Source: an uncultured bacterium
GTDB taxonomy: Bacteria; Cyanobacteriota; Vampirovibrionia; Gastranaerophilales; Gastranaerophilaceae
Length of the DNA: 33,106 nt
Assembly (NCBI GenBank): GCA_948433295.1
Contig: CAOJDT010000016.1
Location: 1 to 33,106 of the forward strand
Direction of reading: 5' to 3'
The notes below the pieces were generated by a model that saw only the letters and a list, made by a program, of their open reading frames with translations, made no database searches and was not told the DNA's origin. How positions within the stretch are numbered: position 1 is the stretch's first letter; every line of letters begins with the position of its first letter. This document shows, piece by piece, positions 1-33,106 of this stretch. The position numbers were made by a program, and so were the translations under genes.

Positions 1-1
1 A

Positions 2-295
2 ACAACTTATGAAGCCCTCTCTCTAGAAAGAAGCGGTGTGCCTCGTATGAAAGTAGATGCAATAAAATCTCATAATTTGTCTATGGAAAATTATGGACCT
101 ATAGGTCAAACTACATACGAACAGGTAAATTTAAGTCATCCTAAAGCAGGTAAACACGTAATTGCAGATGAAAAACTTATTCAGGTTTTAAAATCGCTTA
201 TCGGTACTGAAATGTTTAACAATGCTTATAAACTGGAATCTGCAGATGATGATAAGTTTGTTGCAGGAAATGGTATAATTTATAAAAATGAATAA
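2..295 (+). CDS. Hypothetical protein, 3' end only
   Basis: The frame is open from the left edge to the TAA at 293-295 and codes about 97 residues. A GTG at base 38 and an ATG at base 47 are possible starts, but neither has a convincing Shine-Dalgarno sequence and the frame runs through them to the edge, so this is most likely the C-terminus of a longer gene. The visible part is hydrophilic, has no membrane segment and no motif I recognise. It ends 113 bp before the next gene on the same strand. Confidence 0.55.
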   Translation, partial: TTYEALSLERSGVPRMKVDAIKSHNLSMENYGPIGQTTYEQVNLSHPKAGKHVIADEKLIQVLKSLIGTEMFNNAYKLESADDDKFVAGNGIIYKNE

Positions 296-408
296 AATAT
301 AGCCGTTCGGGTATGATATAAAGTTTTGTAAAAATTATAAAGCATGTTGAAATTCAGTATTTTTGCAAGTTTTTACATGTGTAGGTACAAAAAACAGAGA
401 GAAAAAGA

Positions 409-3400
409 ATGTCAGATTATGATAAAATGAATATAGCCGGCGCACCAGGAAGAACAACCTCGGCAACCAATACATCTAATGCGTCTCCGTCAAATAAATC
501 TGATGGCTCAACTGTTTTTACCTCAGATAAGAAGAAAGTTTTACCCGAAGATGAAATAAAACTTTTGCAATTTTTAGGAATTGATCCTGATGACACTGTT
601 GCGGTTGAAAATTGGCGTTCTTTGCCAATTGAACAAAAACAAGCACAGTGGAAGCAATTTGAAGATCATACTATGCAAAATATTTCGTCTTCTCAGCAAG
701 AATCTCAAGTTGAGAACGCTAATGCTTCCGTTACAGAAACTCCTTCTGCAGAACCCGAACCGCAGCCATTGGCTGAAACCGCTGAAACGGCTCCTTCTTT
801 GGAAAATGAATCACCTTCTCAGCCTGCACAGAATGCTGCAAGCGGAACGGATGCAAATGCTCCGATAAAACCTAAGTTTGACGCGGCTTTAGTATCAAAA
901 TTGGAACCTCCAAAAGTTTCTGATTTAATCCCGGATAGTGCGGCTCAGCTTGCAAATACTAAAATCAATCTTGATACTTCTGATACATTGCTGGCTTCAA
1001 TGTCAACCAAACAATGGAAAGCTCTTACTGCAGAACAAAAATTAAATGTAGTACACAACTATTTTTCAACAAAGTTTAAGGGCGAATTTGAAAACTTCAC
1101 TCCAGAAGAAAAAGAAGCTGCCGTTATTGGTTTGATTGAAAATAAAATAAAAGAAACAAAAAATATTTCGGAAGAAGATTGGAACAATTATTCTGACAAG
1201 AAAAAAGAAAGAGAAATAAAAAGTTTTGTTAACGATTTTGCCTTAAAAATGGTTGGAGGGTATTCAAAAGAAGATTTTGAAAAACTTTCCTTTGCAGACA
1301 AAATTGAAGCAGAAGTTAATACATTCAGAGAAGTTCAACAACTTTCAAATAAATATGCATCTCAAGGTGAAAAAGCTGATGCAGATATGGACTATTCTTC
1401 AAATAATAATAGAATTAACAGAGAAATAAGGAGAATTGAAACGTATGCTACAGCTTTAGATAATGCTAATAAAGCTGATGAAATAAGAAATGCTTATAAT
1501 GACGCTTCAGAATACAGTTCGCTTATTGAAAAATATACAAAAGAAAATAATATTGAACTTGCAACATTAACCTCCGATGCCTCTGAAGAAGTAAAACAAC
1601 AATTTTCTGAATATATTCAAAATGCTTTAAAAGATAAATCTGCTGATGAAATTCAAGAAATATTAAGAGTTGATATCTTAAGTAATGCTCCTGAGAATAA
1701 TAAACTTTTATTGGACACTTTAGTAAATTTAGACAAAGCAAATAATACAACAAATTCAAAAATATATAACTCAACAGCACTTGCTTATTCTCATGATGAA
1801 CTTGTTGCAGAACGAAAGAATTTTTCTACCCAAAAAGCTATTTCCAATATTATTAAAAGCGATAAAGAACTATCATTAAGTGAACGTTACGCAAAAGAAC
1901 ATAATATTGATTTTGCAACCTTAAATACAAATGATAGAAAAGTAATCAGACAATATTCTGATTTTATCAATAAAGAATTACATGGCAAATCAGAAAAAGA
2001 AATTAAAGAAATAATGGCAAGAGAAATTCTTCGCGGTGATAAGAATAAACTTGTCGCTCTGAATATTGCTTTAAAATCTATTGATAGAAAAAATAATGAT
2101 ACAAAATTATACGACTCATATGCTTCTATAATTGAAGCTTTAAGTAAAACGGCAAATTTAAATTCAACAGATAAACAAAAAGTTGAAGAAGCCGTAAGTA
2201 CAACTGTCGCAACAGTAAATGCTAATGATAGTATGAGCGTCAATGCCATTGGGGATTTGGCTCAAGCTACTATTAATACCGGTAATACTGAGGACACAAA
2301 TACTTTGGTTGATAACTTAAAAGGAACCAAAAACGATACTTCTAAAGCCGCCGAAGTATTAATGGATGCCGGTGAACAATATAACGAAAATACTATCCGC
2401 TTGATTCAAAATACTGATAATAACGAATCAAAAATTAAATCGGCGGAAGCTGCAGCAGTCAGAGCGGATTCGAAACCGCATGTTTTAGAGATTGTTCCTG
2501 AAATTTATAAACCGGCAGAAGGCAAAGAAGCTGATGGCGTATTACAGCTTGAAATGCAAGACGCTATGCTTAAAGCAAATCCGAAAAGTGCAAATTTGCA
2601 AAAAGCTGTTAGCAAAGCAACTCCTTATATAGCCAAAAACTCTCAGACTGAATTTTTTAATCGAGGTTTTAACGCTTCAGAAGAACTTGATGAAGCAGAG
2701 CAAATTGAAGTTCAAAAAGCGTGGGTTGAAGTTATCCCGGAATGCGATAAAGATAATCAACTCGCAATGTTTAATACTACAATGACTTCTAAACATGACG
2801 AGGTGCTTGAGTATTCTTCATCTAATATTAACAGATTGGACACTTCTGTTCAGGCTGACGCAATTAAATCTGTTTATAATACAGGCAATCAAAAAGCAAT
2901 AGATGCTTGCAACAGCCAATTGGAATCTTGCTCAAAAGAAGCCGTCAAAACTGCCGAAAAAACTATCGGGAAAGCAACGATGGACGCTTCGCGCGCTCAA
3001 ACCGAGGCTCGTACGGTTCAAGATGCTGCAAGAGCTTATGCTGATGCGATTATTGAAAATAAGAAAATTACGCAAAACTTAACCGAAGCCGATGAGATTA
3101 AAAATCTTTCGGAAACTGAAAAGAAAGAATATTACGTAAATTATTTTATGAAAGCGACAGATGCAGGGCGTTATAATTTGCTGTCTCAGCTTTCTGATAC
3201 ACAGCTTAAAGATGTTATCTCAAAACTTTGCAAGTATAATTCAAGCATGATTAAAGGTCTTGTTCAACAAGGGTTGGGTAAATATGTTTTGCAAACATTG
3301 GGTAAGTCTCCTGATGTTTTATATTCAACAATTAATATAATGCTTCAAAAAGGCGGTAAAGACGGTAAATTTGCTGCAGAATACGTTATTTCAAATAAAA

Positions 3401-3618
3401 CTTTAATACATTTTTCTGATGACGTGATTGAAAAAGCTGAAGAAACTCTTGGGAAAAATAATTATAAAGTATCGTCTTCTCGTTCAAGCAAGCAGCAACA
3501 GCTTGAAAATGAAACGGTTCAGTATCAATCTAATCCGTACGGGTTTGCAAAAAGTACGCTTTACCCGAGAATGAGCGCGATATATCCTAATAAAAAGAAT
3601 ATGTTTTATAACGCATAA
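409..3618 (+). CDS. Large helical protein of unknown function with internal duplication
   Basis: A 1069-residue protein of unknown function. The ATG follows a purine-rich GAGAGAAAAAGA. No signal peptide or membrane segment is visible. Residues 1 to about 160 are rich in Ser, Asn, Glu, Pro and Ala and look disordered. The rest is charged and probably almost all helix. Two segments, about 373-455 and 491-570, are clearly homologous: both have Y-x-KE-x-NI followed by ATL, then a helix with K-S-x-x-E-I, and both end near K-I/L-Y-N/D-S. The C-terminal 40 residues are polar and tyrosine-rich. It has no operon partner downstream, because the next gene is convergent. A scaffold or secreted-effector role is conceivable but nothing in the sequence proves it. 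Confidence 0.85.
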   Translation: MSDYDKMNIAGAPGRTTSATNTSNASPSNKSDGSTVFTSDKKKVLPEDEIKLLQFLGIDPDDTVAVENWRSLPIEQKQAQWKQFEDHTMQNISSSQQESQVENANASVTETPSAEPEPQPLAETAETAPSLENESPSQPAQNAASGTDANAPIKPKFDAALVSKLEPPKVSDLIPDSAAQLANTKINLDTSDTLLASMSTKQWKALTAEQKLNVVHNYFSTKFKGEFENFTPEEKEAAVIGLIENKIKETKNISEEDWNNYSDKKKEREIKSFVNDFALKMVGGYSKEDFEKLSFADKIEAEVNTFREVQQLSNKYASQGEKADADMDYSSNNNRINREIRRIETYATALDNANKADEIRNAYNDASEYSSLIEKYTKENNIELATLTSDASEEVKQQFSEYIQNALKDKSADEIQEILRVDILSNAPENNKLLLDTLVNLDKANNTTNSKIYNSTALAYSHDELVAERKNFSTQKAISNIIKSDKELSLSERYAKEHNIDFATLNTNDRKVIRQYSDFINKELHGKSEKEIKEIMAREILRGDKNKLVALNIALKSIDRKNNDTKLYDSYASIIEALSKTANLNSTDKQKVEEAVSTTVATVNANDSMSVNAIGDLAQATINTGNTEDTNTLVDNLKGTKNDTSKAAEVLMDAGEQYNENTIRLIQNTDNNESKIKSAEAAAVRADSKPHVLEIVPEIYKPAEGKEADGVLQLEMQDAMLKANPKSANLQKAVSKATPYIAKNSQTEFFNRGFNASEELDEAEQIEVQKAWVEVIPECDKDNQLAMFNTTMTSKHDEVLEYSSSNINRLDTSVQADAIKSVYNTGNQKAIDACNSQLESCSKEAVKTAEKTIGKATMDASRAQTEARTVQDAARAYADAIIENKKITQNLTEADEIKNLSETEKKEYYVNYFMKATDAGRYNLLSQLSDTQLKDVISKLCKYNSSMIKGLVQQGLGKYVLQTLGKSPDVLYSTINIMLQKGGKDGKFAAEYVISNKTLIHFSDDVIEKAEETLGKNNYKVSSSRSSKQQQLENETVQYQSNPYGFAKSTLYPRMSAIYPNKKNMFYNA

Positions 3619-3654
3619 GAAAAAACATAAGAGAGGTGCAAAATTTGTAGATAA

Positions 3655-3680
3655 AAAGCCGACCCGTAAAGGTCGGCTTT
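3655..3680 (-). terminator. Rho-independent terminator after rpsA (possibly bidirectional)
   Basis: Perfect 10-bp stem AAAGCCGACC / GGTCGGCTTT with a 6-nt loop. On the minus strand it is followed by TTTTTAT, so it mainly serves rpsA. On the plus strand only TTT follows, so it may also weakly stop the 1069-residue gene. Confidence 0.85.
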
Positions 3681-3698
3681 AATGTATGCAGTTTATAA

Positions 3699-4775
3699 TT
3701 ATTCAGCGTCTTTGTTAATGTCTTTTACGCTCAACGCAATTCTGTGTTCTTGCGGAGTGAATTTTTTGATAAGAACTTCTACGCTGTCACCAACTTTAAA
3801 TTTGTTGAACGGGTTGATGTTTTCTTCAGCCATTTCAGAAACAGGAAGTAATGCTTCTACGCCCGGGAATATGTTGATGAATGCGCCGAAACCTGTAACT
3901 TTGTTAACAGTACCGGTGATTACCTGTCCTTCTTCGAATTGACCTTCGATTTGTTGCCATGGATCTTCGCCCATTCTTTTCAATGAAAGTGAAATTCTTT
4001 TTAATTCGTTATCAATTTTAATAATTTTAACTTCAACAGTTTCTCCGAGAGAAATAACGTCTGAAGGATGTTTAATTCTTTGCCAAGAAATTTCAGAGAT
4101 AGGAAGAAGTCCGTCAATGCCGTTGATGTCGATGAATGCACCGAAATCAGCGATTCTTACAACTTCACCTTTTACAACCATATCTTCTTCAAGAGTTGAA
4201 AGGATGTTGTCAACAACCTGGTCTCTTTGTTCAGCTACAGCCAATCTTTGAGAAAGGATTAATTTATTTTTCTTAGGATCAGCTTCAAGAACTTTAACTT
4301 CGATTTTTGTATCAATAAGCCCGTCAAACGGAGTTCCTGTTCTCAATTGAGAAGAAGGAATGAAACCTTTGAGGTCAGCAACGTCAACGAGAACGCCGCC
4401 TTTAACAACAGAAACAACTTTCGCAAGTATTGTATCGCCTTGAACTTTAGCGTCGTTAAGTTGAGCCCATGCTTGAGCAAAAGCAAGTCTTTTCAAAGAA
4501 AGAAGCATACCTTCGGCATCGTTTTCTTCTTTAAGAACGTAGAATTCTTTAACGTCGCCGGCTTCGATTGATTCAGCTTCGGCAGAAGGCAATTCTTTGT
4601 TAGGAAGAAAAGCTTCTGTTTTAGCGCCGCGAACGCTTACGAGATAGCCTTCGCTGTCTTTTTTCATAACCGTACCTTCAACGATATCGGCTACTGAGTA
4701 TGATTTTGAGAAAGATTCGTTTAATAATCTTTCGAATTCATCAGCCATGTTTGTTTTTTCTAATGTTGTTGTCAT
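3699..4775 (-). CDS. rpsA: 30S ribosomal protein S1 (four S1 domains)
   Basis: RNA-binding ribosomal protein that helps the 30S subunit bind and unfold mRNA. The 358 residues hold four S1 (OB-fold) repeats at about 27-95, 108-180, 192-265 and 278-352. Each has the G-x-V and GFxP/GLLP pattern; the third and fourth carry the typical FGAFI core. The six-domain E. coli protein is about 557 residues, so this is a short form, as in cyanobacteria and many Gram-positives. The ATG at 4775 has AAAGGAG nine bases upstream. It starts 6 bp after the ispH stop, so the two are co-transcribed and probably translationally coupled. A strong hairpin terminator follows. Confidence 0.93.
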   Translation of the reverse strand: MTTTLEKTNMADEFERLLNESFSKSYSVADIVEGTVMKKDSEGYLVSVRGAKTEAFLPNKELPSAEAESIEAGDVKEFYVLKEENDAEGMLLSLKRLAFAQAWAQLNDAKVQGDTILAKVVSVVKGGVLVDVADLKGFIPSSQLRTGTPFDGLIDTKIEVKVLEADPKKNKLILSQRLAVAEQRDQVVDNILSTLEEDMVVKGEVVRIADFGAFIDINGIDGLLPISEISWQRIKHPSDVISLGETVEVKIIKIDNELKRISLSLKRMGEDPWQQIEGQFEEGQVITGTVNKVTGFGAFINIFPGVEALLPVSEMAEENINPFNKFKVGDSVEVLIKKFTPQEHRIALSVKDINKDAE

Positions 4776-4781
4776 TTTGTA

Positions 4782-5651
4782 TTATTCTCCTTTTTCTAAA
4801 TTTTTAATAACTTTTTCGATAATTGTTTGCGGAGTTGAGGCTCCGGCAGTTATACCGATTTTTTCTGATTTTTCAATCAATTCTTTGTAATTTTCCAATT
4901 CGGTATCGTTTTCGATGTGAATTGTTTTTGTAATATCTTTTAGAATTTCCGCGAGGTGGGTTGTATTTGCACTCTTTTTGGAACCGACGACTATCACAAG
5001 GTCATTTTCTTTTGCGAGTTCTTTCGCTTCTGTCTGGCGCATGGAAGTGCTCTGACAAATTGTATTTGCAATATGAATTTCTTTTGCGATAGAAGTAAGA
5101 TAATTAACAATATTGTTCAATGTAGTAATTCTTTGAGTAGTTTGTACAACCACGCCTACTTTTTTGTGAGCTTTGATTTCTTTTTCGAATTCTTTAAGCT
5201 GCTCGATTTCCGTTGCAACCACAACTTTGCTGCTCCAGAGTTTTGCATTTGCTTTGATTGCAATAACTTCCGGGTGCTCGGATTTGCCGACAATTACGAC
5301 GTAGTAATCATTTTTGGCAAGTTCGATTGCTGTTTGTTGAACTTTTTTTACATCGGGGCAGGTCAAATCAACGGGCGTAAAGCCTGCGTTTTTAATCTGT
5401 TCGATTACTTCAGGGCTTTCTCCGTGGCTTCTGACTACACAAATACCGTCACCTTTGGTTGGTATTTCCTTCAATGTTTTAATCCCAAGCTCTTCGAGTT
5501 CTTTGATTACATCCGTATTATGAATAAGTTCTCCAAGAACGGAGACATTTGTATTCGGATTTTCAGCTTTCAATTTTTTTACGGTTTCTACGGCTCGTTT
5601 TACACCGTAGCAGAAACCTGCAAATTTTGCTAATGTAATATTTTTAGGCAA
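4782..5651 (-). CDS. ispH: 4-hydroxy-3-methylbut-2-enyl diphosphate reductase (IspH/LytB)
   Basis: Last step of the MEP isoprenoid pathway: the [4Fe-4S] enzyme reduces HMBPP to IPP and DMAPP. The 289 residues show all three cluster cysteines, C14 (GFCYGVKRA), C98 (DLTCPDV) and C199 (NTICQST), the GKSEHPEV loop with the catalytic glutamate region near 125, and the late TAGASTP motif. The start is a TTG (5651) that gives the usual distance to the first cysteine; the upstream Shine-Dalgarno (AAAGAAG) is weak. It is followed at 6 bp by rpsA. In Clostridia the same two functions are often fused in one polypeptide, so the pairing here is meaningful. Confidence 0.95.
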   Translation of the reverse strand: MPKNITLAKFAGFCYGVKRAVETVKKLKAENPNTNVSVLGELIHNTDVIKELEELGIKTLKEIPTKGDGICVVRSHGESPEVIEQIKNAGFTPVDLTCPDVKKVQQTAIELAKNDYYVVIVGKSEHPEVIAIKANAKLWSSKVVVATEIEQLKEFEKEIKAHKKVGVVVQTTQRITTLNNIVNYLTSIAKEIHIANTICQSTSMRQTEAKELAKENDLVIVVGSKKSANTTHLAEILKDITKTIHIENDTELENYKELIEKSEKIGITAGASTPQTIIEKVIKNLEKGE

Positions 5652-5737
5652 TTTAATATTGTCTTCTTTCTATAAAAACTCGCAAATAAAAATTTGCTGT
5701 ATTTATATTAAATTACAAAGAACCCGAAAAATCAAGG

Positions 5738-5950
5738 TTACTTGCATAAATCGTTATAATCTATATTCAAAGCTTCCGTCAGTCTTGTTAATACCATAAA
5801 AGTCGGATTGGCTTTTGCATTTTCTAACGAGCAGATATATTGCTGAGTCAAGTCTGCGCGTTCAGCCAGTTCTTCTTGAGAAAAACGGCATACGGCTCTG
5901 TATTTTCTGATGTTTGTTGCTAAAATTTCAAGTTTTTGTTTTTTATTCAT
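5738..5950 (-). CDS. Small XRE-family HTH regulator
   Basis: A 70-residue DNA-binding protein consisting of one Cro/C1-type helix-turn-helix: the SQEELAERADLTQQYICSLE stretch is helices 2-3, and the fold ends at DYNDLCK with no effector domain. An in-frame ATG lies 12 nt upstream, but GGAGG falls between the two, 5 nt before the ATG at 5950, so the shorter form is the real start. It is divergent from the small gene at 6049 and shares with it an intergenic perfect palindrome that is a plausible operator, so autoregulation is likely. Targets are unknown. Confidence 0.88.
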   Translation of the reverse strand: MNKKQKLEILATNIRKYRAVCRFSQEELAERADLTQQYICSLENAKANPTFMVLTRLTEALNIDYNDLCK

Positions 5951-5996
5951 ATTAACCTCCATTATAAAGTGATTGCATTTAAATTTTTAGCGGTTA

Positions 5997-6017
5997 TAGT
6001 TGATATACAATCAACTA
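5997..6017. promoter_or_regulatory. Palindromic operator candidate between XRE gene and small gene
   Basis: Perfect inverted repeat TAGTTGAT-ATACA-ATCAACTA midway in the 98-bp divergent gap. Eight-bp arms with a short spacer fit a dimeric XRE repressor site. Without a T-run it is not a terminator. Inference from position and symmetry only. Confidence 0.5.
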
Positions 6018-6048
6018 CTATTGATAAAAATTAATTTGGAGTTATAAA

Positions 6049-6285
6049 ATGAACAATTATTCTAAAAGTTTAAGGGATAGAGTGTATGATTTAGAACTTT
6101 TGAAGAAATCAGCATGCTTATACATATACTCAAAGATTTTGGCGAGTATAATTCGGACTTGCCTGATGCAGCAGAAAAAATGCACTTTTTAGCAGGACTT
6201 CTTTCAGAAAAAAGTCAGGAGTACAAACTTATTTTAGGTGAATTTATTCCGGCGTTTCATAACGAGATGAACACTAAACAATAAA
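6049..6285 (+). pseudogene. Small hypothetical gene split by a one-base frameshift
   Basis: ATG at 6049 has TTGGAG eight bases upstream. The frame codes MNNYSKSLRDRVYDLEL and then runs to an early TAG near 6190. A second frame (-1) has no start but codes FEEISMLIHILKDFGEY onward to TAA at 6283-6285. Adding one T to the TTTT run at 6098-6101 joins them into a natural-looking 78-residue helical protein (junction DLELFEEIS). This is a decayed gene, a sequencing or assembly slip, or a rare true frameshift. No canonical slippery heptamer is present at the junction. The function is unknown; the divergent XRE gene suggests a regulated pair. Confidence 0.7.
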
Positions 6286-6286
6286 A

Positions 6287-6308
6287 AAGAGGCTTTTTAA
6301 GCCTCTTT
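6287..6308 (-). terminator. Terminator shared by rpoD and the small gene at 6049
   Basis: Stem AAAGAGGCT / AGCCTCTTT with a TTTT loop, overlapping the rpoD stop codon. On the minus strand it is followed by TTTATTG and preceded by the stem, and it also lies just after the stop of the plus-strand small gene, so it probably works in both directions. Confidence 0.75.
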
Positions 6309-7308
6309 ATTCACCGAAGTAATTTTTCAAACCTACTGTTAATTTTTTGTTTTTACAGAGTTTTTTAAGTTTAGCGATTGCTCTGTTTTCAATCTGTCGG
6401 ATTCTTTCTCTTGAAACTCCGTATTGAGAACCTATTTCATCAAGAGTTTTTTTCGTTCCGTTGTTATCCAATCCGTAGCGAAGGATTAATACATCGCGTT
6501 CTTTCTGGCTTAATTGGCTCAACATTTTTCGGATATCTTCAAAGAGGTTTTCCTGCGAAACTCTGCTGTCAGGCGTAATCGTTGTATCGTCAACGATAAA
6601 GTCGGCGATTTTTGACGAATCTTCCGAGGAATTCGCAGGTGTTTCCATACTGATTGTTGATTGTGCGGATTTTATTATTGAATTCAATTTGCTGACAGAA
6701 ATTCCGAGTCTGTATGCAATTTCCTGTTTGCTCGGAGAATGTCCGAGTTCTGTTGTTAAATCAATTGTAGTTCTTCTGATTTTTCCGAGAGATTCAATCA
6801 TGTGGATAGGCAGACGAATAATTCTTGCCTTATCTGCGATTGCGCGGGTTATTGATTGTTGAATCCACCAGGTTGCGTAGGTAGAAAACTTGTATCCTTT
6901 TGTATAATCAAATCTTCCTGCGGCTTTCATCAAACCGAGGTTACCTTCCTGAATCAAGTCAAGAAAAGACAATCCGCGTCCGATGTATTTTTTCGCAATA
7001 CTGACAACCAGTCTGAGGTTTGCGTTAACCAGAAGGTTTTTTGCAAATTCACTTTGTGATTCATAAATTTGTTTGGCAAGATCAAGTTCCTGTTCTGTTG
7101 AAAGGAGCGGGATTTTACCTATTTGTTGTAAATATATTTTTACGCTGTCATCAGAACTTACTGATGATAAGCTTTCCTGAACTTTCGGATCTTCTACCGA
7201 ATGAAGAACGTCTTCGTCTTCTTCTTCCTGTTGAAGTTGAGTAAAGTCCACTCCCTCTTCTGAGATATCATCCGTAAGCATACCGAGTTTTTCTATTTCT
7301 TTTTTCAT
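6307..7308 (-). CDS. rpoD: RNA polymerase sigma factor, RpoD/SigA type
   Basis: Sigma-70 subunit directing RNA polymerase to promoters. The 333 residues have a short acidic N-terminus (about 1-50) in place of a long region 1.1, region 1.2 at about 54-85 ([15 protein letters not shown]), region 2 at 92-170 with the near-invariant [20 protein letters not shown], region 3 at 171-225 and region 4 at 255-320 with the [11 protein letters not shown] recognition helix. The match in regions 2.3-2.4 supports the primary or a primary-like group 2 factor. GGAGAG precedes the ATG by 7 nt. It is the third gene after nadA and rlmB in the same direction. A TATAAT-like box in the 34-bp gap could add an internal promoter. 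Confidence 0.9.
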
Positions 7309-7342
7309 TAAAAGCTCTCCGTTTATATATATATTATAGACG

Positions 7343-8092
7343 TTATTTTTTAATTTGTCCTTGTGTTAACTTTTGTCTCACGGTTTCAAAGATTATTGCG
7401 GAAAGTGCGTTGGAAACGTTCAATGAATTGAAGTCGTTTTCCATTGGGATTTTTACGATAAAATCCGAAGCTTTCAGCAATGATTTTGAAACGCCTGCAT
7501 GTTCTGCGCCCATGATTATTGCAAAATTCATGTCTGTATAATTAACATTATAATAATTATCTTTTGCGGAAGCGTCCGTTGCAATTACCCACCAGTTGTT
7601 TTCTTTCAATTTTTGGACTACGTTGGTCAGGCTGTTTACTTTTATAATCGGAATATGGTTAATCGCGCCGGCACTTGTTTTTTCAACTATGGAATTTACC
7701 TGAACGTTGCGTCTTGACGGAATTATTATTCCTTTTACTCCTGCGCATACGCAGGTTCTTATAATTGCGCCGAGGTTATGCGAATCTTCTATTCCGTCGA
7801 GGATGACGACTGATGAATTTTCATGATTTTGTTCCAAAAACTCGTCAAAATCAGTGTATTTTATAGGTGAAACCTGTGCTATGATTCCCTGATGGTTGAA
7901 TTCTGCGTATTCGGTGAATTTTTCTTTTGCCACAAATTGAAAAATAATTCCGCGTTCGCGTGCAAGGTCTTTGATTTTTTCGATTTTGTTATCGCTGTGG
8001 ATATTTTTTGAAATAATAATTTTGTTGATTTCTCTTGTGCCATAAATCAAGGCTTCCATAACCGAGTTTTTACCGAAAATTACGTCATTCAT
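7343..8092 (-). CDS. rlmB: 23S rRNA 2'-O-ribose methyltransferase, SpoU/TrmH family (RlmB-like)
   Basis: SAM-dependent 2'-O-methyltransferase of the SPOUT class, probably acting on the peptidyl-transferase region of 23S rRNA (G2251 in E. coli). The 249 residues have an N-terminal substrate-binding domain (1-90) and the knotted catalytic domain with motif 1 ([15 protein letters not shown]), motif 2 ([11 protein letters not shown]) and motif 3 ([17 protein letters not shown]). The ATG overlaps the nadA stop by one base (TAATG), so translation is probably coupled. The exact target base cannot be read from sequence; other TrmH-family members are the alternative. Confidence 0.88.
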
Positions 8093-9000
8093 TATTTTGA
8101 AACCTCAAGCATTCTGTCGATACATTTGATTGCTTTTTGTGCAATTTCTTTATCGACGTTAATTTCGTGTTCTTCTTTTTTGAGTGCGTTATAAATATCG
8201 TCAAGAGTGTGCCATTTCATGTTCGGACAAATAATATTATCTTTAATAAGAATAAATTCTTTTTGCGGATAATCTCTTTTTAATCTGTCTACAACACCTT
8301 TTTCGGTAGAAATAATGAACTGTTTTTCATTACTTTCTATTGCGTATTTCATAATTCCCGTAGTGCTGCCTACATAATCTGCAAGTTTAACAACTTCTTT
8401 GTGGCATTCCGGATGTGCAAGAATTTTTGCGTTAGGATATTTTTCTTTTGCCGCGAGAATATCTTCGGGTTTAATTCTCAAGTGTGTAGGGCAATAACCC
8501 GGATATGTTATAACTTCCGTGTTATCAAGTTGAGATTCTACCCATTTGCCCAAATATGTATCAGGCAGGAACAGAACCTTTTCCGAATTAAGGCTTTTTA
8601 CTATTTTTAAGGCATTTGAACTTGTGCAGCAAATATCGCATTCGGTTTTAACCTCTGCCGTAGAATTAATATAACAAACTGTCGGTATGTTCGGATGTTT
8701 TGATTTGAATTCTTTTAGTTGCTGCAAATTAATCATATCTGCCATAAGACATCCGGATTCCAGTCTGGGCAATAAAACTTTTTTGTCAAGGTTAAGTATT
8801 TTTGCGGTTTGTGCCATAAAATATACTCCCGCAAAAACAATTATATCAGCGTCGGTTTTTGCCGCCATCTGGCTTAAATATAAAGAATCGCCTACAAAAT
8901 CCGCAACTTCGTCAATCTCAACATTTTGATAGCAGTGCGCAAGTATTACGGCATTTTTTTCTTGTTTCAGCTTCTTAATTTCGGTTATAATAGGGTTCAT
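8092..9000 (-). CDS. nadA: Quinolinate synthase NadA
   Basis: Condenses iminoaspartate with dihydroxyacetone phosphate to quinolinate in de novo NAD synthesis, using an oxygen-sensitive [4Fe-4S] cluster. With the start chosen here the protein has 302 residues and the three cluster cysteines are C84 (SGCLMAD), C170 (YPGYCPTH) and C258 (NIICPNMK), the usual spacing. An in-frame ATG lies 18 nt upstream at 9018, but GGAGGAGAG lies between it and the ATG at 9000, so the downstream ATG is the likely start. nadB and nadC are not beside it. It leads an operon with rlmB and rpoD. Confidence 0.95.
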   Translation of the reverse strand: MNPIITEIKKLKQEKNAVILAHCYQNVEIDEVADFVGDSLYLSQMAAKTDADIIVFAGVYFMAQTAKILNLDKKVLLPRLESGCLMADMINLQQLKEFKSKHPNIPTVCYINSTAEVKTECDICCTSSNALKIVKSLNSEKVLFLPDTYLGKWVESQLDNTEVITYPGYCPTHLRIKPEDILAAKEKYPNAKILAHPECHKEVVKLADYVGSTTGIMKYAIESNEKQFIISTEKGVVDRLKRDYPQKEFILIKDNIICPNMKWHTLDDIYNALKKEEHEINVDKEIAQKAIKCIDRMLEVSK

Positions 9001-9040
9001 ATAAAGGCTCTCCTCCATATAGTGTAAATTTTTGTTAAAT

Positions 9041-9070
9041 TTGATTAATCCTGTAAATATATTGTATAAT
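9041..9070 (+). promoter_or_regulatory. Sigma-70 promoter for the pilMN-pilO operon
   Basis: TTGATT at 9041-9046 and TATAAT at 9065-9070 with an 18-bp spacer, about 40 bp before the ATG at 9112. Perfect -10 box. Confidence 0.7.
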
Positions 9071-9111
9071 AAAAATAAGAATTAGTTACATTATAGAGAA
9101 AAATTAAGAAG

Positions 9112-10836
9112 ATGAGTGAAGATTTTTTAAGCAAAATGATGTCGCAATTTGGCAGCGGAGGTTCTCAAGAGTATGTATATCTCTCAGTTACTCCGGGTGT
9201 CGGGTTGGAAATGTGTCAACTGGACATAACAAACAAATCAGTTAAGGCGTATGCCGTAAGAGAATTGGCTTATAATGAAACATCCAAGGATATAGCCGAT
9301 TACGAAGCTTTTAAAGAAGCCGTAACTGATATGTATACTGAATTACAGCTTAATCCTAAGTGTAATGTTGTCGTTAATATTCCGCTGGTATCTCTCGGAA
9401 CGATTAGTCTGCCGCTTATTCTTTCGGATGAAGCTATACAGACGAGTATTACATCGGAAGTTGAGCAAACCTATATTTTCAGACGCATGGAACCTGTTGT
9501 TGCTTGGCAGGATATCAATACCCCGGGACAAAGTTCCGAAAATAGAAAAGTTCTCTATTCGGCAGTTCAAGCTCCTGTTATTGATAATATAAGAAATGCT
9601 CTTGCCGATTTGGGTTCGACTCTTACGGGAATTGATGTTTCAGTGTCATCTTATCTGAGAGCACTTGATTTTACCGGGCTTACTGAAGCTCAAATGCAGG
9701 ACAATGTTACATGGAACCTCATGATAGTTAATTCAACGGGATACTCTCTTATTTCGTTGGTAGGTAAGACAGTTGTTGATTATTATGAAGAACCTCTCGC
9801 TATCAAAACTTTTGAAGGCGATGATATTTATAATGCAATCAATGCGTCTGCACAGATTACTCTTATGAGCTATCCTGCAAATTATCTTTATATAATTTCT
9901 GAAACGGATATGGTCAGTGCAGAACTTTTGGCGTCCAAGTTGCAAGGTGCCGGCAGTGTTGATTTCTTTGAAAACAACAGTTTTAAAAAGCATGAAATAA
10001 TGCCTGTAAGTTTGGATGTCTTACCTGATAACGTATTGAAAATATCTATGCAGATTGTCGGGGTTGCCGCTATTCAATATTCAAATTTCCCGCTGAAGTT
10101 TGAATTCATAAAAACAACTTCGACAGGCAGAGGCGGAGCTTCTGACGCACCGCTTCCGGTAAGAATCGGTGACCAGGTTTATGAAATAACACCGTCAGGT
10201 GCAAGAAATATTGCGATAATGGCGTTTGCAGTTGTCTTAATCCCTGTATTGCTAATTACATTCTTGCTTCTGCCAAACCTTGAAAAAAGTTCTCAACAAA
10301 AACTTGGTGAAGTGACTTCGAAAATTCAGGCTATTGATGAAGAAGTTTCCAAGCTTGATTCAGAAAATTCAAGTTCAACCGGTTTTAATATGAAAAGTGA
10401 AGTAGATATTGTTTTGAAAAACAATCGTGCTAAACTTTTAAGTTATACTGCAATCGGTGAAACCATTCCCGATACCGTATGGATTACTTATTTTATGACT
10501 CAAGGTGACGGATTGGTTGATATCAAAGGTGCAGCTACTAATGTTCAGGATGTTTATCAGTTCTTCAAAAATATGAAAGATTCATTGCTTTTCACAAAAT
10601 TGAGGCTTCAAAAATTGGAAATGCAAGCTGCGTCTCTTGACGATTTAGTATCTTCATCAGGTTCAAGTAATTACGAATTTGAAATTACTAATATGGACAG
10701 TAATCAATTAAGCGCATTCCTGAATGCAGGAAACGGTAAAAAAGAAGGCGAAGCTAATGCTGATAATCAGAATGCCGCAGGACAAAATCCAAACGGTCTG
10801 GTCAGCAATCAACCTTTGCCAAACGCAGGTAATTAA
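9112..10836 (+). CDS. PilM-PilN fusion (GspL-like) pilus or secretion platform protein
   Basis: Inner-membrane platform protein of a type IV pilus or type II secretion system. Of 574 residues, about 15-350 look like the actin-fold PilM/GspL cytoplasmic domain (repeated VYLSVTPG/VVVNIPL strand patterns, a GxDVSVSSYLRAL segment near 185). One membrane helix follows at about 366-387 (IMAFAVVLIPVLLITFLLL). A periplasmic coiled coil and PilN-type ferredoxin-like domain (about 388-530) come next, then a Gly/Asn-rich tail. PilM and PilN are separate genes in most type IV pilus operons, whereas GspL joins both, so this is either a fusion or a GspL homologue. pilO follows at 25 bp. Assignment rests on architecture more than on motifs. 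Confidence 0.72.
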   Translation: MSEDFLSKMMSQFGSGGSQEYVYLSVTPGVGLEMCQLDITNKSVKAYAVRELAYNETSKDIADYEAFKEAVTDMYTELQLNPKCNVVVNIPLVSLGTISLPLILSDEAIQTSITSEVEQTYIFRRMEPVVAWQDINTPGQSSENRKVLYSAVQAPVIDNIRNALADLGSTLTGIDVSVSSYLRALDFTGLTEAQMQDNVTWNLMIVNSTGYSLISLVGKTVVDYYEEPLAIKTFEGDDIYNAINASAQITLMSYPANYLYIISETDMVSAELLASKLQGAGSVDFFENNSFKKHEIMPVSLDVLPDNVLKISMQIVGVAAIQYSNFPLKFEFIKTTSTGRGGASDAPLPVRIGDQVYEITPSGARNIAIMAFAVVLIPVLLITFLLLPNLEKSSQQKLGEVTSKIQAIDEEVSKLDSENSSSTGFNMKSEVDIVLKNNRAKLLSYTAIGETIPDTVWITYFMTQGDGLVDIKGAATNVQDVYQFFKNMKDSLLFTKLRLQKLEMQAASLDDLVSSSGSSNYEFEITNMDSNQLSAFLNAGNGKKEGEANADNQNAAGQNPNGLVSNQPLPNAGN

Positions 10837-10861
10837 AATTATAAAAGGATAAAATTCTGAT

Positions 10862-11446
10862 ATGGATAAAGAAAAATTAATGTTATTTAAAGAATCGTTT
10901 ATGATTCTAGGCGTTATGGTTTTTGTCGTCTTTTATCTGCTTTTTACGAAAATGATTCCGTCAATACAAGCTGTTTCGGAATCTTCAAGCCAATATAAGA
11001 CACAATCTGCTACCCTCGGAGAAAAGGAACGTATTCTTGATACTAAAAAACAGGCTGCAATTCAAGCTGCCGATTCAAATATCGGTTCTTCCAAAGATAT
11101 GTACAAGCCAATGGAAAGCGGACTTGATGCAGAAAGTATTGTCGCAGGACAGTTTGATGATATTTTGCGTTTGCTTCAGGCAAATTCTATTAAAACCAGA
11201 TCCGTAAAATACGATTACAACTCTCCTGATGATACCTTTGTAAAAGGTGCTTCCAATATTTTGAGTGCTTGTACACTTTCCATGCAGATGGTTGCAACAT
11301 ACAAGAATTTTGAGAGTTTTCTCAAAGATTTGTATAAGCATGAACATTTCCTTGATATAGCTAAGATTGAAATTATTCCTTATTCGAAAAACAAAACCCT
11401 GTTACTGGTTAATTTCACTTTGAAGCTTTATGCGAAAAAAGTTTAA
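10862..11446 (+). CDS. pilO: PilO-like (GspM-like) pilus assembly protein
   Basis: A 194-residue bitopic inner-membrane protein that would pair with the PilN part of the upstream gene. One membrane helix lies at about 11-32 (FMILGVMVFVVFYLLFTKMI), then a coiled coil to about 65, then an alpha/beta domain (about 90-194) ending in the strand pattern LLLVNFTLKLYAKK. Length and layout match PilO/GspM. The start is ATG 10862 with AAAGGATAAAATTCTGAT just upstream. The outer-membrane partners PilP and PilQ are not in the window. Type II versus type IV pilus cannot be settled here. Confidence 0.7.
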   Translation: MDKEKLMLFKESFMILGVMVFVVFYLLFTKMIPSIQAVSESSSQYKTQSATLGEKERILDTKKQAAIQAADSNIGSSKDMYKPMESGLDAESIVAGQFDDILRLLQANSIKTRSVKYDYNSPDDTFVKGASNILSACTLSMQMVATYKNFESFLKDLYKHEHFLDIAKIEIIPYSKNKTLLLVNFTLKLYAKKV

Positions 11447-11450
11447 ATTT

Positions 11451-11478
11451 AAAAGCCTTCCGAAAGGAAGGCTTTTTT
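11451..11478 (+). terminator. Strong terminator after pilO
   Basis: Eleven-bp stem AAAAGCCTTCC / GGAAGGCTTTT with a GAAA tetraloop and TTTTTT. The minus side also ends in TTTT, so it probably also stops the convergent radical SAM gene. Confidence 0.95.
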
Positions 11479-11479
11479 G

Positions 11480-12340
11480 TTACTGCTGCGAGAATGCTGA
11501 GAAATTTATACCGAAGAAAGGAGTTTTATTTTTTATGCACGTTGCGCAAAGCGGAGATTCAAGGGATGCCTTTTTTGAATAGTCTGTAAAGTCACTTCCG
11601 CATCGACCCCGGTGGTCGTTTGAAAGGAACGGGCAGGTGTATATGCCTTTCGCCGTAAGGATTCTTCCGTATTCACAGTCAAGTCCGTCCCAATCTGATG
11701 ATTCAATTTCTTCAGGTCGGTTTTTGTCAAAGTATTCGTTTATAACAAAATTTTGCGGTCCTGCTTCAAAACCTATTTTATTGCATACTTTTAGGAATTC
11801 TTCCAATATTACGTTTTTATCTTCTTTATAATAATTAGTTATGCAAAGAATCGGATTAAATTCATATTTTATTAAACTTTTCACTGCGTGTAAAACTTGT
11901 CTGTATGTACCGCGACCTCTTATATCATCGCTTTTTACTTCGTTGTAGTGGTCAATACTGAGTTTGAAGATTATTTCAAAATTGCTTTCTTCCTCGACTC
12001 TTTTTAAGAAACGGGCTTTTTTTTCATTGATAAAGCTTCCGTTTGTGCAGATGCAAACACTGGAGCGTTTAAGACATAATCTTAAAATGCTGTTGAAATC
12101 GGGATGTGTCATCGGTTCGCCACCCGTAAGATATATACATTGAAGATTTTCATTTACTGTATCATTAAGTGCTTTTTTGATTGTATCAATAGAAATAAAA
12201 TCTTTTACCTTTTTTGAAAGCGGAAAATCTATATAACAATGCCTGCATCGCTGATTGCAATTTTTTTCGGTAAGCTCTATAAAAAGATTGTTTAGTCCTT
12301 TCAGTTGACTTGTAGGTGCCGCATAGATTGATGATGTCAT
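11480..12340 (-). CDS. Radical SAM protein with C-terminal Cys-rich (SPASM-like) region
   Basis: A 286-residue radical S-adenosylmethionine enzyme. The cluster motif CNQRCRHC gives C28, C32 and C35 (CxxxCxxC), and the SAM-binding GGEP lies in YLTGGEPMTHPDF. The C-terminal 70 residues carry several cysteines (DCEYGRIL, YTCPFL, GRCGSD, LCATCIKNKTP) in the manner of a SPASM or twitch domain that binds auxiliary clusters. The start has GGGGG about 9 nt upstream. The substrate is unknown. SPASM proteins often modify peptides or mature enzymes, but no precursor peptide gene is visible beside it; the next gene upstream is a small soluble protein. Confidence 0.85.
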   Translation of the reverse strand: MTSSIYAAPTSQLKGLNNLFIELTEKNCNQRCRHCYIDFPLSKKVKDFISIDTIKKALNDTVNENLQCIYLTGGEPMTHPDFNSILRLCLKRSSVCICTNGSFINEKKARFLKRVEEESNFEIIFKLSIDHYNEVKSDDIRGRGTYRQVLHAVKSLIKYEFNPILCITNYYKEDKNVILEEFLKVCNKIGFEAGPQNFVINEYFDKNRPEEIESSDWDGLDCEYGRILTAKGIYTCPFLSNDHRGRCGSDFTDYSKKASLESPLCATCIKNKTPFFGINFSAFSQQ

Positions 12341-12420
12341 TTTGTGTAATCCCCCTTAACTTTATAATTATTGTATGAATAACAATTTTTAAAAGAAATT
12401 ACCTGAGCGGGTATATATTT

Positions 12421-12738
12421 TTATTTGTTAAAAAAATCTTCGGGTTTTTTATCCTGAAGCCAGCGGCTCATAATATAATGTTCATAACTAAGTGCAAAAT
12501 TATAAAGCGCTTTAACAAGAGTCCTTCCGCTTTCTGATTTACCTACAATAAAAAAGTCTCCTGCTGCATTTTCAGCAAGCATTATTTCTTTATGAACGAT
12601 TTTGTCGGCATGGTTTTTGGGATTTTTGTTTATTACTATCTTAATCCATTCACACAAAAGTTTGGTGGCAGAAACTTTATTTGCAGCCAAATCTTCGTTA
12701 TGTTCTTGTAGATATTTTGAAAATTCTTTAAGTATCAT
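12421..12738 (-). CDS. Hypothetical protein coupled to comF
   Basis: A 105-residue soluble, mainly helical protein with no recognised motif. It begins immediately after the comF stop (TAAATG), so it must be co-transcribed and probably translated by re-initiation. That gives no functional clue beyond a link to comF. Cysteine and membrane segments are essentially absent. Confidence 0.75.
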   Translation of the reverse strand: MILKEFSKYLQEHNEDLAANKVSATKLLCEWIKIVINKNPKNHADKIVHKEIMLAENAAGDFFIVGKSESGRTLVKALYNFALSYEHYIMSRWLQDKKPEDFFNK

Positions 12739-13386
12739 TTATTCCTCAAAAGGGGTTGTTGTAGCAAGACAGACAATATCCTCAAGTCTGTTTTTCTTGA
12801 ATTCTTTAATCATTTCTTCAAAAGTTGAACCTGTTGTGCAAATGTCATCTATAATGAGAATTTTACCTGATTGCAGTTTGTCTCGATTGACTTTGAATGC
12901 ATTTGAAAGATTTTCTGCGCGTTGTATTTTGGTAAGCTTATATTGCGGGCGCGTGTCTTTTATTCTTTCTATCAAATCAGGATTATATGTGTAACCTCCG
13001 AGTTTTGAAAGCTCAATTCCGACAAGTTCCATGTGATTATATTTTCTTTGTTTTTTTCGTTTGTGAAAAATAGGTACGGGAACGATTTGGAAATCATTCT
13101 CATCTGTTATATTTTGCCAGTATTCGTACATAAATTTTGCCTGAAAGTATGCCAGGTCTTTTTTATTATGGTATTTCAGGCCGCGAATCATTTTTTGCAG
13201 AATTTTTGCATATATCCCTGCGCAGTAAACTTTTTTACCCTCGATAATACGATTAACTTTCGCGGGAAGAAAATCCATTTCGTCATAGCATTTTGAACAC
13301 ATCATAACGCATTCTTGCGAGGATTTGCAAAAGTAACACTTTTTCTTATAAATCCAGTCTAAAAGCCCTATTAAAAAATCTTTCAT
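12739..13386 (-). CDS. comF: ComF family phosphoribosyltransferase-like protein
   Basis: Member of the ComF/GntX family, needed for DNA uptake in competent bacteria and otherwise of unclear enzymatic role. The 215 residues have an N-terminal zinc-ribbon (C17, C20, C30, C33), a middle part with VPVPIFHKRKKQRKYNH, which is the family hallmark, and the PRPP-binding loop ILIIDDICTTGST near 175. The ATG has no clear Shine-Dalgarno; a TATAAT box ends only 6 bp upstream, so the message may be almost leaderless. Presence of type IV pilus genes nearby fits a competence link, but that is inference. Confidence 0.88.
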   Translation of the reverse strand: MKDFLIGLLDWIYKKKCYFCKSSQECVMMCSKCYDEMDFLPAKVNRIIEGKKVYCAGIYAKILQKMIRGLKYHNKKDLAYFQAKFMYEYWQNITDENDFQIVPVPIFHKRKKQRKYNHMELVGIELSKLGGYTYNPDLIERIKDTRPQYKLTKIQRAENLSNAFKVNRDKLQSGKILIIDDICTTGSTFEEMIKEFKKNRLEDIVCLATTTPFEE

Positions 13387-13450
13387 ATATGGATTATACT
13401 ATAAAATTAGCCATTTTAATATTGTAATATTAGATATTTGTATTTTTTTA

Positions 13451-13614
13451 TGCGGGGCAAATGCCGCCCCGCACCCCGCAGTTCATTTCTTTTCCTTTTG
13501 ATTGTGAGGCAAAAGGAAAAGAAACTGAACCAAAGAAAAGGAAAACACACTGAATCACAGCGTCGCATTGCGACGCGAAATCAAATGGCTGCAGTTGAAA
13601 GCAAAGCTTTCAAC
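13451..13614. repeat. Cluster of four perfect hairpins (intergenic palindromic element)
   Basis: The 260-bp gap between comF and the kinase holds four consecutive perfect inverted repeats: TGCGGGGC/GCCCCGCA (13451-13473), TTTCTTTTCCTTTTG and its complement (13486-13524, 9-nt loop), GCGTCGC/GCGACGC (13560-13576) and GTTGAAAGC/GCTTTCAAC (13594-13614). GC content is higher than in its surroundings. No gene is supported. It resembles REP- or MITE-type elements and shares its CT-rich hairpin design with those near 25714 and 28825. Confidence 0.7.
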
Positions 13615-13646
13615 CTATAAGTATATAATCGCCTAACAGGCATCTT

Positions 13647-14918
13647 TTACGACGGAATTTTGATACAAAACTCAGTGCGTACGTTTTCTTCGCTTTCGAC
13701 ACTTATCTCGCCGCCGTGAGAACGAATGATTTGTTGAGACAAATACAGACCCAATCCTGTTCCGATTTTGCGGAATTTTTTTGATGCAGAATAATATTTA
13801 TTAAATATAAGTTTAAGTTCTTTAGGCGGGATACCTTGTCCGTAATCAGTAACAGAAATTGTGATAAATCCCGGAATTTCACCTGTTGAAATATCAATAT
13901 CTTTTTTTGTGTTGCTGTGTGCAATTGCGTTATTAATAAGATTTTTTATAACTCGCTCAAGCTGCATAGCGTCTGCCGTAACTTTTATATCCCGACCTTC
14001 TTTGAAATTAACTTTCAATCCAGACAATGATGCGAATGGCGTAATATCTTTAATAATTTCCGTGATAAATCCGTTGAGTTTGATATTTTCTTTTAACAGT
14101 TTAAATCCTTTTTCATTGATTTTATAAGTCTCAAGTACAATTTGTACAAGTTCAATTAACTCTTTATTGGAAGATTTCATATTTTTAAGAGCGACTTTTT
14201 GTTTTTCGTTAATTTCGCCGAACTTACCTGACAGTAGAAATTCGAGAATATTTGCTTCCGCAACAATCGGAACTTTCAAATCATGCGTAAGAGTTGCGAC
14301 AAAATCTTCTTTTAATGTTTCAATTTCACGTTCGTTTGTTATGTCTTTTATGATAAGAACGTAGCGTTTTTTGTTGTCATCCAATGATAATTTTATTGAA
14401 CTGATAATAAAATTATTAGTAGGAGTATGTTTGATGAAAACATCTTTGTTGTTAAGTCTGTCCAGTGAAAATTTTTCCGTAAACTGAAGAAAGTCAGTAA
14501 TATGTTTTCCGATAATGTCATGTCCCTTGATTCCAAACCATTCGCTGATTTGCGGAGTCGCGCGAAGTATTTGTAACTGTTCGTTTACGATTAGAATTCC
14601 GTCAGAAAGCGAGTTGATTACTGATTCGAGAAGTTTGTTCTGACGCATTAATTCAGCCTGATATTCGATAATCATTTTTTCGCGGTCGTTAAGAGTTTCG
14701 ACCATTCGGTTAATACTGTCGGTAACGCTTTGATATGTAGGGTGTTCAAGTTTTTCAATTTTTGTCGAAAGGTTGCCGTAACGGATTGAGTTAACCGTGT
14801 TGGTTACGGTGCCGAGATAGTCGTTAATTTTTGACCAACGCTTATTTGTCTGCCTTGTAATTAAAAACAAACCTACAAATACGGCGATTATTCCTAAATT
14901 TATAAGATACCAGAGCAT
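13647..14918 (-). CDS. Membrane-bound PAS sensor histidine kinase (orphan)
   Basis: Two-component sensor kinase of 423 residues. In order: one membrane helix (about 2-20), a HAMP-like helical linker (about 22-90), a PAS domain (about 95-195), HisKA with phospho-acceptor H212 (ATLTHDLKVPI) and HATPase_c with the N box NLINNAIAHS (326-335), the G1 box DYGQGIP (358-364) and the G2 box GTGLGL (386-391). With only one N-terminal anchor and no periplasmic loop, the signal is probably cytoplasmic, read by the PAS domain. No response regulator gene is adjacent, so the partner is elsewhere. It has a good promoter at 14962-14990. Confidence 0.93.
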   Translation of the reverse strand: MLWYLINLGIIAVFVGLFLITRQTNKRWSKINDYLGTVTNTVNSIRYGNLSTKIEKLEHPTYQSVTDSINRMVETLNDREKMIIEYQAELMRQNKLLESVINSLSDGILIVNEQLQILRATPQISEWFGIKGHDIIGKHITDFLQFTEKFSLDRLNNKDVFIKHTPTNNFIISSIKLSLDDNKKRYVLIIKDITNEREIETLKEDFVATLTHDLKVPIVAEANILEFLLSGKFGEINEKQKVALKNMKSSNKELIELVQIVLETYKINEKGFKLLKENIKLNGFITEIIKDITPFASLSGLKVNFKEGRDIKVTADAMQLERVIKNLINNAIAHSNTKKDIDISTGEIPGFITISVTDYGQGIPPKELKLIFNKYYSASKKFRKIGTGLGLYLSQQIIRSHGGEISVESEENVRTEFCIKIPS

Positions 14919-14961
14919 AACATGAACCTTTCTTAAAAGAAATTTAATATTTGTGGTACAA

Positions 14962-14990
14962 TTATAGCAGATAAAGGATTTTATGTTAAT
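14962..14990 (-). promoter_or_regulatory. Promoter of the histidine kinase gene
   Basis: On the minus strand: TTAACA (14990-14985), 17-bp spacer, perfect TATAAT (14967-14962), about 44 bp before the kinase ATG. Confidence 0.65.
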
Positions 14991-15008
14991 ACATTAAAGG
15001 AAGTACCG

Positions 15009-15500
15009 ATGAGAAAGATTAAACTCCCTGATACTATCAAAATGGTTATTACCGATTTTGACGGAATTGTCACAGATAACTGCGTTTATATCGGTGATGA
15101 TTTTTCTATGAGCCGTAAGCTTAATTTTAAAGATGTGATGGGTTTTTCTCTTTTGAAGAAAAATGATATTAAAATGGCGATTATTTCAGGGGAGAAAAAT
15201 TCCGCAATTGATTTGCTCGCTCGTAAGTTTTTGATTGAAGAAGTTCATCAGGATATAAGAATTAAAATAAATGTTCTACAATCTATAGTTGAAAAATATT
15301 CGCTTACCCAGAACGAATATGTTTATATAGGTGATGACGTAAACGATTTGGAATGTCTTAATTACGCAAAGTATAAGATTACTGTTCCGCATGCGGTTGA
15401 TGCAGTCAAAAAAATTAAAGGCATTATGGTTACAAAAAATGAAGGCGGCAACGGCGCTTTCAGAGAGGTGGCAGATTGTTTAATCGCTTCAAAAAAATAA
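15009..15500 (+). CDS. kdsC: HAD phosphatase, KdsC-like (KDO-8-phosphate phosphatase)
   Basis: HAD-superfamily phosphatase of the small C0 type (163 residues, family length about 160-190). The nucleophile motif is TDFDGIVTDN (D16, D18), motif II is IISG, and the Mg-binding motif is YIGDDVNDLECL near 112. This pattern is that of KdsC, which removes phosphate from KDO-8-phosphate for LPS core synthesis; related sialic or pseudaminic acid phosphatases look the same, so the sugar is uncertain. GGAAG precedes the ATG. The end overlaps the start of the TPR gene by 25 bp. Confidence 0.82.
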   Translation: MRKIKLPDTIKMVITDFDGIVTDNCVYIGDDFSMSRKLNFKDVMGFSLLKKNDIKMAIISGEKNSAIDLLARKFLIEEVHQDIRIKINVLQSIVEKYSLTQNEYVYIGDDVNDLECLNYAKYKITVPHAVDAVKKIKGIMVTKNEGGNGAFREVADCLIASKK

Positions 15501-16960
15501 GAGAATATATAAAAAATCTGAATTTATCCATAGATAAGTATAAAAATGATACTATTGTACAATCTTTGCCATCAAAGGCGTTTGTGAACCGTGCGAAAAA
15601 ATCAATTGATTGCGGTAACTTTAAAGAAGCGGAAAGTATCCTGAATGAAGCTCTGGAACTGCCTCAGGAAGATGCTCTGGTTTATAAATATCTCGGAATT
15701 TGCGCAGAAAGAACGGGCAGATTTGACGATGCGATGCGTGCTTATAAAAAGTCTGCCAATATAAATCCGCAGGATAAAGAAATTTGGTCGAAACTGGGCT
15801 TTTCGCAGATTCAGTGCAAACTCTTTGAAGACGCTGAAAAAGCCTTTGAGAATGCAAATAAAATTAATCCTTCAAATACCGATACTTTTGCCGGCTGGGG
15901 AATGGCTTTAATGAAGCAGAAACAGTATGCCAATGCGCATGAAAAATTTGTGGAAGCAGTAAGACTTAATAAATATAATTTTATGGCTATGCTTCTTGAT
16001 GCGATTATGGAAATCAGGCTTGAACGTTATGAAGATGCGGAATTGAAACTTAAATTTCTCTCTACGGTTGCGCCAAATGAGTCTAATAACTACGAATACG
16101 CTCATTTAAAGTATATTAAAAAAGATTACGCAAATGCTGAGTTTTATGCTAAAAAAGCTCTTGAATTTAATCCTAATATGCTGAATCCTTACTTAATACT
16201 TGCAAAAGTTTATAGGGAAAAGTTGGAGTTTGACAAGGCTGAAGAAATATTTTCTTCTGCCGTATTACTGCATCCGCAAAATCCCGATTTGTATTATGAA
16301 TGGGCTTTAATGTATCAATATTTTGAAAAGTATGACGAAGCTAAACAAAAATTTGAAAAAGTACTGGAGTTTTCTCCTGATGAAGGATTCGCAAAAGCAG
16401 GCTTAGGACTTACCCTTGCTTACTTTGGAAATTTGGATGAGGCGGAAAGTTTGATTTTTACAGAACTGGAAAAAGAGCCCGAATGTTATCTTGCATTAAA
16501 AGGCAAAGCGTTTGTTTCTTATAAAAGAGAAGATTATGAAGGCGCAATAAATGCATTTAAGCATATTTTGAAAGAAGATACGACAGACGGTGCCTGTAAT
16601 TATTATATAGCCAAGTGTTACGAAAAACTGGGTAATGATATTTTAACAAAAGAATATTTTGAAAACGCAGTGAACAAATGTCCTTTTCATATAAAATCCT
16701 TCACCGATTATGCAAAATATCTTATCTCCCGCGGTGAAATCGCAGATGCACAGCGTAAACTGCGTCGTGCGCTTAAAACTGATGAGAATAATGTTGAAGT
16801 CTTAAATCTTCTTTTTCACGTTGGTTACATACTTGTCAAAGAAAACGTTTGTGAATATAATGTAAAAGAAGCTCTGGCTATTGCCGACAAAATTGATTCG
16901 AATTTGTTTGAATATGAATCGGAAAAAGCCGAACTTGTAAATATTCTGGAAAACTTATAG
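15476..16960 (+). CDS. Tetratricopeptide-repeat protein
   Basis: A 494-residue protein built almost wholly of TPR motifs from about residue 38 to 460 (eleven or so 34-residue units, with the W/LG/Y-A-P signature, for example ALVYKYLGICAERTGRFDDA). Such superhelices bind protein partners. No signal peptide and no membrane segment are visible. The TTG start at 15476 has GAGAGG about 8 nt upstream and lies inside kdsC, so the two are coupled. lysC starts 12 bp after its stop. A role in envelope assembly with KDO metabolism is possible but not shown. Confidence 0.88.
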   Translation: MFNRFKKIREYIKNLNLSIDKYKNDTIVQSLPSKAFVNRAKKSIDCGNFKEAESILNEALELPQEDALVYKYLGICAERTGRFDDAMRAYKKSANINPQDKEIWSKLGFSQIQCKLFEDAEKAFENANKINPSNTDTFAGWGMALMKQKQYANAHEKFVEAVRLNKYNFMAMLLDAIMEIRLERYEDAELKLKFLSTVAPNESNNYEYAHLKYIKKDYANAEFYAKKALEFNPNMLNPYLILAKVYREKLEFDKAEEIFSSAVLLHPQNPDLYYEWALMYQYFEKYDEAKQKFEKVLEFSPDEGFAKAGLGLTLAYFGNLDEAESLIFTELEKEPECYLALKGKAFVSYKREDYEGAINAFKHILKEDTTDGACNYYIAKCYEKLGNDILTKEYFENAVNKCPFHIKSFTDYAKYLISRGEIADAQRKLRRALKTDENNVEVLNLLFHVGYILVKENVCEYNVKEALAIADKIDSNLFEYESEKAELVNILENL

Positions 16961-16972
16961 AAAGAGAAAAAA

Positions 16973-18238
16973 TTGAGAAAGATAATCGTTCAGAAATTTG
17001 GCGGGACATCTGTTGCCGATACTGATAAAATTAAAAGGGTTGCTCAAACCGTAATAAAAGAAAAAAATAACGGAAATGACGTAGTAGTAGTAGTTTCGGC
17101 AATGGGACATACTACAGATTACCTTGTAAAGATGGCGAAAGATTTAAGTGATACTCCCTCAAGCCGCGAGATGGACATGCTTTTATCTACGGGTGAAGGT
17201 GTTTCGATTGCGCTTCTTGCCATGGCGATTCAGGCTGCAGGCTATGATGCCGTAAGTTTTAATGCCATGCAGGTCGGGATTATGACCGAAAATGTTCACT
17301 CAAAAGCAAGAATTGTTGATATTAAAACTGAAAAGCTTAAAAAGAATCTTGCAGAAGGTAAAATTATTGTAGTGGCAGGATTCCAGGGAGTGACCGAAGA
17401 CGGTGAAATTACAACTCTCGGCAGAGGCGGTTCTGATACTTCCGCAGTCGCGCTTGCTGCAGCTTTGAACGCTGAAAGATGTGATATTTATACCGATGTT
17501 GAAGGTGTTTATACCACAGACCCGCGTGTAGTTCCGACTGCGTCAAGATTGAACGAAATTTCTTACGAAGAAATGCTTGAACTGGCGCATGCCGGTGCAA
17601 ATGTTTTACATCCGAGAAGCGTTGAAACTGCAAAACAGTTTAACGTTCCATTGCGCGTAAGAAGCAGTTTTAAAACAGATAATTTAGGTACATTAATTTT
17701 AGGAGTTGAAAATATGGAAATTTATAAACCTGTTGCCGGTGTCGCTGCGGATTTGTCGCAGGCAAGAATCGTTGTATGTGATGTTCCTGACGTTCCCGGG
17801 CAGGCGGCAAAAATTTTCAGTAAGCTTGCGCAAGAAAATATTTCCGTGGATATGATTATCCAGTCTTATGCAAGAAAAGTTTCTCATACCAATGATATTG
17901 CCTTCACAGTCGATTCGGGGGATTTGGACAAAACAATTTCAACATTGAATGTTTTGAAAACCGAACTTAATTGTGGAGAAGTTCAGGTAAATAACGAAAT
18001 CGCAAAGGTTTCGATTGTTGGTGCGGGTATGATTGACAGACCGGGGATTGCTTCAACTATGTTTGAAACTCTTGCAAAACAAGGGATTAACATCAGAATG
18101 ATTTCAACAAGTGAAATTAAAATCAGTTGTTTTGTAGATAAAGAAGATGCAAAAAAAGCCGTAAAGGCACTCCATGACGTATTTGATTTAAACTCTGACA
18201 CTGTGGCTGACGTAAAAGGCGATCTTCCTGACGTTTAA
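16973..18238 (+). CDS. lysC: Aspartate kinase
   Basis: Phosphorylates aspartate, the first step to lysine, threonine, methionine and diaminopimelate for the wall. The 421 residues begin with the kinase signature KFGGTSVAD (about 8-16), carry TTLGRGGSDTSAVALAAAL near 145 and end in two ACT domains (about 266-330 and 345-410) for feedback by lysine or threonine. Length and layout match the monofunctional class. The start is TTG with a purine-rich stretch AGAAAGAG before it; starting here gives the standard MRKIIVQKFGG N-terminus. It is the third gene of the kdsC-TPR-lysC operon and is followed by a terminator. Confidence 0.96.
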   Translation: MRKIIVQKFGGTSVADTDKIKRVAQTVIKEKNNGNDVVVVVSAMGHTTDYLVKMAKDLSDTPSSREMDMLLSTGEGVSIALLAMAIQAAGYDAVSFNAMQVGIMTENVHSKARIVDIKTEKLKKNLAEGKIIVVAGFQGVTEDGEITTLGRGGSDTSAVALAAALNAERCDIYTDVEGVYTTDPRVVPTASRLNEISYEEMLELAHAGANVLHPRSVETAKQFNVPLRVRSSFKTDNLGTLILGVENMEIYKPVAGVAADLSQARIVVCDVPDVPGQAAKIFSKLAQENISVDMIIQSYARKVSHTNDIAFTVDSGDLDKTISTLNVLKTELNCGEVQVNNEIAKVSIVGAGMIDRPGIASTMFETLAKQGINIRMISTSEIKISCFVDKEDAKKAVKALHDVFDLNSDTVADVKGDLPDV

Positions 18239-18258
18239 TAATGTTTATAAAATATAGT

Positions 18259-18291
18259 AAAACGCTTCCTTTGAACAAGGAGGCGTTTTTT
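18259..18291 (+). terminator. Terminator after lysC
   Basis: Thirteen-bp stem AAAACGCTTCCTT / AAGGAGGCGTTTT with one G-T pair, followed by TTTTTTG. Confidence 0.9.
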
Positions 18292-18293
18292 GT

Positions 18294-18320
18294 AAAAAAA
18301 GAGCCTGTTTTTGCAGGCTC
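18294..18320 (-). terminator. Orphan minus-strand terminator
   Basis: Seven-bp stem GAGCCTG / CAGGCTC. On the minus strand it is followed by seven T (bases 18300-18294); on the plus strand there is no T-run. No minus-strand gene ends here, so it hints at an untranslated minus-strand transcript, or it may be a leftover. Confidence 0.5.
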
Positions 18321-18578
18321 GTTGGAATTAAGAATAGCTGGAAGTATGAAAAAGATTAATTATATTAAATCGAATTAGTGTATTTTTTACAATTACCCGC
18401 ATGGGTTATATGCAAGGATTAGTTATTCTTGTATAATTTTTAAATAAATACCTGTTTGGATATAGTAGCCAGACGGGTAAAATATTTCCATGAGAAATTA
18501 AGTGTAATTTATGCACTTTATATGAAAGCTTGTAATAATAATGGTTTTGGGAGTCTTTACAAAACTTTATAACAGGGG
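18321..18578. other. Gene-free structured stretch between lysC and the next gene
   Basis: About 260 bp without a supportable coding frame. It contains hairpins ACCC/GGGT near 18396-18407 and a 10-bp stem with two G-T pairs, ACCTGTTTGG / CCAGACGGGT, near 18450-18478, plus a TATAAT-like box near 18434. Combined with the minus-strand terminator at 18294 this could be a small RNA gene. I match it to no RNA family. Confidence 0.3.
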
Positions 18579-18607
18579 TTGACAAATAAATTATTCTGAT
18601 TTATAGT
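18579..18607 (+). promoter_or_regulatory. Strong sigma-70 promoter
   Basis: Consensus TTGACA at 18579-18584, 17-bp spacer, TATAGT at 18602-18607. It leaves a leader of about 55 nt before the ATG at 18669. Confidence 0.85.
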
Positions 18608-18621
18608 AAAAGTGTTAGATG

Positions 18622-18640
18622 AAGTGTTAAATGAACACTT
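18622..18640. promoter_or_regulatory. Inverted repeat in the mRNA leader of the 94-residue gene
   Basis: AAGTGTT-AAATG-AACACTT just downstream of the promoter, preceded by a partial direct copy (AGTGTTAGATG). The place fits an operator or a leader hairpin. No regulator is known. Confidence 0.4.
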
Positions 18641-18668
18641 AATTAAAACCTCACGAGAGGAGGACAAG

Positions 18669-18953
18669 ATGATTACAATTAATCCGATTAAATTTAATAA
18701 CACTAATAAATACATTTCGTTCGGTGAAGGAACTCCGAACAATCTTACCCCAAATATGGCTATCCTTTCGCTTCAGGCTCCTGATGCAAAAAGAGGCTTT
18801 ACAAGTAATATGCATTTATCTCAAAAAGCTGATGCTGTTAGAAATAACCTTTTCACTTCAGTTTTTAATAAATTCGTTAAAACTTATAACATTGCGGTTC
18901 AATCTGCAGGCGATGCTCAATGCAAACCTAAAAGACTTGATGTTGCAGTGTAA
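18669..18953 (+). CDS. Small hypothetical protein with N-terminal FG motif
   Basis: A 94-residue protein. An in-frame ATG lies 57 nt upstream, but GAGGAGG lies 6 nt before the ATG at 18669, so this is the start. The N-terminus MITINPIKFNN with ISFG at residues 18-21 resembles that of the 136-residue protein at 25866 (NFGA); both may belong to a lineage-specific group of small proteins with this tag. The rest is polar with no membrane segment or cysteine pattern. A consensus promoter suggests good expression. Function unknown. Confidence 0.8.
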   Translation: MITINPIKFNNTNKYISFGEGTPNNLTPNMAILSLQAPDAKRGFTSNMHLSQKADAVRNNLFTSVFNKFVKTYNIAVQSAGDAQCKPKRLDVAV

Positions 18954-19091
18954 TCACATTAGAATAATATTTTGATTTTATAAATTACATTTACCCCAAT
19001 ACTCTATAGTAATATACTCCATGTTACTAAAACATTATTTCATAATTCGGTTTATCCTTTCTCTTGTAGAAAGGGAAAGGGTAGACAAATT

Positions 19092-19469
19092 ATGGATAAA
19101 ATTAAAGAACTTCGACAAGACAGCAATCGTGCTAAAGAATTTTTTACACAATGTTTAGCTTATACTATTGGAGCTGTTGATTTGAAGGATTTAACCGAAG
19201 AAGGCGCTGTTAACGTGCTTGATGTTCGCAAAACGGCGGATTATGAGATTTCGCATATACCCGGTGCAATTTCAATTCCGAAAGATGAGCTTGATGCCAA
19301 TCTCGATAAACTTGATAAAAATGTTCTTACCGTAGTATATTCCTACGATGAATATTGTAATCTTGCGTCAAAAGCGTGTGTGATTCTTGCAGATTATAAA
19401 TATCCGTGTGTTCTGTTGAAAGGCGGATTTAAGGTTTGGAAAGAAGATTATCGATTTGCTTCGACTTAA
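19092..19469 (+). CDS. Rhodanese-like domain protein lacking the usual catalytic cysteine
   Basis: A single rhodanese-homology domain (about 30-120 of 125 residues), with VNVLDVRKTADYEISHIPGA (the CH2A region) and LKGGFKVWKE (CH2B). In active rhodaneses a strand such as VVYC opens the sulfur-binding loop; here it reads VVYSYDEYCNLAS, with Ser in place of the cysteine. Another cysteine lies five residues later (C94 region). Sulfurtransferase activity is therefore doubtful; the domain may bind or sense instead. A short hairpin lies directly before the ribosome site. No operon partner is present. Confidence 0.85.
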   Translation: MDKIKELRQDSNRAKEFFTQCLAYTIGAVDLKDLTEEGAVNVLDVRKTADYEISHIPGAISIPKDELDANLDKLDKNVLTVVYSYDEYCNLASKACVILADYKYPCVLLKGGFKVWKEDYRFAST

Positions 19470-19479
19470 ATATAATTTT

Positions 19480-19515
19480 CGGCGGTGCAGCATATTTTAT
19501 ATGTTTGCGCCGCCG
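19480..19515. terminator. Convergent terminator (rhodanese / minus-strand gene)
   Basis: Long imperfect hairpin with CGGCGG / CCGCCG at its base and CATAT / ATATG near the loop, followed on the plus strand by TCATTTAATTTTTT. It overlaps the last codons of the minus-strand gene. Confidence 0.5.
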
Positions 19516-20201
19516 TCATTTAATTTTTTAAAAACATTTTCACTGCCGTCTTTAGCTCTCACTGCATTTATTACAAATTCGTTAGCTTCTCTGTCTCTGG
19601 CGATTGCTTCTTTTAGCTCGAGCATGGATTTGTAATTTAAATTTTTTATGGATTTATCGTTCGGATTTTTGAGGTATTTTTTAAAATTTTCCTGTGCTTC
19701 AAAATTAAATCCCGGAAGCCCTATTTTTAAAGAGTACCATTTATAAAATTCTCTGAGCATATAATAGGGTTCAACTTCTCCAAAGCTCATTACTATTGCA
19801 GGTTTGAATTCAAAAGCAAATGAACCTTTAAGTATAAAGTTCAAATAAAGTGCCTTTTTGCCTTTAAGCTCGGTTATTAACCCTTGTTCTTCATTAATCT
19901 TTTTTAGAATCTGTTCTGCATTTTTTATTCGAAAGACTTTTGTCCCCTGAGCTTCTATATACTCAATATATTTTTGAGGATTGTTCTCGCAAGATTTCAT
20001 AATATCTGCAACATTGTCTTTAACCAATTGAATATTTTTTTCTGTTTCTGTTGAAAAAGTAAGGGTTTCCGTGGAAGAAATTACTGTCTTGCTTGTAGAG
20101 TTGGAAAAACTTGTATCCAAATGCTTGGAAAGTATTCTGCAGAGTACGTTTTCCTTAAGTTTAAGCATTGAGTATTTTATCTTTTTTGCAAAGTTTTTCA
20201 T
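19497..20201 (-). CDS. Hypothetical protein
   Basis: A 234-residue protein of unknown function. The first 30 residues are basic and amphipathic (MKNFAKKIKYSMLKLKENVL) but not a clear signal peptide. A Ser/Thr-rich stretch follows (about 31-55), then a mixed alpha/beta part with KALYLNFILKGSFAFEFKP and FGEVEPYYMLREFYKWYSL. The Shine-Dalgarno is weak. No family recognised and no conserved neighbour; it is convergent with the rhodanese-like gene and divergent from adhE. Confidence 0.72.
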   Translation of the reverse strand: MKNFAKKIKYSMLKLKENVLCRILSKHLDTSFSNSTSKTVISSTETLTFSTETEKNIQLVKDNVADIMKSCENNPQKYIEYIEAQGTKVFRIKNAEQILKKINEEQGLITELKGKKALYLNFILKGSFAFEFKPAIVMSFGEVEPYYMLREFYKWYSLKIGLPGFNFEAQENFKKYLKNPNDKSIKNLNYKSMLELKEAIARDREANEFVINAVRAKDGSENVFKKLNDGGANI

Positions 20202-20324
20202 AATAAAAGTATATCCTATTTGTGAATAAAATATGTCCTCTTGCTGGTTGAAATTCGAAATATTAAATTTAGATAAAGATTGTAAATATTACACTTGCTT
20301 TTTAAATATATTTGCTATAAAATG

Positions 20325-20348
20325 TAATTGTGAAATAAATCACAATTA
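20325..20348. promoter_or_regulatory. CRP- or Rex-type operator upstream of adhE
   Basis: Perfect inverted repeat TAATTGTGA-AATAAA-TCACAATTA, about 45 bp before the adhE ATG. The core TGTGA-N6-TCACA is the CRP-family consensus, and TTGTGA-N6-TCACAA also fits Rex, the NADH-sensing repressor that controls adhE in many anaerobes. It lies just after a TATAAA box near 20316, where a repressor would block RNA polymerase, which favours Rex. Confidence 0.75.
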
Positions 20349-20390
20349 ATTTAAATAAAATTAAATGTTTTATTAAAGGAGAAAATACTT

Positions 20391-23063
20391 ATGACAACAA
20401 AAAGCAAAAAAGCTGTTGAAACTCTCGAAAAGACTTTGAATAAGTCTACTATTGTTGACAGCGCAGAACAATTAGAATTGCTTATCGAAAGAGCTAAAAA
20501 AGCTCAAAAGATTTTTGCAACATTTACACAAGAACAGGTGGATGCAATTTTTAAAGCAGCGGCTACTGCTGCTGATAAAGCTCGTATTCCTCTTGCAAGA
20601 ATGGCTCACGAAGAAACCGGTATGGGCGTTTTGGAAGATAAAATTATTAAAAACCACTTTGCATCAGAATACATTTATAACAAACACAAAAACGCTAAAA
20701 CTTGCGGTATTATTAAAGAAGACAAAGCTAACGGTATTAAAGTCGTTGCTGAACCTCTCGGGGTTATTGCAGGTATCGTTCCTACAACAAACCCTACTTC
20801 AACTGCGATTTTCAAATCTTTAATCGCTTTGAAAACAAGAAACGCAATTATCTTCTCACCACACCCTAGAGCTAAAAAATGTACAATCGAAGCAGCAAGA
20901 ATTGTTCTTGAAGCTGCTGTTAAAGCAGGTGCACCGGAAGATATTATCGGATGGATTGATGTTCCTTCTATCGAATTGTCAAGCCAGTTGATGAAACACC
21001 GTTCTATCGCTTGCATCTTAGCAACAGGCGGTCCGGGAATGGTTACTGCAGCTTACTCATCAGGCAACCCTGCATTAGGCGTAGGTCCTGGTAACGCTGC
21101 TGCTGTTATTGACGAAACTGCTGATATTAAAATGGCTGTTTCTTCAATTCTTATGTCAAAGACTTTCGACAACGGTATGATTTGTGCATCAGAACAATCT
21201 GTTGTTGTTGTTGATAAAGTTTACGAAGAAGTTAAAAAAGAATTCATCTACAGAGGTGCTTACCTGTTGAGCAAATCTGAAGAAAAGAAAATGATTGACC
21301 TTCCGTTTATTGACCCGAAACGTGGTACAGCTCACCCTGACATCGTTGGTCAAAGCGCACACAGAATTGCTGAACTTTCAGGTTTTGAAGTTCCTAAAAC
21401 AGCAAAAATTCTTCTTGCAGAAAGACCTTCAGTAGATTGGGAAGATCCGTTCTCAAGAGAAAAATTATCTCCAATTTTGACTATGTACAGAGCAAAAGAT
21501 TTTGATGAAGCAACAGAAATGACATACGAATTGGTATCAAAAGGCGGCGCAGGTCACACTGCAGACCTTTATACAGATACCCGCAGTCAGGAAAGAGTTG
21601 ACAAATTCGCAGAAAAAATGCCTGCTTGCCGTGTATTGATTAACTCACCTTCAGCACAGGGTGGTATTGGTGATTTGTACAACTTTAAACTTGAACCGTC
21701 ACTTTCGCTCGGTTGCGGCTCATGGGGTAAAAACGCCGTTTCTGGCAACATCGGTGTTGAAAACTTGTTGAACTACAAAACTGTTGCCGAAAGGAGAGAA
21801 AACATGTTATGGTCTAAAGTTCCGCCGAAAATTTACTTCAAAAGAGGTTCAGTTGACCTTGCTCTCCGTGAACTTGAAGGCAAAAAACGTGCTTTCATCG
21901 TTACTGACAGATTCTTGTTCAACTCAGGTGCCGTTGATTCAATCGTTAAAGTGTTGGATGAAATCGGTATTGACCACCAAATCTTCTTTGATGTTAAACC
22001 GGATCCTACATTGTCTACAATTAATCAGGCTATGGAAATCATCAGACCTTACGAACCTGACGTAATCATTTCGTTAGGCGGCGGTTCTCCTATGGATGCT
22101 GCTAAAATTATGTGGTTAATGTATGAACAACCTGATACAGTATTCGAAGATATCTCTATGAGATTTATGGATATCAGAAAACGTATTTGCAGAATTCCTG
22201 ATTTGGGTAAAAAAGCTACAATGGTTGCTATCCCAACTACTTCAGGTACAGGTTCGGAAGTTACACCTTTCGCTATCATTACTGATGACGAAACTCACGT
22301 AAAATACGCTATTGCTGATTACGCATTGACTCCTAATATGGCTATCATTGACCCTAACTTCGTTGACGGTATGCCTAAAGGCTTGACTGCTGCATCAGGT
22401 ATTGATGCTCTTGTTCACGCAATCGAAGCTTACGTTTCAGCATTGGCTACAAACTTCACAAACTCAAATGCTTTGGAAGCTACAAAACTTGTATTCAAAT
22501 ACCTTGAAAGATCTTGGACAGAAGGTTCTAACGACCCTATAGCAAGAGAAAAAATGCACTATGCGGCTACAATTGCAGGTATGGCATTTGCTAACTCATT
22601 CTTAGGTTTGTGCCACTCTATGGCTCACAAATTGGGTGCAATGTTCAGCGTACCTCACGGTGTTGCTAACGCATTGCTCATCAGACAGGTAATCAAATAC
22701 AATGCTGTTGATTGTCCGAAAAAACAATGTATCTTCCCTCAATACAAATTCCCTAATGCAAAAGCTAAATACGGTCAAATCGCCGACGAACTCGGCTTGG
22801 GCGGTAAGAATGACGATGAAAAAGTTGCATTGTTAATCGAAGCAATTGACAAATTGATGAAATCAGTAAATCTTCCAAATTCAATCAAAGACTTCGGCGT
22901 ATCAGAAGCAGACTTCAACGCTAAGTTAGACGAAATGGTTGAACTTGCATTCGACGATCAATGTACAGGTGCAAACCCTGCATATCCGTTGATGGAAGAT
23001 ATCAAATCTATCTACAAAGACGCTTACGAAGGTATCGTTAGAGATTACTACGAAACTAAGTAG
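20391..23063 (+). CDS. adhE: Bifunctional acetaldehyde-CoA / alcohol dehydrogenase AdhE
   Basis: Converts acetyl-CoA to ethanol in two NADH-consuming steps, the main redox outlet in ethanol fermentation; the enzyme forms spirosomes in the cytoplasm. The 890 residues match the family. The N-terminal aldehyde dehydrogenase (about 25-455) has catalytic C265 (NGMICASEQ). The linker follows, then the iron alcohol dehydrogenase (about 480-885) with the NAD loop GGGSPMDAAK and iron ligands D672, H676, H742 and H756. AAAGGAG is 9 nt before the ATG. Codons are strongly biased compared with neighbours (many AAC, TAC, TTC), a sign of high expression. The palindrome at 20325-20348 probably controls it. 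Confidence 0.98.
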   Translation: MTTKSKKAVETLEKTLNKSTIVDSAEQLELLIERAKKAQKIFATFTQEQVDAIFKAAATAADKARIPLARMAHEETGMGVLEDKIIKNHFASEYIYNKHKNAKTCGIIKEDKANGIKVVAEPLGVIAGIVPTTNPTSTAIFKSLIALKTRNAIIFSPHPRAKKCTIEAARIVLEAAVKAGAPEDIIGWIDVPSIELSSQLMKHRSIACILATGGPGMVTAAYSSGNPALGVGPGNAAAVIDETADIKMAVSSILMSKTFDNGMICASEQSVVVVDKVYEEVKKEFIYRGAYLLSKSEEKKMIDLPFIDPKRGTAHPDIVGQSAHRIAELSGFEVPKTAKILLAERPSVDWEDPFSREKLSPILTMYRAKDFDEATEMTYELVSKGGAGHTADLYTDTRSQERVDKFAEKMPACRVLINSPSAQGGIGDLYNFKLEPSLSLGCGSWGKNAVSGNIGVENLLNYKTVAERRENMLWSKVPPKIYFKRGSVDLALRELEGKKRAFIVTDRFLFNSGAVDSIVKVLDEIGIDHQIFFDVKPDPTLSTINQAMEIIRPYEPDVIISLGGGSPMDAAKIMWLMYEQPDTVFEDISMRFMDIRKRICRIPDLGKKATMVAIPTTSGTGSEVTPFAIITDDETHVKYAIADYALTPNMAIIDPNFVDGMPKGLTAASGIDALVHAIEAYVSALATNFTNSNALEATKLVFKYLERSWTEGSNDPIAREKMHYAATIAGMAFANSFLGLCHSMAHKLGAMFSVPHGVANALLIRQVIKYNAVDCPKKQCIFPQYKFPNAKAKYGQIADELGLGGKNDDEKVALLIEAIDKLMKSVNLPNSIKDFGVSEADFNAKLDEMVELAFDDQCTGANPAYPLMEDIKSIYKDAYEGIVRDYYETK

Positions 23064-23091
23064 GTCTTCTAAAAAACTGAAAAACTAAGAT

Positions 23092-23125
23092 AAAAAAGAA
23101 CCGCTATTTATAGCGGTTCTTTTTT
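23092..23125. terminator. Terminator between adhE and the first prepilin gene
   Basis: Perfect 15-bp stem AAAAAAGAACCGCTA / TAGCGGTTCTTTTTT with a TTTA loop. Symmetric A- and T-runs make it bidirectional for the two convergent genes. Confidence 0.95.
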
Positions 23126-23138
23126 AGTTATTGTAATT

Positions 23139-23861
23139 TTAAAATTTGAGTGGGTAATCTTTAGGAAATTTCCAGCCATTACGATATAATAAATGTGTAC
23201 ATTCTGCACCTTGCCAAACCCCACTAGTTATGCAATTTTTAATCAAAAAATCTGTTGATTGATTATCTACACTTTCGGGATTGCCAACTTTAATGCGATT
23301 TTTTATTCCTCTAAAATTACAAATTGAAAAGACAAAAATATCTTGTCCCATAATTGTTCGTCCTCGGGAACCATTTACATCTGCAAATATAATTAGACTT
23401 TTTCCGGGGGTTGGCCAATCTGAATAATATGATGTTGTTATTCCAAAAATTTTTCCATCAGGAAGCGCATATTTTGGCATATATTGACCAGTAGTTTCTA
23501 ATTCTCCATGCATCTTTGTTTCGGTTGGTTTGTACCAGGTTGTGAAAGCTCCATTTGGTACCATGCAGTAAGATGATGAGTTTTGTCCATATTTTCCACA
23601 TGGGTATAATTTCATATATGGAGCCATATATTTTTCTACAATAGCGTTTGCGTCAAGACTCCAATCCCAACTATCAAATGGACCAAAATCATTTTCAGCA
23701 ATTCTGAACCATTTTTCTAATTCTGAATAAGTTTTTTGTAATTCAATTTCAATTATATATTTTTCGTATTTCGAGGTTATTATAGATAGTGTCATTGCTG
23801 CAACTATACCTATAATTCCGAGGGTGATTAAAACTTCAGCGAGAGTAAAACCTTTTTTCAA
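23139..23861 (-). CDS. Type IV pilin-like protein (prepilin) 1
   Basis: A 240-residue prepilin: short basic leader MKKG, prepilin-peptidase site G|FTLAEV with the assembly glutamate at +5, then the hydrophobic helix LITLGIIGIVAAMTLSII. The globular part has four or more cysteines (LYPCGKY, SYCMVP, ICNFRG, NCITS) and ends in NGWKFPKDYPLKF, a motif shared with the two other pilins here. The start is TTG at 23861, chosen because GGAGG lies 5 nt upstream; the other in-frame TTG (23873) overlaps that site. It would be exported, cleaved and built into a pilus or pseudopilus by machinery such as PilMN-PilO. A strong promoter lies at 23895-23923. Confidence 0.88.
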   Translation of the reverse strand: MKKGFTLAEVLITLGIIGIVAAMTLSIITSKYEKYIIEIELQKTYSELEKWFRIAENDFGPFDSWDWSLDANAIVEKYMAPYMKLYPCGKYGQNSSSYCMVPNGAFTTWYKPTETKMHGELETTGQYMPKYALPDGKIFGITTSYYSDWPTPGKSLIIFADVNGSRGRTIMGQDIFVFSICNFRGIKNRIKVGNPESVDNQSTDFLIKNCITSGVWQGAECTHLLYRNGWKFPKDYPLKF

Positions 23862-23894
23862 AATAACCTCCAAAATATTGATAGTTCTATCTAT

Positions 23895-23923
23895 ATTATC
23901 ACATATATTGCCAATTTTGTCAA
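23895..23923 (-). promoter_or_regulatory. Promoter of prepilin 1
   Basis: On the minus strand: consensus TTGACA (23923-23918), 17-bp spacer, GATAAT (23900-23895), about 34 bp before the TTG start. Confidence 0.8.
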
Positions 23924-24007
23924 TATAATAGTAATTATTTTAAAAATTAGCACTTAAATAGTATGTTTGTAATTGTTCATAAACAATAAAATAAAAAAAG
24001 AGGTTTT

Positions 24008-24319
24008 ATGAACACAAAAGAATTATTAGGGTTAAGAGTAAAAGAATTTCGCAAATTACGTAAAATTACTCAGGAAAAATTATCTGAGCTTGTGGGTGTG
24101 GATAATGGTTATATAAGCAAACTTGAAGTAGGACAAAATTTCCCATCAATTACAACGCTCGAAAAAATTGCAAAAGTACTTGATGTAGAGCTTTACGAAC
24201 TATTTCAGTACACGTCAATAAAGGAAAAGGATTTTAAAGCTGATATCATAAAAATTTATGATAGACTTTCTAAAGAAAAACAGTTTACTCTTTATAGGGT
24301 TGCTAAAGCTATGGAATAA
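24008..24319 (+). CDS. XRE-family transcriptional regulator
   Basis: A 103-residue Cro/C1-type DNA-binding protein. The HTH is at about 8-62 (LRKITQEKLSELVGVDNGYI, then SKLEVGQNFPS), followed by a helical extension of about 35 residues ending KQFTLYRVAKAME that may dimerise. AGAGG is 6 nt before the ATG. It lies between two prepilin genes that both face away from or towards it, so control of pilin genes is a reasonable guess but unproven. It is not a close copy of the XRE protein at 5738. Confidence 0.9.
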   Translation: MNTKELLGLRVKEFRKLRKITQEKLSELVGVDNGYISKLEVGQNFPSITTLEKIAKVLDVELYELFQYTSIKEKDFKADIIKIYDRLSKEKQFTLYRVAKAME

Positions 24320-24346
24320 ATGAACCGTCATTCATAACTTTTTTTT
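24320..24346 (+). terminator. Weak terminator after the XRE gene
   Basis: Short stem ATGAA / TTCAT followed by AAC and eight T, overlapping the stop of the convergent prepilin gene. Confidence 0.4.
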
Positions 24347-25044
24347 ATTTAAGCCATGGATAGTCATCAGGAATTTTCCAGCCGTTTATTTGAATAAGTT
24401 TAGTACTGTTGTAAGGAGAATTGTACAGCCCTCTTTCCGTACAGTCCCAATCGTCTGTAATAAATGGCTCTAAACCTTTGTTTTTAAATATAGTTGTTTT
24501 GCAACCTGTAAAGTTTTGATCCATTTGAAAAGGAAAAACTGTTTTCCCTTTTACATCACTTTTTTCCTTGTCGGAAGCTGTAGGATAAAAATAATAATCC
24601 CAAGGATGTTTAATTCTTAGGCAAGAGCCGTCTGTAAAATATACAACAAATCCTTCATAGCCAAAATTATATTTTGTATATGATAAATATGGTTTAAGAT
24701 AAATTTCAAAAAAATAATTAAGGCACTCTTCTGATTCATGTTTTCCATTGGAACACTCCTCAGAGGCAACAATTTGACTATGCCAGTTAGATTTCTCTCC
24801 GTTATTTATTTCAGACAGGTTGATTGCTTGATTCATGGCAGAGTAAAATTTTTTTAATCTGGCTTCAATAGTGTTTTTCTTATAATTCATTACAAGCGTC
24901 GGTATAGTCATTGCCGCAACGATACCTATAATACCCAAAGTAATTAAAACTTCAGCCAGGGTGAAACCATTGATATAAGGAGACTTACGGCTAAAGAAGC
25001 CCCCCCCCTATTCTCTGAAATGTAGATGTAGTCTTTGTTTTCAT
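24345..25044 (-). CDS. Type IV pilin-like protein 2, out of frame at a G9 tract (phase-variable candidate)
   Basis: The gene starts at ATG 25044, with GGAG six bases upstream, and codes MKTKTTSTFQRIGGG up to nine consecutive G (25008-25000). With nine G the frame closes at once (GLL, TAG at 24993-24991). With eight G it continues as FFSRKSPYINGFTLAEV and on to the stop at 24345, giving a 232-residue prepilin: long leader, G|FTLAEV cleavage site, hydrophobic helix, cysteines, and the C-terminal motif INGWKIPDDYPWLK. Without the leader the longest frame has no start with a ribosome site (only an internal TTG in the hydrophobic helix). So the gene is off as sequenced, either by reversible slippage or by mutation. 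The globular half shows no other lesion. Confidence 0.8.
25000..25008 (-). repeat. Homopolymeric G9 tract in prepilin 2
   Basis: Nine G on the coding strand, codons 13 onward of the prepilin. Tract length decides whether the leader joins the pilin (8 or 11 G) or not (9 or 10 G). Such runs are rare by chance in this AT-rich sequence. Confidence 0.9.
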
Positions 25045-25114
25045 TGTATTCTCCTTTTTTGTATGCATATAATTATTATAACTATTTTTTTTACAAATTG
25101 CAAGACAGGTTAAC

Positions 25115-25143
25115 TTGACATTAAGTTTTGTCTTATATATTAT
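25115..25143 (+). promoter_or_regulatory. Promoter of tRNA-Cys
   Basis: Consensus TTGACA at 25115-25120, 17-bp spacer, TATTAT at 25138-25143; transcription would begin about 8 bp before the tRNA. Confidence 0.8.
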
Positions 25144-25158
25144 AAAGAAACGAGGTGA

Positions 25159-25230
25159 GGCGACATGGCCAAGTGGTAAGGCAGAAGCCTGCAAAGCTTT
25201 TATCCCCCAGTTCGAATCTGGGTGTCGCCT
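25159..25230 (+). tRNA. tRNA-Cys (anticodon GCA)
   Basis: Acceptor arms GGCGACA / TGTCGCC with discriminator T, D-arm region TGGCCAAGTGGTAAGGC, anticodon stem GAAGC / GCTTT around loop CTGCAAA (GCA), T-arm CCCAGTTCGAATCTGGG. CCA is not encoded. U73 is the cysteine identity base. Confidence 0.95.
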
Positions 25231-25254
25231 TTTTAATTTAAAAAAGGAGTTATT

Positions 25255-25488
25255 ATGGGAAAGATTTTCGGTATTTCGAATTTGCCGGTATCAACGATAG
25301 AATCTACTATAAAACCGGTTTCTGACGAGATTCCTAAAGTTTATCCAAAAATCGTTAAAAAAGTTACAAATCAATCAGATAAATTTGTTTCAATAAATAA
25401 AACTCCTGAACCAAATGCCTTTGTAAAAATGCGTAACGGCTTTGGAAAATTAATGTCACACTTTAGTCATCCGAAAACAAAAGCATAG
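25255..25488 (+). CDS. Small hypothetical protein between two tRNA genes
   Basis: A 77-residue basic, proline- and lysine-rich protein with no membrane segment or known motif. The ATG has AAGGAG 6 nt upstream, which supports real translation. It begins 24 bp after tRNA-Cys and could be read from the tRNA promoter because no terminator lies between them. Function unknown. Confidence 0.7.
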   Translation: MGKIFGISNLPVSTIESTIKPVSDEIPKVYPKIVKKVTNQSDKFVSINKTPEPNAFVKMRNGFGKLMSHFSHPKTKA

Positions 25489-25547
25489 CATTTTGAGAGA
25501 TAGGCAGCGCATCTTCAAAAACGAAGTTTTTTGACAAAAGAATATTG

Positions 25548-25620
25548 GGGCGATTGGCGCAGTTGGTAGCGCATCACATCGACATTGTGGGGGTCACGTG
25601 TTCGAGTCACGTATCGCCCA
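25548..25620 (+). tRNA. tRNA-Val (anticodon GAC)
   Basis: Acceptor arms GGGCGAT / ATCGCCC, discriminator A, D-arm GCGCAGTTGGTAGCGC, anticodon loop TCGACAT (GAC) between TCACA and TGTGG, T-arm ACGTGTTCGAGTCACGT. CCA is not encoded. Confidence 0.95.
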
Positions 25621-25651
25621 AATAAGGAGGGGTTCACGCCCCTCTTTTTTA
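25617..25651 (+). repeat. 35-bp direct repeat, copy 1 (tRNA-Val 3' end plus terminator)
   Basis: Begins with the last four bases of tRNA-Val and covers the whole terminator. Identical to 26370-26404, 753 bp away. Confidence 0.9.
25627..25650 (+). terminator. Terminator of tRNA-Val
   Basis: Stem GAGGGG / CCCCTC with loop TTCACG, followed by TTTTTT. Confidence 0.9.
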
Positions 25652-25694
25652 GTACGTGACGAGAACACACAAAGCGTGAGCTTTGTCAGAGTTC

Positions 25695-25763
25695 GAGCGC
25701 GAGTGAGCTGAGGGCGGAGGAGTTTTCTTTGGAGTAAGCAAAGCTTGCGAAAAGAAAATCCGC
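25695..25763. repeat. Composite palindromic element after tRNA-Val
   Basis: The gap 25652-25865 holds no gene. It contains a core GAGCGCGAGTGAGCTGAGG (25695-25713) that recurs with two changes in the prepilin 3 leader (31644-31662), and nested inverted repeats GCGGA...TCCGC, TTTTCTTT...AAAGAAAA, with GCAAAGCTTGC at the tip. Confidence 0.6.
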
Positions 25764-25865
25764 AGTTTTTCTCGCTATCATCTATATAATTTGAAATGGT
25801 ACTCTAGCAAAATTTATTTTTACGGGTTTTGTGATAATATGATATAAAATTAAGGAGTATAATAA

Positions 25866-26276
25866 ATGCAAGTAAATAATATTTCATCAAATAACCACCC
25901 GAATTTTGGTGCAAAAATTAAAGTTAAGAATTTATTTGGAGAAGTTAAAATTCCAGAACCTAAAAATAGTGAATTAATTGAAAAAGCAAATAAAATAGGA
26001 CTTGAAAACGATGTTATTGAATTTTCTTTTGGTGGGATTATTAGTAAAACAGAGGATTATTGGAGCCCACAAGATAATTTTTATATGGAAAATTGGCGAA
26101 CAGAGACGAAAAACAAACTTAGAACTACATTTACACAAGAAGGTAAAGTAAAAGAACATTTTTCAGAAACCGTATATCAATCTGATTATGGAAATATTCT
26201 GGATGACAATGAAGAAAGAATTGGAGAAATTTTAGATTATTTACATACAAAATATCCAAATGATATTTGGGCTTAA
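25866..26276 (+). CDS. Small hypothetical protein with NFGA motif
   Basis: A 136-residue protein of unknown function. TAAGGAG lies 8 nt before the ATG. The N-terminus reads MQVNNISSNNHPNFGAKIKV; the NFGA tag recalls ISFG in the protein at 18669. The body is acidic, without cysteine or membrane segment, and the C-terminal half looks helical (DDNEERIGEILDYLHTKYP). It stands alone between two copies of the tRNA-Val terminator repeat, so it may be cargo of a small inserted segment. Confidence 0.75.
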   Translation: MQVNNISSNNHPNFGAKIKVKNLFGEVKIPEPKNSELIEKANKIGLENDVIEFSFGGIISKTEDYWSPQDNFYMENWRTETKNKLRTTFTQEGKVKEHFSETVYQSDYGNILDDNEERIGEILDYLHTKYPNDIWA

Positions 26277-26369
26277 ATTATCTAATAATATCATTTAGTA
26301 TAGCTTTAATTTCAGGGAGAAGTGCTCTAATATCGGAGTAGTTAAATTTTCGAGTTGCGACAACTCGTT

Positions 26370-26404
26370 CCCAAATAAGGAGGGGTTCACGCCCCTCTTT
26401 TTTA
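26370..26404 (+). repeat. 35-bp direct repeat, copy 2 (with terminator)
   Basis: Exact copy of 25617-25651. It supplies a terminator for the gene at 25866 and overlaps the stop of the minus-strand gene at 26402. Just before it is a 7-bp hairpin, CGAGTTG-CGA-CAACTCG (26351-26367). Confidence 0.9.
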
Positions 26405-27061
26405 AAATTTTAAAATTATCATCAGAGTGATAATCATTCCCACAGAAATTGCCGCGCTTAATCCGACTAAAATCATAAAAAACGGAAATCCTTTTTTCGG
26501 AGTGCTTGATTTCATTGAATAAACCTGTGGTTTTTTCGTTTTTTTAGACGGAGTTTTTTTGACTTTTGTGGCGGTACGATTTTTTTCTTCCGTATATCGC
26601 TCTGCTAAAGATTTAACGGATTTTTTACCGGTTACCAAAAGTTCGGTATCATAGCGGAGTTTTAAAATATTTGAACTTGCACCGCGGTTATAAACGGAAT
26701 AATTAATTGCAATTTCAAATGCGCGTTGAAGGCATTCTAATGCTGTCATGCCATCATGTTGAACTTTTACCGAGTGAACGGATTTGTTTCCGTTTTTCTT
26801 TAGAAAATATAAATCATCGACAAATTCTTTTTCCTGTTCTTCGCCTGTAATTTTATCTTTTAATGTTGCCAACATATTGTCGAAAGTGTCGTTATAAGAT
26901 CGTTCTGCGCCAAGAACATTTTTGCATACGCTTTCGCCAAATCGTCTTGTTTGCGCCATACACTGTTCGAAATATTCGTCTCGGTATAATTTTTCGGCTT
27001 CGGTAATTATATTAAATAAATCTTTATCAACACTTTTTAAAAAATCAAAATTTGTAGTCAT
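26402..27061 (-). CDS. Tail-anchored protein with DUF4145-like domain
   Basis: A 219-residue protein. Residues about 1-125 resemble the DUF4145 helical domain known from restriction-associated and stand-alone proteins: an N-terminal helix pair, ARRFGE-like TRRFGESVCKNVLG, and the late FLKKNGNKSVHS element. A Lys/Thr-rich linker (about 150-190) follows, and one C-terminal membrane helix (FPFFMILVGLSAAISVGMII, 193 onward) anchors it with the domain in the cytoplasm. The family's role is unknown, and no restriction genes are near. The DUF4145 assignment is from memory of the pattern and is moderate. Confidence 0.7.
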   Translation of the reverse strand: MTTNFDFLKSVDKDLFNIITEAEKLYRDEYFEQCMAQTRRFGESVCKNVLGAERSYNDTFDNMLATLKDKITGEEQEKEFVDDLYFLKKNGNKSVHSVKVQHDGMTALECLQRAFEIAINYSVYNRGASSNILKLRYDTELLVTGKKSVKSLAERYTEEKNRTATKVKKTPSKKTKKPQVYSMKSSTPKKGFPFFMILVGLSAAISVGMIITLMIILKF

Positions 27062-27112
27062 AATAACTTATGCTACACTGCGAAAAAACTTGTGTCAATC
27101 AATAAAAAAGCG

Positions 27113-27249
27113 GACTTATATACAACTTTATACCAGATGTATGAAAGCCTGTCATGCTGAACTTGTTTCAGCATCTCTTATATAGGAGACCCTGAAACGA
27201 GTTCAGGGTGACATTTCTGTGGCTATTTAGTATAAGTTGTCTATAAGTC
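27113..27249. repeat. MITE-like element with terminal inverted repeats
   Basis: Ends are near-perfect inverted repeats of about 20 bp (left begins GACTTATATACAACTT, right ends AAGTTGTCTATAAGTC). Inside are two perfect hairpins with equal arms of 8: ATGCTGAA/TTCAGCAT (27154-27174) and ACCCTGAA/TTCAGGGT (27189-27209), the widespread GTCATGCTGAACTTG type of repeat. The 11-mer AAAAAGCGGAC flanks it on both sides (27105-27115 and 27253-27263), like a target duplication. No coding frame. Confidence 0.75.
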
Positions 27250-27252
27250 ACT

Positions 27253-27286
27253 AAAAAGCGGACATTTTTGATGCCCGCCTTTTTTA
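27253..27286 (-). terminator. Terminator after pgi
   Basis: Stem with arms AAAAAGCGGACAT and ATGCCCGCCTTTTT (one bulged base, one G-T), ending in TTTTT on the minus strand. The repeat element at 27113 begins with a copy of its A-rich arm. Confidence 0.7.
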
Positions 27287-27301
27287 TATTTTAAAAATTT
27301 C

Positions 27302-28600
27302 TTATTTAGAAATTCTTCCCGGAACAACAACTCCGCCTTTGAGATTCTTTTTGTAGAATTCAACGTGCGGTTGGAGTACGCTGTCGAGAATTTCAGGAAG
27401 TTCTTTGCCGTTCATAACAGCTTCTACGATTTCCTGATAAACTGTAGCGAATGCTCTTAATTGAGTCATAGCGCCTGCTGCGGCAGGAGTCATACCCATT
27501 TTTGAAGTTTCTACTTCTTCTTTAAAGAATGCGCCTGTGATTTCGTAAGATTTAGTTAATGCACCGATGTATGCTTCAGCATTTTCGCAACAAACACCTT
27601 TGTCAACAGGAACAGTTAAAGCAAAAACTAATTTGTTCGCAGGGTTGAAGTGGGCTTCTGCGCTGTGGTGCATTGCGTCAGGAACTTTTGCAACCTGTTT
27701 TAATGTGTCTTTAACTGATTCATTTTGCATTTGAGCGTGCCAGTAAACGGTGTTTTCAAACAATGAACCCATGTATTGGTGAACAGATGCTTCAATACCG
27801 TTTAATTTGGCATCAGCCCAGAAAATACCTTCTTTCAATGCGTCATTAATTTCTAAGTCATTTGAAAGTGATTGAGCCGAAACTTCTTGAGCCGCATTCA
27901 ATAATGAAGTCATATCTGATTTTGACAAGCCTGCCCAGATTAATGTAAATAAAGCGTGGTCATCAAATGCAGAGAATCTTCCGCCTACATCATCGTGAAT
28001 GAACAAATCGCCAATCCATTCATTTTCGTTTGAAGTTCTGCGAAGTTCGCTTTTTTCTGCATTTGCGTCGGTTACTGCGATAAAGTGTTTTGCCGCTGAT
28101 TTTTCAGCTTCTTCTTTTGATTGACCTTTTGCAACGTAAGCGTCAACGAGCATTTGTTGAACTCTTAAAAATCCGTCTTTTGTTTCAAAAGTTGAGCCTG
28201 ATTTTGATGCAATCATGAAGTTTGAAGAAGTTACGTCACCAAGTCTGTACAAGAATCTTTCAAGGCTGATTGAATCAACATCAGAGTAAAATTCTACTGA
28301 ATCGTGGCGAACGTTTAAGCCGTTAATTGAAAGCATGTGTTCTACTGTGTGTTTAGAACCGCCGATACCCATTACGCTCAATTTAGAAGCGCCTGTTTGT
28401 TTTTTAAAGCTTTCAGCCATTGTATAAAGGTCGTCTAATCTTTTTAATTGTTCTTGCGGAAGATTAACCCAGTTTAAGAAATGACCTTTTTGATTAGCTC
28501 TTTTAGAAAGTTCGCTTACAAATTCGGATGTTTTAGAAGAATATTTAGAGAAATCTACACCCGAAAAACTTGTTTTTACTGATGAATTTTTAGTTAACAT
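27302..28600 (-). CDS. pgi: Glucose-6-phosphate isomerase
   Basis: Interconverts glucose-6-phosphate and fructose-6-phosphate in glycolysis and gluconeogenesis. Motifs: MGIGGSKHTVEHML, the phosphate-binding SKSGSTFETKDGF, and GGRFSAFDDHALFTL. The 432 residues are near the short bacterial form (about 445). The classical C-terminal FDQxGVE signature is degenerate (ATVYQEIVEAVMNGKEL). An in-frame upstream ATG at 28714 would add 38 residues, but AAAGGAG lies only before the ATG at 28600, so the shorter form is right. Transcribed away from the inverted-repeat element and atpD. Confidence 0.94.
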   Translation of the reverse strand: MLTKNSSVKTSFSGVDFSKYSSKTSEFVSELSKRANQKGHFLNWVNLPQEQLKRLDDLYTMAESFKKQTGASKLSVMGIGGSKHTVEHMLSINGLNVRHDSVEFYSDVDSISLERFLYRLGDVTSSNFMIASKSGSTFETKDGFLRVQQMLVDAYVAKGQSKEEAEKSAAKHFIAVTDANAEKSELRRTSNENEWIGDLFIHDDVGGRFSAFDDHALFTLIWAGLSKSDMTSLLNAAQEVSAQSLSNDLEINDALKEGIFWADAKLNGIEASVHQYMGSLFENTVYWHAQMQNESVKDTLKQVAKVPDAMHHSAEAHFNPANKLVFALTVPVDKGVCCENAEAYIGALTKSYEITGAFFKEEVETSKMGMTPAAAGAMTQLRAFATVYQEIVEAVMNGKELPEILDSVLQPHVEFYKKNLKGGVVVPGRISK

Positions 28601-28655
28601 ATTGTCTCTCCTTTTTTGATAACGTTCTGATAATATTGTAATATAAAAACACAAA

Positions 28656-28967
28656 ACATAAAGCATGTTATTGGAATCAAATACCGACCGAAGGTCGGTC
28701 AGGATTAGAGGCACTTAACAAAACAACAACAGGATGTGCACTGTCTGAGCGAAGCGAGTTTGCACATCTCAGGTTGAGTTTAGTGCCTGTATTTAGTCTG
28801 CGTGTTTTTCTTTCTTGTCCAGTATTCTTTCTTTTTGCATCGCAACAAAAAGAAAGAATTACTGGTGCGGGTTTGGGTACGCATAGTACCCAAATATTTG
28901 TTAATTAAAATGAAGGGGCAAGGGGCACACTGCCCTCTTTATAATCTTCCGATAACATGCTTTATGT
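28656..28967. repeat. 312-bp inverted-repeat element (MITE-like) between pgi and atpD
   Basis: Terminal inverted repeats of 21 bp with one mismatch, core CATAAAGCATGTTAT (28656-28676 and 28947-28967). Inside lie nested palindromes: ACCGACC/GGTCGGT, AGGCACT...AGTGCCT enclosing GATGTGCA...TGCACATC, a CT-rich hairpin TTCTTTCTTTTTG with its complement, and GGGTAC/GTACCC. There is no coding frame. It fills most of the 424-bp gap between the two genes. A 12-bp piece of the terminal repeat also occurs at 337-348. Confidence 0.8.
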
Positions 28968-29024
28968 ACGATTGAAAAAATTTTTTGCTTGTAATAAAAT
29001 GAGTTTATCAAAGGAGAGATGTGA

Positions 29025-30434
<1,410 letters not shown>

Positions 30435-30445
30435 GGGTAAAGTTT

Positions 30446-30838
30446 ATGCATTTGAAAATTATAACTCATGAAAAAGTAGTATTTGATGAAGAGGTGGATT
30501 CAATCCAAACCCGCGGTGTTGATGGCGAATTCGGGATTTTGAAAGGTCACATTCCGATGATGGCAGCGCTTGATATTGGGGTAACGACTGTGACACAAGG
30601 TTCTGAAACCAAAGCTTTTACTACAATGGGCGGGGTGTTTCAGTTTAAAGATGATGAAGCTATAATTCTTACCGATACAGCCGAATGCGGTGATGAGATT
30701 GATGTGACACGTGCAAAACAAGCCTTGGAACGCGCACAGGCAAGACTTTCGGAACATCAGGCAGAAATCGACGCAAAACGTGCGGAAGCTGCGATTGCAC
30801 GCGCGATGGCACGTTTAAAGGCAACGTTGAATAAGTAA
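30446..30838 (+). CDS. atpC: ATP synthase F1 epsilon subunit
   Basis: Rotor-stalk subunit that couples and inhibits F1. The 130 residues have the N-terminal beta-sandwich (about 1-85: THEKVVFDEEVDSIQTRGVDGEFGILKGHIP) and two C-terminal helices (about 88-130) rich in Ala and Arg. It starts 11 bp after atpD with TAAGGG upstream. Its stop is only 2 bp from that of the convergent prepilin gene, with no terminator between them. Confidence 0.95.
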   Translation: MHLKIITHEKVVFDEEVDSIQTRGVDGEFGILKGHIPMMAALDIGVTTVTQGSETKAFTTMGGVFQFKDDEAIILTDTAECGDEIDVTRAKQALERAQARLSEHQAEIDAKRAEAAIARAMARLKATLNK

Positions 30839-30840
30839 TT

Positions 30841-31716
30841 TTAATACCATACATTATACGGATAATCTTTCGGGATTTTCCATCCGTTTAGTTGTAAAAA
30901 TTTTGTACAATATGTTCGTTGTAATACAGAAGAATCAGGAGATTCCTTTTCTTTGTAACAAATCTTTTTTATATCGTCAGAATTTGGACAGCCAGATGAA
31001 AAAGGCTCAAATCCTTTATTATATATACATCCCCAATATGAAGAGTTGCTACGAGGTGCAAAATTAAAGGGGAATGAGCATACTCCATATGCCTCGGAGT
31101 AATCTCCCCATTGGTCAAAACATTTTTTAGAAGTATAAAAAAGCCAATCTCTTGTGCTACTAGAAAATGGTACAAGAATACTGCTATCTTGAAAATAAAC
31201 AATTAACATTTCTTTTCCTCTAACCGTTTGAATATCAGTCTTTACTATTTTTATATACGGTGCTAAATATTTATTAAACCATTCTTTTTGCTGTAATGCT
31301 CCGCTAATGTCTTCATACCATATTTTTTTGTCCCCATATTCAACTTCAGCCATTTTTACCGCCTGATTAATAGTTGAATAGAACTTTTGTAATCGAGTTT
31401 CCACAACGTGATTTTTATAATTTTGTATAAGCGTCGGCAAAGTCATTGCCGCGACAATTCCGATTATGCCTAAGGTGATTAAAACTTCTGCAAGAGTAAA
31501 GGCAATTTTCCTCTTCCCTCTACCCTTACTCGTGCCTCCCTGCATTTTAGTGTCAGGGTGATGTGCCGTCTTACTCACTCGCATGTAACGGCATTTCGGT
31601 TTTCCTACGCCGCCGCCTTCGCGTCGCCGTATCAAACCTTCAGCCTCAGCTCGTTCGCGCTCAGGCACGCGATTGCGGGTCAAGCCCGCAATGACGTTAG
31701 CTATTCCTTTTTTCAT
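30841..31716 (-). CDS. Type IV pilin-like protein 3 with an insertion in its leader
   Basis: A 291-residue prepilin with start ATG 31716 and GGAGG 4 nt upstream. The first four codons (MKKG) and the cleavage region KIA|FTLAEVLITLG are separated by 66 extra codons (31507-31704) of palindromic-repeat DNA, so the leader is about 70 residues, not 6-10. Ala replaces Gly at -1, which prepilin peptidases often accept. The mature part has the hydrophobic helix GIIGIVAAMTLPTL, cysteines (KCFDQ, GVCSFPF, WGCIYN, SGCPNS, KICYKE, RTYCTK) and the family C-terminus LNGWKIPKDYPYNVWY. A frame upstream reaches it through a G9 tract (31955-31963). Whether the long leader still works is unknown. Confidence 0.82.
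   Translation of the reverse strand: MKKGIANVIAGLTRNRVPERERAEAEGLIRRREGGGVGKPKCRYMRVSKTAHHPDTKMQGGTSKGRGKRKIAFTLAEVLITLGIIGIVAAMTLPTLIQNYKNHVVETRLQKFYSTINQAVKMAEVEYGDKKIWYEDISGALQQKEWFNKYLAPYIKIVKTDIQTVRGKEMLIVYFQDSSILVPFSSSTRDWLFYTSKKCFDQWGDYSEAYGVCSFPFNFAPRSNSSYWGCIYNKGFEPFSSGCPNSDDIKKICYKEKESPDSSVLQRTYCTKFLQLNGWKIPKDYPYNVWY
31507..31704 (-). repeat. 198-bp palindromic-repeat insertion in the prepilin 3 leader
   Basis: GC-rich against its surroundings, in frame (66 codons), with hairpins ATTGCGGGC/GACCCGCAAT-type and TGCCGT...ACGGCA, and the core shared with 25695-25713. Removing it restores a normal short leader, MKKG followed by IAFTLAEV. Confidence 0.75.
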
Positions 31717-31871
31717 ACATCCTCCGTTTTCTATACTATTTTTTATTATAACTCTTTTCAACACCGATGTCACCGTGTCATTAGGCACAGTGCAGGTTGC
31801 AGTGTGTTTTATTTTTGTTTTATCGTTATTGTGGGTCAATCCCCAAAAGACATTAGTCTTCAAAAACGCTT

Positions 31872-31997
31872 TCAAATTTTTAGTGTGTTTTGTAAATTTC
31901 GTGTAAAGTGGTTTGTCAAAAACCGCTCCAGAGTAGTGATTCGACTCAGTCGAGCCCCCCCCCGTTTTAAGTTTGAAGTTATAATTGACGTTTTCAT
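31872..31997 (-). CDS. 41-codon leader frame containing a G9 tract
   Basis: ATG 31997 has GAGG eight bases upstream and a TATAAT box at 32021-32016. It codes MKTSIITSNLKRGGA and closes at TGA 31874-31872. With ten (or seven) G in the tract it would instead run in frame through 31871-31717 into prepilin 3, since that whole stretch is open. It parallels prepilin 2, which also begins MKT and meets its G-run at codon 13. Whether it is translated is not known. Confidence 0.5.
   Translation of the reverse strand: MKTSIITSNLKRGGARLSRITTLERFLTNHFTRNLQNTLKI
31955..31963 (-). repeat. Homopolymeric G9 tract upstream of prepilin 3
   Basis: Nine G on the minus strand at codons 12-15 of the leader frame. 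Ten or seven G fuse the leader to the prepilin frame; eight or nine do not. Confidence 0.9.
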
Positions 31998-32046
31998 CCT
32001 ATTTTCCTCTTTTTTATTATACATTATTTTATGTTAAAATACAAGC

Positions 32047-32604
32047 ATGGAAAAATCCTTTTGGAATATTTACAAAACATTTTTTAAAGTTGGAATTCTG
32101 CTTTTGGGCGGAGGCTATGTAATTTTACCGTTGCTTCAATGTGAACTTTGTGAGAAAAAAGGTTGGGCAACGGGCGATGAGTTATGCGAATACTATGCTC
32201 TCGGTCAGAGTGTGCCGGGGATAATCGCTGCTAATATGTCAATTTTCGTCGGCTATAAACTTCTTGGCGTTCGAGGGGCTTTTGCCGCAGCTTCAGGAAT
32301 TGTTACTCCGGCGTTTCTTGCAATTGTATTGATTGCAAAGATTTTACAAGAAATAATAAAGCTTGGATTTGTTCAGAGTATTTTCTGGGGTGTCGGCGTC
32401 GGTGTTGTTATTCTCGTCTTAATGGCTGTAAAAGAAATGTGGAGTAAGAGTATTAACGACAAATTTGCTTTTGCGATTTTTCTTTCGGCATTTCTTTCGT
32501 CTGTATTTTTGAGGGTTTCGCCTGTAATAATTATTATAGCATCTGCTGTTGCAGGAATTTTTTACCGTTTGAAATCTCAAAAAAAGATGGAGGATAATCA
32601 ATGA
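32047..32604 (+). CDS. Chromate transporter family protein, first half
   Basis: A 185-residue membrane protein, one CHR domain. The N-terminal signature FKVGILLLGGGYVILPLLQ, the ALGQSVPGIIAANMSIFVGY motif and about five membrane helices identify the family. Two adjacent genes with one domain each make the short-chain paired form, which is thought to work as a heterodimer. Substrate may be chromate, sulfate or another anion; the name does not prove chromate. The stop overlaps the next start by 4 bp (ATGA). It is divergent from the prepilin 3 leader. Confidence 0.85.
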   Translation: MEKSFWNIYKTFFKVGILLLGGGYVILPLLQCELCEKKGWATGDELCEYYALGQSVPGIIAANMSIFVGYKLLGVRGAFAAASGIVTPAFLAIVLIAKILQEIIKLGFVQSIFWGVGVGVVILVLMAVKEMWSKSINDKFAFAIFLSAFLSSVFLRVSPVIIIIASAVAGIFYRLKSQKKMEDNQ

Positions 32605-33106
32605 TTTATCTTCAACTTTTCTGGGAATTTTTCCATATAGGCTTGTTCTCATTTGGCGGAGGGTATGCAACTTTGCCGTTTTTGTACCATATTTCGGATG
32701 TTTATAAATGGTATACTCCTCAACAATTATCAGATATGCTTGCGATTTCATCAATAACTCCCGGACCTGTAGGGGTTAATGTTGCGACGTTTGCAGGATT
32801 TTCAACGGCGGGAATTTTAGGGGCTTTTATTGCAACGACATCAATTATTTTGCCTTCATTTATTCTTGTAATTATAATTTCTAAACTTTTAGAGAAATTT
32901 AAATCCAATAAAAACGTTCAGGCTGCAATTTACGGCTTAAAACCTGCAGGGTGCGGACTTCTTGCGGCTGTTGCCTTAAATATATTTTCCGATAATGTGA
33001 AAAATATTTGGGCGGTTGTGCTTTTTACTGTTTTATTAATGATGAGTTTTAAGCAAAAACGTGATCCGCTGGTGATTTTAGGTATTTCCGCAATTGTAGG
33101 GCTTGC
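32601..33106 (+). CDS. Chromate transporter family protein, second half (cut by the window edge)
   Basis: At least 168 residues, open to the right edge. Start MIYLQLFWEFFHIGLFSFGG, then GYATLPFLYH and the hallmark ITPGPVGVNVATFAGF, with several membrane helices. GGAGG in the end of the previous gene serves its ATG. It is the partner of the upstream gene and inserts with opposite topology in the usual model for this pair. Confidence 0.85.
   Translation, partial: MIYLQLFWEFFHIGLFSFGGGYATLPFLYHISDVYKWYTPQQLSDMLAISSITPGPVGVNVATFAGFSTAGILGAFIATTSIILPSFILVIIISKLLEKFKSNKNVQAAIYGLKPAGCGLLAAVALNIFSDNVKNIWAVVLFTVLLMMSFKQKRDPLVILGISAIVGL

Follow-up and report, generated by a model that had tools for sequence, protein, structure and literature searches.

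Guanine tracts in the leaders of type IV prepilin-like genes of Candidatus Gastranaerophilales: a candidate phase-variation system

Introduction

The minus strand of a 33,106-nt stretch of DNA (hereafter the window) carries a run of nine guanines early in a short leader reading frame, upstream of a gene for a type IV prepilin-like protein, and in its present register the leader frame ends before the prepilin begins. The question raised by this locus is whether the length of the run decides if, or from where, the prepilin is translated. The genome holding the window (G000; 1.96 Mb, 131 contigs) belongs to Candidatus Gastranaerophilales, and the host is a gut bacterium from the non-photosynthetic sister group of cyanobacteria. 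Most work on phase variation concerns pathogens whose switch genes are unrelated and number in the tens; a search of one literature library for phase variation in the present bacterial group found no paper.

The reading favored here, and considered probable, is homopolymer phase variation of a very large type IV prepilin-like family in Candidatus Gastranaerophilales, with the window tract as one member. The architecture of the loci, their frames, the link to prepilins, and the length differences between near-identical copies are read directly from the assembled sequences.

The leader and tract of the window locus

The features of the locus, and of two further prepilin genes in the window, are as follows.

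32016..32021, minus strand: putative leader promoter, a -10-like TATAAT with a weak -35
32005..32009, minus strand: leader Shine-Dalgarno sequence GAGGA, 7 nt ahead of the ATG
31872..31997, minus strand: leader ORF in the present register, from the ATG at 31997 to the TGA at 31874-31872, with the tract inside and the stop 80 nt past it
31955..31963, minus strand: G9 tract, 12 codons into the leader; by frame analysis, 10 or 7 G lead into the prepilin frame
31941..31953, minus strand: palindrome TCGACT-G-AGTCGA immediately 3′ of the tract; one of the off frames reads a TGA here
31717..31954, minus strand: linking region, open in the prepilin frame, a mosaic of repeat modules common to other loci of the genome
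31745..31773, minus strand: internal sigma-70-like promoter GTGACA-17-TATAAT, 11 of 12 consensus bases
31714..31725, minus strand: the prepilin's own Shine-Dalgarno sequence GGAGG (31725-31721) and ATG (31716)
30841..31716, minus strand: prepilin, 291 aa, with profile matches to N_methyl (PF07963) and DUF6613 (PF20318)
25000..25008, minus strand: sister G9 tract, with leader ATG at 25044 and Shine-Dalgarno sequence AAGGAG at 25056-25051; in frame at 8 G
24345..24980, minus strand: prepilin under the sister tract, without a start codon between the tract and FTLAEV
23139..23873, minus strand: third prepilin, without a tract

The leader on the minus strand is MKTSIITSNLKR. The offset from the leader ATG to the prepilin frame is 2, so that 10 or 7 G would bring both into one frame. 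From the tract through 31717 into the prepilin, the prepilin frame is open, and the mechanical frame of 385 aa contains no stop. An earlier note on this DNA had proposed that the nine G lie in a leader with a Shine-Dalgarno sequence and ATG and that the prepilin frame is reached at ten or seven G; sequence and frames confirm both points, and the end of the leader ORF that it gave, 31872, agrees exactly with the TGA of the present register. The window has four G8 matches, against a mean of 0.07 in dinucleotide shuffles. Palindromes similar to that at 31941-31953 follow the tract in other long-leader paralogues.

The window contains two G9 tracts, and the recurrence of one design 7 kb apart, also claimed in that note, is confirmed with one refinement: both tracts lie in leaders with a Shine-Dalgarno sequence and ATG, but their registers differ, the sister tract having one G too many (8 G would be in frame) and the tract at 31963-31955 one too few (10 G would be in frame). 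Because no start codon lies between the sister tract and its prepilin, that tract must decide translation there. Elsewhere in the window, positions 9112-11446 hold pilus assembly genes, namely a PilN domain with a PilM-like N-terminus and then a PilO-sized ORF, and the genome encodes four T2SSE (type II/IV secretion) ATPases above cut-off.

A family of tract-led prepilins in the genome

The cassette—a Shine-Dalgarno sequence, an ATG, 6–16 codons, G9–13, an early stop, and, in a different frame, a prepilin—is found throughout the genome. The genome contains 101 ends of G9+ tracts and 141 prepilin N-terminal matches. Among the 100 G9+ tracts listed, 61 are followed within 500 nt by a prepilin on the same strand, and nearly all of the remainder are either too near a contig end to show what follows or end artefacts. 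Counted from the prepilins, a tract is visible at 61 of the 141, the frame leaves the contig within 500 nt at 39, and 41 are without a tract. At loci throughout the genome, the tract (G9–13) starts 19–49 nt past the leader start codon, placing the repeat early in the 5′ part of the reading frame. In many members, the tract lies 13–40 nt before the pilin with no intervening start codon; there, it must switch pilin translation itself and not just the length of a leader. In 828 kb of the genome, the length distribution of G runs away from contig ends peaks at 11, and A and T runs fall off smoothly with length. Overall, this genome has dozens, and probably about a hundred, pilin genes with a leader tract of this kind.

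Three listed tracts with more than 1 kb of contig downstream are found before a glycosyltransferase-2-like ORF (PF00535, E 1.5e-4, slightly below cut-off), before a 222-aa ORF, and inside a long ORF. The same leader and G-tract cassette, out of frame in both cases, was seen at C5:49136-49147 (L069, ~9136) and at C107 ~1063-1072 (L306), with the 222-aa ORF, which has no Pfam match, and the glycosyltransferase-2-like ORF. At contig ends (e.g., C8:39983-40034, C86:1-53, and C90:6841-6889), C runs on the left and G runs on the right, up to 53 nt long, lie beside inward-facing prepilins. These long runs were not counted as real, given this artefact pattern of C on left and G on right ends. They seem to contribute to the break-up of the genome into 131 contigs, and the observation suggests that poly-G tracts contribute to assembly fragmentation of these genomes.

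Distribution among relatives

Close protein relatives come from metagenome genomes of Candidatus Gastranaerophilales and Candidatus Scatousia. A survey pattern of G8 joined to a prepilin motif within about 65 nt was present in 48 of the family's 191 genomes and in 14 of its 41 genera; the reversed pattern, used as a control, had 0 matches. The figure of 48/191 is a minimum, since the pattern overlooks longer leaders; G010, for instance, scores zero by the survey pattern yet has tracts 173–174 nt upstream of prepilins. Outside the family, one genome only in a class-wide sample had the pattern. Very large prepilin families were also noted in ~2-Mb genomes of the genus, with first-look candidates mostly numbering 57–203 (13 and 5 in two genomes, and 141 in G000).

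Registers and early stops

Frames were analyzed at 209 tract-prepilin loci from 25 survey genomes and three named records, 203 of which were scored for register from tract lengths that are assembly values and can be wrong. At 207 of the 209 loci, no stop interrupts the prepilin frame between tract and prepilin, so that a length change of one unit joins or breaks the frame. All three registers occur: 27 of the 203 loci are in frame, 121 have one G too many, and 55 one G too few. The in-frame share is below one third (binomial p ~1e-10, shared ancestry ignored).

The out-of-frame register is non-random. In G000, 46 of 51 loci keep one +1 offset (one G too many) at tract lengths of 9, 10, 11, or 12, and among distinct leaders 25 of 30 do so, against 14.3 expected with permuted lengths (p < 1e-4). 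The usual register in G022, G119, and G155 is one G too few. In G042, in-frame is the commonest state (7/15), and the loci are mostly in frame or one slip off; near-fixation of the out-of-frame register is seen in G000 but in neither G042 nor G178. In the usual off register, translation would meet a stop no more than 12 nt past the tract at 101/120 off-1 and 39/55 off-2 loci, compared with 40/120 and 27/55 in the other off register. The shared +1 offset and the early stop leave room for programmed slippage or frame-coupled translation.

Changes in tract length and the proposed switch

Differences between near-identical copies indicate that tract lengths do change. Two paralogue pairs have identical flanks but unequal tracts: the G078 pair differs by one G, which puts one copy in frame and the other out, and the G048 pair by two; a G119 pair, apparently identical over the aligned match, has 10 versus 11 G, and a one-G difference is frequent among pairs at 5–15% divergence. 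Loss of MutS as the source of instability was ruled out, MutS being encoded in G000 and in most relatives checked.

In the proposed phase variation, translation would begin at the leader Shine-Dalgarno sequence and ATG, and replication slippage would add or remove a G in the G9–13 tract. One register, the usual one, would lead to a stop a few codons past the tract (OFF), and another would run into the prepilin (ON), with a minority of loci on and most off. If slippage is frequent in growing cells, as we infer, and loci in the ON state make pili, each cell would display few of its pilins at once, and cells would probably display different pili at random. Free slippage, however, does not predict one kept +1 offset; the co-variation of tract length and flanks in G000, which maintains that offset, counts against the phase-variation reading, as do the low share of in-frame loci, the presence of MutS, and, at the window locus, the pilin's own start.

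Complementarity of the post-tract sequence to the leader Shine-Dalgarno sequence

In several genera, the sequence past the early stop complements the leader Shine-Dalgarno sequence beyond its core: GGAGCU/AGCUCC in g7 and g13, GGAGAU/GUCUCC in g22, and GGAGAG/CUCUCC at some G000 loci. Watson-Crick pairing holds for 46 of 95 pairs at the second position following GGA, compared with 20–22% after swapping (maximum of 500 swaps, 34%). The duplex energy of own pairs is −8.18 kcal/mol, versus −7.16 kcal/mol for swaps with other genera, an effect limited to some genera, and the TCC most often starts 5 nt past the start of the stop codon. At tract loci of g7, g8, g13, and g22 (e.g., L266 and L178-L183), some of the differences between genera in this post-tract complement are compensatory. 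A universal hairpin was rejected, since the complement stands out in g13, g22, G178, and some of g7 and g8, but is weak in G000 and absent in G123, G138, G038, G184, and G004. The minimum-free-energy fold of one leader contains a predicted stem between the Shine-Dalgarno sequence and its complement, although its energy is no better than that of shuffles (z −0.21).

As a hypothesis only, the pairing suggests that off-register translation ends just before the anti-Shine-Dalgarno sequence. The off-register stop would abut the complement, as in AAGGAGCU with AGCUCCUU, AAGGAGAU with GUCUCCUU, and UAAGGAGCUG with UAGCUCCUUA. OFF-register ribosomes would then halt just ahead of the complement, letting it close over the Shine-Dalgarno sequence, and ON-register ribosomes would melt it. 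Such a frame-sensing translational latch on many pilin genes, perhaps with built-in slippage and with the usual off register under selection, appears unlikely.

The window prepilin and its own start

The N-terminus of the window prepilin is type IV prepilin-like, with a small residue, F, E at +5, and a hydrophobic helix, and PF07963 matches above cut-off. Cleavage is predicted at A72^F73, before FTLAEVLITLGIIGIVAAMTLP (F codon at 31500-31498). A structure prediction gave a long N-terminal helix and strands (mean pLDDT 57.5), with C. difficile PilA1 as the best-ranked fold at a non-significant E of 0.74; no fold was assigned from so poor a model.

The earlier note was right that this pilin also has a start of its own: the ATG at 31716 is preceded by GGAGG at 31725-31721 and by the 11/12 sigma-70-like promoter at 31773-31745. 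The module of promoter, GGAGG, and ATG recurs at other places in the genome. It could yield a 291-aa precursor at any tract length, and the precursor expected at 10 or 7 G is ~385 aa long, so that the switch would either add to the own start or be bypassed by it. Both precursors should give an identical mature pilin after cleavage by prepilin peptidase. Since this enzyme is expected to cut off all residues ahead of F73, insertions in that part would probably carry little cost.

Palindromic repeats similar to Rickettsia RPE or REP units lie in frame within the removable leaders of prepilins (NVIAGLTRNR, HHPDTKMQGGTSKGR, HPELDSGS), both at 31717-31500 of the window and upstream of other prepilins. 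The linking region of the window carries the RPE/REP-like repeats GTCATTGCGGGCTTGACCCGCAATC and CACCCTGACACTAAAATGCAGGG, and of the 16 copies found, 15 are no more than 480 nt upstream of a prepilin, although prepilin upstream regions were over-represented in the DNA sampled.

An alignment of relatives, run in part, speaks against conservation of the frame through 31871-31717 as protein, which had been named as a check. Neither the N-terminal extension nor the linking frame is conserved: elsewhere in the genus, intact matches to the window pilin cover it only from residue 56–70 of the own-start protein onward, and stops interrupt the linking frame at three loci (G010 and G349) where an own-start pilin follows a tract. 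A search of the genus for a close orthologue found none above 58% identity. Since these loci bear the own-start module and have lost the connecting frame, the switch at the window locus may be bypassed. Closed frames in relatives, together with the unconserved extension, would make the window copy a gene with two starts or else a switch that is being lost. Control by a tract in the leader, as put forward in the earlier note, is strongly supported family-wide (61 loci, 48/191 genomes, and slippage differences between paralogues), but the window copy may be bypassed or decaying, and control of leader length or translational coupling is possible there.

Alternative explanations

The main rival for the whole family is programmed slippage, in which slips of RNA polymerase or of the ribosome on the G run occur with a defined frequency, and a fixed off register gives low, steady pilin synthesis from unchanged DNA. 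It would account for one off register prevailing in several lineages across differing tract lengths and leaders, and for the kept register being the one with a stop within 12 nt (101/120 off-1 loci, versus 40/120 in the other off frame). Prepilin ORFs are also intact even though nearly all are formally off, but contingency genes would keep intact ORFs as well. The direct in-frame state that is commonest in G042, the variation of near-identical copies in length and register, and the change between genera in the direction of the required shift all weigh against programmed slippage, which we regard as quite improbable. An assembly artefact, by which tracts are systematically miscounted and most genes are truly in frame, finds some precedent in the artefactual G/C runs of up to 53 at contig ends next to prepilins and in the annotated G11 of Bifidobacterium breve, which is a minority allele in culture (PMC9187656). 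The miscount would, however, need to change sign between genera, from +1 to −1, and always toward the early-stop register; a favored register that varies by genus yet always carries an early stop makes a general miscount unlikely, and the prepilin association and open frames are independent of exact length. Such an artefact is given very little credence.

A further alternative concerns the window locus only, namely that its switch is vestigial: the tract would no longer matter, with the intact 5′ region (promoter, Shine-Dalgarno sequence, and ATG) of a tract-less pilin, together with dispersed palindromes, lying between tract and prepilin. The recurrence of the promoter, Shine-Dalgarno, and ATG module in the genome, the closed linking frames downstream of the tract at own-start loci of G010 and G349, and the position of the window copy as the sole one of 51 scored G000 loci at offset 2 are in line with this. 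On the other hand, the 439-nt linking frame of the window is still open, and other module-bearing copies in the genome are in frame or at the usual +1 offset. A vestigial switch at this one locus is a serious contender, though given somewhat less than an even chance. For the family, phase variation by tract length remains the preferred reading.

Significance and comparison with known systems

If this reading is true, an uncultured gut lineage would carry one kind of switch on tens to ~100 copies of one pilus-subunit family, most of them in one off register. We know of few contingency systems on a single family that would be as large, and the system could explain surface variation of these bacteria in the gut. 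Of mechanisms that have been tested, the nearest is that of the sortase-dependent pilus clusters bbr_0113/bbr_1889 of B. breve, in which replication slippage at an intragenic G10/G11 switches pili; the reference allele is out of frame and regains its ORF by a one-base change, slippage occurs within the population, and the in-frame length is enriched in mice (PMC9187656). Common to both systems are a gut commensal as host and a G tract near the beginning of a pilus gene. The present genes, unlike the one or two sortase-pilus loci per genome of B. breve, are type IV prepilin-like, number tens of loci per genome, and belong to another phylum.

Poly-G loci of Campylobacter, as catalogued with PhasomeIt, mostly have 9–10 G inside ORFs with frame-based on/off switching; C. 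jejuni has 18–39 phase-variable genes of mixed families, and 81 repeats were counted in one doylei isolate (PMC6321876). Poly-G within ORFs and on/off control by frame are thus shared, whereas the ~100 tracts described here belong nearly all to one protein family, have a mode of 11 G, and show a conserved off register. In the simple-sequence-repeat phasome of Neisseria meningitidis, 115 genes varied within single colonies; it resembles the present system in its many simple-repeat switches and differs in its mixed repeat types and functions and in that most of its switches are not of the on/off frame type (PMC5084427). These Campylobacter and Neisseria phasomes are closest in kind. Many copies of one surface-protein family under repeat-based control are known from vlhA of Mycoplasma gallisepticum and opa of Neisseria, sets that differ from the poly-G prepilins in repeat unit, position, and proteins. 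What differs from known systems is the scale on one family, the kept off register with its early stop, and the host.
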